Shown here piece by piece: positions 1 through 64,000 of a stretch of DNA of 64,000 nt. The position numbers and the translations under genes are program-made. Origin of the DNA: an uncultured SAR116 cluster alpha proteobacterium (GTDB lineage: Bacteria; Pseudomonadota; Alphaproteobacteria; Puniceispirillales; Marisalimonadaceae); assembly GCA_902625215.1 (NCBI GenBank), contig CACOAO010000005.1, positions 1 to 64,000 on the forward strand, read 5' to 3'. Numbering within the stretch: the first letter of the stretch is position 1; each line of letters begins with the position of its first letter. A model generated the notes under the pieces. It did not search any database, was not told the origin of the DNA, and saw only the letters and a list, made by a program, of their open reading frames with translations.

Positions 1-262
1 CATTTGATTTTCCTATAATATATCCATTTTTAATTATTTTAGTAAATAACCTAGAAACAGAGTTTTTTGGTTGTGAACAATGATTAGCTTCAGTAACAAA
101 TCTGTCATTTACTGCGTGCTCACTTAAAAAAATTTCCTCAGAATTTTCGGACATTAACTTGTAGTGAAGAATTCCATTTAAATGTTTTTTACCCGTAATG
201 GAATAAACTATATCTAAATTATCTTTTCTGAAAATTTTTGTGTTTATCTCAATTTCTGTCAT
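1..262 (-). CDS. Hypothetical protein, partial (runs off left edge)
   Basis: An open frame of 87 codons begins with ATG at 262 on the minus strand and runs off the window without a stop. A GGGA sequence about 8 bases upstream can serve as ribosome binding site. The visible N-terminus (MTEIEINTKIFRKDN) is mixed alpha/beta in character, with no signal peptide or membrane segment. I do not recognise a family, and the missing C-terminal part may be decisive. Confidence 0.5.
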   Translation of the reverse strand, partial: MTEIEINTKIFRKDNLDIVYSITGKKHLNGILHYKLMSENSEEIFLSEHAVNDRFVTEANHCSQPKNSVSRLFTKIIKNGYIIGKSN

Positions 263-564
263 TCTAGTATCCCAATAACATCGCTAGAAAAAAACATTTA
301 ACTATTTTTTTGCTAGGGAGTGGCCAACTAAATAATCGAAAGACATTAAATTGTTTTTATTCAATAGTCAATTATAAATGTTTCACGATATGTGAACACA
401 TACTGTTGATTTATTACTAAAATTTAAATCTATTGTGTGGAGTGAGATCAGTATATTTTCAAATAGGTCTACTGAGTTCACTTCATTAACAAGATAATAA
501 ATACCATCTAGATATTTTTGAAAGTTTGTTTTAGTCTAATTAAAAGCTAGTTGGGGAATTAAAT
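263..564. other. Intergenic spacer, no gene seen
   Basis: This 302-base AT-rich spacer separates the divergent genes at 1-262 (minus) and 565-1038 (plus). I find no open frame with a ribosome binding site, no tRNA and no strong hairpin. It probably holds both promoters; no operator stands out by eye. Confidence 0.5.
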
Positions 565-1038
565 TTGAAAAATAAAATGGAATTTTTTTTGCAACAAAAC
601 TTTGTAAGCGTATGGCACCACTTTTTGTCTTTTGAAATTAGCAGGTCAAAGTTTGCTCTTGAAACTTGGGGAAGTGCAAATGCATATTTAGTTTTTCAGG
701 TCATAGCTTGGCATCATATTTTAGTTATGATAGATGAATCTGAAGCTCGAATAAGAGATGAAGCAGTAGAATTATGGTTCAAATTAACTAAAGCTGGTTT
801 TAAGACACGTACTGTTTTAACATATAGTCTTATATCATCCCTAACATCTTTAAGTATAGAAACTGTTAGAAGACAAGTTAAAAAACTAGAAAATGATAAT
901 TGGGTTTTTTATTCCAAAAAAGAAGGGGTTAAATTTAGTCCGAGTGAAAAAAATAACAAGTTTCTTGCAGATATTTTTAATGTTAAAGAAGTTAGAGACT
1001 TAGGTCGACTTCTTGATGTGTTTGAAAAACATAAATAA
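565..1038 (+). CDS. Winged-helix/HTH transcriptional regulator
   Basis: A 157-residue protein with a helix-turn-helix segment around residues 85-125 (LTSLSIETVRRQVKKLE followed by a wing-like stretch NWVFYSKKEGVKFSP), as in MarR/GntR-like winged helices. The N-terminal 75 residues are helical and may be a ligand or dimer domain. The TTG at 565 is preferred because GGGG at 552-555 lies at good distance; the ATG at 577 is too far from it. It is 19 bases ahead of the SDR gene, so the two probably form one operon and it may control it. Specific ligand unknown. Confidence 0.7.
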   Translation: MKNKMEFFLQQNFVSVWHHFLSFEISRSKFALETWGSANAYLVFQVIAWHHILVMIDESEARIRDEAVELWFKLTKAGFKTRTVLTYSLISSLTSLSIETVRRQVKKLENDNWVFYSKKEGVKFSPSEKNNKFLADIFNVKEVRDLGRLLDVFEKHK

Positions 1039-1057
1039 AATATATAAGGATTTAATT

Positions 1058-1816
1058 TTGGAAATAGAAAATAAAGTCGTTGTTGTTACTGGTGGGTCAG
1101 GTGGGATTGGTCAAGCCTTGGCCAATACTTTCATTAATGAAAATGCAAAAGTCGTTATACTTCTTGATATAAATTTTGATCATTTTGAGTTAGAAAACAA
1201 TAATTTAATTTCTAAAATTTGTGATGTTACGGATGAAAAAGAATTAATTAGAATTATTGACGAAATAAATCTTGAGTTTGGTCTTATAGATATTTTCTGT
1301 TCAAATGCTGGAATACTGAGTTTAGGAAATGAACAATCATCTATTGATGATTGGAACAAAAACTGGAATTTGCATGTGATGTCTCATGTTTTTGCAGCAA
1401 AAAAACTTATACCTGATATGTTAAAAAGACGTAGTGGATATTTTGTAAATACATCTTCAGCAGCTGGTTTATTGAATCATATTGACTCTGTTACATATTC
1501 AACTACTAAACATGCTGCTATTGGCTTCGCTGAGTGGATTGCAATTACTTACGGAAAGCGAGGAATAGGTGTTTCAATATTATGTCCACAGGCCGTAGAG
1601 ACAGCTATGACAAAAGGTAGAGAAAACGAAGTATCAGCACTTGACGGAATGATGAAACCAGAGCAGGTGGCTTTAGATGTAATAAAAGCTATTAAAGAAG
1701 GTACTTTTCTTATTTCACCTCATAAACAGGTATTAGGTTACTTTCAAAACAAAGCGAACAATTATTCACGATGGATTGGTGGCATGCAAAAGTTAAGACA
1801 AAAGCTAAAGTCTTAA
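1058..1816 (+). CDS. SDR-family NAD(P)-dependent oxidoreductase
   Basis: Classical short-chain dehydrogenase. It shows the nucleotide-binding TGGSGGIGQ motif near the N-terminus, the structural NAG motif, and the catalytic Ser...Tyr-x-x-x-Lys set (SSAAG, then YSTTK). I place the start at TTG 1058, behind AAGGA (1046-1050), because the upstream in-frame ATG at 1013 would overlap the preceding regulator gene and lacks a ribosome binding site. That gives 252 residues, the family norm. Substrate cannot be predicted; the neighbouring regulator and the convergent tartrate-type dehydrogenase suggest a hydroxyacid or alcohol. Confidence 0.88.
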   Translation: MEIENKVVVVTGGSGGIGQALANTFINENAKVVILLDINFDHFELENNNLISKICDVTDEKELIRIIDEINLEFGLIDIFCSNAGILSLGNEQSSIDDWNKNWNLHVMSHVFAAKKLIPDMLKRRSGYFVNTSSAAGLLNHIDSVTYSTTKHAAIGFAEWIAITYGKRGIGVSILCPQAVETAMTKGRENEVSALDGMMKPEQVALDVIKAIKEGTFLISPHKQVLGYFQNKANNYSRWIGGMQKLRQKLKS

Positions 1817-1819
1817 ATT

Positions 1820-2890
1820 TTACAATGCATCTGCTATCGCCGATCCACAACTAATAGTATTTGCTTTTCCTCCTAAATCCCTAGTTCTATACTCTTCTTT
1901 TTCTAAAACTTCTTCTATTGCTCTAACAATATGTTCTGATGCTTCCTGAAATCCAAGATATTGAAGCATCATAGCACCTGCCCAAATTTGACCAACAGGG
2001 TTAGCAATTCCTTTCCCAGCAATATCTGGCGCGGATCCATGTACTGGCTCAAATAATGATGGAAATTTTTTCTCAGGGTTAATATTACCAGATGGGGCAA
2101 TACCAATTGTTCCAGTGCAAGCAGGTCCTAAATCTGATAAAATGTCACCAAACAAATTTGAAGCTACCACAACATTAAATTTGTCAGGATTAAGTACAAA
2201 ATGTGCACAAAGTATATCAATATGATATTTATCCCATTTAACTTCTGAATATTGTTTTGCCATATTTTCTACCCTCTCATCCCAATAGGGCATAGTAATA
2301 GAAATACCATTGGACTTTGTAGCTGATGTTAAATGTTTTTTTTTTGATTTATTTGCTAACTCAAATGCAAATTTAAGAACCCTATCTACACCTACTCTTG
2401 ACATAATAGTTTCTTGCATAACAATTTCTCTTTCAGTATCTGGAAACATTTTGCCTCCTATAGAAGAGTACTCTCCTTCTGTGTTTTCTCTGATAATATA
2501 AAAATCTATATCGCCTGGTTTGCGATTTGCAAGAGGAGAGGGAACTCCAGGCATTAATTTAACTGGTCTGAGATTTATATATTGATCAAACTCTCTTCTA
2601 AATTTTAACAAAGAGCCCCACAATGAAATATGATCAGGAATTTTTTCAGGCCAACCTACTGATCCAAAAAATAAAGCATCATGCTGCCCAATTTGCTGTT
2701 TCCAATCATTTGGCATCATTTGACCATGCTTTGAATAATATTCATAAGAGCTAAAGTCAAAATAATCAAAGTGAAGATTAATACCAAATTTGTTTGAAAC
2801 TATATTTAATACTTTCAAAGCTTCAGGCATTACTTCTGTTCCAATACCATCTCCAGGTATTACAGCGATGTTATATTTATTTTTTTGCAT
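1820..2890 (-). CDS. Tartrate/D-malate dehydrogenase-type enzyme (isopropylmalate DH family)
   Basis: A 356-residue beta-decarboxylating dehydrogenase. It begins with IAVIPGDGIGTEV, carries the family signature region NLFGDILSDLG and the HGSAPDIAGKG motif, and has the RENTEGEYS loop typical of tartrate dehydrogenase (TtuC) and D-malate dehydrogenase (DmlA) rather than LeuB. The reaction class is NAD- and Mn/Mg-dependent oxidation and decarboxylation of a 2-hydroxy dicarboxylic acid. It lies 8 bases downstream of the NIPSNAP gene on the same strand (likely operon). One of three paralogues in the window. The exact substrate is inference. Confidence 0.85.
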   Translation of the reverse strand: MQKNKYNIAVIPGDGIGTEVMPEALKVLNIVSNKFGINLHFDYFDFSSYEYYSKHGQMMPNDWKQQIGQHDALFFGSVGWPEKIPDHISLWGSLLKFRREFDQYINLRPVKLMPGVPSPLANRKPGDIDFYIIRENTEGEYSSIGGKMFPDTEREIVMQETIMSRVGVDRVLKFAFELANKSKKKHLTSATKSNGISITMPYWDERVENMAKQYSEVKWDKYHIDILCAHFVLNPDKFNVVVASNLFGDILSDLGPACTGTIGIAPSGNINPEKKFPSLFEPVHGSAPDIAGKGIANPVGQIWAGAMMLQYLGFQEASEHIVRAIEEVLEKEEYRTRDLGGKANTISCGSAIADAL

Positions 2891-2898
2891 TAAATTTC

Positions 2899-3222
2899 CT
2901 AATATTTTTCAAAAGGTGTCCATGGAGCAGCTGTCATTAGTTTGTTTTCTTGTGTTAAAACAAGTGGTCTAAACTCTGATGCAAACTTTATGAAATCTTT
3001 ATCATTATATATAGTTTTCCACAATTCTCTTCTTTTATTATCATTTTCAAATTGCCAAACGTGAATTATTTGATTTAATGCACCTACATCGCCAATAAAA
3101 TACCGTATAATATTACTTTTATATTTTTTTAATGCTGGCCAACCTAACTCCTCGTAAATTTTTATTGCTGACGATAATTTACCAACATGTAATGTATAAG
3201 TTCTTAACTCAAAAATTTTCAA
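2899..3222 (-). CDS. NIPSNAP family protein
   Basis: A ferredoxin-like small protein whose start (MKIFELRTYTLHVGK) and H-x-W-x-F central strand (IHVWQFEND) match the NIPSNAP family, often found beside catabolic genes in bacteria. The start is taken as TTG 3222 because a perfect GGAGG lies just upstream; the longer frame beginning at 3234 would place that ribosome binding site inside the gene. The resulting 107 residues fit the family. It is the first gene of a probable operon with the tartrate-type dehydrogenase. Molecular function of NIPSNAP proteins in bacteria is not well defined. Confidence 0.8.
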   Translation of the reverse strand: MKIFELRTYTLHVGKLSSAIKIYEELGWPALKKYKSNIIRYFIGDVGALNQIIHVWQFENDNKRRELWKTIYNDKDFIKFASEFRPLVLTQENKLMTAAPWTPFEKY

Positions 3223-3320
3223 TATTTCCTCCAATATAAAACGAATTTTATCCCAACTGCTTTATTGAGTTTTATTATATTTTATTTAATAATGGATATT
3301 AGAAATAATAGGAAGATTTT

Positions 3321-4460
3321 ATGCAAGTTTTAGAAATAAAAGATTTAGAAATATTAGCAAAAAAACGTGTTCCAAAAATGTTTTTTGACTATGTAAATTC
3401 TGGTTCATGGAGTGAAACAACGTACAATGAAAATGTTTCAGACTTTCAAAAAATTAAACTTAGGCAAAGAGTTGCAATTGATATGTCAGATAGAACTCTT
3501 AAAACTAAGATGATTAATCAATCTGTTTCGATGCCAGTAGCTATTGCTCCGACTGGTTTAACAGGAATGCAAAGAGCAGACGGTGAAATATTAGCAGCAC
3601 AAGCAGCAGAAGAATTTGGTATTCCTTACACTTTATCAACAATGAGTGTTTGCTCAATTGAGACCGTAGCTGAAAAAACAACAAAACCATTTTGGTTTCA
3701 ACTTTATGTCATGAAAGATAAAAAATTTATGGAACGTCTTATTGATAGAGCTAAAGAAGCTAAATGTAGTGCTTTAGTTTTAACACTTGATTTACAACTT
3801 TTAGGCCAAAGACATAAAGATTTAAGAAATGGACTATCAACACCACCTAAATTAATTCCTAAACATATTTATCAAGTATTAACAAGACCTATGTGGTGTC
3901 TAAGAATGCTAACTACTAAAAACCACTTTTTTGGAAATATTGTTGGTCACGTTGAGGGAATAAAAGATGTTAGATCTTTAGGTTCTTGGATAAGCACTCA
4001 GTTTGATCAAAAACTTGATTGGAAAGAAGTGGATTGGATTAGAAAGAGATGGGGTGGCAAATTAATAATCAAAGGCATTTTAGATTCTGAAGATGCTCTG
4101 TTAGCCTCTAAAACAGGAGCTGATGCAATAATTGTTTCTAATCATGGAGGAAGACAACTTGATGGAGCATCTTCTACAATAAATATTTTACCTGAAATAG
4201 TGGATAAAGTTGGAAAACTTGTTGAAGTTCACATTGATGGAGGAATAAGATCTGGTCAAGATGTTGTCAAAGCAATGTGTTTAGGCGCTAAAGGCACATA
4301 TATTGGTAGAGCATTTTTGTATGGTTTAGGAGCTCTTGGGAAAGAAGGCGTAACAAAAGCCCTTGACATCATTAAAACCGAAACAGATATGACAATGGCT
4401 TTATGCGGCAGAAGAGATATTCATGATTTAAATAGGGATAATATTTATACATCTAAGTAA
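3321..4460 (+). CDS. FMN-dependent alpha-hydroxy-acid oxidase/dehydrogenase
   Basis: A 379-residue TIM-barrel flavoprotein of the lactate dehydrogenase (LldD) / glycolate oxidase family. Visible signatures are the N-terminal FFDYVNSGS segment, APTGLTGM (FMN site), the active-site SNHGGRQLDGA motif with the catalytic His, and the FMN phosphate-binding HIDGGIRSGQDVVKAMCLGA / YIGRAFLYG segments. It oxidises an (S)-2-hydroxy acid to the 2-oxo acid; L-lactate is the commonest substrate but cannot be proven from sequence. AGGAAG precedes the ATG. It stands alone, with opposite-strand neighbours on both sides. Confidence 0.9.
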   Translation: MQVLEIKDLEILAKKRVPKMFFDYVNSGSWSETTYNENVSDFQKIKLRQRVAIDMSDRTLKTKMINQSVSMPVAIAPTGLTGMQRADGEILAAQAAEEFGIPYTLSTMSVCSIETVAEKTTKPFWFQLYVMKDKKFMERLIDRAKEAKCSALVLTLDLQLLGQRHKDLRNGLSTPPKLIPKHIYQVLTRPMWCLRMLTTKNHFFGNIVGHVEGIKDVRSLGSWISTQFDQKLDWKEVDWIRKRWGGKLIIKGILDSEDALLASKTGADAIIVSNHGGRQLDGASSTINILPEIVDKVGKLVEVHIDGGIRSGQDVVKAMCLGAKGTYIGRAFLYGLGALGKEGVTKALDIIKTETDMTMALCGRRDIHDLNRDNIYTSK

Positions 4461-4516
4461 TTCTAGCTATAAATTCTAATGTTGAATTTATTTTACATTT
4501 AATAATTAGAAATAAT

Positions 4517-5470
4517 CTAAATATTTGAAAATATTTTATTAGCAGCCTCACTCATTTCTTTTATGCATATTAGAGCTGTAGGTAATTGAACAGAATTACT
4601 AACAAAAGCGTGCATTTGGCCTGGGAAGAGACGATAATGAACTTCATTTCCAAAAGATAAAAGTCTTCTTTTATACGCTTCACCTTCATCAACTAAAGGG
4701 TCTAGACCTGCTGCAAAAATATAAGTAGGTGGTATGTTTTCTAAGTTAGGTGTTAAAATAGGAGATGCTCGACAATCTACTTGTTCTTCATAAGAATTTA
4801 AATAATGATTCATAAAATATTCTATAGTTTTTTTGTTAAGGATCATTCCTTCAAGTTCCATATCCATGGATCTTCTGCACATAGTCATATCTACCCAAGG
4901 ATAAACTAATATTTGGCCATGTACTTTTGGGATGATTTTATCTCTCGACATAATAGTACCTACAGTTGCTAGAGCACCACCGGCACTATCTCCACACAAA
5001 ATAATTTTATTTTCATCAATTTTAAGTTCATTTGTTTTTTTTATAATTTCTGTTATTGCATCTTTTGTTTCAGTAATTTGAGATGGAAATTTATATTCAG
5101 GAGCAAGTTTATAATCAACTGCAATTACTATTGCATGCGTTTGTTTACAAAGATGCCTGCAAACTAAATCATGACTTTCAAGATCACCCATTACAAAACC
5201 ACCACCGTGAAAATATATTATTAAAGGTGATTTTTCATTGTTTGTGTTGTGAACTGATTTATTATAATAACTTCTGAGAGGTATAGGACCAAGAGTACCA
5301 TTCACATAGAAATCTTCTACATTGGTTATATCAACTTTCAACTCCTCAGGAGTTTCTGCCATTTTAGCCCTTAAAGCTCTAAGCTCCTGTGGAGTAAAGC
5401 TCTCAAGAGCTGGAGCATTATTATTTATACGTTCGTTAATTAAAGCTTGTGTATCTTTATCAATTTGCAT
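4517..5470 (-). CDS. Alpha/beta hydrolase of the hormone-sensitive-lipase (family IV) type
   Basis: A 317-residue esterase/lipase. The oxyanion-hole HGGGFVMGD motif, nucleophile motif GDSAGGA, the acidic residue in AGLDPLVDEGEAY and the His in PGQMHAF make a complete catalytic triad. No signal peptide is present, so it is cytoplasmic. Family IV enzymes hydrolyse short- to medium-chain esters. It is transcribed away from mntX and convergently with the hydroxyacid oxidase, so no operon context helps to name the substrate. Confidence 0.88.
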   Translation of the reverse strand: MQIDKDTQALINERINNNAPALESFTPQELRALRAKMAETPEELKVDITNVEDFYVNGTLGPIPLRSYYNKSVHNTNNEKSPLIIYFHGGGFVMGDLESHDLVCRHLCKQTHAIVIAVDYKLAPEYKFPSQITETKDAITEIIKKTNELKIDENKIILCGDSAGGALATVGTIMSRDKIIPKVHGQILVYPWVDMTMCRRSMDMELEGMILNKKTIEYFMNHYLNSYEEQVDCRASPILTPNLENIPPTYIFAAGLDPLVDEGEAYKRRLLSFGNEVHYRLFPGQMHAFVSNSVQLPTALICIKEMSEAANKIFSNI

Positions 5471-5556
5471 TTAAACTCTCTTTTCATAATATATTTATAG
5501 TCATAATAGCATTTATTTAAAATCATATTCTTAAAATTTTGAGATATTTTAAATAT

Positions 5557-5586
5557 TAATAAAGTTAGTCTTAGCTAACTTTATTA
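5557..5586. promoter_or_regulatory. Perfect 12-bp inverted repeat upstream of mntX
   Basis: TAATAAAGTTAG (5557-5568) and its exact reverse complement (5575-5586) flank a 6-base spacer TCTTAG. It sits in the 138-base spacer between the divergent esterase and mntX genes, 64 bases before the chosen mntX start. It could be an operator for a Mn- or Fe-sensing regulator or a hairpin in the mntX leader. There is no T-run immediately after, so a terminator is unlikely. Confidence 0.6.
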
Positions 5587-5650
5587 GTATCTTGACGTTA
5601 TTAATGTCATGTGCAATATGAAGTGCAGAATCCATTTTTTGAGCATGATA

Positions 5651-6820
5651 ATGAACTATAATCCTTCACAAGCAACTATTTCACCATTTATGATTAGATA
5701 TCAGCAAATATTTAGTTATTTATTTTTATTCACAGTTGTTTATCTATTTTTTAATATTGATAATCAGACTTGGGAAATTATAAAATCAGCAGTTGCTGAT
5801 GCATATATAGCTGTCACTAGTTTTGTTGCTGGAACATTATTGTTTTTTTATACATTAGAGAAATACTTAAACTTAGATTTAGAAAAAATATTTTTAAAAA
5901 AACCCAAATTGGAAGTTTTTTTAAGTTCTTTTCTTGGTGCTCTTCCTGGCTGCGGCGGTGCAATTATTGTTTTGACCCAATACTCTAGGGGTAAGGCGTC
6001 TTTTGGATCTGTAGTAGCTGCCCTTACTGCAACTATGGGAGATGCGGCTTTTTTATTAATTGCTAAAGAGCCTATAATTGGTTTATTAATATTTTTTATT
6101 GGTTTTGCTGTAGGTTTTATTTCTGGTGTAATGGTAAATCTCATACATGGCAAAAGTTTCATGAAAATGAATGGTTGTGATGTAATAAAATTAAACTCCA
6201 AGCCATCAAACTATAAAACCTCTAAAACATTAGACTTGTTTTGGATCATTTTAATTATTCCAGGAATAGTATTTGGTATTTTGTCAGCTTTTCAATTGGA
6301 CCTAGATACTTTTTTTTCAAATGAACTAATAGAGAATCCTATTACATTCTATGGATTTTTTGCAGGTTCATTATGTTTTATTATGTGGATTATTCCAATT
6401 ATTAGTGGCTTCAAATATAATCCGTCAACCACTAATGAAAAGATCATAAGAAGAACAGTTTCGGACACAAATTTTATTACTGGATGGGTTATATTAGCTT
6501 TTCTTGCATACGAGTTAACTGTTCATTTAGGAAACTTTGATCTTGTGTCTTTATTTAAATCTTATTATGTATTCGTCCCTCTTATTGCAATAATAGTTGG
6601 GTTTTTACCAGGATGTGGTCCACAAATATTAGTTACGACTTTGTACTTAAACGGAATAATTCCATTGTCTGCTCAGATAGGCAATGCAATTTCTAATGAT
6701 GGTGATGCTTTATTTCCTGCTATCGCTTTACATCCAAAAGCGGCAATCAAAGCAACCATTTATTCTGGAATACCAGCACTAATAGTTGGATATGGTTATT
6801 TCTTTATCTTTGAATTTTAG
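5651..6820 (+). CDS. mntX: MntX-type manganese transporter (ArsP_2/DUF2899-like 10-TM family)
   Basis: A polytopic membrane protein (about 390 residues) with two similar halves, each carrying a glycine-cysteine motif in a membrane segment: FLGALPGCGGAII in the first half and FLPGCGPQILV in the second. This arrangement is that of the putative 10-TM metal transporter family that includes MntX, a manganese uptake system of roseobacters, SAR11 and SAR116. The start is uncertain: ATG 5651 follows GAG at 7 bases, while in-frame ATGs at 5609, 5618 and 5645 have weaker or no ribosome binding sites. A perfect inverted repeat lies upstream. Mn rather than another metal is inference from family knowledge. 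Confidence 0.8.
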   Translation: MNYNPSQATISPFMIRYQQIFSYLFLFTVVYLFFNIDNQTWEIIKSAVADAYIAVTSFVAGTLLFFYTLEKYLNLDLEKIFLKKPKLEVFLSSFLGALPGCGGAIIVLTQYSRGKASFGSVVAALTATMGDAAFLLIAKEPIIGLLIFFIGFAVGFISGVMVNLIHGKSFMKMNGCDVIKLNSKPSNYKTSKTLDLFWIILIIPGIVFGILSAFQLDLDTFFSNELIENPITFYGFFAGSLCFIMWIIPIISGFKYNPSTTNEKIIRRTVSDTNFITGWVILAFLAYELTVHLGNFDLVSLFKSYYVFVPLIAIIVGFLPGCGPQILVTTLYLNGIIPLSAQIGNAISNDGDALFPAIALHPKAAIKATIYSGIPALIVGYGYFFIFEF

Positions 6821-6944
6821 ATTTTAATTTTCTTATAATTTATATTTTGATTTCATTTCAAAAATAGAATGTTACTTGATGTATATTTAATCTAAAGCTA
6901 ACATCATGAAAAAGTAATTATCAATCTAATCGAAAATATTTAAT

Positions 6945-7757
6945 ATGAAGTTTAAACCAGCTGATATACCGTCCAATGATACTCAAAGAGTTAAAGCTGT
7001 CCAACGGACTGGTGTCTTAGACGAAAATAGGACAGAATTATACGAAATATATTGCTTTCTTGCTAAAGAAATAACAGGATGTCCAGTTAGTTGGACTGGC
7101 GTTATTGATAATGAAAAGCAGTTTGTTCTTGCGAGAGATGGTTTCCCAGATGAAGTTCCTATGGCAATGCCAAGAAACCAAACTTTATGTCAATTTGCAA
7201 TTGAAAAAACGGATCCTTTAATTATTAATAATATGTCAACTGACAAACGTTTCAAATATCATCCTGCAGTTGTTGATTTTGGCGTAAGATTCTATGCAGC
7301 TTTTCCTGTAACAACATCAGATGGTTATACTTTAGGAACGCTCTGTGTAAGTGATAATAGGGTAAGAAGATTAACAAAAAACAAAATTAATTTATTAAAA
7401 GGTTTGGCTTCAAAATTATCTTACCAATTAGAAGTTCAAGTTGCTCAAAGAAAAGGAACAGCAGAATCTGTTATTAACATATTAAATAAATTAGTTGAAA
7501 AATTAAATAATCTTCAAATCAAAGAAGCAATTATAATTTTAAAATTTATGATTAATGAACAAATTTCAAAAGAAGATGAAGAACTTTTAATAAAATTTGG
7601 ATTAGTCAAGAGAAAGGATTCTAATTTAGAATTATCTTTAGAGGGGAAAAAGTTAAAATCAGAGTTAAATCTAAACATAGGAATATTGAAACGTATTAAA
7701 AACTTATCCTCGGACGATGAACAACTAATGAGTATGCTAGATCAAATCAAGGAATAA
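6945..7757 (+). CDS. GAF-domain sensory protein
   Basis: A 270-residue soluble protein. Residues about 25-165 form a GAF domain (FLAKEITGCPVSWTGVID, FCQFAI-type CQFAIEK, FYAAFPVTTSDGYTLGTLCVSD), the last being the highly conserved GTLCV strand. The C-terminal 100 residues are helical and charged, without a recognisable kinase, GGDEF or HTH output domain. The stop is 2 bases before the next gene, so both are probably co-transcribed. It may bind a small molecule and act by protein contact; the partner is unknown. Confidence 0.82.
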   Translation: MKFKPADIPSNDTQRVKAVQRTGVLDENRTELYEIYCFLAKEITGCPVSWTGVIDNEKQFVLARDGFPDEVPMAMPRNQTLCQFAIEKTDPLIINNMSTDKRFKYHPAVVDFGVRFYAAFPVTTSDGYTLGTLCVSDNRVRRLTKNKINLLKGLASKLSYQLEVQVAQRKGTAESVINILNKLVEKLNNLQIKEAIIILKFMINEQISKEDEELLIKFGLVKRKDSNLELSLEGKKLKSELNLNIGILKRIKNLSSDDEQLMSMLDQIKE

Positions 7758-7759
7758 AG

Positions 7760-8071
7760 ATGTTTGGTAAAATTTTAAATTTTAAATTTACGTCTGTAAG
7801 CGAAGCCAAATTAGCTGCATCATTTTGTTCAGAAAAGTTTGGCTCTAAAATTACAGAATATAAAATTGTAGGACTTAATATTTTCATTGGTCAAACAGGT
7901 GATTTAAATGTTTCCATTAAATTTGAAAACCCAGAGGCATTAAAGAATTTTGAAACTAATTATATAAACATTATTGCAGATTTAAAAGGAAGTTTAGTTT
8001 TTAAAGAAAATAATTTTGTTGGAGTCTGTACTTTTACATATGAAAAAGAGGCTACAAGCACAGAAATGTAG
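7760..8071 (+). CDS. Hypothetical protein, co-transcribed with GAF protein
   Basis: A 103-residue soluble protein with alternating beta and helix stretches (TSVSEAKLAASFCSEKF, then VGLNIFIGQTGDLNVSIKF), reminiscent of a ferredoxin-like alpha/beta fold. It starts 2 bases after the GAF gene and ends 24 bases before the dehalogenase-like gene, so it probably belongs to a 6945-9363 operon. I recognise no family. Confidence 0.65.
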   Translation: MFGKILNFKFTSVSEAKLAASFCSEKFGSKITEYKIVGLNIFIGQTGDLNVSIKFENPEALKNFETNYINIIADLKGSLVFKENNFVGVCTFTYEKEATSTEM

Positions 8072-8095
8072 ATTAACTACGAAAAGGTTTTACAA

Positions 8096-9019
8096 ATGAT
8101 AGAAGCATCAGAAACATTTGAAGGAACATGGCCATTCCTGCCTAATTTTTTTGATGGAAATGGTTTTAAAATGCATTACGTAGATGTGGGTCCAAGACAG
8201 GCTAATCCAATTATACTTCTTCATGGCGAACCTACTTGGGGCTATTTATATAGAAAATTCATACCTGAATTATCAAAATCATATAGGGTTGTTGTTCCAG
8301 ATATGATGGGTTTTGGTAAATCAGAAACTCCACAAGATAAAGAATATACTTTGAAAACTCATGTAGAAAATTTGAGTAGATTAATAGACAAATTAAAATT
8401 AACCAATATTACGTTTGTTGGTCAAGATTGGGGTGGTCCGATAACAGCTGCTTATTCGATTAGAAACCTTAATAAGGTAAAAAGTTTTGTTTTAATTAAT
8501 ACATTATTTGGATATAGCAAAGAAGAAAGACCAAAAAATTTATCTCCATGGTTTCAGTGGATAAACAAACATTATCAAGATAAAACATTAGATGGTATTT
8601 TGGGTGAACTTGGGTCTACACTCCTTTCTGTCATGAAGATACCTAACTTTACAAATAATAATATTATTAATGAAACGTGGATTAATGCTTATTCAGCTCA
8701 GTTTCCAGATAGAGCGAGTTGTAAAGGAGCTATTAATTTCCCTTTAGATGCTCTTTTAAATAGGATTGTACCTTATATCGTTGAAGGTATTAAACAAGGT
8801 GACCTTAAATCTTTATGTTCGAAACCAGCTGTTTTAGCTTACGGAATGAAAGATAAAGCAATTGAACCAGACTATGCTATAAGAGACTTTAAAGCTCTTT
8901 TCCCTGATTCTAAGGTAGTTGAATTGCCAAATGCTGGTCATTATTCTCAAGAAGATGAACCAGAACTTTTAATAGACTTAATAAAAGAATTCATGAAAGA
9001 AAATGAAAATAAATTATGA
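8096..9019 (+). CDS. Haloalkane-dehalogenase-like alpha/beta hydrolase
   Basis: A 307-residue alpha/beta hydrolase. It carries HGEPTWGYLYRK (oxyanion region with the Asn/Glu-Pro-Thr-Trp signature), GQDWGGPI with an Asp nucleophile rather than Ser, the acid residue in YGMKDKAIEPDY and the His of NAGHYSQEDEPE. An Asp nucleophile plus the PTW signature point to haloalkane dehalogenases and their close relatives. The halide-stabilising second Trp cannot be assigned with certainty, so the true substrate may be different. Its last four bases overlap the next gene (ATGA), indicating coupled translation. Confidence 0.82.
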   Translation: MIEASETFEGTWPFLPNFFDGNGFKMHYVDVGPRQANPIILLHGEPTWGYLYRKFIPELSKSYRVVVPDMMGFGKSETPQDKEYTLKTHVENLSRLIDKLKLTNITFVGQDWGGPITAAYSIRNLNKVKSFVLINTLFGYSKEERPKNLSPWFQWINKHYQDKTLDGILGELGSTLLSVMKIPNFTNNNIINETWINAYSAQFPDRASCKGAINFPLDALLNRIVPYIVEGIKQGDLKSLCSKPAVLAYGMKDKAIEPDYAIRDFKALFPDSKVVELPNAGHYSQEDEPELLIDLIKEFMKENENKL

Positions 9020-9363
9020 ATATAGTTTATAAAGTCTGTTCTAAAGATGAATGGGATCAAGCAATTATAAATCAATTTTATTCTGGCTCAGATGTCGACA
9101 ACAAAGATGGTTTCATTCATTTGTCTACAAAAAAACAATTACATGAAACAGTAACAAAACATTTTCGAGGAAAGAAAAACTTAATAATTATCTGTTTTAG
9201 CACTAAAAAAATACAAGATAAACTTAAATGGGAAGTCTCTAGAAATGGTGATCTTTTTCCACATTACTATGGAAATTTAGAAACAAAATTTGCAGAAAAT
9301 ACTTATAATTTACATTTAAATGCTGATGGCATCCATGAATTTCCTGAAAACTTTTTCCCCTAA
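9016..9363 (+). CDS. DUF952 domain protein
   Basis: A 115-residue protein with the DUF952 pattern: an N-terminal W-x-x-A segment (DEWDQAIINQFYSGS), DGFIHLSTKKQ in the middle, and FPHYYGNL near the end. Function of this family is not established. It overlaps the dehalogenase-like gene by four bases upstream and overlaps the convergent glycosyltransferase gene by 48 bases at its 3' end. Confidence 0.85.
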   Translation: MNIVYKVCSKDEWDQAIINQFYSGSDVDNKDGFIHLSTKKQLHETVTKHFRGKKNLIIICFSTKKIQDKLKWEVSRNGDLFPHYYGNLETKFAENTYNLHLNADGIHEFPENFFP

Positions 9364-10395
9364 AAAATATTGTAAAAAATTTTTTTCTGCATGTAGTCCG
9401 TATTTTTGTCTTTGATCTTTATTATTGATAGCATCTCTTAAAACATTAGCTAATTGTTCTTGATTTAAAGGATCTACACACCAACCTGTTTTTTTATCAA
9501 TAACGGCATCTGTCACTCCTCCATCTAAGCCTGCAATTGATGGAATTCTATAGGCGGCTGCTTCAATATAAGATATACCAAAACCCTCAATAGAGTTGTT
9601 CACTTTATATGAAGGCATTACAAAAATATCAGAACTTTCTAAAAATTTTTGTTTTAAATTGCCGTTTATTTTTCCAACCAAGAATACGTTGTCTGATAAA
9701 TTTAATTTTTTAATATTTTCTTTTAATTCTTCTAATTGTAATCCCTCACCACAAATATTCCACCGAAAAGGTTTCAATAAGTTATTTGCATTTAAATTTG
9801 ATAAGCATCTTAAAACAGGAAGGATACCTTTTCTTTTTTCTAGTCTACAAATTGTTAAAAGAGAAACTACTTCTGACTTCTCTGCAGATTTTATTTTATT
9901 TTCTGATGTTTCTTCAAGTGAATAAGTAGGAGGAATAACTATTTTTTTTGTATTTGAAATTTTCAATTTATCAATCAAGTTAGCTGTGTAATTAGAACTA
10001 CAAATTATACAAGAGACTCTATTTAAAGATTTTTTTATTTTTTTAAACTTTTTTTCTTTTGCTAAAAATTCTTGTCCATGAGCAAAGACATATATTTTAT
10101 TTATGCTTTTAGGCACAGCATTTAAAGATTTCCAGCTGTCACATATGATAACATCATTACTTTTACAAATTATTTTTAAAAATTTTTTTTTGACATATGG
10201 TCTTAATATTTTAGGAGAAAAATTGTTGTGAATATTGATGTTGAAATTTGTATCTTTATATTTTTTGGATAGAAAATGATCTGGAAAAATATGTACCTCA
10301 TTATTGATTGATAATCTTTTACAAATTGAATCCATAACATTTTGCATGCCTCCAGTTCGAGGGGGAAAAGTTTGTGTAACAATCATATACTTCAT
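9316..10395 (-). CDS. Glycosyltransferase family 4 protein
   Basis: A 359-residue GT-B-fold transferase. The N-terminal donor-independent half starts MIVTQTFPPRTGGMQNVM, and the C-terminal half shows the GT4 features CRLEKRKGILPVL, FLVGKINGNLKQKFLESSDIFVMPS and EGFGISYIEAAAYRIPSIAG with the E-x7-E-type motif. It probably transfers a nucleotide-activated hexose onto a surface polysaccharide or lipid precursor. The 3' end overlaps the DUF952 gene by 48 bases on the opposite strand. No other surface-polysaccharide gene is adjacent. Confidence 0.88.
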   Translation of the reverse strand: MKYMIVTQTFPPRTGGMQNVMDSICKRLSINNEVHIFPDHFLSKKYKDTNFNINIHNNFSPKILRPYVKKKFLKIICKSNDVIICDSWKSLNAVPKSINKIYVFAHGQEFLAKEKKFKKIKKSLNRVSCIICSSNYTANLIDKLKISNTKKIVIPPTYSLEETSENKIKSAEKSEVVSLLTICRLEKRKGILPVLRCLSNLNANNLLKPFRWNICGEGLQLEELKENIKKLNLSDNVFLVGKINGNLKQKFLESSDIFVMPSYKVNNSIEGFGISYIEAAAYRIPSIAGLDGGVTDAVIDKKTGWCVDPLNQEQLANVLRDAINNKDQRQKYGLHAEKNFLQYFLGEKVFRKFMDAISI

Positions 10396-10486
10396 AAATA
10401 TCTACTATAATTAAAATTAAATTAAATCAAAATGTCTGGTTAAATATCATCTCATATTATACAGTAAGTTAATTTTGGAGGTTATT

Positions 10487-11089
10487 ATGTTTAAATTAAC
10501 GTTTAGTCCTGCTTCTCCATATGTACGTAAGGTTTTATTATCAGCTTATAGAGCTGGAATTCAAGATGAATTAGAACTCGTTGAGGCAGGAAGTGAAAAT
10601 GATACCTTATTAAGAGGTAAAAACCCTCTTGGAAAAATACCAGTATTACAAAAACCTGACGGAGATTTTTTATTTGATAGTAGAGTAATTGTTGACCATT
10701 TAAATAAATTAGGAGGTGGATTAATACCTGAGAATGGATCAGAAAGGGATATTATATTAAGTAGATCAGCTCTTGCTGAAGGATTAACTGACGCATCACT
10801 TCTTGTTGTTTACTCAGAAAGATATGCAGGAGGTGAGAAACCATCAAAATTATGGCTAGATCTACAATTAGGTAAAATAGATAAAACGTTAGATTTTTTA
10901 GAAATTGATATTATTAACTGGTCAAATCCAAAAGGGTTTGATGCTGCAAATATCGCCTTAGCCACTGCACTTGACTACATGTCATTTAGAAATGTTAGAG
11001 ACTGGAAATTAAACAGACCAAAAATAAGTCAATGGTTTGATGATGTGTCATTAAACCTGCTAGGTTTTGCTGAGACAGCTCCTAAATAA
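10487..11089 (+). CDS. Glutathione S-transferase family protein
   Basis: A 200-residue GST with an N-terminal thioredoxin-like domain (FSPASPYVRKVLLSAYRAG; GKNPLGKIPVL containing the cis-Pro; FDSRVIVDHL glutathione gamma-Glu contact) and an all-helical C-terminal domain. The start is ATG 10487: a strong GGAG ribosome binding site lies at 10477-10480, and an upstream TTG at 10475 would overlap it. Detoxification or thiol chemistry in the cytoplasm is expected; substrate unknown. Confidence 0.88.
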   Translation: MFKLTFSPASPYVRKVLLSAYRAGIQDELELVEAGSENDTLLRGKNPLGKIPVLQKPDGDFLFDSRVIVDHLNKLGGGLIPENGSERDIILSRSALAEGLTDASLLVVYSERYAGGEKPSKLWLDLQLGKIDKTLDFLEIDIINWSNPKGFDAANIALATALDYMSFRNVRDWKLNRPKISQWFDDVSLNLLGFAETAPK

Positions 11090-11098
11090 TAAGCAAAT

Positions 11099-12346
11099 CT
11101 AAGGTTGAACTAAAACAGCTCTAAAGTCATTTACATTTGTTAAGGTAGGCGAAGTAAAAATCAAATCATCTATTTTTTCAAAAAATTCATAAGAGTTATT
11201 AGCATTTAAATAACTAAGTGGATTTATTTTCTTCATGGATGCTTTTTTTAGAGTTTCCTCTGAGATATATGCTCCTGCATTATCCTCAACACCATCTATC
11301 CCATCTGTATCAATTGCAAGACAGTTTATACCACTTGTATTTTTTAGGTGAATTGCCATTGAAAGCATAAATTCGGTATTTCTACCTCCTTTACCATTAC
11401 CTTTAACAGTCACTGTAGTTTCTCCACCAGATAAGAGTAATATTGGTTTTTGTAAGTTAATATCTTGATATTTTTTTTCTTTTTTAATTTTTATTGCTAG
11501 TTCGGCCATTTTTTTACCTTCAATTTTAGACTCTCCCTCAAGTGTGTCTGATATAATGACAGGAATAAAATCCTGCTTTTTAGCTATTTCAGCTGCTTTT
11601 TTTAGAGCCATCATTGGGGTTGCAAGCATATATTCAGGAGATTTATTTAATTTTGGTAATGTGTTTTTTTTAATAATATCTTTTAAATGGTTATTAATAG
11701 AAATCTCATACTTTTCTAATATTTTAATTGAATCTTCATTTAAACCATCGGCCTGTATAGTTGGGCCTGAACCTATATAAGCAGGATCATCTCCAGGGAT
11801 ATCAGATATCATATAAGTTGTAAGTTTTGCTGGGAAAATTGCTTGAGCAAGGCGACCACCTTTGATTAGAGATAAAGATCGTCTTACAATATTCATTTCA
11901 TCTATTGGAGCACCACAAAGTAAAAGTTCTTTATTTATTCTTTGTTTTTCTTCAAAACTAATACCTTTCGCAGGGAGTGTAAGTAAAGACGATGCTCCTC
12001 CTGAAATTAAAAAAACTACATGGTCATCTTTTGATGATTTTGTAGCTAATTCAAAAATTTTTTTAGATGCTATTAAACCATTTTTATCTGGTTCGGGATG
12101 AGAGGCTTCAATAATTTCTATAAATTTAGTTTTAGTGTAATGACCATATCTTGTTATAACTAAACCTTCTAAAGGAGCATCATAAGTATTTTCGAATTCT
12201 TTTGCCATACTTGCACCTGCTTTACCTGCACCTAATACAATTAGTTTACCTTTTGGCTTTTCAGGTAGATTTTTAAATTTACCTTCAGGTTTAGCTGCAT
12301 CAAGAGCAGATTTCATAATCAATTTGAGTGAATTTTCAAAATTCAT
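11099..12346 (-). CDS. gckA: Glycerate 2-kinase (MOFRL family)
   Basis: A 415-residue class II glycerate kinase that phosphorylates D-glycerate at C2. Family marks are the nucleotide-contacting VLGAGKAGASMA, VFLISGGASSLL, the SDIPGDDPAYIGSGPT segment and, in the MOFRL domain, LLLSGGETTVTVKGNGKGGRNTEF. This enzyme returns glycerate to glycolysis as 2-phosphoglycerate. Lying 3.6 kb from the glucosylglycerate genes, it could consume the glycerate that a glucosylglycerate phosphorylase releases, or glycerate from tartrate-type hydroxyacids. It is convergent with the GST gene. Confidence 0.9.
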   Translation of the reverse strand: MNFENSLKLIMKSALDAAKPEGKFKNLPEKPKGKLIVLGAGKAGASMAKEFENTYDAPLEGLVITRYGHYTKTKFIEIIEASHPEPDKNGLIASKKIFELATKSSKDDHVVFLISGGASSLLTLPAKGISFEEKQRINKELLLCGAPIDEMNIVRRSLSLIKGGRLAQAIFPAKLTTYMISDIPGDDPAYIGSGPTIQADGLNEDSIKILEKYEISINNHLKDIIKKNTLPKLNKSPEYMLATPMMALKKAAEIAKKQDFIPVIISDTLEGESKIEGKKMAELAIKIKKEKKYQDINLQKPILLLSGGETTVTVKGNGKGGRNTEFMLSMAIHLKNTSGINCLAIDTDGIDGVEDNAGAYISEETLKKASMKKINPLSYLNANNSYEFFEKIDDLIFTSPTLTNVNDFRAVLVQP

Positions 12347-12435
12347 AATAAATTTGCAATTTTAGTTATTTTCTTAAAGAATGACTTCATAAGTTTTTAA
12401 ATTCAATAATAAAATAACTAAAGTACAGGAATAAA

Positions 12436-13224
12436 ATGGCTATAATAGAAAATGAATTAATCGGAAATACTTTATTAGTAACTATTAATAATCCTTCTAA
12501 ACGAAATTCAATGATTATTGGTTTTCATGATGAATTACAATCAACTATCAAAATGGCAGATAATAATAATGATGTTAACGCATTAATTATAACTGGTGCT
12601 GGTGATTTTTTCTGTGCAGGCGGTGATTTAAATGGTCTCAAAACTAGAAGATCAATGTCTGAAGATGAAAGATATGACGCACTTAGTCAATTAAATGGTA
12701 CAATACAAGCTATTTTTGATTGTTCTAAACCTATAATTTCTGCCATTGAGGGTGGAGCTGCAGGTGCGGGTGTCTCCTTAGCGATGGCTTGTGATTTAGT
12801 TGTTATGAGTGAACACACTTTTTTTTCATTAGCTTACGTGAAAATTGGATTATCGCCTGATGGTAATGCAACAAAATTTTTATCTGAAACTATGCCACGA
12901 CAAATGCTTTCTGAGATGGCAATGATAGGAGGTAAAATAGACGCATCTAGATTATATCAAATAGGAGCTATAAACGTTTTGTCTCAAAAAGGAAAAGCAA
13001 AAGAAACTGCCTTGGAATTATCCAAAAATTTTGAAAATCTTCCAAAAAATTCAATCTCTAGAATAAAAAAACTGTCAAGATGTGCTTATGGAAATAATTT
13101 TTCAGAACAACTTCAAATGGAAACTGATTTAATGGTTAAATCTATGGGAGACAAAGAAAGTATAGAGGGTATTGATGCTTTCTTAGAAAAAAGGGAACCA
13201 GACTATAAAAAATTAAGAAAATAA
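12436..13224 (+). CDS. Enoyl-CoA hydratase/isomerase family protein (crotonase)
   Basis: A 262-residue crotonase-fold protein. The CoA-binding and oxyanion-hole segments are clear (ITGAGDFFCAGGDLNGL and AIEGGAAGAGVSLAMACDL), and the C-terminal LEKREPDY is typical. The usual catalytic Glu pair is not conserved in canonical form (the second region reads LAYVKIGLSPDGNATKFL), so it may be an isomerase, hydrolase or other crotonase rather than a straight hydratase. A single-gene unit between the glycerate kinase and the lytic transglycosylase. Confidence 0.88.
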   Translation: MAIIENELIGNTLLVTINNPSKRNSMIIGFHDELQSTIKMADNNNDVNALIITGAGDFFCAGGDLNGLKTRRSMSEDERYDALSQLNGTIQAIFDCSKPIISAIEGGAAGAGVSLAMACDLVVMSEHTFFSLAYVKIGLSPDGNATKFLSETMPRQMLSEMAMIGGKIDASRLYQIGAINVLSQKGKAKETALELSKNFENLPKNSISRIKKLSRCAYGNNFSEQLQMETDLMVKSMGDKESIEGIDAFLEKREPDYKKLRK

Positions 13225-13256
13225 TTTATATGGCATACTGATTGCTTACAAGCATC

Positions 13257-13949
13257 ATGAAATTGTATAAAATCTCAATTGCATTTACTTTATTTTTTCT
13301 TTTATCAATGAAAGAAACATTTGCAAATAGCTTTGAAAAATCAAATTCCTGCGAGAAAACAATCGAAAGTATAGAATTACAAACTGATATTCCAAAAGGG
13401 CTTCTCCTAGGTATAGGAAAAGCAGAGGCCATAAGAAAAATCAATAATAAATCTATTATCTGGCCTTGGACTGTAAATCATGCGGGCAAAAGTATGTTCT
13501 TTGATACAAAAAAACAAATGAGAAATTATGTTTTTAAAAATTTACAAAGAGATGACTTTAATATTGATGTTGGTTGTATGCAAGTTAATATCAAATGGCA
13601 TAAAAATAATTTCAAGAAAATAGTCGATATGTTTGAGGTTGGTCCTAATATTTCTTATGCTGCTTCTTTTTTATTACAATTAAAAAACAAACATGGTTCG
13701 TGGGATAAAGCAATTAAGCACTACCATTCTTCTAATCCAAAAAAAAATATTCCTTATTTAATTAAAGTTAAAAGTTTTTGGAAAAAATTAGATGATGAGA
13801 AAATAATTAAAGCTGAAGCAATTAAATATAACAGTCCTAGAAAAATTAATGACACCTCAATATCAAATATAATTAGAGAACGACAACCTTACCTATTTAA
13901 TAGAATTGAGAAGGTTAAATTTTTCAGGAATATATTTTCACAAAAATAA
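13257..13949 (+). CDS. Exported lytic transglycosylase-like protein (SLT domain)
   Basis: About 230 residues with a signal peptide (MKLYKISIAFTLFFLLSMKETFA) and a short SLT/lysozyme-like domain: the candidate catalytic Glu lies in GIGKAEA, and GCMQVNIKWHKNNF corresponds to the usual G-x-M-Q-x-N motif, followed by AAKYL-like AASFLLQL. It should cleave peptidoglycan in the periplasm. ATG 13257 is preferred over TTG 13242 because it gives a clean signal peptide. Similar small transglycosylases often serve envelope-spanning machines such as flagella, but nothing here ties it to the motility region. Confidence 0.75.
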   Translation: MKLYKISIAFTLFFLLSMKETFANSFEKSNSCEKTIESIELQTDIPKGLLLGIGKAEAIRKINNKSIIWPWTVNHAGKSMFFDTKKQMRNYVFKNLQRDDFNIDVGCMQVNIKWHKNNFKKIVDMFEVGPNISYAASFLLQLKNKHGSWDKAIKHYHSSNPKKNIPYLIKVKSFWKKLDDEKIIKAEAIKYNSPRKINDTSISNIIRERQPYLFNRIEKVKFFRNIFSQK

Positions 13950-14035
13950 ATTAATTAATTGATTAAAAGCTAAATTATGTAAATAGTTAAACTGTTAATT
14001 ATTTAATAATTTTTATTTTACAGTGAGGTATATGC

Positions 14036-14707
14036 ATGAATGTTAAAGAGGCTTTCATTTCAAGAAGATCAGTAAGAAGGTTTCTTCCAGACCCGATACC
14101 TAGAGATAAAGTTAAAAACATTTTAGAATGTGCTGCTTATGCCCCAAGTGGACATAATATACAACCTTGGCATGTGTATGTTGTAGAGGGTAAAAAAAAG
14201 GAAGCAATTACTAATTCTATTTTAGAATCAATTGAAAATGGCTCAGCAAAAAATTTCAAACAAGAATTTGATTATTATCCAACTGAGTGGTTTGAACCAT
14301 TTATTTCGAGAAGAAGAGCAGTTGGCTTTGAACTTTACAAGCTTCTTAATATAAAAAGAGACGATTTTGAGGCGAGAGACAGACAAATGCAGGAAAATTT
14401 TCATTTTTTTGGTGCTCCCCTAGGAATGTTTATAACCATGGATAGGCGACTTGCTACAGGTACATTCATGGATGTTGGTATGTTTATTCAGAGTATTTTA
14501 GTAGGTGCTAGGGGAGAAGGATTGCATACTTGCGGTCAAGTAGCTTTTACAAGATTTCATACATTAATAGCAGATCAATTAGGTTTTAAAGAAAATGAAA
14601 TGTTAGTGTGTGGTGTTTCGATAGGTTACGAAGATAAAAACGCTCCTGAAAACACTTTAAGAGTTGAGAAATTAAATTATAATGACTTTACTACCTTTTT
14701 GTCATAA
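14036..14707 (+). CDS. Nitroreductase family protein
   Basis: A 223-residue FMN-dependent oxidoreductase. It opens with the FMN-binding SRRSVRRFLPDPIP, continues with AAYAPSGHNIQPWHVYVV, and ends with the family's GVSIGYEDKNAPEN stretch. Members reduce nitroaromatics, quinones or related substrates with NAD(P)H. A GTGAGG lies a short distance before the ATG. The next gene, an MFS transporter, starts 30 bases downstream in the same direction, so the pair may be an operon exporting or detoxifying a compound; that is inference. Confidence 0.9.
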   Translation: MNVKEAFISRRSVRRFLPDPIPRDKVKNILECAAYAPSGHNIQPWHVYVVEGKKKEAITNSILESIENGSAKNFKQEFDYYPTEWFEPFISRRRAVGFELYKLLNIKRDDFEARDRQMQENFHFFGAPLGMFITMDRRLATGTFMDVGMFIQSILVGARGEGLHTCGQVAFTRFHTLIADQLGFKENEMLVCGVSIGYEDKNAPENTLRVEKLNYNDFTTFLS

Positions 14708-14737
14708 CTAAATTAAACTTTCACTAGATTTATAAAT

Positions 14738-15958
14738 ATGAAATTATTCAATCTTGATAGTTCTAAAACTTACTCAATACCAGATCTATATCTGAATATA
14801 GGTCATTTATTAGACCATTTTATGATGCTTATTTTTGCTAAGGCAGCATTTGATGCTGGCAGAGAATTTGGCTTATCATACGAAGAAATTATAATTTACG
14901 GAACATTAGGAGTAGTCTTATTTGGAGCCGCAGCACCTTTAGCAGGTTGGTTGGCCGATAAATTTTCAAGAGCTATACTAATAACAATTTATCCATTTGG
15001 TTTGGCCTTAGGTTCAGTTCTAACTGCTTTTTCTAACTCAGTAGAGATGTTAGGAATATCACTTGGCATATTAGGTTTCTTTGCTGCTATTTATCATCCA
15101 GTTGGTATTGCAATGATAACAAAACGACCAGGTAAAGTGGGGTTAAGGCTGGGTATAAATGGTGTCTGGGGTAATATGGGGGTTGCACTTGCTCCAGTAA
15201 TGACTGGGTTTCTTATAGCTTATGCTGATTGGAAACTTGCATTTATTATCCCAGGAATTTTTTGTTTTCTTTTTGGTATTACACAAGCTCTTGCTTTTGT
15301 AGAAGAAGATGATTTGATATCAAATATAAAAACTAATTATAATTCTAAAAATATAATTACTGACGGATGGCAAACAGTTTTAATATGTCTAAGTATTGTT
15401 ACATTATCTGGAGGATTTATTTTTGGATCTATGACATTTCTAATACCAAGATTATTTGAGCTAAATTTGTCAGATATTTCAACAGATATCGCTATAACGG
15501 GTGTTTTGGCTGGTATAGTTTACGCTTTTGCGTCATTTGCTCAAATAGGTACTGGTTGGTTAGCAGATAAAATACCTCCTAAATATGTTTTGTCAGCAAT
15601 GGGTTTAGGTCAACTAATTTTCATATATCTTGCTAGTCTCACTTTTGATTATAGCTTATTATTCATAATGCTAATGGGTATGTTGTTTGTCTTCGGTCAA
15701 GTTCCAATAACTGACATTATTTTAGTAAAATATGTTCCAGATAGTTGGAGAGCTAGAGTCCTTTCAATTAAATTTATGGTTAACTTATGTGCTGGTGCAG
15801 CAGTTTTACCTACAATATCAATTTTGTTGAAAAATGGATTTGATTTTTCTCATATACTAAAATCATTGGCTTTAATATCAATAGCTGTAATTATTTCAGG
15901 TATGTTTTTGCCCAATAAATCGTCAAATTTTATTGTAGCTAAACAAAAATCTTTATAA
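14738..15958 (+). CDS. MFS transporter
   Basis: A 406-residue membrane protein with about 12 hydrophobic segments, the MFS loop 2-3 motif (GWLADKFSRA) and its second-half counterpart (GWLADKIPPKYV). The overall style resembles fosmidomycin-resistance-type or sugar/acid MFS carriers. It is 30 bases downstream of the nitroreductase gene and 27 bases upstream of the glucosylglycerate cluster, all on one strand. A role in osmolyte or hydroxyacid transport is possible but cannot be shown. Confidence 0.88.
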   Translation: MKLFNLDSSKTYSIPDLYLNIGHLLDHFMMLIFAKAAFDAGREFGLSYEEIIIYGTLGVVLFGAAAPLAGWLADKFSRAILITIYPFGLALGSVLTAFSNSVEMLGISLGILGFFAAIYHPVGIAMITKRPGKVGLRLGINGVWGNMGVALAPVMTGFLIAYADWKLAFIIPGIFCFLFGITQALAFVEEDDLISNIKTNYNSKNIITDGWQTVLICLSIVTLSGGFIFGSMTFLIPRLFELNLSDISTDIAITGVLAGIVYAFASFAQIGTGWLADKIPPKYVLSAMGLGQLIFIYLASLTFDYSLLFIMLMGMLFVFGQVPITDIILVKYVPDSWRARVLSIKFMVNLCAGAAVLPTISILLKNGFDFSHILKSLALISIAVIISGMFLPNKSSNFIVAKQKSL

Positions 15959-15985
15959 AATGCGAACAATGCCTAAGTTTACGTC

Positions 15986-16810
15986 ATGAAAAGTAATCAA
16001 ATATTAATTTTTACAGATCTTGATGGTTCATTATTACATCATAATAATTTTGAATTTAAAGAGATACGAGATTTTATTTTAAAATGTATTAAAAATGGAA
16101 TTAAAATCATACCAAACACAAGCAAGACACAGATAGAAATTCAGGTATTTATTGACCAATTAGGACAAAATCTTCCTTTTATTGTTGAAAATGGTGCAGC
16201 AATACATAATCTTGATTTAATTCATCCCAAAGTCAAATTTAAAGATAATTTGCTAGTGTTTAGTAGGCCTTTATCGGAAATTCTAAAGCAATTTAAAAAA
16301 AACATACCTACAGACTACCAAAAAAGATGTATGTTTTTAAAAGATATGACTTTAATAGAACAGATGAAAATCCTTGGTCTAAATAAAAAATATCTGCCGT
16401 TTGCTCTTAATAGAGATTATTCAATGCCATTAGTTTTTGACGGTTCTAAAGAGATAGTAAATGAATTCACTAGACATTTAAAAAGAATTGGAATGAAGCT
16501 TCATGAGGGTGGGAGAGTTTATAATATATGTGATGATTGTTCAAAAGGTAAAGCAATGAAAACTTTAATAGAAATGTTAAAAAATAAATTTAAATGCAAA
16601 ACACATACAATAGTTGTAGGTGACAGTCCTAATGATATTTCTATGCTAAATGTTTGTGATCAACCTTGTATAATTCCATTACCAAACAAAATGAATTTAA
16701 GTTATTTAAAAGATCAAAAAATAATTAGAGCAACTCAAACTGCACCGAAAGGTTGGGAAGAAGTAGTAAGAGCCTCACTTAAAAGAATTAATATTGATTT
16801 AGAGGGATAG
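15986..16810 (+). CDS. gpgP: Glucosyl/mannosyl-3-phosphoglycerate phosphatase (HAD-IIB)
   Basis: A 274-residue HAD-superfamily IIB phosphatase. Motif I is FTDLDGSLL (nucleophile and acid Asp), motif II lies in PNTSKTQIEI, and motif IV is VVGDSPNDISML. The VENGAAI segment after motif II is characteristic of the mannosyl-3-phosphoglycerate phosphatase subfamily. With the adjacent synthase it would remove the phosphate from glucosyl-3-phosphoglycerate to yield glucosylglycerate, a compatible solute. Three bases separate it from the synthase gene. Glucosyl rather than mannosyl is inferred from the neighbour. Confidence 0.87.
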   Translation: MKSNQILIFTDLDGSLLHHNNFEFKEIRDFILKCIKNGIKIIPNTSKTQIEIQVFIDQLGQNLPFIVENGAAIHNLDLIHPKVKFKDNLLVFSRPLSEILKQFKKNIPTDYQKRCMFLKDMTLIEQMKILGLNKKYLPFALNRDYSMPLVFDGSKEIVNEFTRHLKRIGMKLHEGGRVYNICDDCSKGKAMKTLIEMLKNKFKCKTHTIVVGDSPNDISMLNVCDQPCIIPLPNKMNLSYLKDQKIIRATQTAPKGWEEVVRASLKRINIDLEG

Positions 16811-16813
16811 GAA

Positions 16814-18052
16814 ATGGGTAGTTTTTATCAAAATGGTATAGTTGCAAATCTACATGATTTTTCATATGGAACCTCATCCAATGGTAATTATAGAAAGTTA
16901 GAAAATGATTTAATAAAATTTTCAAGGGTTAATCCAATGGAATTAATCTTACCATGTTTATTTTCTGAAATATCTGGAAAAGCATTACCAAAAATTATTA
17001 GTGAAATTAATCAAACTAAATTTTTAAATCATATAGTTATTGGCTTAGATAGAGCCAAAAGAAAAGAGTACATTGAAGCGTTAAAATTTTTTGAAAATTT
17101 AAAGATTTCTCATTCTATTCTTTGGAATGATGGACCAAGATTGGTGGAGCTTGATGAGGAATTAAAAAGCAAAGGTTTGGCGCCAAATGAATTTGGGAAA
17201 GGAAGAAACGTTTGGTTTTGTATAGGCATGACTCTAGCTAGAGGAAAGGCTGAAACTATTGCTTTACACGATTGTGATATATTAACGTACGAAAAATCTT
17301 TATTAGCAAAATTATTTTATCCAGTTGCCAACCCAGTCTTTAATTTTCAGTTTTGTAAAGGATATTATCCAAGAGTTGCAGACGGGAAAATGAATGGTAG
17401 AGTTTCTCGTTTACTTGTTTTTCCTCTTTTAGTCGCTATGGAAAAAACAATTGGTCGAAGTGAATATTTAGATTTTATGAAATCATTTCGATATCCTTTA
17501 GCTGGAGAATTTTCTTTTCGAAAAAATTTATTACCAAGGTTAAGAATACCTTCTGACTGGGGTTTGGAGATAGGTGTCTTATCTGAAATGCAACGAAATC
17601 ACGCCAGTAATAGAATATGCCAAGTTGATTTGGCTCAAAAATATGACCATAAACATCAAGAATTATCAGAAAATGATGATAATTTTGGTCTGTCACGAAT
17701 GTCTATTGACATAACTAAAGCATTGATAAGAAAGCTTGCCACTCAAGGAAATATTTTTACTCTAGAGACATTCAGAAGTATTAAAGCAACTTACTACAGA
17801 GCTGCACTTGACATGATAGACATATATAGAAGCGATGCACAAATGAATGATTTAAATTTTGATTCTCATATTGAAGAAAAAACAGTAGAATTATTTGCTT
17901 TAAATATAATGAAAGCTGGTGAATCTTTTTTTGAAAACCCAATGGAGACACCTTTTATTCCTACATGGAATAGAGTATTGAGTGCAATTCCAGATTTTTT
18001 AGATAGATTAAAATTAAGTGTTGAATTAGATAATGCAGAATTCAAAAATTAA
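16814..18052 (+). CDS. gpgS: Glucosyl-3-phosphoglycerate synthase
   Basis: A 412-residue GT-A retaining glycosyltransferase beginning GSFYQNGIVANLHDF, a start typical of bacterial and archaeal GpgS (GT81). The metal-binding DXD motif is DCD at residues 153-155, preceded by a G-M-x-L-A-R-G-K loop (GMTLARGKAE). It joins NDP-glucose to D-3-phosphoglycerate. It sits between the phosphatase and a GH13 phosphorylase, with a 20-base overlap onto the latter, so the three are translationally linked. Mannosyl-3-phosphoglycerate synthases (GT55) are less similar in style. Regulation by salt or nitrogen is plausible but not visible. Confidence 0.88.
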   Translation: MGSFYQNGIVANLHDFSYGTSSNGNYRKLENDLIKFSRVNPMELILPCLFSEISGKALPKIISEINQTKFLNHIVIGLDRAKRKEYIEALKFFENLKISHSILWNDGPRLVELDEELKSKGLAPNEFGKGRNVWFCIGMTLARGKAETIALHDCDILTYEKSLLAKLFYPVANPVFNFQFCKGYYPRVADGKMNGRVSRLLVFPLLVAMEKTIGRSEYLDFMKSFRYPLAGEFSFRKNLLPRLRIPSDWGLEIGVLSEMQRNHASNRICQVDLAQKYDHKHQELSENDDNFGLSRMSIDITKALIRKLATQGNIFTLETFRSIKATYYRAALDMIDIYRSDAQMNDLNFDSHIEEKTVELFALNIMKAGESFFENPMETPFIPTWNRVLSAIPDFLDRLKLSVELDNAEFKN

Positions 18053-19802
18053 AGTTAACGAAAATATTAACTTAGATATCTTAAAAAGGTTAAACTACAT
18101 TTACCACACAATAATATCTGAAGACAAAACTTTAGAGTACTCAAAAAAAATAAATAAACTACTTAATCATTACAAGAAGTTAGAAACTAAAATTGAAACA
18201 GAAGATGTATGGTCTGAAGATACAATATTATTAATTACATACGCAGATAGTATTAGTAAAAGCGCGTCTGGTAGAAGTCTCAAAAATTTTGGAACATTTT
18301 ACAAAAAATACCTTAAAAAGTTTATAAATACTATTCATTTTCTTCCATTTTTTCCTTCAAGTGGAGACGGTGGTTTTTCTGTAAAAAATCATGATGAAGT
18401 TGATGAAAATTATGGGACATGGGAAGATATAAAAGAACTATCAAAAAATGCTAACATAATGGCTGATTTAGTTTTAAATCACTCATCCTCTGAAGGTAAA
18501 TGGTATAAGAATTTTTTAGAAGAAAAAAGTCCAGGCAAAAACTATTTTTACATTGTAGATACAGAATATGACTGTAGTAAGGTTGTAAGACCACGTAACC
18601 ATAATCTTCTTTCAGAAATTAATGTTTTAAACGAAAAAAAGTTTTTATGGTGTACATTTAGTCATGATCAAATTGATTTAAATTTCAAAAATCCTGATGT
18701 TTTACTAGAATTCATTAATCTAATATTAAGGCTTACATCATATGGAATCAAAATTTTCCGTTTAGACGCCGTTGCATTTATTTGGAAGAAGTCTGGAACT
18801 ACATGTCTTAATTTACCACAAACACATGAAATTATTAAATTATTAAGAGATATAGTAGATCAATTAGAAAAAAATATAATAATTGTCACTGAAACCAATT
18901 TACCTAAGCAAGAAAATTTAAGTTATTTTGGTAAAAATGATGAGGCTCATTGGGTATATAATTTTCCTTTACCACCTTTAATCACAAATACTTTTTTATT
19001 TGAGGACGCTAGCGCTCTTACAAAATGGAGCATGAAAATGCCACCTGCCCAAATTGGAAACGCTTATCTGAATTTTATTGCGTCACACGATGGAATTGGA
19101 ATGAGACCTGCAGAAGGTGTTTTAACTAATAAAGAAATAAAAAAAATGCTTCAAAGACTTAAGAAAAATGGAAGTCAGTTTTCAATGAGAAAACTATCTA
19201 ATGGTGTAGAAAAAGTATATGAAGCTAATATTTCATTATTTGATGCTTTAAAATTTACCGATACTGATATCAAAGGCAAGTTTGCCTTAAAGAGGTTTAT
19301 TGCTTCCCATTGTATAATTCTAGCTATTGAGGGAATTCCAGCTTTTTATTTTAATTCCTTATTTGCTACAAAAAATGATGTGAGTGCCTATAAAAAGACT
19401 GGAGTTAAAAGAGATCTGAACAGACATAAGTGGGAGTATTTATCTTTAGTTAAGTCAATAAATGAAAAAGATAGTATTGAAAATAATAGTTATGAAGCTT
19501 TTAAAAACCTAATTTCTATCAGGAAAGTACAGCCTGCATTTCACCCAAATGCAACTCAATTTACTCTTAACTTAGATAAAAATATTTTTTCTGTTTGGAG
19601 ACAAAGTAAAGACAGAAAACAGAGCATTTTTGCTTTAACCAATGTATCTTCAAAAACTATAAGATTAAGTACAAATTTGATTAATTTAATTGACGATGAA
19701 CAATGGTTTGATTTATTAAACCCAAATGAAAAAATAATAGATGAAAAATTTATAAAGCTAACAGCATATCAAAGTGTATGGATTACAAATTTTAAAGTAT
19801 AA
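18033..19802 (+). CDS. GH13_18 glucosylglycerate phosphorylase (sucrose-phosphorylase family)
   Basis: A 589-residue GH13 enzyme. The catalytic set is visible: DLVLNHSS (residues 145-152), nucleophile Asp245 in FRLDAVAF, acid/base Glu287 in VTETN, and transition-state Asp353 in ASHDGIGMRP. The long N-terminal helical stretch and the GGFSVKNHDEV segment match subfamily 18 phosphorylases. Because it overlaps gpgS by 20 bases, glucosylglycerate (to glucose-1-phosphate and D-glycerate) is the likely substrate, rather than sucrose. It gives the cell a way to recover carbon from the solute. Substrate specificity is inference from context and from the known glucosylglycerate phosphorylases of this subfamily. 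Confidence 0.85.
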   Translation: MQNSKIKVNENINLDILKRLNYIYHTIISEDKTLEYSKKINKLLNHYKKLETKIETEDVWSEDTILLITYADSISKSASGRSLKNFGTFYKKYLKKFINTIHFLPFFPSSGDGGFSVKNHDEVDENYGTWEDIKELSKNANIMADLVLNHSSSEGKWYKNFLEEKSPGKNYFYIVDTEYDCSKVVRPRNHNLLSEINVLNEKKFLWCTFSHDQIDLNFKNPDVLLEFINLILRLTSYGIKIFRLDAVAFIWKKSGTTCLNLPQTHEIIKLLRDIVDQLEKNIIIVTETNLPKQENLSYFGKNDEAHWVYNFPLPPLITNTFLFEDASALTKWSMKMPPAQIGNAYLNFIASHDGIGMRPAEGVLTNKEIKKMLQRLKKNGSQFSMRKLSNGVEKVYEANISLFDALKFTDTDIKGKFALKRFIASHCIILAIEGIPAFYFNSLFATKNDVSAYKKTGVKRDLNRHKWEYLSLVKSINEKDSIENNSYEAFKNLISIRKVQPAFHPNATQFTLNLDKNIFSVWRQSKDRKQSIFALTNVSSKTIRLSTNLINLIDDEQWFDLLNPNEKIIDEKFIKLTAYQSVWITNFKV

Positions 19803-19811
19803 TATTAAAAT

Positions 19812-20432
19812 TTAATTTAAGGACAATCCACCTTGTTCATTGAGAAAAGAAGTTATTGAGTCTACACCAGTATTATTTCTCATTTGACCAAAAACGTAAG
19901 GTAATTTATTTCTAGCTATCTCAACATCATTTTTCATTTGTTCGAGATCTACACCAACATGTGGGGCAAGGTCTGTTTTGTTTACGAGTAAAAAGTCTGA
20001 CTTTGTAATAGCAGGACCACCTTTTCTTGGTATGTCTCCACCCATTCCTACATCAATTACATAAATAGACAAATCTACTAATTCAGGGCTAAAAGTAGCA
20101 GCTAAATTATCACCACCTGATTCAATTAATATTAATTCTAAATCAGGAAATTTTTCTTTCAACTCATCTACTGCTAGCAAGTTAATAGATGCATCTTCTC
20201 TAATAGCAGTGTGAGGACAGCCACCTGTTTCAACTCCTCTAATTCTCTCCAAAGGAAGTGCCTGTGCTTTCATAAGATATTCTGCATCCTCAGTTGTGTA
20301 AATATCATTAGAAACAACTGCCATTGAGATTTTTTTAGAAAGTTTTTTGCATAAAGCTTCTGTTAAACTAGTTTTTCCTGCACCTACTGGCCCTCCAATT
20401 CCTACTTTAAGTGGTCCAAAGTTATTAATCAT
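19812..20432 (-). CDS. ureG: Urease accessory GTPase UreG
   Basis: A 206-residue SIMIBI-class GTPase delivering nickel to urease. The P-loop GPVGAGKT (about 14-21), the metal-binding Cys-Pro-His motif in [17 protein letters not shown], the [15 protein letters not shown] segment and the [10 protein letters not shown] base-recognition motif are all present. Last gene of the ureDABCEFG operon; its ATG overlaps the ureF stop by four bases. Confidence 0.97.
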
Positions 20433-21085
20433 GTTTTATATATCCTATTATTTAATGTTTCATGATACATGCTACATAAGTCAGATAAAAAGGCAGAACT
20501 TCCTAAATTATTGACTTGTGCAATTTTACATATGTTCGCTTGTTTTTTTATAACTGGCAAAAAGTTAATTAAAATTTTCTGCCCCTCACTCTGACTTAAA
20601 GGAATATGCTTTATCCCAATGTTAATAAGATTAGAGGCAAAACTTTGTAAAAAAGCAATTAACAGTTTGTCTAAAGGTATTTTAAAATATTTTCCAGCCT
20701 TACCTACGGCGACAGGGTAAGCTAGGTTTTTGTTAATCTTACAGTCCCAATTATCATTAACATTTTTACAAAAAGCTTTTCCTAAATTCGAAGTTTCAAT
20801 CCATCTTTCTTTAGAAGAACAAAGAGCAAATGCAAGTTCATTTACTTCATCACCATTATAAGCGCTTGAAAGTAAAATACTGTCAGTTTTTCCTGTACCA
20901 TTTATAATTAAATGTTTTATCCATTCTTCCAAAGTAATTTTGTCATATATAAATTCATATTCGATAGCTGCTTCTAAACCATGAGAAAAGTGAAAGCTAC
21001 CAATTGGAAAGCTTGGTGAAAACCAAGAAAGGAGTAACTGATGATAATCAAAGTTTGGTTTTTTTAGTTTAATTCTTATGTCCAT
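20429..21085 (-). CDS. ureF: Urease accessory protein UreF
   Basis: A 218-residue all-helical chaperone that bridges UreD-bound apo-urease and UreG. It shows the family start ([21 protein letters not shown]), the [17 protein letters not shown] segment and the SxGQKIL region. It overlaps ureE by 17 bases and ureG by four, indicating translational coupling. The sequence is complete and of normal length. Confidence 0.95.
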
Positions 21086-21509
21086 GAGTTCTACCTAAAC
21101 CATATGCGCCACCCTCTGGGTTGAATTCTTCTTTTACTTTTTTTATGGATCCACCTAGCTTCATGACTAGATTTTCAATTACTTTATCAACTTGTATCAA
21201 AAGTCTTTCATCTTCGATTTGGCAAGGAATATGTCTGTTGCCAATATGCCAAGTTATTTTCATAAGATTATTACTTTTAATTTCTAATAAATCCTCCTCA
21301 GCAGATTTAATTAAAATGATTGATCCATTATCAAGTAAAAATCCGTCATTTTTTTTTAAAGAAACAGTCTCTGACAAATTTACTAAAAATCCAAAATTAT
21401 TGTCAGATACAAGCTTTTTTCTTCGAATAAATCTTTGATCATAGGTTAAAGTTATTGTGTCCTCTATATTTATGTTTCCCGGATTAACTAAAATTTTCTC
21501 TGAAATCAT
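21069..21509 (-). CDS. ureE: Urease accessory nickel chaperone UreE
   Basis: A 146-residue UreE: N-terminal peptide-binding domain (TLTYDQRFIRRKKL) and C-terminal metal-binding domain with WHIGNRHIPCQI, which holds the conserved interface His. The C-terminal tail is short (RTHGHKN) rather than the long His-rich tail of Klebsiella UreE, so nickel storage capacity is probably small. Eight bases separate it from ureC. Confidence 0.93.
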   Translation of the reverse strand: MISEKILVNPGNINIEDTITLTYDQRFIRRKKLVSDNNFGFLVNLSETVSLKKNDGFLLDNGSIILIKSAEEDLLEIKSNNLMKITWHIGNRHIPCQIEDERLLIQVDKVIENLVMKLGGSIKKVKEEFNPEGGAYGLGRTHGHKN

Positions 21510-21517
21510 TGTTTTCT

Positions 21518-23227
21518 CTAAAATAAAAAATATCTTTGCGCCATAGGTAATTCTCTAGCTGGCTCGCAGGTTAGAATTTTCCCATCAGCTGTAACTTCGT
21601 ATGTTTCAGGATCAACAGAAATATCTGGGCAATAATTATTATAAACCATATCTTTTTTTGATATATCTCTTGTTTTCTCCACCGCAACAGTTTTTTTAGC
21701 AAGCTTTAAGGAGTCTAAACTTCCAGATTTTATAGAATCTTTACTTACAAAAGTAATTGAAGATGTCTCTAAAGATCTTCCATAAGAAGAAAACATTGGT
21801 CTTGTATATACAGGCTGTGGAGTTGGAATTGATGCGTTAGGATCACCCATTTGAGCACAAGCAATGCTTCCACCAAGCATTACTATCTCTGGTTTTACTC
21901 CAAAAAAAGCTGGATCCCATATCACAATGTCAGCTCTTTTACCTTCAGTTATTGAACCTATATGTTTCGATAAACCGTGAGTTATGGCTGGATTAATTGT
22001 ATATTTAGCTACATATCTTTTTACTCTTACATTATCATTATCACCTTTTTCTTCATTTAGACGACCTCTTTGGACTTTCATTTTGTGAGCTGTTTGCCAA
22101 GTTCTGATAATTACTTCTCCAACTCTTCCCATTGCTTGACTGTCAGAAGCTATAATTGAAAAGGCACCTAAATCATGAAGGATATCCTCAGCTGCGATAG
22201 TCTCTTTTCTAATTCTACTTTCGGCAAAGGCAACGTCTTCTGGAATTGATTTATTTAAATGATGACAAACCATAAGCATATCCAAATGCTCTTCCAAAGT
22301 ATTTGTAGTATAGGGTCTTGTTGGATTAGTTGATGATGGTATTACATTTTTATTACCACATACTTTTATAATATCAGGAGCATGACCTCCACCAGCACCT
22401 TCAGTATGAAAGGCATGAATTGTTCTATTATTAATAGCTTTTATAGTATTTTCTACAAATCCACTTTCATTTAATGTATCTGTATGGATCATTACTTGAA
22501 CATCCATTTTGTCAGCTACATTAAGACAGTTATCTATAGCGCCAGGCGTGGTTCCCCAATCTTCGTGTAATTTCAGTGCGCATGCTCCAGCATTTACCTG
22601 TTCAATTAAACCTTCTGGTTTAGAAGAATTGCCTTTACCAGCAAATGCAAGATTCATAGAAAAAGCGTCTGATGCTTGTATCATTTTACCTATATGCCAA
22701 GATCCAGGTGTGCATGTTGTTGCCAATGTGCCATGAGCAGGTCCAGTGCCACCTCCTAGCATTGTTGTTAAACCTGAGTGCAAAGCATCGTCAATTTGTT
22801 GAGGACATATATAATGGATATGAGAATCAAATCCTCCCGCTGTAATGATTTTGCTCTCACCTGCGATTATTTCTGTACCAGGTCCAATAATAATATCAAT
22901 TTTTGGCTGAATGTCAGGATTTCCAGATTTTCCAATTTTTTGAATAGTGCCATCTTTAATTCCAATATCGGCTTTAAATATTCCATTTACATCAACTATC
23001 AGTGCGTTTGTAATAACAGTATCAACGGCACCATCTTTTCTTGTAACTTGTGATTGGCCCATACCGTCTCTAATTACCTTTCCACCACCAAATTTGACTT
23101 CCTCGCCATAGACAGTTAGATCATCTTCCACTTCTATAAATAAGTCTGTGTCAGCCAATCTAACTTTGTCACCAATCGTAGGGCCAAACATTTCTGCATA
23201 AGATGATCTTGTTATTTTTGAACTCAT
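21518..23227 (-). CDS. ureC: Urease alpha (catalytic) subunit UreC
   Basis: A 569-residue amidohydrolase-fold catalytic subunit that hydrolyses urea to ammonia and carbamate. The nickel ligands are all recognisable: His136 and His138 (DSHIH), Lys219 to be carbamylated (LKLHEDWG), His248 (MIHTD), His274 ([13 protein letters not shown]) and the later Asp in [11 protein letters not shown]. The flap Cys-His is present in VCHHL. Start and ureB stop overlap by one base (TAATG type). Length and residues indicate a working enzyme. Confidence 0.98.
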
Positions 23228-23532
23228 TACAAGGCTCCCATAATTTCTTTATTAAAACCAAAAATCTTTCTATTACCTTTGATTTTGATTAAATTTATTT
23301 CTCTAGTTTGACCTGGTTCAAAACGTACTGCAGTTCCAGCTGCAATATCTAGTCTCATTCCTTTTGTTTTATTCCTATCGAAGGATAAAAATTCATTTGT
23401 TTCGTAAAAGTGGTAGTGGCTACCAACTTGAATTGGTCTATCGCCTGTATTTGAAACTTTTATCTTTAAAGAATCAGAATCTTTATTTAAAACTATTTCA
23501 TCACATTTTGTAATAATTTCTCCAGGTATCAT
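23227..23532 (-). CDS. ureB: Urease beta subunit UreB
   Basis: A 101-residue subunit starting MIPGEII and containing the conserved [19 protein letters not shown] block and [18 protein letters not shown]. It packs against UreC in the (ABC)3 enzyme. Separate ureA and ureB genes are the usual bacterial arrangement. Eleven bases from ureA. Confidence 0.97.
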
Positions 23533-23543
23533 TTAAATCTCCA

Positions 23544-23846
23544 TTATCTTATAGGATGATGAACTGTGACTAATTTTGTGCCATCGGGAAATGTAGCTTC
23601 AACTTGAACTTCATGGATCATTTCAGGAATTCCACTCATACATTCATCCTTTTTTATAACATGAGCTCCAGCTTCCATTAAGTCTGCAACGGTACGTCCC
23701 TCTCTAGCTCCTTCAACAACAAAATCTGAGATTAAAGCTATTGCCTCAGGATAATTAAGTTTAATTCCTCTACTTTTTCTATTTCTTGCAACTATTGCAG
23801 CCAAGCTAATTAAGAGTTTATCTTTTTCTCTAGGTGATAATTTCAT
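23544..23846 (-). CDS. ureA: Urease gamma subunit UreA
   Basis: A 100-residue subunit of the canonical length beginning [13 protein letters not shown], with [21 protein letters not shown] and the C-terminal [15 protein letters not shown]. It is the smallest structural subunit of urease. Nine bases separate it from ureD. Confidence 0.97.
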
Positions 23847-23855
23847 TTTCTCTCC

Positions 23856-24665
23856 TTAACTATTCCACACTTTTGGAATGTTATTATCAGCAAGTAATAA
23901 TATTAATTTTTTTTGCATTGATTTCAAATCATGTGCGTCTTTGGCAACCATTCTGATTAAAATTTTATCATTCCATGTAGAATGAGATAATAGAACAGTT
24001 TCTGAGTTTTTTAGAATTTTATATAAAATATTCTTGTTAGATAATAGTTTTTTTCCGTAAATAAAAAAGTTACATATCGCAATTCCATCTTTTACAGATG
24101 CAATGTTAGAAAGAGTTTCTTTTACATTTCCACTTAAATTTAATGCTTCTGCGTGAATTAAATTTTTATTTACATTTATTCTCCAATTATCATTGAAATA
24201 ACCCTTTTCAAGATATTCGCCCATAGCTGTTCTTCCAAATATTGTGGTTTCAGCTAACACAAAATTTGAATCATAACATAAATTTACATTGATGTTTCTA
24301 TCAAAATTACAATTGTTAAATAAAATTAACTCTTGTGGTATCCAACAAAGATTACTTGTATCATCTAACGTTAAAGAAATTTTAATTTTAGCCTTTTCAT
24401 TTAATCCTTTATAAACTCTTTCAGCAGTTTGAGTAGTTAAAAAAATGTTGGATTTATTAACAATTTCAAAATCATAATCAAAATTATCACCACTTGTCAT
24501 TCCACCGGCTGTGTTGACTAAAACTAATTCTTTAAATTTTTGAGAAGATTTAGGGTAAAATACTTTTGCAGAACCTGATTGGTAAAAGCGATTTATTTCA
24601 TTGTTATCTATTTTAACATTAATATTACCGTGAGCTCTTTGAAAGGTTGTTTTTTTATTTAACAT
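23856..24665 (-). CDS. ureD: Urease accessory protein UreD
   Basis: A 269-residue member of the divergent UreD/UreH family, the scaffold that first binds apo-urease. Recognisable pieces are the FYPKSSQKFKELVLVNTAGGMTSGD block, TTQTAERVYKG and the FGRTAMGEYLEKG segment. It is the first gene of the operon and is preceded by a 64-base spacer in which I see no clear operator. No urea transporter genes (urtABCDE) are in the window. Confidence 0.93.
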   Translation of the reverse strand: MLNKKTTFQRAHGNINVKIDNNEINRFYQSGSAKVFYPKSSQKFKELVLVNTAGGMTSGDNFDYDFEIVNKSNIFLTTQTAERVYKGLNEKAKIKISLTLDDTSNLCWIPQELILFNNCNFDRNINVNLCYDSNFVLAETTIFGRTAMGEYLEKGYFNDNWRINVNKNLIHAEALNLSGNVKETLSNIASVKDGIAICNFFIYGKKLLSNKNILYKILKNSETVLLSHSTWNDKILIRMVAKDAHDLKSMQKKLILLLADNNIPKVWNS

Positions 24666-24729
24666 TTATATGTCGATAATCTTCATTAGTTTTTTAATAT
24701 TTAGTCTTCTTTATAATTTAAATTTAAAA

Positions 24730-25743
24730 TCAATTCTTAGAATAATGAACTGTTCCTCGATCATCAATTCGACTTTTGGCTTGATTGGTTACATCTAGAT
24801 GAATTAAATGTGCCCTTGCTTCTCCAATTGCAAAATGCATTTGCTCATCACCAATTTTTCTGTCAAAAATAATTCCAATAGAATCCATAATAGTTATATC
24901 TTTTTCGTTAAGTGCGTTAAGTATTAAGCTTAATCTATGATGATGATGTTTAATTAAGTCTTTCGCTCGATCATCACCATTTTTAAAAGGCCAATCATGA
25001 CAAGGAAATACTTTTGTATCTGTTTCCATGGATGATATTTCATTAAGATATTTAAAATACTCGCCTAATCTATCATCTAATGGGTCAAAAAAATTATCAG
25101 ATATATTTGGGGAAATTCTAGGCAACAAAAAATCTCCTGAAAGGTATAACTTTCTTTTAAAATCCATCAATGAAATATGTTCAGGTGAATGACCGGAGTC
25201 TGTTCTAGCTATCCACAGGCCATCTATAGATTCAATTTCATGTCCTGCTTTAATGATTTCAAATTCAGGTAATTCATATACTCTGTTTTTATACAGCCTT
25301 GTTGCTGGGCCTTTAGCAAGGATATCTTCTTCACTCATTCCAGCTCTTACGAAAACATTACGAAAAATTTTTGCATATTCATCATCCGGCATTGATCTGA
25401 AAGTATTTGCAGTGAATAATTCTTTTTCAGTTGTATAACATTTAATATCTAATTTTTTTTGAAGCCATCCCGCCATTCCAATATGATCAGGGTGATAATG
25501 CGTAATTAATAAACCTGCAAATTTTTTAGATTTTAATGGACCATTAATAAGGGCTTTCCAATGTTCCTCAGAGTGTTCAGATTTTAGTCCAGCATCTAAA
25601 ATTAATAGTCCTTTTGGTGTGTCCATTAAAAACAAATTTACATGGTTCAACCTAAAAGGTAGCTCAAAATGTGCCCAGTATAAATCAGAAGCGATTTGAG
25701 TCAATTCACCAAATTTAGGTTTATCAATTTCTAGTTTAGTCAT
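24730..25743 (-). CDS. MBL-fold metallo-hydrolase
   Basis: A 337-residue metallo-beta-lactamase-fold enzyme. The metal site HxHxDH is at residues 82-87 (THYHPDHIG), with further ligands in the DSGHSPEHISL and SGDFLLPRIS segments. The C-terminal 100 residues contain a winged-helix-like extension found in LACTB2-type hydrolases. Thioesters, lactones or phosphodiesters are possible substrates. It lies between the urease operon and a divergent CoA-transferase gene; given that neighbour, a thioesterase role would fit but is not shown. Confidence 0.87.
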   Translation of the reverse strand: MTKLEIDKPKFGELTQIASDLYWAHFELPFRLNHVNLFLMDTPKGLLILDAGLKSEHSEEHWKALINGPLKSKKFAGLLITHYHPDHIGMAGWLQKKLDIKCYTTEKELFTANTFRSMPDDEYAKIFRNVFVRAGMSEEDILAKGPATRLYKNRVYELPEFEIIKAGHEIESIDGLWIARTDSGHSPEHISLMDFKRKLYLSGDFLLPRISPNISDNFFDPLDDRLGEYFKYLNEISSMETDTKVFPCHDWPFKNGDDRAKDLIKHHHHRLSLILNALNEKDITIMDSIGIIFDRKIGDEQMHFAIGEARAHLIHLDVTNQAKSRIDDRGTVHYSKN

Positions 25744-25912
25744 TTATTGCTCGTCAATAATTATCATGGTAATTTTTGATTAAGATGTTAAGAATATACA
25801 TTAAATCTAAATTAGATCTAGCAAATCTGAAATTAAATTTAAAAAATGAAGATATAAGGTTTTTAGGTATATTTTTATACTTTCAAATATATTAAACATT
25901 AAGAGATAAATT

Positions 25913-27130
25913 ATGAAAAATTCATTAGACGGAATAAAGGTATTAGATCTAACAAGAGTTTTAGCAGGGCCTTATTGTACCCAAATGCTAGGTGATCTTG
26001 GTGCAGAGATAATAAAAGTAGAGAGACCAGGAGGAGGAGATGATACTAGAGGATTTGCTCCCCCTTTTGTAAAAGATGAAAAAGGATCAGAGACGGACTT
26101 AAGTGCATACTATTGCGGAGCAAACAGAAATAAAAAATCAATTACTGTCAATCTTAGTAAAAAAGAAGGGCAAGATTTAATAAAGAAACTCCTTAAAGAT
26201 TGTGACATATTAGTAGAAAATTTTAAAACAGGTACATTAGAGAAGTATGGTCTTGGTTATAATGATTTAAAGTTGGAATTTCCAAGATTAATTTATTGTT
26301 CTATCACAGGTTTTGGTCAGACTGGTCCATATGCATCTAGACCAGGTTATGATGGCTTAATTCAAGCAATGGGGGGCGTTATGGCTCTTACTGGAGAACC
26401 TAATGGGGAACCTATGAAAGTTGGTGTTCCTATTGGAGACTTGATGGCAGGAATGTTTGCATCAGTTGGAATTCTTGCAGCTGTTAGACATCAAATTCAA
26501 ACTGGAGAAGGTCAATTTATTGATATTGGTATGTTAGATACACATGTTGCGTGGCTTGCCAATCAAGGAATGAATTATTTGTCTACAGACAAAAACCCTG
26601 AAAGACTTGGCAATCAGCATCCTAATATTGTTCCTTATCAAGTTATGCCTACTTCTGATGGATATATAGTACTTTCAGTTGGAAATGACCCAACCTTTGA
26701 GAGATTTTGTAAATTAGCTGGCGAAGAAAAGTTAATAAATGATCCAAAATTCAAAACTAATTCGGACAGAGTATCAAACAGAGAATTTGTTACTAATGTT
26801 TTAAACAAAATTACCAAGAAACAAACATCCGAGTGGTGGCTAAGAGAGTTAGAGAAAGAAAAAATTGGATGTGGTCCAATTAATACATTAAGTCAAGTTT
26901 TCTCAGATCCTCATGTTAAGGCTAGAGAAATGATAGTAAAGATGAATCATAAAAAAACAGGCAACTCCCCTTTAAAATTAATAGCAAACCCTATAAAAAT
27001 GCATAAAACACCACCAAGTTATAGAATGCCGCCACCATTACTTGGAGAGCATACAGATGAAATTTTGTCTAAAAAAATTGGTCTAAGTGAAGCAGAGATA
27101 AAAAATTTAAAAGACAATGAGATAATTTAA
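25913..27130 (+). CDS. CaiB/BaiF family III CoA transferase
   Basis: A 405-residue class III CoA transferase. It begins LDGIKVLDLTRVLAGPYCTQMLGDLGAEIIKVE, the hallmark N-terminus, and has the AYYCGANRNKKSITVNL segment, the GFGQTGPYASRPGYDGLIQAMGG block and the candidate catalytic Asp in GMLDTHVAW. It moves CoA between carboxylic acids. It leads a probable operon with an OFA-like MFS transporter 21 bases downstream, so the acid substrate may be imported by that carrier. Oxalate, carnitine-type and dicarboxylate substrates are all known in the family. Confidence 0.92.
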   Translation: MKNSLDGIKVLDLTRVLAGPYCTQMLGDLGAEIIKVERPGGGDDTRGFAPPFVKDEKGSETDLSAYYCGANRNKKSITVNLSKKEGQDLIKKLLKDCDILVENFKTGTLEKYGLGYNDLKLEFPRLIYCSITGFGQTGPYASRPGYDGLIQAMGGVMALTGEPNGEPMKVGVPIGDLMAGMFASVGILAAVRHQIQTGEGQFIDIGMLDTHVAWLANQGMNYLSTDKNPERLGNQHPNIVPYQVMPTSDGYIVLSVGNDPTFERFCKLAGEEKLINDPKFKTNSDRVSNREFVTNVLNKITKKQTSEWWLRELEKEKIGCGPINTLSQVFSDPHVKAREMIVKMNHKKTGNSPLKLIANPIKMHKTPPSYRMPPPLLGEHTDEILSKKIGLSEAEIKNLKDNEII

Positions 27131-27151
27131 TAAATTATTTGGAAAGTTTTT

Positions 27152-28393
27152 ATGGTTCTGACACAAAACAAAAGTCTCATTCCTGAAATTGAGTATGATA
27201 GTCTGAGGTCTTGGATTAGATTAATTCTTCTATTTATTGTTGGTGTTGTAGGTACTGTAGGTATGTGGTCAGTTGTAGTTGTAATGCCTGCATTAGAAAC
27301 TGAATTCGCCATTGATAGAGGTAAGGCAAGTTTGCTTTATGCTACTACTATGGTTGGTTTTGGATTAGGTAATTTTTTAATTGGAAAAGTAATAGATAAA
27401 TTTGGGCTTAAATTTCCAATTATTGTCGCAGTTATTCTTCTATCTTCATCTTATTTAATAGCAATGGTTTCCAACCAATTTTGGCATTTATTGGTTCTAC
27501 AAGTTTTTATGGGTACAGCTGCATCAACTTTTTTTGGTCCTTCTATGGCGGATATTGGAAATTTTTTTGAAAAACATAGAGGGTTAGCAGTAGCAATAGT
27601 TGCTAGTGCCAATTATGTAGCAGGTGGTTTATGGCCACTCTTTATTAGTCATATGCTAGAATTTAGTAACTGGAAAGAAGTCTACTTTTACATAGCAATA
27701 ATATGCTTAATTATAATTTTCCCAATTTCATTAATCTTGAGAAATAATGTTGTTAATGCAAATACCAAAGATATAAATTTGAATAACCAAAATCATACGA
27801 TTAAGAACCTATCCCCAAAAGCATTACAAGCTTTATTAGTATTAGCAGGAATAGGTTGTTGTCTTGCAATGGCAATGCCTCAAGTCCATATAGTCGCCCT
27901 ATGTGTAGAGAGAGGTTTTGGTTTGACGATTGGTGCCCAAATTTTATCAGTAATGCTGTTATCTGGAATGATAAGCAGGATAGGATTTGGTTTTTTATCT
28001 GACAAAATTGGTCCTATTTATACAATTTTTATTGGATCATTTCTGCAAATGTTATCATTAGTTTTTTTCTTACCATTTGATAGTCAGTTATCATTATTTA
28101 TAGTGTCATTAATGTTTGGTCTATCACAAGGTGGAATTGTACCGGCATATGCGATGATAGTTAGAAAGTATCTTCCAATTGAGGAAGTAGGTGAGAGAGT
28201 AGGTTTAGTTATAATGGCAACAATCGTAGGTATGGGTTTAGGTGGTTGGATGTCTGGAGAAATATTTGATCTTACTCAATCTTATAAACTTGCATTTGTT
28301 AATGGTATTTTTTGGAATTTAACAAATCTACTCATCGTCACATTTATAATGTGGAAAGTTTACTTCCAAAAGGATAGATTTATATTCAGTTAA
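27152..28393 (+). CDS. MFS transporter (OFA/monocarboxylate-like)
   Basis: A 413-residue carrier with 12 predicted membrane segments. WSVVVVMPALETEFAIDRGKASLLYATTMVGFGLGNFLIG is characteristic of the oxalate:formate antiporter/monocarboxylate branch, and GFGFLSDKIGPIYT is the second-half loop motif. GGAAAG precedes the ATG. Placement right after a CoA transferase suggests uptake of the organic acid that the transferase activates. Confidence 0.87.
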   Translation: MVLTQNKSLIPEIEYDSLRSWIRLILLFIVGVVGTVGMWSVVVVMPALETEFAIDRGKASLLYATTMVGFGLGNFLIGKVIDKFGLKFPIIVAVILLSSSYLIAMVSNQFWHLLVLQVFMGTAASTFFGPSMADIGNFFEKHRGLAVAIVASANYVAGGLWPLFISHMLEFSNWKEVYFYIAIICLIIIFPISLILRNNVVNANTKDINLNNQNHTIKNLSPKALQALLVLAGIGCCLAMAMPQVHIVALCVERGFGLTIGAQILSVMLLSGMISRIGFGFLSDKIGPIYTIFIGSFLQMLSLVFFLPFDSQLSLFIVSLMFGLSQGGIVPAYAMIVRKYLPIEEVGERVGLVIMATIVGMGLGGWMSGEIFDLTQSYKLAFVNGIFWNLTNLLIVTFIMWKVYFQKDRFIFS

Positions 28394-28408
28394 TTTTAGA
28401 GTTTTTAG

Positions 28409-29380
28409 ATGAATAAAATAAAAGAGCTTACAAAATCAAGTTTTGAAATCACTTATGAGTTATTCATCATAATGATCCCAACTTTGATTGTCGTAAAAAT
28501 ACTTGATGAAATAGGTTTTGTTGAAATTTTAAATAAAATGTTTGCTCCTTTAATGTTTTTATTAGGATTACCAGAGGCTATATCACTGGTTTTTACCACT
28601 TCAATGTTAACTAGTCCCTATGCTGGGTTAATAGTTTTCTCAGGACTTCCATCTGATATGCCATTTACTGCTGCTCAAGCAAGTGTTTTGGGGCTTCTGA
28701 TCTTGTTTACACATTCATTACCAATAGAAGTAATAATTTGTCGAAAAGCAGGCGTTAGAGCTCGTGCAATGATATTTATTAGATTAGGTTTAGGCATATT
28801 ATCATGTTATTTTTTGAATTTATTTTTTGAATTAACAGGATACATGAATTATCCAGCTACTATTTTGTTACCAAGTCTTGAAAGTGCTCCAGATTTGTTA
28901 AGTTGGGGGATATCTCAATTAAAAGGCCTTGGAATGATTTTCATTATCATTGTTGCATTAGTCATAATTTTAGATTTTTTAAAATATATTGGTGTTGAGA
29001 AACTAATTGAAAAAGCTTTAAAACCATTTTTAAATTTTCTAGGTGTTGGCGAAAAAGCGTCTACAATAGCTGTTGTAGGAGTAACATTAGGTATAGGCTT
29101 TGGAGCAGGTTTATTAATTAAAGAAGTGAAAACTGGGAAACTTCACTACAAGGATGTATTTGGGGTATTAGTTTTAGTAGGGATGCTTCATAGTATTATA
29201 GAAGACACTGCAGTCGTGTCACTTATAGGTTCAAATATTATTATAACTTTATTTCTAAGGGCTGTTCTAACATTGTGCATCGTTTATGTATTTATGAGGT
29301 TAGGTGCTCATTTTACTCAAGAATTTTGGCAAAAACATCTTACAAATTATAATATCCCAGAATATAAACCAAATTCTTAA
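28409..29380 (+). CDS. Nucleoside-recognition (Gate) domain membrane protein
   Basis: A 323-residue polytopic membrane protein resembling the spore-maturation/nucleoside-recognition (Gate) family: two halves with SMLTSPYAGLIVFSGLP and FGVLVLVGMLHSIIEDTAVV. The role of such proteins outside sporulation is unclear; a transport function is supposed. It starts 15 bases after the MFS gene, thus likely third gene of the operon, and its stop overlaps the convergent SDR gene by four bases. Confidence 0.8.
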   Translation: MNKIKELTKSSFEITYELFIIMIPTLIVVKILDEIGFVEILNKMFAPLMFLLGLPEAISLVFTTSMLTSPYAGLIVFSGLPSDMPFTAAQASVLGLLILFTHSLPIEVIICRKAGVRARAMIFIRLGLGILSCYFLNLFFELTGYMNYPATILLPSLESAPDLLSWGISQLKGLGMIFIIIVALVIILDFLKYIGVEKLIEKALKPFLNFLGVGEKASTIAVVGVTLGIGFGAGLLIKEVKTGKLHYKDVFGVLVLVGMLHSIIEDTAVVSLIGSNIIITLFLRAVLTLCIVYVFMRLGAHFTQEFWQKHLTNYNIPEYKPNS

Positions 29381-30075
29381 TATGGTATTATTTCATTATC
29401 CCAAGCAAATATTTTGCCGTTATCACCTATTGTTTTTGTATCAATTACATTAATCAATTTACTAGCTGAAAACTCTGGAGAGAAGTATTCTTTGTTCTTT
29501 TTTTGGAATGGTTTAGATAATTTTGAATCTACAGTGCCTGGATGAAGACCAATGATAATACTTGCTTTGTTTGATCTTTTCTGTTCGATCGATAATCCCT
29601 TTAAGATCATATTTAATGCAGATTTCGAAGCTCTATATGAATACCAACCACCAAGTTCGTTGTCTTCAATACTTCCTACTCGCGCAGAAATCGATGCAAA
29701 TTTAGTTGTTCTATCCCGGTATAGGCAGGGTAAAAAGTATTTAGCAATCAATGCAGTAGGTATTGTGTTAGCATTGAACATATCTAAAAATTTTTGAGCA
29801 GATAAATCCTTGATCGATTTCTCAGGATTTTCTAACGCTCCAATAGCAACTATAATTATGTCTAATTTAAATTTTAGAGATGAAGCTGCATTTAGTAAGC
29901 TCTCTTCATTGCAATAATCAACTTTTATTGATTTTATAAGACTATTTTCAAAGTTTTCACCTGATCTTGAATATGCAATAATATTATTAATTTTTTGTTT
30001 TTTCGTATATTCTGTACATAAAGCTTTCCCAATTGCCCCAGAGCATCCGAATATAGCCACATTTAAATTTGTCAT
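29377..30075 (-). CDS. SDR-family oxidoreductase (CsgA-like)
   Basis: A 232-residue short-chain dehydrogenase with the cofactor motif FGCSGAIGKAL and the catalytic YSYRASKSALN (Tyr-x-x-x-Lys). The sequence style (ASISARVGSIEDNELGGWYSYRASKSALNM) is that of the C-factor/CsgA-like group. Substrate unknown. It is transcribed convergently with the Gate-domain gene and divergently from the alpha/beta hydrolase gene at 30169. Confidence 0.87.
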   Translation of the reverse strand: MTNLNVAIFGCSGAIGKALCTEYTKKQKINNIIAYSRSGENFENSLIKSIKVDYCNEESLLNAASSLKFKLDIIIVAIGALENPEKSIKDLSAQKFLDMFNANTIPTALIAKYFLPCLYRDRTTKFASISARVGSIEDNELGGWYSYRASKSALNMILKGLSIEQKRSNKASIIIGLHPGTVDSKLSKPFQKKNKEYFSPEFSASKLINVIDTKTIGDNGKIFAWDNEIIPY

Positions 30076-30168
30076 TAGATTAACTTTTATTCTTACAATT
30101 GAATTTTAGGTCTACATACTTTATTGAATACATATAGTCTTTTTATTATAGAATACAAAGAAACATAT

Positions 30169-30891
30169 ATGAAAAATAATAAACCTCATTTTTTACTAAT
30201 TCACGGTGCTTGGCATGGAGGATGGATTTGGAATGAAATATCTGAAATATTAAGATATCAAGGGTACAGTGTTTCAACTCCAACTTTAACGGGTTTAGGT
30301 GAAAAAAAACATTTATTATCATCAAAAATTATAATTGAAACTTTCATTGAAGATGTTGTTAATCATATTGTTTTTGAAAATCTTAATAACATAATTCTAG
30401 TTGGTCATAGCTTCGCTGGAAGTGTAATAAGTGGGGTTGCAGATAGATTAAAAGATAGAATACAAAAATTAATTTATTTTGATGCTATGATTTTAATAGA
30501 TGGTCAAAAACCTTTTGATATTACTCCAAAGGAAACAGTTGAACAAAGAATTGAATTAGCAAAAAAATTTGGAGATGGTATATCAATACCACCTCCTAGT
30601 GCAGATACATTTGGAGTTTTTGACGTTAAAAAGTCATTATTACTCGAAGAAAAATTGACGCCACATCCACTTAGTACATATCAATCAAAACTTACTCTTA
30701 AAAATGAAATTGGTAACGGAATACCTTTGTCATATATTTTTTGTAAGAACCCAGTTTACAAAAGTCTTGAGAGTTCAAGAGAAGTTGTGCGTAAAATGAA
30801 ATGGCAAATTTTTGAGCTAAATGCAGGGCACGATGCCATGCTAACTCATCCAAAGGAAACTTTAAATTTACTTATGAAAATTTGTAACTAA
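30169..30891 (+). CDS. Alpha/beta hydrolase (hydroxynitrile lyase/EstC-like)
   Basis: About 240 residues. LIHGAWHGGWIWNEI, the nucleophile motif LVGHSFAGSV and the His in NAGHDAMLTHP form the catalytic set typical of the small plant-esterase/EstC-like alpha/beta hydrolases. ATG 30169 is chosen because the protein then begins directly at the first strand (MKNNKPHFLLIHG); the longer frame from 30124 adds 15 unconserved residues. The thiolase gene follows after 22 bases, so the pair is probably an operon. Confidence 0.85.
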   Translation: MKNNKPHFLLIHGAWHGGWIWNEISEILRYQGYSVSTPTLTGLGEKKHLLSSKIIIETFIEDVVNHIVFENLNNIILVGHSFAGSVISGVADRLKDRIQKLIYFDAMILIDGQKPFDITPKETVEQRIELAKKFGDGISIPPPSADTFGVFDVKKSLLLEEKLTPHPLSTYQSKLTLKNEIGNGIPLSYIFCKNPVYKSLESSREVVRKMKWQIFELNAGHDAMLTHPKETLNLLMKICN

Positions 30892-30913
30892 AATATAAAT
30901 TTTGGAGGTTGCA

Positions 30914-32080
30914 ATGTCAGCTTGTATAACTGGGTGGGCTCACAGTAAATTTGGGGTTAATTTAAACCATACTTCTGAAGATATGATCGCAGATGTTGTT
31001 CAAAAAGCAATCGATCATGCAGAAATATCAGCTAAAGAAATAGATGCTATTTTTGTTGGAACATTTAATAATGGTTTTCAAAAACAAGATTTTCATGGTG
31101 CACTTCCTGCGGTCTCACAATCTGATTTAAGACACGTGCCTGCAATGAGAGTTGAAAATGCATGTGCTACTGGTTCTGCAGCCATTCATACTGCAATGAA
31201 TGCAATTGAAGCAAAAAAAGCTAAAACTACTCTAGTTGTTGGTGTGGAAAAAATGACGGATGTATCTTCTGAAAAAGTTGGTGATATTTTACTAGGAGCA
31301 AGTTATAGACCAGAAGAAGGTAGTACAAAAGGGGGGTTCACTGGAGTTTTTGCTACAATTGCTAAATCTTATTTTCAAAAATATGGTGATAAGTCTGATA
31401 TGTTAGCAAAAATTGCTGCAAAAAATCATGAAAATGGTTGTTCAAATCCATTAGCACATATGCAAAAAAACCTTGGCTTTGAATTTTGTAATTCTATTAC
31501 AGAAAAAAATCCTTATGTTGCTGAACCTTTAAGGAGAACTGATTGTTCTATGGTGTCTGATGGAGCTGCAGCACTAATAATACAAGACTTTGATTTATCA
31601 CTTTCTGCAAAAAGAGCTATTGCATTTAGAGCAAGAAGGCACGTTAATGATATTCTTCCACTTAGTAAGAGAGAAAAAACTGAATTTGAAGGTGCGCGTC
31701 AAGCTTGGCACCATGCACTTTTAGATGCTAAGATAACCTTAGATGATTTATCCTTTATTGAAACTCACGATTGTTTTACAATTGCCGAACTTATTGAATA
31801 TGAGGCGATGGGCTTAACTAAAATTGGTCAGGGCTTTAAAGCTATTGAAGAGGGCTGGGTTCAGAAAACTGGGAAATTACCTGTAAATCCATCTGGGGGA
31901 CTTAAGTCAAAAGGGCATCCTGTTGGTGCAACTGGAGTATCTCAACATGTTATGTCAGCAATGCAATTGACCGGAGAAGCTGGAGATATGCAAATCAATA
32001 AAGCAACCCTTGCTGGTATATTCAATATGGGTGGTGCTTCTGTTGCAAATTATGTCTCAATTTTAGAGAGGATACGTTAA
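30914..32080 (+). CDS. Thiolase-family acetyl-CoA acetyltransferase
   Basis: A 388-residue thiolase-fold enzyme. The nucleophile Cys lies in VENACATGSAAIHTAMN, the His of the second site in THDCFTIAELIEYEAMG, and GGLKSKGHPVGATG is the C-terminal signature. This pattern is that of SCP-x/lipid-transfer-type thiolases rather than classical FadA. GGAGG before ATG 30914 fixes the start (the TTG at 30902 would overlap it). It probably performs the terminal thiolysis of a branched or cyclic acyl-CoA, judged from the nearby dehydrogenase pair. Confidence 0.9.
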   Translation: MSACITGWAHSKFGVNLNHTSEDMIADVVQKAIDHAEISAKEIDAIFVGTFNNGFQKQDFHGALPAVSQSDLRHVPAMRVENACATGSAAIHTAMNAIEAKKAKTTLVVGVEKMTDVSSEKVGDILLGASYRPEEGSTKGGFTGVFATIAKSYFQKYGDKSDMLAKIAAKNHENGCSNPLAHMQKNLGFEFCNSITEKNPYVAEPLRRTDCSMVSDGAAALIIQDFDLSLSAKRAIAFRARRHVNDILPLSKREKTEFEGARQAWHHALLDAKITLDDLSFIETHDCFTIAELIEYEAMGLTKIGQGFKAIEEGWVQKTGKLPVNPSGGLKSKGHPVGATGVSQHVMSAMQLTGEAGDMQINKATLAGIFNMGGASVANYVSILERIR

Positions 32081-32123
32081 AAAATACCTAGAAATAAATC
32101 TTAGTATTAATCTACAGCTTAAA

Positions 32124-32921
32124 TTATGAATTTCTAAAATTAGGTTTTCTTTTTTCTAGCAGTGCATCTATTGCTTCTCTATGATCGTCAAGTTGTTGTA
32201 ACATACTTTGTTGGCTAGCAGCCATTTCTAACGCATCTTGCAAAGGAACGTTTTGTGACATTCTTAGTAAACGCTTGGCTCGTCTGGATGCTTCTGGAGG
32301 TTGGAAAGCAATTTTGTTAGCTAATTGTTGAGCTTCTATCATCAAATTTTCGTTAGGAACTACTTTTGATACAAGACCCCAATCTAGAGCTTTATTAGCA
32401 TCTAAAACATCACATGTTAAGATCATTTCATTAGCTCTCGCTAAACCAATTATTTTGGGTAGGAACCAAGATCCCCCATCTCCTGGTATAATACCTATCC
32501 TGAGAAAACTTTCAGAAAATTTTGCATCCTCACCAGCAATTCTAATATCACACATTGTACAAAGATCATTACCTGCACCTATAGCATGACCGTTAACTGC
32601 AGCTATAACTGGCACATCTATAGAATTCATAGTTAAAGGAATTTTTTGAATACCAAATCTGTACCAATCTTCAAGTTGTGCTTGAGTCATTTTATCTTTT
32701 GTAGTCATATCCTTTATTTCTTGCAGATTTCCACCAGAAGAAAAACTTTTTCCAGCTCCTGTTAAAATAACACAACCAACATTTTTGTCTTTATCTGCTT
32801 TTTGTAAATATTCCACCAGGCCTTGTATGATGTCCCCTGAAAGTGAGTTTCTCGTATCAGGTCTATTAAGTGTAATTTTTACAATTCTATCATCTTGTTC
32901 ATATAAGACAGATTTTGACAT
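32124..32921 (-). CDS. Enoyl-CoA hydratase/isomerase family protein
   Basis: A 265-residue crotonase. The oxyanion-hole regions ILTGAGKSFSSGGNLQEI and AVNGHAIGAGNDLCTMCDI are intact, and the SFLRIGIIPGDGGSWFLPKIIG segment has the position of the second catalytic residue occupied by Asp/Gly as in many paralogues. LLEKRKPNF is the usual C-terminus. It follows the two acyl-CoA dehydrogenase genes by 24 bases, so hydration after dehydrogenation is the likely job. Confidence 0.9.
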   Translation of the reverse strand: MSKSVLYEQDDRIVKITLNRPDTRNSLSGDIIQGLVEYLQKADKDKNVGCVILTGAGKSFSSGGNLQEIKDMTTKDKMTQAQLEDWYRFGIQKIPLTMNSIDVPVIAAVNGHAIGAGNDLCTMCDIRIAGEDAKFSESFLRIGIIPGDGGSWFLPKIIGLARANEMILTCDVLDANKALDWGLVSKVVPNENLMIEAQQLANKIAFQPPEASRRAKRLLRMSQNVPLQDALEMAASQQSMLQQLDDHREAIDALLEKRKPNFRNS

Positions 32922-32945
32922 ATTTCACCTCAAGCTTTTTTGAAA

Positions 32946-33974
32946 TTAAGTTAAATATTCCCATAAGTTTTCATTACTTTTTTTAAGAAATCTTTTTCCT
33001 AAAAAATCCTCCCAAAAAGACTCATTTCCAAAGTCATTTCTCCAACTATTTAAATTTTTTGTAAAATAAGATAATTCATATTCCTTGGTAAATCCAATTG
33101 CTCCGTGAACCTGATGAGAAATAGCTATTAATTTTCCAGCTGCAGCGCCAGCTCTAATTTTTGATATTGCGATATCGTTGTAATTTTTGTCACCTAAATC
33201 AAGATCTGTAATTGCAGATAGAGCTGCAGATGATGCTGATAATTCAACTGCCATATCTGCAATCTGGTGTTGTATAGCTTGAAACTTAGACAAAGCTCTA
33301 CCAAACTGTTTTCTTTCTGAACAATAATTTATTGACAAATCAAGAACTTTTTCCATTGCACCGATCATTTGAGTAGATCTAAGAATTGCGCCTAAAAAAT
33401 TAAATTCTATATTATTTTTAACAGGCTTAATTTCAGCAATATTTAAATTCTCTACTTTGATATCGTACCTTGGTTCAGCTAAAAAGTTTTTTTTATGTGT
33501 AATTTCTCCATTAATTTCATCAATTAAAATTGCTTGTTTAACATTTTTGAATTCATGAATAATCAATAAATTTTTTGAGAGATTAAGGTATGGAACTGAC
33601 AAAATATCTCCAGAAATTATATTATTTTCAATTTGTATATTTTTAGTATTAGTAGCAAAAGTCACTATGCCATTTGGTGGATTTATGTCTGATTCAGATA
33701 ATATATAATTAGATAAAATTGTTTCAGACAAGGGTAAAGGAGTTCCGTGATTATTAATAATTTTAATCAAAGGTAAAATTGAAAAAAAAGGTATTTCATA
33801 ACCACCAAATTTCTCTTTAACTGATATTTTTGGAAGCCCATTTTGTTCAATATCGTTCCATAAATTTAATATATCAGTATTTTTAGAAACTATGTTTTGT
33901 CTTAAACCATGATTTACGTGTTTTTGTAATATTTTTGACGTAGTTTCTAAAATTATTTCTAATTCTTCAATCAT
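32946..33974 (-). CDS. Acyl-CoA dehydrogenase, short subunit
   Basis: A 342-residue acyl-CoA dehydrogenase family protein, shorter than the usual 380-400. The C-terminal helical domain is clear (RKQFGRALSKFQAIQHQIADMAV and HQVHGAIGFTKEYELSYF), but the central FAD/beta domain is weakly conserved. It overlaps the 384-residue dehydrogenase by four bases (ATGA). Such adjacent pairs, one well-conserved and one degenerate, form alpha2beta2 heterotetramers in steroid and bile-acid side-chain degradation; that parallel is inference. Confidence 0.87.
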   Translation of the reverse strand: MIEELEIILETTSKILQKHVNHGLRQNIVSKNTDILNLWNDIEQNGLPKISVKEKFGGYEIPFFSILPLIKIINNHGTPLPLSETILSNYILSESDINPPNGIVTFATNTKNIQIENNIISGDILSVPYLNLSKNLLIIHEFKNVKQAILIDEINGEITHKKNFLAEPRYDIKVENLNIAEIKPVKNNIEFNFLGAILRSTQMIGAMEKVLDLSINYCSERKQFGRALSKFQAIQHQIADMAVELSASSAALSAITDLDLGDKNYNDIAISKIRAGAAAGKLIAISHQVHGAIGFTKEYELSYFTKNLNSWRNDFGNESFWEDFLGKRFLKKSNENLWEYLT

Positions 33975-35125
33975 CTTAGGCCTAACTGTCTAGCAATTAT
34001 ACCTTTCATGATTTCAGTTGTACCTCCTCTAAGAGAGTTTGATGGAATTCTTAACGTTGCATCTTCAAACAGATTTTGTAATTGATTTGGCCATTCATAA
34101 AGAGGAACGATATTTGAAAATTCTCTCAATGTTTCTATCATCATCTTTTCAAACTTGTTACCTAATTCTTTTACAAATGCTGCTTGTGTTTCAGGAGATT
34201 CACCATTTTGAATCATTGAGGCAACTGAAAAACTCATTCTTCTTAATGTTTGTATTTCAGATATCAATTTACCAACTATCTTTGAACCATTATGAAGGAG
34301 TGAATTTCTAAATTCATTTATAAAACTATCTAGTAATGTGAAATGAGAAAGAAATCTTTCAGGTCCAGATCTTTCTAGGGCAAGTTCACCAACAACTTGT
34401 TTCCAGCCTTTACCTTCTTCTCCTAAGAGAGAATCATTTGTTAATTCAACATCATCAAATAAAGTTTCATTGAAATGTCTTTGATCAGTCATATCCGGAA
34501 TGCCAGTTATTTTTACATTTGGAAGAGACAAATCCACAAGAAATTGAGAAAGACCTTCATGCCTATTTTTATCAGATGCTGGACTAGTTCTAGCTAGAAC
34601 AATCATATAATGTGCTAAATGAGCGCCAGTAGACCATATTTTTCTACCCTCTAGTTTCCAACCATTTTTAGTTTTCGTTGCTTTTGTTTTAACCGAGGCT
34701 AGATCCGATCCTGAGTCAGGCTCACTCATTCCAATAGCAAAAAAACATTCACCAGCTGTTATTCGAGGAATAATAGATAACTTTTGCTTTTCATTTCCAT
34801 ATCTTAATATTTGACTTCCACTTTGTCTGTCAGCAATCCAATGAGCTGCTACTGGTGCTCCTGAAGATAAGAGTTCTTCCGTTACTACGTATCTTTCTAA
34901 AGCTGTTCTTTCATGTCCACCATACTCCTTTGGAAAGGACATTCCAAGCCAACTTTTAGATCCAAGTTTTTTACTAAAGTTTGGATCTGCTGAAAAAACC
35001 CAAGCGTCGGGTGAGGGTGTGAACTCATTATTATTAAGACAAGATATAATAAATTCTCTTACTTGTTTTCTTAGATTCAAGAGTTCGTTTGTTTCTTTTA
35101 TGAAGGGGAAATTGAATTTTGACAT
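33971..35125 (-). CDS. Acyl-CoA dehydrogenase, full-length subunit
   Basis: A 384-residue FAD enzyme with the family's FAD/substrate segments: FAIGMSEPDSGSDLASVKTKA, the WSTGAHLAHYMIVLARTSP strand and the C-terminal LRGGTTEIMKGIIARQLGLR. It introduces the alpha-beta double bond into an acyl-CoA. First gene of a 35125-32124 minus-strand operon with the short dehydrogenase and a crotonase. Probably acts as a heteromer with its partner. Confidence 0.92.
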   Translation of the reverse strand: MSKFNFPFIKETNELLNLRKQVREFIISCLNNNEFTPSPDAWVFSADPNFSKKLGSKSWLGMSFPKEYGGHERTALERYVVTEELLSSGAPVAAHWIADRQSGSQILRYGNEKQKLSIIPRITAGECFFAIGMSEPDSGSDLASVKTKATKTKNGWKLEGRKIWSTGAHLAHYMIVLARTSPASDKNRHEGLSQFLVDLSLPNVKITGIPDMTDQRHFNETLFDDVELTNDSLLGEEGKGWKQVVGELALERSGPERFLSHFTLLDSFINEFRNSLLHNGSKIVGKLISEIQTLRRMSFSVASMIQNGESPETQAAFVKELGNKFEKMMIETLREFSNIVPLYEWPNQLQNLFEDATLRIPSNSLRGGTTEIMKGIIARQLGLR

Positions 35126-35267
35126 TAATACTTCTTTAGAATTGGTTTATATAATTAAACTAAATAATATAAGATAAACGTCAACAGAATAAATAGAATA
35201 TAAATAAGTTAAATTATTGATATAAAAAATTTCATAATTTAATCTTTTTACGATTAAGGAGGTAGAA

Positions 35268-35918
35268 ATGTCTATTGATGAAAATATCTTGCAAAGATTA
35301 AGAAATATAGCAACACCTACATTAGCAAATGCACTTGATGATATTGGCTTCAATGGAGTTATGAATAATTTACATCCTGCAGGCCTAGGTATGAAAATAG
35401 TTGGTAGGGCAGTGACTGTGCATGAGGTTACAGGCCCATATGGAAGTTTTTCTACAGAAGAATTCAAAGTTGGACATATGATTGATGCTGCTAGTCCAGG
35501 TGATGTTATAGTGGTTGCAAATAACGGAGCACAAGTATCTACCTGGGGTGGAATGGCTTCTTATTCTGCAAAATTAAAGGGCATCGAAGGATTGGTAGTT
35601 GATGGTGGAGTAAGAGACAGAGAAGAAATAGTAGAATTTTCTTTTCCAACTTTTTCAAAGCACATGGTCCCAACACCTGGTAAAACTCGAATAAAAGTTC
35701 TTTCAATCAATGAGCCAATCATTTGTTCAGGCGTAAGGGTAAGACAAGGAGATATTATTGTAGGAGATGGAACAGGAGTGTTGTGTTTACCAATTGAACA
35801 TGTTGAAAAAATAACTTTAGAAGCTGAAAAGTTTACTGCTGACGATAAAATAGCTATGCAAGAAATGGAAAATGGACTGACTTTTAGAGAAGCACTGAAG
35901 AAATTTTCAAAAATTTAG
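35268..35918 (+). CDS. RraA-family aldolase/decarboxylase-like protein
   Basis: A 216-residue RraA-like protein (also called demethylmenaquinone methyltransferase-like, or HMG/CHA aldolase family). The Gly-x-Arg-Asp metal-binding motif is in VVDGGVRDREEI, and the GDVIVVANNGAQVSTWGGMAS loop is characteristic. AAGGAGG precedes the ATG at ideal distance. Members cleave or decarboxylate 2-oxo acids. It is convergent (4-base overlap) with the acid-sugar kinase gene, implying joint use in hydroxyacid breakdown. Confidence 0.88.
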   Translation: MSIDENILQRLRNIATPTLANALDDIGFNGVMNNLHPAGLGMKIVGRAVTVHEVTGPYGSFSTEEFKVGHMIDAASPGDVIVVANNGAQVSTWGGMASYSAKLKGIEGLVVDGGVRDREEIVEFSFPTFSKHMVPTPGKTRIKVLSINEPIICSGVRVRQGDIIVGDGTGVLCLPIEHVEKITLEAEKFTADDKIAMQEMENGLTFREALKKFSKI

Positions 35919-37192
35919 TCTTTACCTCTAAGGGTTGGTAAAGCTCTTTTAAAAAAATCATTTTGACCAAAATTTCCTGACTTTAAAGCAATTGAAACAG
36001 GCTTATTAGAATTTGAATTTGGTGACCAAAGAGCAGGAATACCATAAGAAATCTCTTGTCCAATTTTGAATTCTTTAAGCCCTAATCCATTAACTACAGC
36101 ACCTGAGGTTTCTCCACCAGCCGATATAAAAATACCAAAAGAATTATTTAAAAGCTTATTCGATAGTTCCTCAAAAAAACTTTCAATCTTATTCGCTAAT
36201 ATTTCTTGTCCATACTGTGTTTGTTTTTCTTTAACAATTTTTGGTTCTGCAGATGAATAAATTAAGGGTGTTAAAGTTTCATTATTCTTAATCCATTTTA
36301 TAACATCATCTATTAAATTTTCGTTATTCATAACTTCGTCAGCAGAAATAAAATATGATGGATTTTCCTTTTTATAAACCTCTATTTGGTTCAAAGTAGC
36401 GGATGAACAAGAGCCTGATAAAATTATTGCATTAGTACTATTTTCAGGGATTTGAAATTCTTCATCCGAGAGTAAACCTTCTTTTTTATAAATTTTTGGT
36501 AAGCCCAAAGCTATTCCTGATCCACCAGTTAAAAATCGTAAATCTTTTACCCCATTACAAATTACGTCAAAATTGTCATTGTTAATTGTATCTACTATTG
36601 CGTACTTATAACCTTCGACTTTTAAATTATTAACTTTTTCTTTAACATTTACTGGACCGTTAGTTATTGTCTCATAGTTAATTAGGCCGACATCGTGTTT
36701 TGTTTGGTAGTCTAGCCATCTAACCAAGTTATGATCTGTCATAGGAGTTAGAGGATGTTTTTCCATTCCCGATTCGTTTAAGGGTTTTCCATTTACAAAC
36801 ATATGTCCATAAAAGACTGTTCTTCCTGCATCTGGAAAAGATGGACAAGCTATGGTGAAATCAATATTTAATTCCTCCATGATAGCATCAGTAACTGGTC
36901 CTATATTTCCTTCTTTTGTTGAATCAAATGTAGAACAATATTTAAATATGAATTGACTGCAACCAGCGTTTTTTAACCATTCCAAAGCTTTTAAACTTTC
37001 TGAAACAGCATCATTTATTGGAATTGTTCTTGTTTTTAGCGCAATCACAGCAGCATCGGCATTAGTCAATGTAGCTTTATTTTTAAGGGGGGGAACGCCT
37101 GCATACATACAAACTTGCATTCCAGATTTTTTTAAATTATTTGCTATGTCTGATGATCCTGTAAAGTCGTCTCCTATAATTCCAAGTATCAT
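35915..37192 (-). CDS. Four-carbon acid sugar kinase family protein (DUF1537; OtnK/DtnK-like)
   Basis: A 425-residue two-domain kinase. The N-terminal domain has IIGDDFTGSSDIANNLKKSGM, and the C-terminal nucleotide-binding domain has ILSGSCSSATLNQI and the ISAGGETSGAVVNGLGL motif. Characterised members phosphorylate D-threonate, D-erythronate or 3-oxo-tetronate. Downstream of an antibiotic-monooxygenase-like gene and an isopropylmalate-DH-like gene on the same strand (12- and 18-base gaps), so the three are an operon for a sugar acid. Exact substrate not determinable. Confidence 0.88.
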   Translation of the reverse strand: MILGIIGDDFTGSSDIANNLKKSGMQVCMYAGVPPLKNKATLTNADAAVIALKTRTIPINDAVSESLKALEWLKNAGCSQFIFKYCSTFDSTKEGNIGPVTDAIMEELNIDFTIACPSFPDAGRTVFYGHMFVNGKPLNESGMEKHPLTPMTDHNLVRWLDYQTKHDVGLINYETITNGPVNVKEKVNNLKVEGYKYAIVDTINNDNFDVICNGVKDLRFLTGGSGIALGLPKIYKKEGLLSDEEFQIPENSTNAIILSGSCSSATLNQIEVYKKENPSYFISADEVMNNENLIDDVIKWIKNNETLTPLIYSSAEPKIVKEKQTQYGQEILANKIESFFEELSNKLLNNSFGIFISAGGETSGAVVNGLGLKEFKIGQEISYGIPALWSPNSNSNKPVSIALKSGNFGQNDFFKRALPTLRGKD

Positions 37193-37204
37193 ATTTAATC
37201 AACC

Positions 37205-37495
37205 TTAAAGTTTTTGTTTTTCAAGTTGTGTAACAATTTTTTCTTTAACCCAAGGTTTAACCTCTTGATTAAAAGATAAATAATGATCGCTTTGAAGGTG
37301 AATATCAAAAGCATCTTTATCAGTATATGTCTCATATAAAAAAACTACATTTTGGTCATTTGGATCATGACATACATCAAACTCATGACAGTCTTTTTCA
37401 AGTTCAAGAGAGTCTCTAGCTTGTTGTAAAATTCTAGTTTTAAATTTATCTCTATCTTTTTCGTGAATTACGAATTTGACTGTTATTACAAACAT
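37205..37495 (-). CDS. Antibiotic biosynthesis monooxygenase-like (ABM/YgiN) protein
   Basis: A 96-residue dimeric ferredoxin-fold protein: VTVKFVIHEKDRDKFKTRIL at the start, then CHEFDVCHDPNDQNVVFLYETYTDKDAFDIHLQS, the usual ABM pattern in which the E-x-Y strand leads to the DKDAFDxH helix. AAGGAG precedes the ATG. Middle gene of the 38641-35915 operon. Members include quinol monooxygenases and non-enzymatic companions. Confidence 0.87.
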   Translation of the reverse strand: MFVITVKFVIHEKDRDKFKTRILQQARDSLELEKDCHEFDVCHDPNDQNVVFLYETYTDKDAFDIHLQSDHYLSFNQEVKPWVKEKIVTQLEKQKL

Positions 37496-37513
37496 TAATT
37501 TATAAATCTCCTT

Positions 37514-38641
37514 TTAAGTTAATATTTGTTTTTGAATTTCATTGTCTTTTAATAAATCATTTAAAGTTTCAGTTATTGCCTTTGTTCCCATATCACCTCC
37601 AAATTCTATTGGTCTTAATTCATTTCTTTCAAAACCAACTTCAATTGCAGTCTCAATTAATCTGGAGCCTAATAAAGTGCTTTTACAATTTGTTTTATCA
37701 GATAGATATTCGAGCATCAGTGATGCACTTAAAACAGTAGCAATAGGATTAGCCTTGTCCTGTCCTTGTATATCAGGCGCACTCCCATGGGCTGGTTGAA
37801 ATAACCCGTGATTATCTCCGATTTCAGCGCAAGACGCCATACCCATACCTCCAACTAGGCCACCTCCTAAATCAGATAATATATCGCCAAACATATTTTC
37901 CATTACCATTACATCGTATTTCCAGGGATTTCTAATTAAGTTAAGTGCCATTGCATCAACATAGCAATGGTCGGCTTCTATATCTTTGAATCTGGTCTTT
38001 CTTTCATCATATATTTTTCTGAAAAATGCTTGTGATCTAAAAACATTAGCTTTATCGACACATGTAACTTTCCCTAATTTCCCCTTTTTCTTTCTTCGTC
38101 GTGCCAATTTAAATGCAAAATCATGTAATTTTTCAGTAGTTACTCTAGTTATTCTCATAACATCTTGAACTTCTTTATCATTTTCAACAGGGCATCTATT
38201 GTGAACAGCAGCGGTATAAAATAATCCTTCAGTTGATTCTCTTAAAATAATTAAATCTATATTGCTTGATAATTCATTACTTAATCTATTTGGTATATTT
38301 TGGAATGCTTTAACCGGTCTTACACCTGCATACAAGCCAAACATTTCTCTAAATCTTAAGTGAGGACAAATTTCTGTTCCGTCTTTATGACGAACAGTAG
38401 GTAAACCAATAGCTCCTAAAAATATACTATCAAGTTCATCAACTTTTTTTTCTCCTCCTGGTTCAACATCTTTCCCAGTCAAAGAATAATATTCAGCTCC
38501 TGCCTTTATTTTTTCCCATTCACATGTATATCCACCAATTATTTCGGAAGACAAGTTAACTATTGAAATAGCTGATTTTACTATATCTTTACCAATACCA
38601 TCCCCTGGTATTGTTGCTATGTTAAAGTAACTATTGCTCAT
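37514..38641 (-). CDS. Isocitrate/isopropylmalate dehydrogenase family protein
   Basis: A 375-residue beta-decarboxylating dehydrogenase. IATIPGDGIGKDI, the RESTEGLFYTAA loop, VCVDKANVFR-like TCVDKANVFRSQAFF, ENMFGDILSDLGGGLVGGMG and PAHGSAPDIQGQDKANP are all present. It diverges from the two TtuC-like paralogues in this window and heads an operon with the acid-sugar kinase. PdxA2, the partner of D-threonate kinase in known pathways, belongs to the same superfamily, so this gene may play an analogous oxidative-decarboxylating role; that is inference. Confidence 0.87.
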   Translation of the reverse strand: MSNSYFNIATIPGDGIGKDIVKSAISIVNLSSEIIGGYTCEWEKIKAGAEYYSLTGKDVEPGGEKKVDELDSIFLGAIGLPTVRHKDGTEICPHLRFREMFGLYAGVRPVKAFQNIPNRLSNELSSNIDLIILRESTEGLFYTAAVHNRCPVENDKEVQDVMRITRVTTEKLHDFAFKLARRRKKKGKLGKVTCVDKANVFRSQAFFRKIYDERKTRFKDIEADHCYVDAMALNLIRNPWKYDVMVMENMFGDILSDLGGGLVGGMGMASCAEIGDNHGLFQPAHGSAPDIQGQDKANPIATVLSASLMLEYLSDKTNCKSTLLGSRLIETAIEVGFERNELRPIEFGGDMGTKAITETLNDLLKDNEIQKQILT

Positions 38642-38820
38642 TGAGAAATCTATTAATTAAATATGTTATAATACTTTTTTCAATATTGTATACGATATTT
38701 ATAATTAAGAAATTATTTTCGAGATTTTTAAAATAAAGAATAATTTTGTTAAGGATAATGATGTGGATGTTCTTAAGTAATCTTGGGAGATAAAGCTTTA
38801 GTTCATCCACTATCTGGATT

Positions 38821-38845
38821 AATAATGATAATAGTTATCATTGTC
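38821..38845. promoter_or_regulatory. Fur box 1 upstream of bfr
   Basis: ATGATAATAGTTATCATTG at 38825-38843 is a near-perfect dyad matching the classic Fur consensus (GATAATGATAATCATTATC). It lies about 140 bases before bfr. Confidence 0.8.
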
Positions 38846-38885
38846 AAGTGGTATTTAATAATTATTCTCAGTTTAATAACATAAT

Positions 38886-38912
38886 TGATATTAATAGTGA
38901 TTATCATTGTTA
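38886..38912. promoter_or_regulatory. Fur box 2 upstream of bfr
   Basis: TGATATTAATAGTGATTATCATTG (38887-38909 region) is a second dyad-like Fur site about 75 bases before the bfr start, closer to the expected promoter. Two sites in tandem suggest strong iron control of bfr. Confidence 0.7.
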
Positions 38913-38982
38913 AAAAAAATCAATTAAAACAATGACTTAGGTAATTTCTTGTGATATAAACCTGAATTAAAAGGAGTATCAT

Positions 38983-39453
38983 ATGAAAGGCGATAAAGAA
39001 GTAATTGAGCAGCTAAATATAATTTTGAAAAATGAATTAACTGCTATTAATCAATATTTTTTACATGCTAGAATCCTTAAAGACTGGGGTTTTCTTGGTT
39101 TAGCAAAAAAAATATATGAAGAGTCTATGGGTGAAATGAAACATGCAGATTGGATAATTGAGAGAGTTCTGACATTAGATGGACTTCCAAATTTACAAGA
39201 TCTTGGAAAATTAAAAATTGGCGAAGATGTTCCAGAAATGTTAACTGCTGATCTCAGTTTAGAAATGACAAATCAATCTTGTTTGAAAACTTCTATTAAT
39301 ATTTGTGAAGATAAAAATGATTATGTAAGTAGAGATATTTTCCTCAAAATATTGGAAGATACAGAAGAACATATCGATTGGATAGAATCACAGCAACACG
39401 TAATAGAAAAAGCAGGTATTAAAAATTTCCTGCAAGAACAAATTTTTGAATAA
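38983..39453 (+). CDS. bfr: Bacterioferritin
   Basis: A 156-residue bacterioferritin, very similar to the E. coli protein along its length and equal in length class. The heme ligand Met52 (EMKHAD) is conserved. Ferroxidase ligands Glu18, Glu51, His54, Glu94 and His130 are present, but the position of Glu127 is Thr (EDTEEH against the E. coli DEEGH), with Glu at 128. That could weaken ferroxidase activity or mark a heteromeric subunit; no second bfr is visible. AAGGAG precedes the ATG and two Fur boxes lie upstream. Convergent with bfd. The E. coli comparison is from memory. Confidence 0.95.
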   Translation: MKGDKEVIEQLNIILKNELTAINQYFLHARILKDWGFLGLAKKIYEESMGEMKHADWIIERVLTLDGLPNLQDLGKLKIGEDVPEMLTADLSLEMTNQSCLKTSINICEDKNDYVSRDIFLKILEDTEEHIDWIESQQHVIEKAGIKNFLQEQIFE

Positions 39454-39456
39454 ATT

Positions 39457-39630
39457 TTATTTTTCAGCAGTTTGAACCTGGTAAATTTCATGCTTGATAT
39501 ATTCGGTGCAACTACCACATTGAGGTTTAGCTCCACAACTTTTATAGACTAATGAGGGTGTATTAGCACCGTTATTTACAGCTACATTAATAGCTTTATC
39601 AGATATGGAATTACATAAGCAGATGATCAT
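39457..39630 (-). CDS. bfd: Bacterioferritin-associated ferredoxin (Bfd)
   Basis: A 57-residue [2Fe-2S] protein. Cys residues form the C-x-C (ICLCN) plus C-x2-C (QCGSC) pattern typical of Bfd; an additional Cys lies at KSCG. It reduces the ferric core of bacterioferritin to release iron. ATG 39630 is set by GGAG at 8 bases; the longer frame from 39642 would swallow that site. It follows an unknown 89-residue gene by 25 bases and should share its Fur-box promoter. bfr and bfd converge with a 3-base gap. Confidence 0.9.
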   Translation of the reverse strand: MIICLCNSISDKAINVAVNNGANTPSLVYKSCGAKPQCGSCTEYIKHEIYQVQTAEK

Positions 39631-39655
39631 AAAATTCTCCAATTAAGTAATCAAA

Positions 39656-39925
39656 CTAACTTTGAGAATGGTTGTCAATATTATTTTCATAATAATTATC
39701 ATAAATGGGATAAATTATATTGAATGTTTTGTTAGATATTTCAGAAAGTTTTATATGGGGGTTAATTAAAATCAACAATCTCATAGCTTCATGAAAAGCA
39801 TGGCAAGTAGTATGTCCTGAGTTAAGTAAATTAACATAAAGCTCGTTAATAATTGAATAGTCTTTTGGAAAGCAATATTCAAAATTAGTATTTTTATAAT
39901 TTTTAAATTTTAAAATATTTGACAT
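39656..39925 (-). CDS. Unknown small protein ahead of bfd, probably Fur-regulated
   Basis: An 89-residue soluble protein with no family I recognise. The central segment SGHTTCHAFHEAMRLL has a H-x3-C-x2-H arrangement that could bind a metal, and the C-terminus is rich in Asn/Asp/Tyr. It starts just downstream of a Fur-box-like dyad (39934-39967) and is followed by bfd after 25 bases, so the two are probably one iron-repressed operon. There is no strong ribosome binding site, so the start is less certain. Confidence 0.65.
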   Translation of the reverse strand: MSNILKFKNYKNTNFEYCFPKDYSIINELYVNLLNSGHTTCHAFHEAMRLLILINPHIKLSEISNKTFNIIYPIYDNYYENNIDNHSQS

Positions 39926-39933
39926 CTATATGT

Positions 39934-39967
39934 AATAATAATGATAGCAGTTATTATTGTTATTATT
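39934..39967. promoter_or_regulatory. Fur box upstream of the orf89-bfd operon
   Basis: AATAATAATGATAGCAGTTATTATTGTTATTATT is an imperfect dyad with overlapping half-sites resembling Fur boxes. It lies 9 bases before the orf89 start, between that gene and the divergent DUF4856 gene, and could control both. Confidence 0.6.
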
Positions 39968-40033
39968 TCTTATTCCTAGTCAATAAAAAAACTTGTAAAT
40001 AAAAAAAAAATAAGTAATGTGTAAATCTAATAA

Positions 40034-40062
40034 GAGTCATTATCATATTGATAACGATTCTC
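40034..40062. promoter_or_regulatory. Fur box upstream of the DUF4856 gene
   Basis: The 29-base dyad starting GAGTCATTATCA and ending TGATAACGATTCTC has a TTATCA-TAT-TGATAA core, a strong Fur-type match. It is 27 bases upstream of ATG 40089, a good operator position. Confidence 0.75.
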
Positions 40063-40088
40063 AAAATAACTACAATCTGGAGATTATT

Positions 40089-41540
40089 ATGAATAAATCT
40101 AATAATATAGGTAAAAGTATAACTAAAGCTACTTTCGTAAGTACTATAGCTTTTTCCTTTATGTTTTCACCTGTGGGGCTTGTAAACGCTGATGGTCATG
40201 GTGTTTATGGACCATTCCCAATTACCGAGAAGAGCTACAATGGCTCAAAGAAGAATTCGGTATCATATGGTGGGCAAATTGCTAGGCAACTGCAACATAA
40301 TGCACTTAAAAAACTTGCCTCTAAAGGTAACCCGGGCGATCCTACAAACGCACCTGAAAAAAAGATGTTAAAATATTTCAATACTAAGGATAAAGCCAAA
40401 ACACTTGCTATTATTGATCCATCAACAAGTAGTTCTAAATTTCCTGTAAAACAGAAAATGATTGGTGAATTATCTGGTGGTGCGAATTTGTCTGGTAAAG
40501 CAGACAAAAGAATTCAAACATCTTGGCCCGGTAATATGAGTGGTGTTGATGTAATCAAATTTATGATTAAAAAAGCAGGAAAAACCAAAGGTGGTGTAGA
40601 TACTAGAAATGGTATGAACTATCCTCAATTAATTTCAAAATATACTATGGGAGCAGTTTTGTATCATCAAGCTTGCGATAATTATCTTGACGAAAAGATG
40701 ACAGCCAGCTCAAAGCCTAATAACAAGCCTTACAAAAAGGGAGCTTATTATACTGGTAAAGAGCATAGTTGGGATGAGGCATTTGGGTATTGGGGTGCTG
40801 CTGCTCACACTATGAAACTTACTGCTGCACAAAGTTATGATATTGCAAAGAAAAAAGATCTTAAAGCAGCAGATTATAATAATGATGGTGTAGTAGATCT
40901 TAAAACAGAGATGACTTACGCCCATGCATATTATGCTTCAAGCTATGACAAAAAAGGCAAAACAAATTATTTAAAGACTGTAACTAAGGCTTTTATTGAT
41001 GGTCGAAAACTAATTACAAGTGCAGATGGAAATAAATTATCAAAAGCACAATTAGATAAAATACAAGATTATGTTCAAATAATTTGTAGTAATTGGGAAG
41101 ATGTTATAGCTGAGTCTGTTTTTAAATATGCTGGATCTGTTTATAAAGACTTGGGTAAAATTGAAAAAGCATTAGATTCTGGTTCAGGAATGGATGCTGC
41201 AATGTCAAAATATCTTAAACATTGGGGAGAGTTGAAAGGTTTCGCTATGGCCCTGCAAGCTGGCCCAGATAATAAAAGCGATACTTTTAATAGATTAAAC
41301 AGAATGATGGGTTTTGGTCCGTTAATGCCTAATTTATCTCAGGTGGTTGGCATTGACTCATCAGGTAACTATATCAAAGACCAAGGTTCTTCAATTGGAT
41401 ACTACAAGTTACATATGTTAAAAATCCAAAAACTCTTAGTTGAAAAATATGCATTGAAGGCTAAAGTCAATGACGCTACTGGAGGCATGGCTGCTCTAAT
41501 AGAAAAAGTAGGTACAAAAAAATCAGCTGAAAACGACTAA
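40089..41540 (+). CDS. Exported DUF4856 domain protein (imelysin-associated iron protein)
   Basis: A 483-residue exported protein: signal peptide about 1-34 (cut near VNADG), then the DUF4856 fold with SVSYGGQIARQLQ near the start and KHWGELKGFAMALQ near the end. An EF-hand-like calcium loop (DYNNDGVVDLKTE) is at about 262-274. TGGAG before ATG 40089 sets the start; an upstream in-frame ATG at 40017 would translate the Fur box. DUF4856 proteins commonly sit beside imelysin/iron-uptake genes, and the Fur box supports an iron role in the periplasm. Its biochemical function is unknown. A strong terminator follows. Confidence 0.85.
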   Translation: MNKSNNIGKSITKATFVSTIAFSFMFSPVGLVNADGHGVYGPFPITEKSYNGSKKNSVSYGGQIARQLQHNALKKLASKGNPGDPTNAPEKKMLKYFNTKDKAKTLAIIDPSTSSSKFPVKQKMIGELSGGANLSGKADKRIQTSWPGNMSGVDVIKFMIKKAGKTKGGVDTRNGMNYPQLISKYTMGAVLYHQACDNYLDEKMTASSKPNNKPYKKGAYYTGKEHSWDEAFGYWGAAAHTMKLTAAQSYDIAKKKDLKAADYNNDGVVDLKTEMTYAHAYYASSYDKKGKTNYLKTVTKAFIDGRKLITSADGNKLSKAQLDKIQDYVQIICSNWEDVIAESVFKYAGSVYKDLGKIEKALDSGSGMDAAMSKYLKHWGELKGFAMALQAGPDNKSDTFNRLNRMMGFGPLMPNLSQVVGIDSSGNYIKDQGSSIGYYKLHMLKIQKLLVEKYALKAKVNDATGGMAALIEKVGTKKSAEND

Positions 41541-41548
41541 CTGATTTG

Positions 41549-41578
41549 AAAACTGACCAGCAAAAGCTGGTCAGTTTT
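41549..41578 (+). terminator. Rho-independent terminator after the DUF4856 gene
   Basis: A perfect 13-bp stem (AAAACTGACCAGC with GCTGGTCAGTTTT) closed by an AAAA loop, ending in TTTT. It lies 9 bases after the DUF4856 stop and 10 bases before the next start, so it should largely isolate the two genes. Confidence 0.88.
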
Positions 41579-41588
41579 AATTTAAAAT

Positions 41589-42587
41589 ATGGAATTTCTT
41601 ACACAAATAATAGATACGATTTATGAAAACTTTTTTGACCCCAAAAAAAGAGTTTTTGTTGGTTATTTGCTCTCAGCAATTCTTATATCATTTTTATGGC
41701 TTTGCATTGTAAAAAAGAAAAATTTAGCTGAATGTTTTCATAAAATTTTTGATAAAAATATATTTTTTTCAAAATCAGCTAAAGCAGATTATTTTTTGTT
41801 TATTATAAATATAATAATACTAATGTTTTTATCACCAGTTTTAATAACTCAATTAGCGATAGCTACTGTAGTATTCGAATATCTTCATTCTCAAACACTT
41901 TTAATGCCAATTAATTCAGATTCTCATTATCAATTTTTAATACCATATTTTTTTACAATAACTTATTTTGTGTTAGACGATTTAACCAAATTTATTACTC
42001 ATGCATTAATGCACAAAATACCAGTTCTATGGGAAATTCATAAAACACACCATTCTGCAAGAACATTAACCCCAATAACTATTTTTAGAACTCACCCTCT
42101 TGAAGGTGTAATTTTTGTGATACGAAGTGCTTTAACTCAAGGTGTGGTAATAGCTTTATTTTATTATATTTATGGAGATAACATTACATTTATTACTGTT
42201 TTAGGAGCTAACCTAATGTCTTTTTGGTTTCATCTTTTAGGATCAAATCTTAGACATTCGCACATATGGATTAATTATTGGAATTGGTTAGAAAAAATTT
42301 TTATCTCACCTGCGCAGCATCAAATACATCATTCAATTAAAAAAGAACATCATAATAAAAACTTTGGGGTAACATTTGCAATATGGGATTATGTTTTTGG
42401 TACACTCTGTACTTCTAAAGATAATGAAGTGCGTAAATTTGGCATTGCAGAAAATGAACATAAATACGAACACAATATCTTGTATTTATATATAAGTCCA
42501 TTTATCGGAATATACAAAATAATCTCCAAATATATTTTATCTAGATTTCAAAATACAAATAAAAAAACTTTTATAATTAAAAATTAA
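41589..42587 (+). CDS. Sterol desaturase / fatty acid hydroxylase family membrane protein
   Basis: A 332-residue integral membrane di-iron protein. Membrane segments lie near 25-45, 65-100 and 115-135. The His clusters HALMH (138-142), HKTHH (151-155) and the C-terminal QHQIHH plus HH pairs form the eight-His di-iron signature. Reactions in this family are hydroxylation or desaturation of lipids. It starts 10 bases after a terminator and 16 bases before the ferric-iron-binding protein gene. As an iron enzyme placed within an iron island its regulation would be worth knowing. Confidence 0.88.
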   Translation: MEFLTQIIDTIYENFFDPKKRVFVGYLLSAILISFLWLCIVKKKNLAECFHKIFDKNIFFSKSAKADYFLFIINIIILMFLSPVLITQLAIATVVFEYLHSQTLLMPINSDSHYQFLIPYFFTITYFVLDDLTKFITHALMHKIPVLWEIHKTHHSARTLTPITIFRTHPLEGVIFVIRSALTQGVVIALFYYIYGDNITFITVLGANLMSFWFHLLGSNLRHSHIWINYWNWLEKIFISPAQHQIHHSIKKEHHNKNFGVTFAIWDYVFGTLCTSKDNEVRKFGIAENEHKYEHNILYLYISPFIGIYKIISKYILSRFQNTNKKTFIIKN

Positions 42588-42603
42588 TAAGGGAAATCAT
42601 ACA

Positions 42604-43614
42604 ATGAAAATAAGTATTTTATCAGTCATCATTTTAAGTTTGTTTTCAAACACAGTTTTTGCTAAGACTTTGAATATTTACTCTCATAGACAGCCTTACT
42701 TGCTTAAGCCTTTTTTAGATGCTTATACAAAAAAAACTGGGGTTAAATTAAATGTTGTTTATTCTTCCAAAGGTCTTGCTCAACGCCTTGCGGCTGAGGG
42801 TGAAAACAGTCCTGCAGATTTGATATTAACCGTAGATATTGCTCGACTTTATAGATATGAAGATCTAGGTTTATTAGCTAAAATAAATTCTGAAATATTA
42901 AATAAAAATATACCTCCTTACTTAAGAAGTAACAATAATACTTGGTTTGGCTTATCAAAAAGAACGAGAGCAATTGCTGTATCTAAAAAAAGAATGAAGG
43001 AAGGAGATGTCTTACGTTACGAAGATTTAGCTGATAAAAGACTCAAGGGTAAAATTTGCAGTCGACCAGGAAGTCATGTTTATAACAGAGCATTGATGGC
43101 TTCGATGATTTCAGCATTAGGAGAAGAAGAAGCTGAAAAATGGGCTAGGGGATTAGTTTCGAATTTAGCAAAAAGACCTCAGGGAAATGACAGATCACAA
43201 TTAAAATCAATCTATGCTGGTGAATGCGATGTCGCTATTATTAATCATTATTATTATGGTAAGTTAACATACTCAAATAATCCTGATCATCGTGAGTGGG
43301 CAAAAGCTTCACTGATAGTATTCCCAAATCAAGGGCCAGATGATAGAGGTGCGCATATAAATATATCTGGAGGTGGAGTAGTTAAATTTTCGAAAAATAA
43401 AAACTTAGCTATTAAATTTTTAGAGTTTCTTGTAACTGAAGAAGCTCAGATTTTGTATGGAGATGTTAATTTTGAGTATCCCATTAATAAAAAATCAAAG
43501 TTACCAAATAGATTAAAAGCTTTAGGTATGTTTAAAGAGGATAATTTGTTAATTGAAGAAATCGCAAAAATTGCACCCAAAGCACAAGAAATTATTGATA
43601 AAGTTTATTGGTAA
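42604..43614 (+). CDS. fbpA: Fe(III) ABC transporter substrate-binding protein
   Basis: A 336-residue periplasmic binding protein: signal peptide 1-20 (cut after VFA) and the FbpA/FutA fold (LNIYSHRQPYLLKPFLDAYTKKTG, ADLILTVDIARLYRYEDLG, INHYYYGKL). Tyrosines in NHYYYG and the N-terminal SHRQPY are the likely ferric-iron ligands of the class C binders. GGGAAATC precedes the ATG. The permease gene (fbpB) is 1.4 kb away on the opposite strand and no ATPase gene is in view. Confidence 0.93.
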   Translation: MKISILSVIILSLFSNTVFAKTLNIYSHRQPYLLKPFLDAYTKKTGVKLNVVYSSKGLAQRLAAEGENSPADLILTVDIARLYRYEDLGLLAKINSEILNKNIPPYLRSNNNTWFGLSKRTRAIAVSKKRMKEGDVLRYEDLADKRLKGKICSRPGSHVYNRALMASMISALGEEEAEKWARGLVSNLAKRPQGNDRSQLKSIYAGECDVAIINHYYYGKLTYSNNPDHREWAKASLIVFPNQGPDDRGAHINISGGGVVKFSKNKNLAIKFLEFLVTEEAQILYGDVNFEYPINKKSKLPNRLKALGMFKEDNLLIEEIAKIAPKAQEIIDKVYW

Positions 43615-43718
43615 AAACTTCAATTAAAGATCTGTAAACAAAAATAATTAACAATTAACCAAATAATACCTTTTAAAAACAGAATAATTATATTATTTAA
43701 ACCGTTTTTCTAAGGCTA

Positions 43719-43738
43719 AATTTACTAATTAGTAAATT
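43719..43738. repeat. Perfect 20-bp palindrome between convergent fbpA and SDR genes
   Basis: AATTTACTAATTAGTAAATT reads identically on both strands. It overlaps the 3' end of the SDR gene (stop at 43737) and may act as a weak bidirectional terminator or a protein-binding site. There is no obvious T-run, so a terminator is only one option. Confidence 0.5.
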
Positions 43739-44477
43739 ATACAGTCTGCCCCCCGTTTATTTGAATTTCTGTGCCATTAACATAAGAAAATGTATCGGAA
43801 CACATAGAGTGGATAACACCAGCAACTTCCTCTGGTGTTCCAAATCTTTTCATTGGGATCTTTTCAGTAAGTAATTTTTTACTTTTTGGTGTTACCATTG
43901 AAGTTTCAATCTCACCTGGTGCTATAGCGTTAACTCTAATACCTTCATGTGCTAAATCTGAGGCCATTTCTCTTGTAAGTGATTTTAATGCTGCTTTAGA
44001 TGTAGCATAAGCTGGACCAGCAAATTGATGTACATTGTCACTAGCAATAGATGTGACATTGATTATAACTCCTTTAGCAAGCTTTAAGTTATTAATAATG
44101 CACTGAGAAATTGTAATAGGAGCAAAGAAGTTTACGTTAAAAACTTGTCTCCATAAATTTAAATCTGTATCTGAAAATCCTAATCTCGTATTATTTGGTT
44201 TTTTTGGTGAAATTGCTGCATTATTAATAAGTGCCTTTACAGGTCTTCCATTAAGAAATTTTTTTAAATTAACTAATGTTTTATCTAAAGATTTTTGGTT
44301 TTCTAAATCAACTTGGAAATGCAGTTGTTTGTTATTAGACCAAGGACATTGCGGTGCAACTTCCGATCTAGAAAAAGTTATAACTGTCCAACCATCATCC
44401 CAGAATTTTTTTGATGTAGCATGACCAATGCCTCTACTACCACCGGTGAGAATAATAATATTTTCGTTATCTTTCAT
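43737..44477 (-). CDS. SDR-family oxidoreductase in the iron island
   Basis: A 246-residue short-chain dehydrogenase: cofactor motif TGGSRGIGHA, NNAA, and catalytic Ser plus YATSK. C-terminal NGTEIQINGGQTV is typical of the family. Its promoter region (44478-44550), downstream of fur on the same strand, carries a Fur-box-like dyad, so it is probably iron-controlled. A siderophore-related role such as an EntA-like step is conceivable, but no siderophore synthesis genes are seen. Confidence 0.87.
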   Translation of the reverse strand: MKDNENIIILTGGSRGIGHATSKKFWDDGWTVITFSRSEVAPQCPWSNNKQLHFQVDLENQKSLDKTLVNLKKFLNGRPVKALINNAAISPKKPNNTRLGFSDTDLNLWRQVFNVNFFAPITISQCIINNLKLAKGVIINVTSIASDNVHQFAGPAYATSKAALKSLTREMASDLAHEGIRVNAIAPGEIETSMVTPKSKKLLTEKIPMKRFGTPEEVAGVIHSMCSDTFSYVNGTEIQINGGQTV

Positions 44478-44490
44478 TTTACTATCTTTT

Positions 44491-44514
44491 GATATTGATA
44501 ATCATTATTAATAG
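44491..44514. promoter_or_regulatory. Fur box upstream of the SDR gene
   Basis: GATATTGATAATCATTATTAATAG contains the GATAATCATTAT core of the Fur consensus. It lies 13 bases before the SDR start and 36 bases after the fur stop. Confidence 0.75.
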
Positions 44515-44550
44515 TATAGTTAATTAAAAAAAATTTAATAGTATAAAAAT

Positions 44551-44955
44551 TTATTTTTTTATTTTCTTTCCAAATAATTCTAATCTATGATCAATAAGTT
44601 CATACCCCATATTAAGTGCAACTTGCCTTTTCATTTCTTCAAGCTCTTCATTTTGAAATTCTATTATTTCTCCACTTTCAACATCAATCAGATGCTCGTG
44701 ATGTTCACCAGCTTCTTCATATCTAGATCTACCATCACCAATATCTAATCTTTCAATTATACCTGCTTCTTCAAAAAGTTTGATGGTTCTATAAACTGTA
44801 GCAATCGAAATAGATCTATCTTTCTCGACAGCTCTTCTGTACATTTCGTCAACATCAGGATGATCATCTGCAGCTTCTATAACTTCTAATATGATTTTTC
44901 TAGGCAAAGTCATTCTTAAGCCAACTCTTAAACATTTTTCATAAAGCTCTGCCAT
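44551..44955 (-). CDS. fur: Fur/Mur family transcriptional regulator
   Basis: A 134-residue metalloregulator. The N-terminal winged helix spans about 1-80 (LRMTLPRKIILEVIEA, SIATVYRTIKLFEEAGIIERL) and the dimerisation/metal domain carries GEHHEHLIDVESGEIIEFQNEELEEM, with the His/Glu regulatory-site residues. It lacks the C-x2-C structural zinc motif, typical of alphaproteobacterial Fur/Mur. With five Fur-like boxes nearby it is probably the iron sensor, but in related alphas the same family senses manganese, so control of mntX is also possible. GAGGACA precedes the ATG. Confidence 0.92.
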   Translation of the reverse strand: MAELYEKCLRVGLRMTLPRKIILEVIEAADDHPDVDEMYRRAVEKDRSISIATVYRTIKLFEEAGIIERLDIGDGRSRYEEAGEHHEHLIDVESGEIIEFQNEELEEMKRQVALNMGYELIDHRLELFGKKIKK

Positions 44956-45038
44956 AATTGTCCTCTACATACTTTGTAATAGTTATAAACTAAATCTTAG
45001 TTAATGACTAAATTAACAAAAGTGCAAGTATAAAATTA

Positions 45039-46691
45039 CTATCGTTTTTTGTAAGATAAATTAATTGTTTTGTTTAATATAATTACAGGAATGGTTCCAA
45101 TTAAAATTATTAAAAGAGCAGCTAACGCACACTGTTCCAACATTTCTTCTTTAGCATACTGGTAAACATATGTTGCTAATGTTTCAAAATTAAAAGGTCT
45201 TAGTAAAAGTGTTATTGGTAATTCCTTAAAAATGTCTACAAAAACAATTAAAAATCCGGTTAATATTGAAGGACGAATTAGAGGCAAAATAATATTAAAC
45301 AAGCTTTTTTCAAAAGAAACCCCTTGCAATCTTCCAGCCTCAAGTAAATTTGGAGAAATTCTTTGTATTCCAGAATTAATATAGCCTACCCCTATGGCAT
45401 TAAATCTACATATGTAAGTATATAATAATGCTGTAAATGTACCAATTATGGTTAAATTCCAATCTAAATTGAAATTTACTAAAGTACGGTTAACATTATC
45501 TTGAATAAGTGATAAGAAAAAAGTTGTGGCTAAAGCTAGTATAACTCCAGGAAATGCATAACCACTTCCTGCTAAAGTAGCCAAAAAGGCAAACTTTTTA
45601 TGACCATGATATTTCACAGCAACAACAATTATAAATGAGAGTAAAATTGTTAAAAAAGCACCAAAGAATGAAATATATACTGAATTTAGGGAAATATCGA
45701 TAAAAGGGTACAAGTCATTTTCATTAAAGCTTTGCATAGATAAATTAATTAGAATTAGTAGTGGAATAATAAAGCCAAATAGTATTGGTATTAAACAAAT
45801 TAAAAGTAAAATTAAACTTTTATTAAAGCTTATTACTTCAATTTTTTTTTCAAAACTTGAAGCTTGTGGGTTATTAAATTTTTGATTTTTCCTTGCTGAT
45901 AATTCAACTCCAAGCAAAACAATAATAAATGTAAATGTTAAAAAAGATAACTGAGAGGCAGCACTAAAATTGTTCATGCCAAGCCATAAATTAAATATTC
46001 CAAGTGTGACTGTCTCAACTGCCAAAAATTCTACTGTCCCAAAATCTGAAATAGTCTCCATTAACACCAGCGATAAACCAGCAATAATTGCTGGTCTTGC
46101 CATAGGTAAAGCAACGTATAAAAATTCAGATTTACCATGTATTTTAGCTACATTAAATAAATTTTTTGGTGTCGAACGAAATGCAACTTTAGTTATAAGA
46201 TATATGTATGGATATAATGCAAAAGACAAAATTAAAATTGCACCTGCCATGGATCGTATTTCAGGAAAAAAATATTCTTTTGATGATTGCCAGTCGAATA
46301 TTTCTCTTAAGGTAGTTTGTACTATCCCCCCATATTCTAAAAAATCTGTATAACAATATGCTACGATATATGCTGGAATTGCTGCAGGTAATAATAAACC
46401 CCATTCTACATAATCAGATAACAAAAATTTATATTTTGCAACAATCCAGGCAGAGGATATTCCAATAATAGTCGATAAAATACCAACACCAATTATCAAA
46501 AAAAATGTATTATAGATATACAGAGATAATTTAGTATCAATAAGATGTAACCATGTCTCTATGTTATTTTGAAATGAAGAAAGAATTAAAGTCACAATTG
46601 GAGTTAATAGTAAAATTATTAAAATGTATGAAGAATTTTTCCAAAAATTCAATATATTTTTAAAATTAGTAAGAATTAGGTTAAGCTTCAT
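45039..46691 (-). CDS. fbpB: Fe(III) ABC transporter permease (fused two-domain)
   Basis: A 550-residue inner-membrane permease with about 12 membrane segments and two BPD_transp_1 domains. Each has the EAA loop: AKIHGKSEFLYVALPMARPAIIAGL in the first and AGRLQGVSFEKSLFNIILPLIRPSIL in the second. This FbpB/SfuB architecture imports ferric iron delivered by FbpA. It lies upstream of fur on the same strand with an 83-base gap. No matching ATPase gene (fbpC) is in the window. Confidence 0.93.
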   Translation of the reverse strand: MKLNLILTNFKNILNFWKNSSYILIILLLTPIVTLILSSFQNNIETWLHLIDTKLSLYIYNTFFLIIGVGILSTIIGISSAWIVAKYKFLLSDYVEWGLLLPAAIPAYIVAYCYTDFLEYGGIVQTTLREIFDWQSSKEYFFPEIRSMAGAILILSFALYPYIYLITKVAFRSTPKNLFNVAKIHGKSEFLYVALPMARPAIIAGLSLVLMETISDFGTVEFLAVETVTLGIFNLWLGMNNFSAASQLSFLTFTFIIVLLGVELSARKNQKFNNPQASSFEKKIEVISFNKSLILLLICLIPILFGFIIPLLILINLSMQSFNENDLYPFIDISLNSVYISFFGAFLTILLSFIIVVAVKYHGHKKFAFLATLAGSGYAFPGVILALATTFFLSLIQDNVNRTLVNFNLDWNLTIIGTFTALLYTYICRFNAIGVGYINSGIQRISPNLLEAGRLQGVSFEKSLFNIILPLIRPSILTGFLIVFVDIFKELPITLLLRPFNFETLATYVYQYAKEEMLEQCALAALLIILIGTIPVIILNKTINLSYKKR

Positions 46692-46778
46692 AGTTTATAC
46701 TTTGTCTTTAGAATAAGCATTAAAATTAGCACAGTTTATAAGTAAACTCTTCATAAATGTTTTTTTTTATGTAATAAG

Positions 46779-46807
46779 TCAGATTGAAATTATAATATTA
46801 AATCTGA
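46779..46807. promoter_or_regulatory. Inverted repeat upstream of the tartrate-type dehydrogenase
   Basis: TCAGATT (46779-46785) and AATCTGA (46801-46807) form a 7-bp dyad with a 15-base spacer, immediately before the ribosome binding site of the 46823 gene. It may be an operator for a local regulator; the spacer is long and the case is weak. Confidence 0.35.
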
Positions 46808-46822
46808 TACATTAGGAAAAAA

Positions 46823-47896
46823 ATGTACAAAATTGCGGTGATTCCTGGCGATGGTATTGGCACAGAAGTGATTAATAGTGGTGTCGAGGTTATAAAGGCT
46901 CTTTCAGAGGTAGTCCAAAATTTACCAATAGAATTTTTCCATTTTGGCTGGGGAGCTGAGTATTACAAAAAACATGGTGTAATGATGCCTGATGAGGGTG
47001 TTGAAGAACTCAAAAAATTTAGTGCAATTTATTTCGGATCTGCAGGTGTACCTGAAATATCTGATCATATAACACTTTGGGGATTAAGGTTAAAAATATG
47101 CCAAGGTTTGGATCAATATGCAAATTTGAGGCCGGTTCGTCTTTTACCTGGAATATCATCTCCTCTAAAAAATGTTGAAGAAAAAGATATTGATTGGAGT
47201 TTCATAAGAGAAAATTCTGAAGGAGAGTACTCAGGTATTGGTGGCAGAAGTCATAAAGGCTATAATAATGATACAGCTATGGATGTTACTCTATTTACAA
47301 AGCAAGGTGTAGAGAGGATACAAAGATTTGCATTTGAAATAGCTAGATCTAGACCTAGAAAATTGTTAACGTTAGTGACTAAATCTAATGCTCAAAGACA
47401 TGGTATGGTCATGTGGGATGAAATATTCAATGAAATATCACAAGATTATAGGGACGTTAATACTGACAAAATGCTTGTTGATGCTATGACTACCAGAATG
47501 GTTTTAGATCCAAAAAGTATTGATACTGTTGTAGCTTCAAATTTACATGCTGATATTTTAACAGATTTAGCAGCCTCATTATCAGGATCAATTGGAATAG
47601 CTCCTACAGGAAATTTAGATCCAGAAAAACGTCATCCATCTATGTTTGAACCCATTCATGGATCAGGATTCGATATCATCGGAAAAGGTATTGCAAATCC
47701 TATTGGATCTTACTGGTCAGCTGTAATGATGCTAGAAAATTTAGGTGAATTAAAAGCTGCTCAAAAGTTGATGTCTGCAATTGAAAAGCTTACATCAGAC
47801 AAAAAATACTTACCTTTAGACCTTGGTGGGAAAAGTACAACAAAACAAATTACTAAAGTAATGATCGACATTCTTTCTGGTAAAAATACTAAATGA
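46823..47896 (+). CDS. Tartrate/D-malate dehydrogenase-type enzyme (second copy)
   Basis: A 357-residue beta-decarboxylating dehydrogenase close in style to the 1820-2890 enzyme: IAVIPGDGIGTEV, SGVEV, RENSEGEYSGIGG, ASNLHADILTDLAASLSGSIGIAPTGN and HGSGFDIIGKGIANP. The canonical S-N-x-F-G-D signature reads SNLHADILTDL, and the usual HGSAPD is HGSGFD, so substrate or metal-binding details may differ. AGGAAAA precedes the ATG. It is followed after 19 bases by a threonine-synthase-like gene, a probable operon. Confidence 0.87.
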   Translation: MYKIAVIPGDGIGTEVINSGVEVIKALSEVVQNLPIEFFHFGWGAEYYKKHGVMMPDEGVEELKKFSAIYFGSAGVPEISDHITLWGLRLKICQGLDQYANLRPVRLLPGISSPLKNVEEKDIDWSFIRENSEGEYSGIGGRSHKGYNNDTAMDVTLFTKQGVERIQRFAFEIARSRPRKLLTLVTKSNAQRHGMVMWDEIFNEISQDYRDVNTDKMLVDAMTTRMVLDPKSIDTVVASNLHADILTDLAASLSGSIGIAPTGNLDPEKRHPSMFEPIHGSGFDIIGKGIANPIGSYWSAVMMLENLGELKAAQKLMSAIEKLTSDKKYLPLDLGGKSTTKQITKVMIDILSGKNTK

Positions 47897-47915
47897 GGGA
47901 AATTCAGGAAAAGTT

Positions 47916-49151
47916 ATGGAAAAAAATTATGTAAGTCACCTTGAGTGCTCAATCACTGGTAAGAAATATGAAGCTAATAAAATACATGGTCTATCTGACG
48001 CCGGAAGACCATTATTGGTTAGGTATGATTTGCAAACTCTGAAAAAAGAAGTTTCCAGAGATGATATTACTAATTCCAAGGTAGATGGTCTTTGGAGATA
48101 TTCACCACTTTTACCTGTTTTAGATCCAAAAGACAGAGTTACATTAGGTGAAACTATTACTCCATTAATTGAGTTAAACCGCACTGTTAGTTACTCTTCA
48201 AAGGATAAGGGTGTTGTTTTAATTAAAGATGAAGGAAGGTTACCCACGGGTTCTTTCAAAGCTAGGGGGCTATGTTTGGCAGTTTCAATGGCAAAGCAAT
48301 TTAAATTAAAACATCTAGCTATTCCTACAAATGGAAATGCAGGTGCTGCTATGGCTGCTTATGCTACAAATGCAGGAATAAAATCAACTGTGTTTTGTCC
48401 AGACGATACTCCACAAATCAATATAAGAGAAATTCAATTACTTGGAGCTGAAACCTTTTTAGTAAACGGCTTGATAAATGATTGTGGTAAGATAGTTGGT
48501 GAAGGTAAAGAAAAAGTAGGTTGGTTTGACGTATCAACTCTTAAAGAACCATATAGGATTGAAGGAAAGAAAACTATGGGTCTTGAATTGGCTGAGCAAC
48601 TTAACTGGGAATTGCCAGATGTAATTTTTTATCCTACTGGAGGGGGTACCGGATTAATTGGAATGTGGAAAGCATTCTTAGAATTAAAAGAGCTAGGATG
48701 GATAGATGGAAAATTACCAAAAATGGTAGCTGTGCAAGCAGATGGATGTGCGCCTATAGTCAAAGCCTGGAAAAACGGAAATGAGCATGCACCATTTTGG
48801 GAAAATGCATATACTAAAGCTGCTGGTATTAGGGTACCAATCGCTGTAGGTGATTTTCTTATAATAAGAGCAATTCGAGAAAGTGGAGGTTTTGCAATCT
48901 CTGTCTCTGATGAAGACATAATGGAAGCAAGAGATAGAGTATCTAATGTTGATGGATGCTTTTTGTGTCCTGAAGGGGCTGCAACAATGACTGCGTACGA
49001 AAAAACATTATCTTCAAAGTTAATATCAAAAGATGATAAAGTTATTCTGTTTAATTGTGCTACGGGATTAAAATATCCACTCCCAGAAGTTTCAAACAGA
49101 GTAGATAAAAATAATGAGATAAACTATAAAACTTTCATTAATTGCCCCTAG
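47916..49151 (+). CDS. Threonine synthase-like PLP enzyme
   Basis: A 411-residue fold-type II PLP enzyme of the threonine synthase/tryptophan synthase beta group. The PLP lysine is Lys115 in PTGSFKARG, the phosphate-binding GGGTGLIG loop is near residue 245, and an N-terminal Cys-containing segment (SHLECSITGKKYEANKIHG) resembles that of plant-like threonine synthases. Coupling to a tartrate-type dehydrogenase rather than to hom/thrB suggests a catabolic lyase or racemase (for example on hydroxyaspartate or threonine) instead of threonine synthesis. The 3' end overlaps the convergent FliL-like gene by 14 bases. Confidence 0.8.
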   Translation: MEKNYVSHLECSITGKKYEANKIHGLSDAGRPLLVRYDLQTLKKEVSRDDITNSKVDGLWRYSPLLPVLDPKDRVTLGETITPLIELNRTVSYSSKDKGVVLIKDEGRLPTGSFKARGLCLAVSMAKQFKLKHLAIPTNGNAGAAMAAYATNAGIKSTVFCPDDTPQINIREIQLLGAETFLVNGLINDCGKIVGEGKEKVGWFDVSTLKEPYRIEGKKTMGLELAEQLNWELPDVIFYPTGGGTGLIGMWKAFLELKELGWIDGKLPKMVAVQADGCAPIVKAWKNGNEHAPFWENAYTKAAGIRVPIAVGDFLIIRAIRESGGFAISVSDEDIMEARDRVSNVDGCFLCPEGAATMTAYEKTLSSKLISKDDKVILFNCATGLKYPLPEVSNRVDKNNEINYKTFINCP

Positions 49152-49749
49152 TTGTAATAGCAAATTTTTTAAAGTGAACCCCAAATATAATTGGATCTAA
49201 TTTTTTTGAATCTAAATATGCATTAAATTCATTTTTTATACTTTCAAGTAAATTATTTTTACCATCACTGCCCTGAAGTTTTTCAAAATTTATTTTGCTT
49301 ATTTCATCATAAACAATTTTTCTAAAATCAACATCATAGTCCGTTAAAAAATCCATTAACTGCTCACCTTTATAAGAGGAAAAAACTAAATCAAAACTTA
49401 TAAACGAATTTGAACCAGGCAAATTCGTCCAAAAACTTTTGTTTGCATTATCACCCATACCACCTATATCCCAATAGCTTAAAGAGGGAACAATGACTTT
49501 TCCGTCTGGCCCAATTTCTTGGACTATAGGTTTTTCTTCAGGTTCCATTCTCCCCATCTTTATTGCTTCTTCTTTCGCAACTTCATAAATATTAATTTCT
49601 TCTTCTATTTTTTTTTCTTCTTTAATTATTTGGTTACCAAAATAAAAAAAAATGAACGTTAAAACAGAAGAAAAAAATGCAATTAGATATGCGTATAGAT
49701 GTCTAATACTAGCAATTTTTCTTTTTAATGATATTTTCTGATTCGCCAT
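49138..49749 (-). CDS. FliL-like membrane protein
   Basis: A 203-residue protein with a single N-terminal membrane anchor (LYAYLIAFFSSVLTFIFFYFG) followed by a charged linker and a periplasmic domain ending in LLESIKNEFNAYLDSKKLDPIIFGVHFKKFAI, the pattern of FliL (a stator-associated flagellar protein) in which a G-K-x-x-L...I-K-x-x-x-N helix precedes the last strand. Similarity is distant and the first half is long. It lies next to a cNMP-binding gene (14 bases) and a few kilobases from flagellar genes, which supports but does not prove the name. Confidence 0.55.
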   Translation of the reverse strand: MANQKISLKRKIASIRHLYAYLIAFFSSVLTFIFFYFGNQIIKEEKKIEEEINIYEVAKEEAIKMGRMEPEEKPIVQEIGPDGKVIVPSLSYWDIGGMGDNANKSFWTNLPGSNSFISFDLVFSSYKGEQLMDFLTDYDVDFRKIVYDEISKINFEKLQGSDGKNNLLESIKNEFNAYLDSKKLDPIIFGVHFKKFAITTRGN

Positions 49750-49763
49750 TTTTAATTAATTTT

Positions 49764-50153
49764 CTATTTTTTTAAAGATTTATAAACATTTAATTCCAAC
49801 CAGTGTTTTTCAGCTAATGTATTTGCGTCACCTATTCTAAGAGATAATCCTCTTACTATTGCAGCTAAAACCGGATCAGCTTTATTCATCTTTTCTTTAA
49901 CGGTCTTTTCGTCAATAACTCTAATAATTGAATTAGTTACAGCTACAGCAGTTACTGTTCTTGGAGACTCAATAATGTGACCAACTTCTCCAAAAATTTC
50001 ACCTGTTTCAAGAATTCCCAACTCTAATCCATGTTTGGATTCAATTCTTACTTTTCCACTATGAATTAAAAAAATAAATTCTGCAGGATCGTTATGTGAG
50101 TATATTATGTCTCCAGCTTTAAAAGTTTTTGTTTCTTGATTATTTTTTCTCAT
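49764..50153 (-). CDS. Cyclic nucleotide-binding domain protein
   Basis: A 129-residue stand-alone cNMP-binding (Crp-type) domain without a DNA-binding module: TFKAGDIIYSHNDPAEFIFLIHSGKVRIE, then LETGEIFGEVGHIIESPRTVTAVA, which corresponds to the phosphate-binding cassette (the usual F-G-E-x-A-L is FGEVGHI). Whether it binds cAMP or c-di-GMP is not clear. Co-transcribed with the FliL-like gene, so it may act in motility control. Confidence 0.85.
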   Translation of the reverse strand: MRKNNQETKTFKAGDIIYSHNDPAEFIFLIHSGKVRIESKHGLELGILETGEIFGEVGHIIESPRTVTAVAVTNSIIRVIDEKTVKEKMNKADPVLAAIVRGLSLRIGDANTLAEKHWLELNVYKSLKK

Positions 50154-50261
50154 AAATTTTAGCCTGTAAAAAAATATAAATTTTTTATTAAAAACTTGTA
50201 AACATTATATTAATACTAAATAAATAAACTATATTTTTAAATAAAAAAAGGAGGTGGTCTG

Positions 50262-50342
50262 ATGTCTAGTGTTTTTTGTAGAAATAGTTGTTCCAAGGTA
50301 ATAAATTTGTCAGAGCAGCCTTTGACAAAGCTTATACCTTGA
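50262..50342 (+). CDS. Possible 26-residue microprotein with strong ribosome binding site
   Basis: ATG 50262 follows a near-perfect AAGGAGGTGG sequence, the strongest ribosome binding site in this region, and the frame closes after 26 residues. Its N-terminal part is MSSVFCRNSCSKV with a C-x3-C pair. There is no membrane segment. The coding bases also fold into a stable hairpin, so conservation of the frame needs comparison with relatives. Nothing I know resembles it. Confidence 0.4.
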   Translation: MSSVFCRNSCSKVINLSEQPLTKLIP

Positions 50343-50367
50343 TATTCTATTAAATATATAAAATACG

Positions 50368-50396
50368 AAACAGGGTTTTATACCCTGTTTTTTTTT
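50368..50396 (+). terminator. Rho-independent terminator of the small transcript
   Basis: AAACAGGGT (50368-50376) pairs with ACCCTGTTT (50382-50390) around a TTTAT loop and is followed by a run of nine T. It ends the 50225-50396 unit. Confidence 0.9.
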
Positions 50397-50430
50397 ACAT
50401 CATTCTTAATAATTTCTTTAAAAATATTTA

Positions 50431-50589
50431 CTAAAATTGACGCATTATTACTTTCTCTTTTAATTTTTTTTTTTTAATAATAATATCACCATCATTGTTT
50501 ACATGTGGTCTTTTAAAATCTTCAAAATCTTTTGTGATTTCTTCAATTTTTGTAATTAATTCATTCTCAATTTTTGTATATGTATTCAT
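50431..50589 (-). CDS. Hypothetical small charged protein (52 residues)
   Basis: A 52-codon frame from ATG 50589 to TAG 50431, with GAAGAAA upstream as a weak ribosome binding site. The product is helical and charged (IENELITKIEEITKDFEDFKRPH) with a Lys-rich tail, coded partly by a 12-base A run that is prone to slippage. No homologue comes to mind. It faces the small transcript tail to tail. Confidence 0.4.
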   Translation of the reverse strand: MNTYTKIENELITKIEEITKDFEDFKRPHVNNDGDIIIKKKKLKEKVIMRQF

Positions 50590-50667
50590 AACTTATTTTC
50601 TTCAAAATTTACTTATAATAATTACGGGTGAATTAAACAAAATTTTATTAATGACGTTATTATTATT

Positions 50668-50844
50668 ATGAATACGTTACTTGATCAAATAGATAAATTA
50701 AACAATAAAGATATAGTTGAAGATAATTTATTTGTAAAAAATATTATAGTTAACAAAGAAAAAAATAAAAAACACATCGTCCCATACATAGCTACAGAAA
50801 AATGGGTAGATCAACTTGGGGATAGGTTGCAACTCAACAGTTAG
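50668..50844 (+). CDS. Hypothetical small protein (58 residues)
   Basis: A 58-codon frame starting MNTLLDQIDKLNNKDIVEDNL and ending three bases before the stop of the convergent ParA-type gene. The C-terminal part (PYIATEKWVDQLGDRLQL) looks like an ordinary coding amphipathic helix, but there is no ribosome binding site upstream. Family unknown. Confidence 0.4.
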   Translation: MNTLLDQIDKLNNKDIVEDNLFVKNIIVNKEKNKKHIVPYIATEKWVDQLGDRLQLNS

Positions 50845-50847
50845 ATT

Positions 50848-51606
50848 TTATCTAATAGGAACAACATTTTTTGGAATATCATTTTGTGAATATATTTTAT
50901 CCAATTCTCCCTTCAATACAAACTTTTCAATGAAAGATCCAAATTGTTTAAAATCAGTTTGGGCATTTGTATTAGTTTTATTTTCCCAATTTTCTACTTT
51001 ACCATTATAAAAATGTCTTACGCTTGCTAAATCTCTCAAGGCTGGACCTATTACAACATCATGATTTTTTAATCTTTCAGCCATTAATGAAAAATCTTTT
51101 TGACCAAAGGGAATCTTGTTAGGGCATACAATTAAGTGAGGGTATGATTTACCATATCTTGCTTTTACTTTATCCATACTTCTAATAAAATTCTCTGTTG
51201 GATATAAATCTGCATTACTGAGTGTGGTTGGAATTAAGACACAGTATCCTTCTGCAACTAGATTCCAAAGTCTTTGTGAACTACCTGCTGGTGTGTCAAC
51301 AATTGCAACATGTCCAGGTCGAAATTCATTTTGTTTAATGAATTGTTGAACAAGAGATATGTTAGTGTTTTCAAATGCAGGTGTGATTGGAAGAAATTCA
51401 ACGTTGATTTCTGGATTACTTTTAGACAAAAACTCAGTAGCTGTTCTTTGAAGATCGGTATCAATGACAGTAATATTTTGAGGAGGTATCCTTTCTGCCA
51501 AAGATCTAGCAAGCATTATTGATATAGTACTTTTACCAACACCACCTTTAACGTTTGCTACGAATATTGATTTAGCACAATTTATATTTTTGGCTTTATT
51601 AGGCAT
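50848..51606 (-). CDS. Orphan ParA/MinD-type ATPase
   Basis: A 252-residue SIMIBI ATPase. Deviant Walker A KGGVGKST is at residues 20-26, the A' Asp in VIDTDLQRTATEFL, and Walker B in VAIVDTPAGSS. It lacks a ParB-type neighbour; instead a small coiled-coil gene lies 13 bases upstream on the same strand. Orphan ParA proteins position cargos such as chemoreceptor arrays or flagella, or division sites. The closeness of motility genes makes such a role plausible, but FlhG is a separate gene here. Confidence 0.88.
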   Translation of the reverse strand: MPNKAKNINCAKSIFVANVKGGVGKSTISIMLARSLAERIPPQNITVIDTDLQRTATEFLSKSNPEINVEFLPITPAFENTNISLVQQFIKQNEFRPGHVAIVDTPAGSSQRLWNLVAEGYCVLIPTTLSNADLYPTENFIRSMDKVKARYGKSYPHLIVCPNKIPFGQKDFSLMAERLKNHDVVIGPALRDLASVRHFYNGKVENWENKTNTNAQTDFKQFGSFIEKFVLKGELDKIYSQNDIPKNVVPIR

Positions 51607-51619
51607 TATGATCTCCCAA

Positions 51620-51970
51620 TTAAAAACTTTTCAAATTTTTTATTAAGTTTATTGTTTTATCAATAATCTCCTTTTCTTTTGAGATTTTATTGATTGTATC
51701 TTCTGTAATTTTCTTTTTTTTCAAAAATACATCTTCATATGCTTTAAGTTCATTTTTTAATTTATTTTTCTCATATTCTAGGTTTTCTAACTTAATCATA
51801 ATTGAGTCAACTTTTGTGACGCAAGTAAGGAAATTTTCACCCATATCTGTATTATTTAACTTATTATCTTCAAAAGTATCATTACTAATATCGTCAATTA
51901 TTAAATCATCAGGCTTAACTTTTTTCCAGTTTCCACCTCTTCTTAAAATATTTATCTCATAATTATCCAT
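51620..51970 (-). CDS. Coiled-coil partner protein of the ParA-type ATPase
   Basis: A 116-residue protein. The N-terminal 45 residues are acidic and possibly disordered (a basic patch near LRRGGNWKKVKP could touch DNA or the ATPase), and residues about 55-112 are a continuous heptad-like coiled coil rich in Lys/Glu/Ile. It precedes the ATPase gene by 13 bases, hence the same operon. In ParA systems, a short partner with a basic N-terminus stimulates ATP hydrolysis; that parallel is inference. No family recognised. Confidence 0.65.
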   Translation of the reverse strand: MDNYEINILRRGGNWKKVKPDDLIIDDISNDTFEDNKLNNTDMGENFLTCVTKVDSIMIKLENLEYEKNKLKNELKAYEDVFLKKKKITEDTINKISKEKEIIDKTINLIKNLKSF

Positions 51971-51987
51971 AATTAATATTAGAAAAA

Positions 51988-52008
51988 TTTATAGCTTTTG
52001 GCTATAAA
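51988..52008. promoter_or_regulatory. Small hairpin upstream of the coiled-coil/ParA operon
   Basis: TTTATAGC and GCTATAAA form an 8-bp stem around a TTTTG loop, 18 bases before the coiled-coil gene start on the minus strand. It may be an operator or leader hairpin. No T-run follows on either strand. Confidence 0.35.
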
Positions 52009-52098
52009 TAATTGAAATTATTATAAAAATTTTATTATTTAACAATATATGGTAGGTGCATTACTTTTTTTAAAAACATATTGTGTTATCTAAATTCT

Positions 52099-52392
52099 TT
52101 ATTGGTTCTCAGTTTTGCATTTAAATGACTTTTGGCATACTGGAGATGGTTGAAAAACTGTTACATCTTTACCCTTACCTTGTCTTTTAAATATGCATTT
52201 ATATCCGTCTTTCACACCATCTTTCATGTTAACCTCTGTCTTTCTAAGTCTACAATTTTCATATTTTATATACTCTTTGGATAAAGTTTTAGATTGCCCA
52301 TAAATTTTTCCTTTTGAGAAAGATGGTGATATATTTAAACTTAAAATTATCACCAAGGTATTAAAAATAAAAATTTTTCTTAACCTTAACAA
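52099..52392 (-). CDS. Small exported cysteine-containing protein
   Basis: A 97-residue protein with a signal peptide (MLRLRKIFIFNTLVIILSLNISPSFS) and four Cys in the mature part (NCRL, YKCIF, PVCQ, FKCKT), likely two periplasmic disulphides. The start is TTG 52392, eight bases after a GGAG and just past the stop of the preceding gene; the longer frame from 52461 would overlap that gene. Not recognised. Last gene of a tight four-gene run beginning with the NHLP-like gene. Confidence 0.6.
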   Translation of the reverse strand: MLRLRKIFIFNTLVIILSLNISPSFSKGKIYGQSKTLSKEYIKYENCRLRKTEVNMKDGVKDGYKCIFKRQGKGKDVTVFQPSPVCQKSFKCKTENQ

Positions 52393-52405
52393 GTGTGATT
52401 CTCCA

Positions 52406-52597
52406 TTATTTTTTTTCATCTGATCCTGGCAAATATGCTTGGCCTTGAACAGCTTTTGCACCTATATCTTCAAAAAATTTTGAATTATCTTTTATAAAAG
52501 CTTCAATTTTTTCTTTAACTATATTTTCTGCCCCGTCAATGTCGTCTGCCTCTACCTCAATAAGACCATCAATCAACCAATGAACTTTATATGCCAT
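52406..52597 (-). CDS. Small hypothetical protein (63 residues)
   Basis: A compact acidic protein starting MAYKVHWLIDGLIEVEADDIDGAENIV, probably a beta-alpha-beta fold. GGGG six bases before ATG 52597 sets the start; an upstream in-frame ATG at 52609 coincides with the stop of the Sel1-type gene (TAATG), so coupling to that gene is likely whichever start is used. No family recognised. Confidence 0.6.
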   Translation of the reverse strand: MAYKVHWLIDGLIEVEADDIDGAENIVKEKIEAFIKDNSKFFEDIGAKAVQGQAYLPGSDEKK

Positions 52598-52608
52598 AAA
52601 TAACCCCA

Positions 52609-53211
52609 TTAATTATTAATTTTTTTAAATAGCTTAATAGATAAAGTCTGTGCATCAAGTAATTCTTTTTCGTTCAGGTTATCTAAAACTTCATCTCTTT
52701 TGGATTTAGCAGTTTTTATACCTTGAGCTACAGCTATGTTGTACCAGGTGTAAGCATTAATAAAGTCTGAAGGTTCAGTAAAGTTTTCATATAATTTAGC
52801 GATCTGAATAATTGCCCTTTTATCTTTTGTAAATGCTCTACTTTCTAGAAACTCCTTAAGTTGTGTTGTTATCTCTGCTACTTGTTTTTCTGTTAAATAA
52901 TTACTTAGTTTTTCTAAAATAATTGAAGACTTCTTCAAGCCTCCAAGTAGCGCTGATAATCCCCAAAAATAAGATTTTTCAAAATTTTGTGGTATTAAAT
53001 CACCAGAATATAAAATTTTAGAGTAAAGTAGCTGAGCATGTACATTATTCTGCTCTGACAATATGTGTAAGTTTTTGATTGCTTCTTGAAATTTTTTTTC
53101 TTGTAAAAGTAAATAAATATTTTCGATATTTTGTTTTTTATCATCTGCTAATGAGAAAAATGGTATAGAAATAAAAAGATATATAACAAAAATTTTTAAT
53201 AATTTTTTCAT
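52609..53211 (-). CDS. Exported TPR/Sel1-like repeat protein
   Basis: A 200-residue protein with a signal peptide (MKKLLKIFVIYLFISIPFFSLA) and Sel1-like helical hairpins, for example NNVHAQLLYSKILYSGDLIPQNFEKSYFWGLSALLGG and DFINAYTWYNIAVAQGIKTAKSKRDEV. Such repeats mediate protein contacts in the periplasm; MotX of Vibrio is a Sel1-type protein, which makes a stator-related role thinkable here. Gene spacing (27 bases from the NHLP-like gene) suggests one operon. Confidence 0.75.
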   Translation of the reverse strand: MKKLLKIFVIYLFISIPFFSLADDKKQNIENIYLLLQEKKFQEAIKNLHILSEQNNVHAQLLYSKILYSGDLIPQNFEKSYFWGLSALLGGLKKSSIILEKLSNYLTEKQVAEITTQLKEFLESRAFTKDKRAIIQIAKLYENFTEPSDFINAYTWYNIAVAQGIKTAKSKRDEVLDNLNEKELLDAQTLSIKLFKKINN

Positions 53212-53238
53212 AATTTTTTAAATTTCACAAAAAAGATA

Positions 53239-53637
53239 TTATCTACCTGCTAACATCACTAACTGTAATTGAACAACCCTGATTTTAAAATTGGAGTTTT
53301 GTTTTTTTTCATATACTATGATTTTGGGCCTATCAGAATTTGGTTTTTGAAATTCTAAAATCATGTCCTCAGGTAAAAAAACACCATTGTCATTAAGAAC
53401 TTGTCTAGGATTAGATTTAAAGTTTTCTTTAAAAGATTTATCAATCCATATTCTTGCTAGGACTCTACCTAAGATATCAGGTAAATATTTTTTTACTTCT
53501 TCCCTATTTTTTAGAATTAAATCTTTGTCAACTAATTCTAGTGCTTGATTCACTTCGTTAGTTTTAAACTTTATAGGAAGTTTATTTTTTTTTTCATTAA
53601 TTTTAATTAAATCTGTACTTTTAGATGAAACACTCAT
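53239..53637 (-). CDS. NHLP-like (nitrile hydratase leader peptide-like) domain protein
   Basis: A 132-residue protein. Residues about 54-110 read ILGRVLARIWIDKSFKENFK...NPRQVLNDNGVFLPEDMILEF...KIIVYEKK, closely following the nitrile-hydratase alpha / NHLP leader pattern (A-x-x-W-x-D-x-x-F-K-x-x-L...P...L-x-x-x-G-h-x-h-P). NHLP leaders usually guide peptide maturases, but the 22-residue tail here (NSNFKIRVVQLQLVMLAGR part) has only one Ser and no Cys, so a classical azole core is absent and no maturase gene is near. ATG 53637 follows TGGAG. It heads the Sel1/small-gene operon in the motility region. Confidence 0.65.
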   Translation of the reverse strand: MSVSSKSTDLIKINEKKNKLPIKFKTNEVNQALELVDKDLILKNREEVKKYLPDILGRVLARIWIDKSFKENFKSNPRQVLNDNGVFLPEDMILEFQKPNSDRPKIIVYEKKQNSNFKIRVVQLQLVMLAGR

Positions 53638-53731
53638 TTTGCTAAAACTCCAGATTATTTTAAAATATATTAAATACAAATACGTTAATTATGACAATAT
53701 GTTTATAAAATTATATTATCTATAAAGTCAA

Positions 53732-53747
53732 TGGCATAAATATTGCT
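53732..53747 (+). promoter_or_regulatory. Sigma-54 promoter of the flgF-like gene
   Basis: TGGCATAAATATTGCT has the invariant GG (53733-53734) and GC (53745-53746) with exactly 10 bases between, and matches the RpoN consensus TGGCAC-N5-TTGCW almost fully. It lies 26 bases upstream of ATG 53773, leaving a short leader with AGGAG. Confidence 0.85.
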
Positions 53748-53772
53748 CTTATTCACCTATAGGAGATGTATT

Positions 53773-54591
53773 ATGTTATCAATTTTAAAAAGTGCCTTTA
53801 AATCCAATTCTCAAGAAATGGGAGTTGTATCACATAATATTGCCAATACCAATAGTACAGGTTTTAAAAAAAGTGCTACTAATTTCGAGCATTTTTATTC
53901 AAGACATTCTTCCAATTCACCAGATAAATTTTCAGGACTTGGAGTAAACTTAACAGCTCCTAGATTAAATATGTCTCAAGGTTCATTACAAAAAACCGAC
54001 GGTGCATTAGATCTTGCCGTAACAGGACAAGGTTTTTTTACTATTACACATCCAAATCAGGAAGATTTACCTTTTTTTACAAGAGATGGATCATTTAACA
54101 TTGATGCTAATGGAAATGTTTTAACAAATGATGGTCTTATGGTTATGGGGTTTCTTGCTGACGAAAATGGAGTTGTCAACGAAGCTGTGATCGAAAATTT
54201 AGTAATACCAACAACAAAGGCAAATGAGGATGGTACAAATTCTATTTTATCTAATATCAGTGTAGATAATTCAGGTAAGATAAAAGCAACATATGGCTTG
54301 GATAATGAAGAAATTATAGGCGCATTTGCTCTTTCAACTTTTACAAATGAAAATATGCTTACTCAAATTGGAAATAATAGGTATCGTTTTAACCAAAATG
54401 TTGGTGCTCCTGCATTTGGGGTCGGTATGCAAAATAATTTTGGTAAAATTGAAGCAGGCTATTTAGAAAGATCAAACGTTGACATCACATCAGAGATGAT
54501 TACCATGCTTAAAACGCAGCAAGCTTTCTCGGGTGTTTCTAGACTTCTTCAAACTGAAGTTGATATAACTAACAGATTAATTGATGGTTAA
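53773..54591 (+). CDS. Flagellar hook-basal body protein, FlgF-like
   Basis: A 272-residue rod/hook-family protein. The N-terminal flg_bb_rod region is MLSILKSAFKSNSQEMGVVSHNIANTNSTGFKKS, the middle has DLAVTGQGFFTI and FTRDGSFNIDANGNVLTNDG, and the C-terminal helix ends YLERSNVDITSEMITMLKTQQAF. Size and motifs fit FlgF (proximal rod), though FlgG or a short FlgE cannot be excluded. ATG 53773 follows AGGAG. It is a single gene with its own sigma-54 promoter, unlike the usual flgBC...FG operon. Confidence 0.85.
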   Translation: MLSILKSAFKSNSQEMGVVSHNIANTNSTGFKKSATNFEHFYSRHSSNSPDKFSGLGVNLTAPRLNMSQGSLQKTDGALDLAVTGQGFFTITHPNQEDLPFFTRDGSFNIDANGNVLTNDGLMVMGFLADENGVVNEAVIENLVIPTTKANEDGTNSILSNISVDNSGKIKATYGLDNEEIIGAFALSTFTNENMLTQIGNNRYRFNQNVGAPAFGVGMQNNFGKIEAGYLERSNVDITSEMITMLKTQQAFSGVSRLLQTEVDITNRLIDG

Positions 54592-54603
54592 TAACATAAT
54601 TTT

Positions 54604-54984
54604 TTATAGCAAAGGAATAAAAAATTTATATTCTAATATGTCTGAAATTAATTCCTTTTCTAGAAACAATATACCATTTTTGTTAATATTTAATTTATCA
54701 TATATCAATAACTCTAATCTAGCGGGCCGTTCATTTTTTAGTGATAATTGATTTTGTAAAGTATTAAAATAATCATTATTAACCTTTATTGAGCCAGACA
54801 TTACTGCTCTTTCATACTTTATAGTTATTTTATTTTGAAAGTTGCTGTTATCATTAACTATCATCAAGTTACATGTGCCTCTAGCAATGTTCAAAAGGCT
54901 ACAGGATAAATAAATACATTGTATTTGATGTTTACTGTCATAATGCGCATCTACAGTTTTTATGAGCATTTCTAATTTTTGCAT
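54604..54984 (-). CDS. Hypothetical protein downstream of fliA
   Basis: A 126-residue protein with no signal peptide or membrane segment. It looks like a mixed alpha/beta PilZ-sized domain (KITIKYERAVMSGSIKVNNDYFNTLQNQ; RPARLELLIYDKLNIN) but I cannot name it. It follows fliA by 8 bases on the same strand, thus fifth in the flhA-flhF-flhG-fliA operon, implying a motility function. No clear ribosome binding site at ATG 54984; ATG at residue 6 is an alternative. Confidence 0.6.
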   Translation of the reverse strand: MQKLEMLIKTVDAHYDSKHQIQCIYLSCSLLNIARGTCNLMIVNDNSNFQNKITIKYERAVMSGSIKVNNDYFNTLQNQLSLKNERPARLELLIYDKLNINKNGILFLEKELISDILEYKFFIPLL

Positions 54985-54992
54985 TGTGTAAA

Positions 54993-55697
54993 TTAATTAT
55001 CTTTTTTTAGTTGTTTTCTAATTTTTTTAATAGCTGAGGTTTTTATTTGAGAAACTCTTCCAGTAGTAACATCCATTACTTCTGCAATTTCGTAAATATT
55101 AAGTTCTTCAACAAAATACAGTTGTACAATAAGGGCCTCTTTACCCATTAGAGTTTTTAAAGCCTCTTTTAGATTGCTTCTAAGCTCTACCTCATTAACT
55201 TGTTCTTCAGGATTCAAGTCTTTAGTAATAAACCAACTAGAATAATCGTCGTATGAATCTTCTAAACTTTTAACAACACTTGCTTCAAATGCGTGAGACC
55301 ATTCCAAGTATTTTTCAGAAGACATTCCAAGTTCAGCAGCAACTTCATTTTCAAAAGGCTCTCGTCCTAATTTGTTTCTTAACAAATTAATTGCTTTTTC
55401 TGAATTTTTTTTGATTGTTATGGTTGTTCTATCTAGATTGGAGCTTCTTCTTAAAAAATCTAAAATTTCACCTTTAACTCTTATACTAGCGTATGAAGCG
55501 AATGACGCGTTTTTTTGAGGAATATAATTTTGTGCAGCAGAAATCAACCCTAGCATTCCAATTTGAATAATATCTTCTATATCGATTATAGAACTAACCC
55601 TTGCGTGCAGATGCCAAGAAATTTTTTTAACTAAATTTGTATGCTCTTGTATTAGTTGATTTATATTTGGCTTTACGATTTTAGAATAGCTATTCAT
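54993..55697 (-). CDS. fliA: RNA polymerase sigma-28 factor FliA
   Basis: A 234-residue sigma-70-family factor. Region 2 is LVKKISWHLHARVSSIIDIEDIIQIGMLGLISAAQNYIPQKNASFASYASIRVKGEILDFLRR; region 3 is LLRNKLGREPFENEVAAELGMS; region 4 is LMGKEALIVQLYFVEELNIYEIAEVMDVTTGRVSQIKTSAIKKIRKQL. This is the FliA/WhiG type that transcribes late flagellar genes. Its anti-sigma factor FlgM is encoded at 63016. In operon with flhG upstream (24 bases). Confidence 0.93.
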   Translation of the reverse strand: MNSYSKIVKPNINQLIQEHTNLVKKISWHLHARVSSIIDIEDIIQIGMLGLISAAQNYIPQKNASFASYASIRVKGEILDFLRRSSNLDRTTITIKKNSEKAINLLRNKLGREPFENEVAAELGMSSEKYLEWSHAFEASVVKSLEDSYDDYSSWFITKDLNPEEQVNEVELRSNLKEALKTLMGKEALIVQLYFVEELNIYEIAEVMDVTTGRVSQIKTSAIKKIRKQLKKDN

Positions 55698-55721
55698 ATT
55701 ATTGCTTTCAAAGATTATATT

Positions 55722-56498
55722 TTAGTTATCAAAAAATTTAATTGAACCCGTATTATTACTTTCTATTGACAAAAGTTTTGAAGAAATTTCACTGAAAGCC
55801 TTTGTTTCTAAATCGTTGCTTCTGGACGAAACTAATGCTGTTCTTGAAATAATAGAATTTTTAACTTTTTGTGAATTAGGAATTTGTCCAACATATTTTA
55901 AATTTACATCCAAAAATTTATGTGTAATTGATTGAAACTTATCAAAGTTTAATTTAGCTTGAAGTGGTGATAAGGCCATATTTATGATTATTCCAAAATT
56001 ATTTATCTTATAATCTAAAAAAGAAGTTTTAATAAGAGTGTATGCATCAATAAAACTTGTAGGTTCACCAGTAATTACAACTATTACTTTATCTGCAGAG
56101 GCCAAAAAAGTCATAGATGATGCTTCAGCTCCAGCTCCTACATCAATTAGCATATATTCAGGTTTTTTTTTGAGATCATTAAAGCTTTTTATTATTTTAT
56201 GACGCTCAAGATCACTTAAATTCAGTAAATTATTTATAGCGTTACCACCTGATACAAATTTTAGATTATTTTTAGTTGTTGTTATTACTTTATCTAATGA
56301 CGAATTTCCGGTCACAAAGTCTTCTAGTGAAAACTTTGGATTAATTCCAAGCAGTATGTGTGCATTTGCCATTCCTAAGTCAGCATCTAAAAGTAAAGTT
56401 TCTTTATTTTGCATAGCAAGACTTAAAGCAACATTAACGGCAATCGTAGTCTTGCCTACTCCTCCTTTCCCAGATGTTATGGCAATTGTGTTGGTCAT
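55722..56498 (-). CDS. flhG: Flagellar number regulator FlhG (MinD-like ATPase)
   Basis: A 258-residue MinD/ParA-type ATPase: Walker A SGKGGVGKTT at the N-terminus, the A' motif DADLGMANAHILLGI typical of FlhG/FleN, and a Walker B strand YMLIDVGAGAEASSM. It limits the number of polar flagella together with FlhF. AAGGAAG lies before the ATG. Position between flhF and fliA is the standard polar-flagellum order. Confidence 0.93.
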   Translation of the reverse strand: MTNTIAITSGKGGVGKTTIAVNVALSLAMQNKETLLLDADLGMANAHILLGINPKFSLEDFVTGNSSLDKVITTTKNNLKFVSGGNAINNLLNLSDLERHKIIKSFNDLKKKPEYMLIDVGAGAEASSMTFLASADKVIVVITGEPTSFIDAYTLIKTSFLDYKINNFGIIINMALSPLQAKLNFDKFQSITHKFLDVNLKYVGQIPNSQKVKNSIISRTALVSSRSNDLETKAFSEISSKLLSIESNNTGSIKFFDN

Positions 56499-56520
56499 AA
56501 TTCTTCCTTAAATTTTAATT

Positions 56521-57714
56521 TCAATAACTAATATCTTTCATATATTGTGCCAAAACTTCGCTTTTTGCAAAAGCAATAGAACCAATAATTGACCTTGATC
56601 CTGACAAAATTCCGATTTTACAATTTAATTCGGCAAAAATCGACAACTCTTCAGCACCTATATGTGTTTCATCCAATTTTGTAAGTGCAATGGTTGGATA
56701 TGTATTTTTATAAAAATTCATTGTTGAATTAATCATATTTTTATTTGAACTTGCGGGTATTGCTAATAAATTTGAATATTTTTTATTTAAAGTTATTTTT
56801 TCAAGATAGTCTAAATATCCTGATAGATTTTTGTTTTCTTGTGATACATCAATAATTAATTTCTTTTTATTCTTATTTACATCAATGTAGTTAATTAATT
56901 CATTTAATGATGATAGCGAAGATATGTTTAAGTTTAGTAATTTCCCAAAATTTAAAAGTTCAGAATGATCTGTTGATTTTGGTCCAAAATTTAAGATTGA
57001 AAGTTTATCTTTTTCATTTGCTGATAGCAAATTATCTAAAATAAACGAAGAAATTTTTGCGCTTAAAGTAGTTTTTCCAGAGCCAGAAGGGCCGTTCAAA
57101 AAGAGAATGTCAGAATTTATTATTTGATCTTCATATGGAAACACTAATTTTTTTCCCAAGTAATGATAAAAAAATAACTCTGGATTTGTTATGTCTTCTT
57201 TGGTAGTACATTTTTCTCTGAATTCTGACACAATCTTTTTTGAAAAACCTTTTTTTAATAAATCAATTGTAAATGATCTATCATTATGTTTACTTAATTC
57301 GTCAATATCAGAAATAACCATATTTTTTAACAAATTTTCTATTCTATTAGTAAATTTCTCAAAGGTTTTAAAATCAACAAAATTTACATCAAAACTATTA
57401 TTACTAAAATCTGTAAGTTTTTTTGAGTCATCATTTTTTATTATATTTTGTTTTTGTATAATATTATTATATTTTCTACTCTGAATATCTTTTTCTAAAT
57501 TATGATTTGAAAATAACTTACTAAAATTATTTTTTTGTTTATTGATTTTTTTTGCGTTGGATGAAGCTATATCCTCAATATTATTAGAACCTAATATTTC
57601 GATTTTTCCATTCACTTTTTGAGTTTTTAATATTACAGCTTCTTTACCAAGGATTCTTGTGATTTCATCCATTGCTGATAAACTATCATCTGCAAGAACT
57701 TTATGCTGTGTCAT
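56521..57714 (-). CDS. flhF: Flagellar GTPase FlhF, with degenerate G domain
   Basis: A 397-residue SRP-type GTPase homologue. N-terminal B domain, then a G domain with P-loop GPSGSGKTT (about 208-216) and the G4-type TKLDE (345-349). The expected G3 motif D-T-A-G is replaced by DVSQ (about 289-292), and the G5 region is altered. GTP hydrolysis may therefore be impaired. ATG 57714 is set by GGAG; a longer frame from 57726 would overlap that site. Gene order flhA-flhF-flhG-fliA supports the name. Confidence 0.87.
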   Translation of the reverse strand: MTQHKVLADDSLSAMDEITRILGKEAVILKTQKVNGKIEILGSNNIEDIASSNAKKINKQKNNFSKLFSNHNLEKDIQSRKYNNIIQKQNIIKNDDSKKLTDFSNNSFDVNFVDFKTFEKFTNRIENLLKNMVISDIDELSKHNDRSFTIDLLKKGFSKKIVSEFREKCTTKEDITNPELFFYHYLGKKLVFPYEDQIINSDILFLNGPSGSGKTTLSAKISSFILDNLLSANEKDKLSILNFGPKSTDHSELLNFGKLLNLNISSLSSLNELINYIDVNKNKKKLIIDVSQENKNLSGYLDYLEKITLNKKYSNLLAIPASSNKNMINSTMNFYKNTYPTIALTKLDETHIGAEELSIFAELNCKIGILSGSRSIIGSIAFAKSEVLAQYMKDISY

Positions 57715-57740
57715 TTTTTTCTCCATAAGTTTTTAATAAT

Positions 57741-59855
57741 TTAATTTTTTTCTTCTTCTGAACCAATATTGGCGACTACTTCTATTTTTTTGTTATCTGG
57801 TAGTTCAGTAAATGAAAGGACATCTAATGAAGGAATATGTTGTCTAAGCATGTGTGACAAATCTCTTCTAATCACAGGTGCAGTAATCATTACCGCCTTT
57901 CTGTTTTCACTTTGCATTTTCTCCATTACCGTATTTATTCCTGATACAATCTTTTGAATTAGGCTAGCCTCAAGTATGAGACCATTTGCTCCTGTTTGTT
58001 TGGCAACATTAACTATAAGTTGCTCTAGATCTGCAGTGAAGGTTATTATTGGAAGAGCGCTATTTAAAGGCGCTATTTGTTGTATTAATAATCCGGAAAT
58101 TGTTGGTCTTATGGCTTCTGCTAATTCTATAGGTGTCATATTTTTAACATTTTGACTAGCGAGTACCTCTAATATACGCTTTAGGTCACTTATAGGCATA
58201 TTTTCACTCAATAAAGTTTTTAAAATTGTAGTCAAAATATTCAATGGGACTAATTTTGGTACTGTTGATGATACCAATTGAGGCGATGATTTTGCTAGAT
58301 TATCTAAAAGTAACTGAACATCATCTTGACCAAGTAATTCAGCTGCCTGCTTAGAAAGAATTTGATTTAAATGTGTAGCAATGACTGCTTCAGGTTCTAC
58401 AACCATGTATCCTAAATTCTCAGCTCTTGCTTGTTGGTGAGGCTCAATCCAAGTTGCATCCATATTAAAGCTAGGATCCTTAACATCTGTTCCTTCAATT
58501 TTTGTTTGAGCATTATCCCCTGGGATAGCTAAAAGTAATTGAGGAAAAATTTTATCCTCAGCTACTATTTCTTGTCCAATTCTTATCCTATAATGATTTG
58601 CTTCTAGTGATAGATCGTCTCTAATTCTTACTTGAGGCACAATAAAGCCTAGCTCTTTTGATACTTGTTTTCTTACACCAGTTATTCGAGCAATCAGCGG
58701 TCCATCTTTTTCATCATCTACTAATTGTATTAATCCATAACCTAATTGCATTGATATTGACGAATTATCAGCAATATCAGACAGTGAGACAATATTATCC
58801 TCTTCATTTTCAGGTTTATGAATATCCTTATTATTTTCATAATCACTCTCATCATTTTTATTAAAAGTTTGAGTATTGTTTCTAATTATCCACCAGACAA
58901 AGAAAGTTAAAGCAGATCCTATTAGAAATAATGTGTTTGGCATACCAGGAATTAAACCTAATAGAAACAATACACATGCGCTAGGTAACCAAGCTTGTTT
59001 AACTCCAATTTGAGAACCAATCTGCTTAGATAAATCTTGGCTAGTAGAGACTCTAGTAACAATTATTGCAGTTGCTATTGCTAGCAGTAAAGAAGGTATT
59101 TGAGCAACTAATCCATCACCTACCGACAAAATTATATAATTTTCAGCTGCGACTGAAACAGGTAAATCATGTTGAGCAATACCTATTACAAGCCCACCTA
59201 TTATATTTATAAGGAGTATTAAAATACCAGCAATCGCGTCACCTTTTACAAATTTTGACGCACCATCCATAGAGCCATAAAAATCTGCCTCTTTAGCTAT
59301 ATCATCTCTTCTTTGTTTGGCTTCCTCACTAGTTAAAAGGCCAGCATTTAAGTCGGCATCTATAGCCATTTGTTTTCCTGGCATAGCATCCAATGTAAAT
59401 CTTGCAGAAACTTCAGAAACTCTTCCAGCTCCCTTTGTAATAACTACTAAATTTATTATTATTAATATAGCAAATACGAAAATGCCAACAACATAATTAC
59501 CAGCAATAACAAACTCTCCAAAAGCTTCAATAACTTTGCCCGCAGCATCAGGTCCAGTATGACCAGCACTTAATACTATTCTGGTAGATGCTACATTTAA
59601 ACCAAGTCTTAAAATAGTTGCAAATAAAAGAACCGTAGGAAAACTTGAAAAATCTAAAGGTCTAAAAGTATGAATGGAAACCATTAATATTAACAATGAT
59701 AGTAAAATATTTGTTGTAAAAAAAACATCTAATAGTATGGAGGGAAGTGGTATCACCATCATAACCATTAACATTAATATAGCTACAGGTAACCCAAATG
59801 GCTTTATTTTATCGGATGTAAAAAATTGTGCACCAAAAGTATTTGTCAAATTCAT
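57741..59855 (-). CDS. flhA: Flagellar export gate protein FlhA
   Basis: A 704-residue export-apparatus protein. Eight membrane segments fill the first 340 residues, with the FHIPEP signature region (PTVLLFATILRLGLNVASTRIVLS and ARFTLDAMPGKQMAIDADLNAGLL) between them, and the C-terminal cytoplasmic domain follows (LGYGLIQLVDDEKDGPLIARI... up to LSFTELPDNKKIEV). Complete and of normal size. AAGGAG precedes the ATG. Its sigma-54 promoter is at 59946-59959. Confidence 0.97.
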   Translation of the reverse strand: MNLTNTFGAQFFTSDKIKPFGLPVAILMLMVMMVIPLPSILLDVFFTTNILLSLLILMVSIHTFRPLDFSSFPTVLLFATILRLGLNVASTRIVLSAGHTGPDAAGKVIEAFGEFVIAGNYVVGIFVFAILIIINLVVITKGAGRVSEVSARFTLDAMPGKQMAIDADLNAGLLTSEEAKQRRDDIAKEADFYGSMDGASKFVKGDAIAGILILLINIIGGLVIGIAQHDLPVSVAAENYIILSVGDGLVAQIPSLLLAIATAIIVTRVSTSQDLSKQIGSQIGVKQAWLPSACVLFLLGLIPGMPNTLFLIGSALTFFVWWIIRNNTQTFNKNDESDYENNKDIHKPENEEDNIVSLSDIADNSSISMQLGYGLIQLVDDEKDGPLIARITGVRKQVSKELGFIVPQVRIRDDLSLEANHYRIRIGQEIVAEDKIFPQLLLAIPGDNAQTKIEGTDVKDPSFNMDATWIEPHQQARAENLGYMVVEPEAVIATHLNQILSKQAAELLGQDDVQLLLDNLAKSSPQLVSSTVPKLVPLNILTTILKTLLSENMPISDLKRILEVLASQNVKNMTPIELAEAIRPTISGLLIQQIAPLNSALPIITFTADLEQLIVNVAKQTGANGLILEASLIQKIVSGINTVMEKMQSENRKAVMITAPVIRRDLSHMLRQHIPSLDVLSFTELPDNKKIEVVANIGSEEEKN

Positions 59856-59944
59856 GACAGCTCCTTAATTTACTCAAAATAAATTATATAATAAAAACAA
59901 TAACTTATTTAATTTGAGTTTTTGTTAAATTCCAAAAGTTAAGA

Positions 59945-59960
59945 AGCAAGAATAATGCCA
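59945..59960 (-). promoter_or_regulatory. Sigma-54 promoter of flhA operon
   Basis: Read on the minus strand, TGGCATTATTCTTGCT has GG and GC elements with exactly 10 bases between (GG complement at 59958-59959, GC complement at 59946-59947). It agrees with the RpoN consensus at almost every position, and lies about 90 bases upstream of the flhA ATG. Confidence 0.85.
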
Positions 59961-60027
59961 AAGTAATAGTACCATTCTAAATATGATTTAATATTTCGTT
60001 ATTTATAATATTGAGAAAACAAATTGT

Positions 60028-60043
60028 TGGCATGTATTCTGCA
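60028..60043 (+). promoter_or_regulatory. Sigma-54 promoter of the flgP operon
   Basis: TGGCATGTATTCTGCA has GG at 60029-60030 and GC at 60041-60042 with the exact 10-base interval; only one base departs from the TTGC element. It lies 36 bases before the flgP start, divergent from the flhA promoter. Confidence 0.82.
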
Positions 60044-60078
60044 TACAAAAGTAAATTAAATTAATTCAGGAGTATTGC

Positions 60079-60600
60079 ATGTCATTTATAAAATCTAAAA
60101 AATTTTTAGTAAGTATTACTGCTTGTGCAGTTTTTTTAAGTACTGGATGTTTGCAAAATATGGCCAACTCAAACTTTTCACCAATAAACAATTTTAATGA
60201 AAATAAAATAAACTCCGATAGCGATGGTGTAGTAGCTTTAAAAGAGGTTTTTGATAGTTCTGTTGAAAAAATTCCTACTTTGTCAGCTGTAGGTTATGCC
60301 GTAGTTTCTAGTCAACCTGGCAGAACTGATGCTCAAAAAAGATTAATGGCTATTAGATCTGCTAGAATGGCAGCAATGAGAGAATTAGCAGAACAGATTC
60401 ACGGTATACAAGTAGATTCTAACACAACAGTTATAGATCTTATGGTCCAAAATGACACTTTCAGAGCTGTTGTTAAAGGTATAATAAGAGGTGCTAAGAC
60501 TGTACGAATTAATCCTACGGGTGTAGATACGTACGAAACAGTTTTAGAAATTGACAAAGATATGATGCTTATGATGTTAAAAAGTGCAAGAAGAACATAG
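60079..60600 (+). CDS. flgP: LPP20-family flagellar lipoprotein FlgP
   Basis: A 173-residue lipoprotein: signal peptide with lipobox STGC (Cys at about residue 24), then the LPP20 fold with AVGYAVVSSQPGRTDAQKRLMAIRSARMAAMRELAEQIHGIQVD, the sequence block shared by Vibrio and Campylobacter FlgP. In those bacteria FlgP builds the outer basal disk / H-ring at the outer membrane. CAGGAG precedes the ATG. First gene of an operon running to the window edge. Confidence 0.88.
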   Translation: MSFIKSKKFLVSITACAVFLSTGCLQNMANSNFSPINNFNENKINSDSDGVVALKEVFDSSVEKIPTLSAVGYAVVSSQPGRTDAQKRLMAIRSARMAAMRELAEQIHGIQVDSNTTVIDLMVQNDTFRAVVKGIIRGAKTVRINPTGVDTYETVLEIDKDMMLMMLKSARRT

Positions 60601-60609
60601 TGTTATATT

Positions 60610-61773
60610 ATGAATAATATTTTTTCAAAAATTAATAATCAAACTAAAATATTTGCAATTTTTTTAGCAATTTTTATGCTTTTACATACAAGTTTATTTG
60701 CAAAGGGAAAAGAAAATTTCAGACAAGTTGAGGCTACTGGAAGATCAATCATATTACCGGATAATCTTGAAACATCTAGAAAAAGAGCTCTTGAAGACGC
60801 ATTATATGTTGCTGCTTTAAAAGGTGGAGCAGATATAAATGGTTTTTCTTCTATAAGCTCAAATACAATAATTAATGATCAATCAGTTGTAAGGGCAACA
60901 AATAGCGTCATTGATTTTAAAATTTTATCAGAAACTCAAGACAAAGAATTTCTAATTATAAATATAAGCGCTATCGTTGGAGATGAATTATCAAAAATTA
61001 ATTGTAAAAATAGGCCTTTAAATATTACCTTATTAAAAGGAATTTTTCGATTTGATTCAAATGTAGAAACTAAGTTAGGAAGATATTTACCAATTTGGTA
61101 TAACCAAATATATGAAATTATTTCCTCCATTCCGAATATAAATATAACTAATCATAAAGACAAATCAGTTGAACAAATAACTCAATCTAGCATTAATCGT
61201 TCATTTAATTATAAAGCTCTAATAAATGGTTTACCAAAAATACAGTCAGGTGATTATAGTATAGTTCCAAAATTATTTTTAACTAAAATAAATCAAGAAA
61301 ATGATTTCTTAAATTATTTGTTAAAAGTTACTTATGAAATTTATAAAGGACAAAAATTAGAATTAATAAGATCTAGATCATATGATTTGCCTATTAAATA
61401 TCAATTTAGTAGCAAATTTCAATTTATTTTAAATATATCTACTGCCAATATTGATAATATTGATAAAATTGTAAGAGAACATATGAATAATGTTACAAAT
61501 GATTTTTTAAAAGAGATTACTTGTATGCCTTTAGAAGGAAAATTATCTGTAAATGATGAAAAACTAATAGTTAATCTAGGACGAAATCAGGGTATAAAAC
61601 AAAGACAGATAGGTTTAGTTAAAGGAATTAATATTAAAAACTCGATGTTAAATAACAGTAGCGTTATAGTTCATACAGATAATATTTTTGACAACTATAG
61701 TACCTTACTACCTTTAAATAATGACGTAAAATTAACGACACTGAATAATTTAATTGTCAAATTTGTGGAGTAA
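60610..61773 (+). CDS. flgT: Flagellar H-ring protein FlgT
   Basis: A 387-residue exported protein: signal peptide 1-31 (cut near SLFA), then an N-terminal domain with VEATGRSIILPDNLETSRKRALEDALYVAALKGGADINGFSSI, which follows the FlgT-N pattern of Vibrio (T-x-R-K-R-A-x-x-D-A), and a C-terminal SH3-like domain (VNDEKLIVNLGRNQGIKQRQIGLVKG). FlgT organises the H-ring and basal body in Vibrio, and a homologue is needed for rotation in Rhodobacter sphaeroides. Nine bases follow flgP. Confidence 0.85.
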   Translation: MNNIFSKINNQTKIFAIFLAIFMLLHTSLFAKGKENFRQVEATGRSIILPDNLETSRKRALEDALYVAALKGGADINGFSSISSNTIINDQSVVRATNSVIDFKILSETQDKEFLIINISAIVGDELSKINCKNRPLNITLLKGIFRFDSNVETKLGRYLPIWYNQIYEIISSIPNINITNHKDKSVEQITQSSINRSFNYKALINGLPKIQSGDYSIVPKLFLTKINQENDFLNYLLKVTYEIYKGQKLELIRSRSYDLPIKYQFSSKFQFILNISTANIDNIDKIVREHMNNVTNDFLKEITCMPLEGKLSVNDEKLIVNLGRNQGIKQRQIGLVKGINIKNSMLNNSSVIVHTDNIFDNYSTLLPLNNDVKLTTLNNLIVKFVE

Positions 61774-61777
61774 TTTA

Positions 61778-62218
61778 ATGAAAAAAAATCTAGTATTTTT
61801 CCTTTTCACAGTATTTATTTTTTCTTTTTCAAAGTTTTCATATTCAGAGCCTTTTGTTGTTTTAGAGTATAGAGGCAATTCAGATCGTAGTAATTCCAAT
61901 TCTGATAATATTTTTCTACAAGATCTAAATTATAGCTCACAACATGTAGTTTTAAAAAACGAAACATTGAGTGACATAATGTTAAATTATTATGGTTCAA
62001 AATCCTTTAATAATAAGATTTTAAGTTTAGCAATTGTTTATTTTAACAAAAAAGCCTTTGTGAGAAATAATCCAAATTTTTTATACTCTGGTAAAAAATT
62101 ATACCTTCCTAGTGTAAATGAAATTAAAAGTTTGATTATAAATAATGAGAAAACTTTAAAAAATAAAGACGAATATAATTCATCAATTTCATCACAAATT
62201 TATTTTTTTGGAGGATAG
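61778..62218 (+). CDS. Exported LysM-like protein in the flagellar operon
   Basis: A 146-residue exported protein: signal peptide (MKKNLVFFLFTVFIFSFSKFSYS) and a LysM/FimV-type segment (HVVLKNETLSDIMLNYYGSKSFNNKI...NPNFLYSGKKLYLPS). LysM modules bind peptidoglycan, so it could anchor the H-ring or rod assembly to the wall. ATG 61778 follows GGAG; the upstream frame start at 61754 would overlap flgT. Unnamed; tightly placed between flgT and flgA. Confidence 0.75.
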   Translation: MKKNLVFFLFTVFIFSFSKFSYSEPFVVLEYRGNSDRSNSNSDNIFLQDLNYSSQHVVLKNETLSDIMLNYYGSKSFNNKILSLAIVYFNKKAFVRNNPNFLYSGKKLYLPSVNEIKSLIINNEKTLKNKDEYNSSISSQIYFFGG

Positions 62219-62221
62219 TTG

Positions 62222-62968
62222 ATGTTAGGTAAAATTCTTAAAAACTTTCTCTTTATTATTTTTATTTGTTTAATTAATAAACAAGTAGTTGCACTTACTG
62301 GTGAAGAAATTTCTTTGAAAGTTTCAAAGTGGTTAATGGAAGAGGGGGTTAGTGGAAGTCCAGTTTTTTCAAAAAATAGTTCTTTCAACGATTGTAACAA
62401 TAATATTGAAATAACAAAAATGTTTAATAATTATAAAACAATTAGAGTCAATTGTTTAGATAAAAACGGTTTTGATCTAATAATGAGGGTGCAGATTGCA
62501 AAAAAAGTAGAAATTAAAAAGAAATTAAAACCTATTAAATTACCTAAAACCCATACTCAGAAGAATAAACTTAAAAAGAAAAACAAAATTTATAAAATTA
62601 TAAAATTAAAAAAATCACTTGAAAAAAATGATATTATAGAATTAGGTGATATTGAAACAATGTTGGTAGCAAAAAAATTTCAAACGTCTTTTTTCTCTAG
62701 TAAAAAAGAACTAGTTGGAAGAAAATTAAAACAAAACTTGAAAATGGGACAAATTTTGCATCCTAGACATTTGTTTGAAAGCTTTGATATCAATAATGGA
62801 GATATTATTTCAATCATATCAAATTCTGGGAATGTTTCTGTTACTGTCTCGGGTGAAGCCCAGGATTCAGGGAATTTAGGAGATTTAATAAAAGTAAAAA
62901 ATCTAAAAAGTGGTAAGATTATTAAAGGTTATATTAAAAAAGATAAAAAAATTAAAATTTTTCGCTAA
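62222..62968 (+). CDS. flgA: P-ring assembly chaperone FlgA
   Basis: About 248 residues, exported: N-terminal signal segment (MLGKILKNFLFIIFICLINKQVVA), then a Lys-rich linker, then the SAF domain (IIELGDIETMLVAKKFQ; ELVGRKLKQNLKMGQILHPRHL; ...VKVKNLKSGKIIKGYI). The G-R-x-L-x-x-x-x-x-x-G motif and the V-x-N-x-x-S-G-K-I-I-x-G end are the FlgA signatures. GGAGG precedes ATG 62222. It is a periplasmic chaperone for the flagellar P-ring. Confidence 0.88.
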   Translation: MLGKILKNFLFIIFICLINKQVVALTGEEISLKVSKWLMEEGVSGSPVFSKNSSFNDCNNNIEITKMFNNYKTIRVNCLDKNGFDLIMRVQIAKKVEIKKKLKPIKLPKTHTQKNKLKKKNKIYKIIKLKKSLEKNDIIELGDIETMLVAKKFQTSFFSSKKELVGRKLKQNLKMGQILHPRHLFESFDINNGDIISIISNSGNVSVTVSGEAQDSGNLGDLIKVKNLKSGKIIKGYIKKDKKIKIFR

Positions 62969-63015
62969 AATAATTTAATAAGTTGTCGTTATTGATACTG
63001 TGGAGTTATAGTAAA

Positions 63016-63306
63016 ATGGATAAAATAACAAATAATATTTTAAATAACATACCTAAAAAAGATGTTAAGGATTCAAAACCTACTCTAAATGAGTTAAATA
63101 AAAAGACTTTAGAGAGTAATTCGCCATCTAATGTTGTAGATATTAAAGACACGAAAAAGTTAGTTCGAGAAATGGCTCAGTCTGCACCTATTGACGTAGA
63201 TAAAGTTGCAAAAATAAAAGAGGCTATTTCTTCAGGTAAATACCCACTAGACTTAGATAAGTTGTCTGATGCACTTATGCAGGCGTATAGGGAAATGAAA
63301 TCTTAA
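63016..63306 (+). CDS. flgM: Anti-sigma-28 factor FlgM
   Basis: A 96-residue protein with a disordered, charged N-terminal half and a C-terminal FlgM domain (LVREMAQSAPIDVDKVAKIKEAISSGKYPLDLDKLSDALMQ), the region that binds FliA. ATG 63016 follows GGAG, and the longer frame from 62983 would add a hydrophobic, unconserved stretch. FlgM keeps FliA inactive until the hook-basal body is finished and FlgM is exported. Confidence 0.92.
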   Translation: MDKITNNILNNIPKKDVKDSKPTLNELNKKTLESNSPSNVVDIKDTKKLVREMAQSAPIDVDKVAKIKEAISSGKYPLDLDKLSDALMQAYREMKS

Positions 63307-63322
63307 AATAAAACTGAATGTT

Positions 63323-63598
63323 ATGATACAAAAACTTAAAATTCTTGATGAAACTCTTAATCAATTAGATGAAATTAACAAAGTTGGTTTCTTATATGAA
63401 GATTTTAAAAAAGTTAATTCTGAACTAGAAAAAATTTTAGTGGATTTAAAATCTGAAAATCAAACCCTTCAAAATAACAAATTTTCTGAAGAGTATAGAA
63501 ACATATATGAAAATACTTTGAATAAAATAGATAAGCTAGAATCAAAAATTTTGCCTAAAGCCAATTTGTTAGATTCATTTACAAGCTCCAACCTCTAA
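63323..63598 (+). CDS. FlgN-like flagellar chaperone candidate
   Basis: A 91-residue, almost fully helical acidic protein (LDETLNQLDEINKVGFLYEDFKKVNSELEKILVDLKSENQTL) that follows flgM by 16 bases. FlgN, the chaperone of the hook-associated proteins, occupies exactly this place after flgM in many genomes, and helical content and size are compatible, although FlgN is usually longer (about 140). Sequence similarity is too weak for certainty. Confidence 0.55.
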   Translation: MIQKLKILDETLNQLDEINKVGFLYEDFKKVNSELEKILVDLKSENQTLQNNKFSEEYRNIYENTLNKIDKLESKILPKANLLDSFTSSNL

Positions 63599-63649
63599 TT
63601 TTTTTATTTATTTATAGCAATTTCAAATAAAATCATGAATATATAAATT

Positions 63650-64000
63650 ATGTTTATAGATATTTTACTATCAAATTTTGAGATTTTCATATTCTTTTCA
63701 ATTCTATTTATCTTAGTTGCTTTTATATTATTATTTATACTCCAATTACAAAATTTTAGATCAAACAAAAACTCAATAATTGAATATGCGAACAGCATAA
63801 ATATTAATATTAGAGAGATCAAAGAGTATTTGGTAGTTTTAAGTAACTTGTTAGAGCATCAAAAAAAAGAAATATTAAATATTACTGACAAAATTATTTT
63901 TATAGAAAGAGAAATTAGTAGGTTAGGAAATATTAAGGGATCAGAAGATGTTCTGAACTTAGCTATCAATATGGTCAGACAAGGTAATAGTAAAGAAGAA
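63650..64000 (+). CDS. Membrane-anchored DUF2802-like motility protein (partial)
   Basis: A frame of 117 codons opens at ATG 63650 and runs off the right edge. It starts with one membrane anchor (FEIFIFFSILFILVAFILLFILQ), followed by a coiled coil (IREIKEYLVVLSNLLEHQKKEILNITDKIIFIEREI) and DVLNLAINMVRQGNSKEE, which resembles the start of the C-terminal motif of DUF2802 proteins found beside flagellar genes (A-x-x-L-x-x-x-G-x-x-x-x-E). The identification is moderate, because the protein is cut. Confidence 0.6.
   Translation, partial: MFIDILLSNFEIFIFFSILFILVAFILLFILQLQNFRSNKNSIIEYANSININIREIKEYLVVLSNLLEHQKKEILNITDKIIFIEREISRLGNIKGSEDVLNLAINMVRQGNSKEE

Follow-up and report, generated by a model that had tools for sequence, protein, structure and literature searches.

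By definition, members of the NHLP family have a conserved region ending in Gly-Gly, followed by a hypervariable core with abundant Cys, Ser, and Thr residues, and are linked to an exporter (PMC2887384). The NMR structure of a proteusin leader consists of the elements α1–α3, β1, and β2 (PMC10858898). In Vibrio, the stators of the flagellar motor are held by the H ring (FlgT, FlgO, and FlgP) together with the T ring, which is composed of MotX, bearing SEL1 repeats, and MotY, and FliL stabilizes the stators (PMC9093738). We found no paper linking NHLP proteins or their fold to flagella, and the titles and abstracts retrieved for SAR116/HIMB59 and Puniceispirillum contain nothing on motor parts. 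Here, we analyzed an NHLP-fold protein encoded beside motility genes in a 64,000-nucleotide stretch of DNA (the window) from a SAR116-type marine alphaproteobacterium. Our original prediction assigned it the NHLP/nitrile hydratase alpha pattern and considered it either a repurposed leader fold in secretion or stator assembly or a new RiPP type.

Sequence Relationships of the NHLP-Fold Protein

The gene of the NHLP-fold protein (positions 53239..53637, minus strand) encodes 132 amino acids from an ATG at 53637, and the homologue alignment places the start of most close homologues (MSVxSKST...) at the equivalent ATG. Residues 54–97 match the NHLP leader model TIGR03793 (E=1.5e-7) with 31.1 bits, which does not reach the curated cut-off of 50.9 bits, followed by the weaker matches to the RiPP models NF038399, TIGR04351, and TIGR04509. 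Each of the 26 aligned homologues individually matched TIGR03793. The Pfam NHase_alpha model (PF02979) gave only 13.2 bits (E=0.06), under its cut-off of 27.2; the best stretch spans only profile positions 39–72 of 184, and no above-cut-off match over the catalytic metal-binding part was obtained. Searching the PDB with the single sequence ranked nitrile hydratase alpha (1v29) first with an E-value of 0.014, and the profile of 26 homologues retrieved 1v29 at 8.3e-6 and the proteusin precursor 8tb1 at 8.8e-5. The protein is genuinely related to the NHLP leader at the profile level, and a common ancestry with the N-terminal part of nitrile hydratase alpha is likely. The protein lacks a signal peptide, contains a short conserved ALVP-like motif within its disordered N-terminus, and ends with the hydrophobic, Cys-free tail named in the original prediction.

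Relatives were absent from both viral contigs and plasmids, and the phylum-wide profile search revealed no clear homologue outside Alphaproteobacteria. Weak matches in four genomes (G251, G288, G713, and G784) were generic NHLP-like stretches and were rejected as homologues; the two class-level ones (G251 and G288, E about 1e-4) were left out of the homologue count.

Predicted Structure and Conservation

The AlphaFold2 model computed from the alignment has a mean pLDDT of 80, exceeding 90 for residues 41–110, with a disordered N-terminal region of about 30–40 residues. Helices are predicted at residues 45–65, 67–75, and 77–83, and strands at 92–97, 105–111, and 118–125. Residues 45–111 are predicted to form the three-helix bundle and β-hairpin of the NHLP family, whereas the third strand (118–125) and the C-terminal RVxxLQLVMxAGR are family-specific additions beyond the NHLP leader fold. 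A Foldseek search against the PDB returned 8tb1 as the top match with a probability of 0.96; because the E-value is 0.17 and the TM-score on the target 0.46, the structural match backs the sequence result and is by itself no proof. Profile search and structure modeling both recovered the originally predicted relationship, the former with NHLP and nitrile hydratase matches and the latter with an NHLP-like fold instead of another structure.

The gene is conserved as a whole folded protein. The alignment of its tail is gap-free for 25 of the 26 sequences; L049, the exception, has a gap of two residues, and L044 and L060 diverge in sequence. For 24 close genes, the overall pN/pS is 0.15, with 0.28 for the N-terminus, 0.14 for the helices, 0.01 for the β-hairpin, and 0.11 for the tail. 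The Gly-Gly cleavage motif is absent here, and instead of a hypervariable Cys/Ser/Thr-rich core we found a conserved C-terminal end (LQLVMxAGR). Neither YcaO nor an NHLM exporter (TIGR03796) above the cut-off was detected in any of 20 genomes, 18 of which are at least 90% complete. YcaO was the one maturase covered by this genome-wide search, and no maturase was recognized among the inspected neighboring genes.

A Four-Gene Cassette in the Flagellar Region

Directly downstream of the NHLP-fold gene, the window encodes an exported 200-residue Sel1/TPR-repeat protein with a MotX-like architecture (52609..53211, minus strand). The third gene (52406..52597, minus strand) encodes a 63-residue cytosolic protein with the motifs KVxWIIDGxxExxA ... 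AIQGxAYLPG, which belongs to no known family, including those of Pfam, and could be modeled only with low confidence (pLDDT 69). It is overlapped by the fourth gene (52099..52419, minus strand), whose product is small and exported and carries four invariant cysteines (CRL...C...C...C). All three operon partners named in the original prediction are therefore present. The Sel1 protein scores 18.6 bits against the MotX model NF047621, far below the cut-off of 330; among 16 Sel1 members, three match this model at E≤0.01, and other Sel1/TPR models outscore it in most members. Because of the sub-cut-off score and the better scores of other models, we use "MotX-like" as an architectural analogy.

The motility genes beside the cassette, also part of the original prediction, could be assigned. 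Divergent from the cassette, a FlgF-like flagellar rod protein (53773..54591, plus strand) is preceded at about 26 bases by a sigma-54-type promoter, TGGCAT-N5-TTGCT (53732..53747, plus strand). Of 71 homologous upstream regions, 35 contain this site, and none was found on the NHLP side in 105 upstream regions. A conserved protein of unknown family (54604..54984, minus strand) separates FlgF from a FliA-type sigma factor (54993..55697, minus strand) and is present in every flagellar-type locus on a contig long enough to include it. Next follow, all on the minus strand, an FlhG-type ATPase (55722..56498), named from its sequence and position, an FlhF-type GTPase with an SRP54 domain (56521..57726), and the flagellar export gate FlhA (FHIPEP, 57741..59855). 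Two H-ring components complete this side of the flagellar cluster on the plus strand, an FlgP-like lipoprotein of the LPP20 family (PF02169, 60079..60600, 31.4 bits) and FlgT with its FlgT_N domain (PF16548, 60610..61773, 39.9 bits), both above their cut-offs. On the other side, a FliL-like, stator-associated protein (49138..49749, minus strand) is conserved downstream of the cassette. Three minus-strand genes lying between the cassette and FliL are conserved in close relatives (L071-L107), namely those for a coiled-coil protein (51620-51970), a ParA-like ATPase (50848-51606), and a cyclic-nucleotide-binding protein (49764-50153).

Gene Order Among Relatives

We compared 80 loci from named genomes, comprising the SAR116 cluster, one HIMB59 record, and other marine Alphaproteobacteria, with several doubtful bin names. 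The Sel1 gene lies immediately downstream of the NHLP-fold gene in 79 of them, and in the remaining one (L097) the gene is truncated at the contig edge. Most loci have a spacing of -4, -1, or 0 to 7 bases between the two genes, predominantly within -4 to +4 and often with an ATGA overlap, whereas the closest relatives of the window have about 26–33 bases. The genes for the 63-residue and the exported four-Cys proteins usually come after the Sel1 gene.

The surroundings of this invariant pair fall into three arrangements. In 54 of the 80 loci, FlgF is encoded divergently upstream and, as far as the contigs reach, is followed by FliA, FlhG, and FlhF; FlhA lies further upstream, often just past the range drawn. 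In 24 loci of f12 or HIMB59-type genomes, the neighbors of the cassette are bactofilins, mostly three, and an M23 peptidase in place of flagellar genes; FlhA and FlgT are present in the f12 genomes tested. Bactofilin-type loci include L031 (10402-11498 and 12202-13581), L108-L124, L127-L129, L132, L133, L135, and L141, and a transglycosylase-like gene lies close to the cassette in f12/HIMB59-type loci. Such company suggests a link to envelope scaffolding. The last two loci are flanked by MotA at one end and by FlgT, FlgP, and FlhA at the opposite end, with MotB and FliD added beside MotA in L149.

Three divergent relatives (L158, L049, and L044) are also found in flagellar surroundings. In L158 (G234), the order is FlgP, FlgT, FlgA, FlgM, NHLP, and Sel1, followed by flagellins and MotAB, and the 63-residue gene is located near a sigma-54 regulator. 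L049 has FlgM-, FliD-, and MotB-like genes nearby; these names, like all others given without a Pfam call, rest on reading the sequence. The third, L044:9542-9934 (G066), is a divergent second NHLP-fold copy that has no Sel1 partner and adjoins a flagellin gene. Remote relatives repeatedly encode exported Lcl_C-domain proteins close to the pair (L137:1503-2042, L149:3322-3819, L158:12128-12607, and L031:16982-17482), with the domain assigned by Pfam in L137 and L158; in L137 and L149, these proteins are encoded directly upstream of the pair.

Co-Occurrence With FlhA and FlgT

Within the order to which the window belongs, the NHLP-fold protein and FlhA occur together in 85 genomes, and about 40 genomes have neither. 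The protein alone was found in seven genomes and FlhA alone in four (Fisher 1e-22, computed without regard to shared ancestry). We read these 11 exceptions as assembly breaks because, in every case, the gene that was found is located close to the end of its contig or the contig is not long enough for both. G013 and G008, two genomes of the same genus with 90–99% completeness, contain neither the protein nor FlhA.

Among 386 sampled alphaproteobacterial genomes, 11 have a clear homologue and 14 have FlgT, and all 11 homologue-containing genomes are FlgT-positive (Fisher 6e-19, again ignoring shared ancestry, with several separate lineages in agreement). These 11 genomes span the order of the window and the families f12, f22, and f103. 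Three FlgT-positive genomes (G270, G361, and G517) have neither the NHLP-fold protein nor its Sel1 partner, and the NHLP-fold protein is missing from flagellated relatives that do not belong to the FlgT group.

Possible Role in the Flagellar Motor

The association of the NHLP-fold protein with flagella is very likely. Because its conservation extends to the very last residue, no enzymes for peptide production surround it, and it co-occurs with an uncommon type of motor, it seems to be an old fold recruited to a new task in swimming. We consider it fairly probable that this non-RiPP protein is an accessory protein of FlgT/H-ring-type motors, acting together with the MotX-like Sel1 protein to scaffold or assemble stators, and regard a direct role on the stator as a more tentative proposal, somewhat less likely than not. 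The NHLP-fold protein would be made in the cytoplasm together with its exported Sel1-repeat partner, which resembles MotX in size and repeats, and the pair, together with the 63-residue and four-Cys proteins, would most likely help to position or retain stator units. In this scheme, the Sel1 protein would sit in a periplasmic scaffold, and the NHLP-fold protein would be a cytoplasmic adaptor engaging a motor or export component through its C-terminal strand and a binding surface resembling that of the leader, although its binding partner and final compartment are speculative. An adaptor or assembly role in the cytoplasm is the most natural one given the lack of a signal peptide, and export by the flagellar apparatus via the disordered N-terminus is possible. 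Since the Sel1 partner has a signal peptide and the NHLP-fold protein does not, direct contact between them is not obvious.

The repurposing and the flagellar association in the original prediction are supported, and its stator assembly goes as far as fitting the company of FlgT, FlgP, FliL, MotAB, and the MotX-like Sel1 protein. The accessory-motor role has to accommodate the 24 loci beside bactofilins and M23 peptidase, the three FlgT-positive genomes without the pair, and the low MotX score of the Sel1 protein. In addition, MotY_N (PF18393) was found in none of 20 genomes in a search run without a positive control.

The strongest alternative, which we nevertheless regard as unlikely, is a factor that acts in the cytosol on flagellar assembly, targeting, or regulation and lies outside the stator scaffold, for example, a chaperone of export substrates or a partner of FlhF/FlhG or FliA, with the Sel1 linkage reflecting co-regulation. 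Such a factor would agree with the missing signal peptide, the small size, the disordered N-terminus with its conserved ALVP-like motif, and the proximity of FlhF-FlhG-FliA in 54 of the 80 loci. However, the f12 genomes and the remote relatives keep the Sel1 tie even though their cassettes are apart from FlhF/FlhG/FliA, and the presence of the protein follows FlgT, not flagella in general. Less probable still is a cassette serving the cell envelope generally, as a peptidoglycan or polar scaffold, with a loose tie to flagella. The bactofilin triplet, M23 peptidase, and transglycosylase-like neighbors in 24 loci speak for it, but G008 and G013 lack FlhA and the protein alike, and every clear class-level homologue resides in an FlgT-positive genome. 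The new RiPP type of the original prediction, in which the NHLP part would be a leader and the hydrophobic tail would be cut off and possibly modified, is highly improbable despite the true match to NHLP leader models and the proteusin fold, as it conflicts with the missing Gly-Gly, with a nearly gap-free tail under strong purifying selection in contrast to hypervariable RiPP cores (PMC2887384), with a predicted third strand belonging to the fold, and with the lack of YcaO, above-cut-off NHLM exporters, and recognizable maturases in the genomes and neighborhoods searched.

Returning to the accessory-motor role, we see evenly balanced prospects for its broadest form, in which the RiPP-leader/nitrile-hydratase fold is a dedicated part or assembly factor of the periplasmic-ring motor in abundant SAR116-/HIMB59-type bacteria and the Sel1, 63-residue, and four-Cys proteins belong to a previously undescribed stator-scaffold module. 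If true, the NHLP fold would have been recruited into a molecular machine, beyond its use as an enzyme fragment and a RiPP handle, and four uncharacterized genes would be added to the flagellar components known from abundant marine bacteria. Genome mining would then call for caution, since an NHLP-like match lacking Gly-Gly need not mark a RiPP precursor.

Comparison With Known Systems

The NHLP leader of proteusin-type precursors (TIGR03793; MprE7, PDB 8TB1) shares with our protein the ARxW.D..F....DP...L...G..LP signature and the three helices with a β-hairpin, and these elements follow one another in the model as they do in the proteusin leader. The differences are the sub-cut-off score, the absence of Gly-Gly and core, and the extra conserved strand and C-terminus; unlike in proteusin loci, we found no maturation or export genes, and the conserved partner is an exported Sel1 protein. 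The likeness to the N-terminal part of nitrile hydratase alpha (PF02979, 1V29) is at the motif level over about 30 residues; the window protein is far shorter, and the match spans only the helical part (residues 54–87). As for Vibrio-type motors, no NHLP-fold protein was reported there in the literature examined, and the MotX model does not identify our Sel1 protein as MotX. Like these motors with the MotX/MotY T ring and the FlgT/FlgO/FlgP H ring, however, the window encodes FlgT, FlgP, a nearby FliL, and an exported Sel1-repeat protein of the size of MotX.
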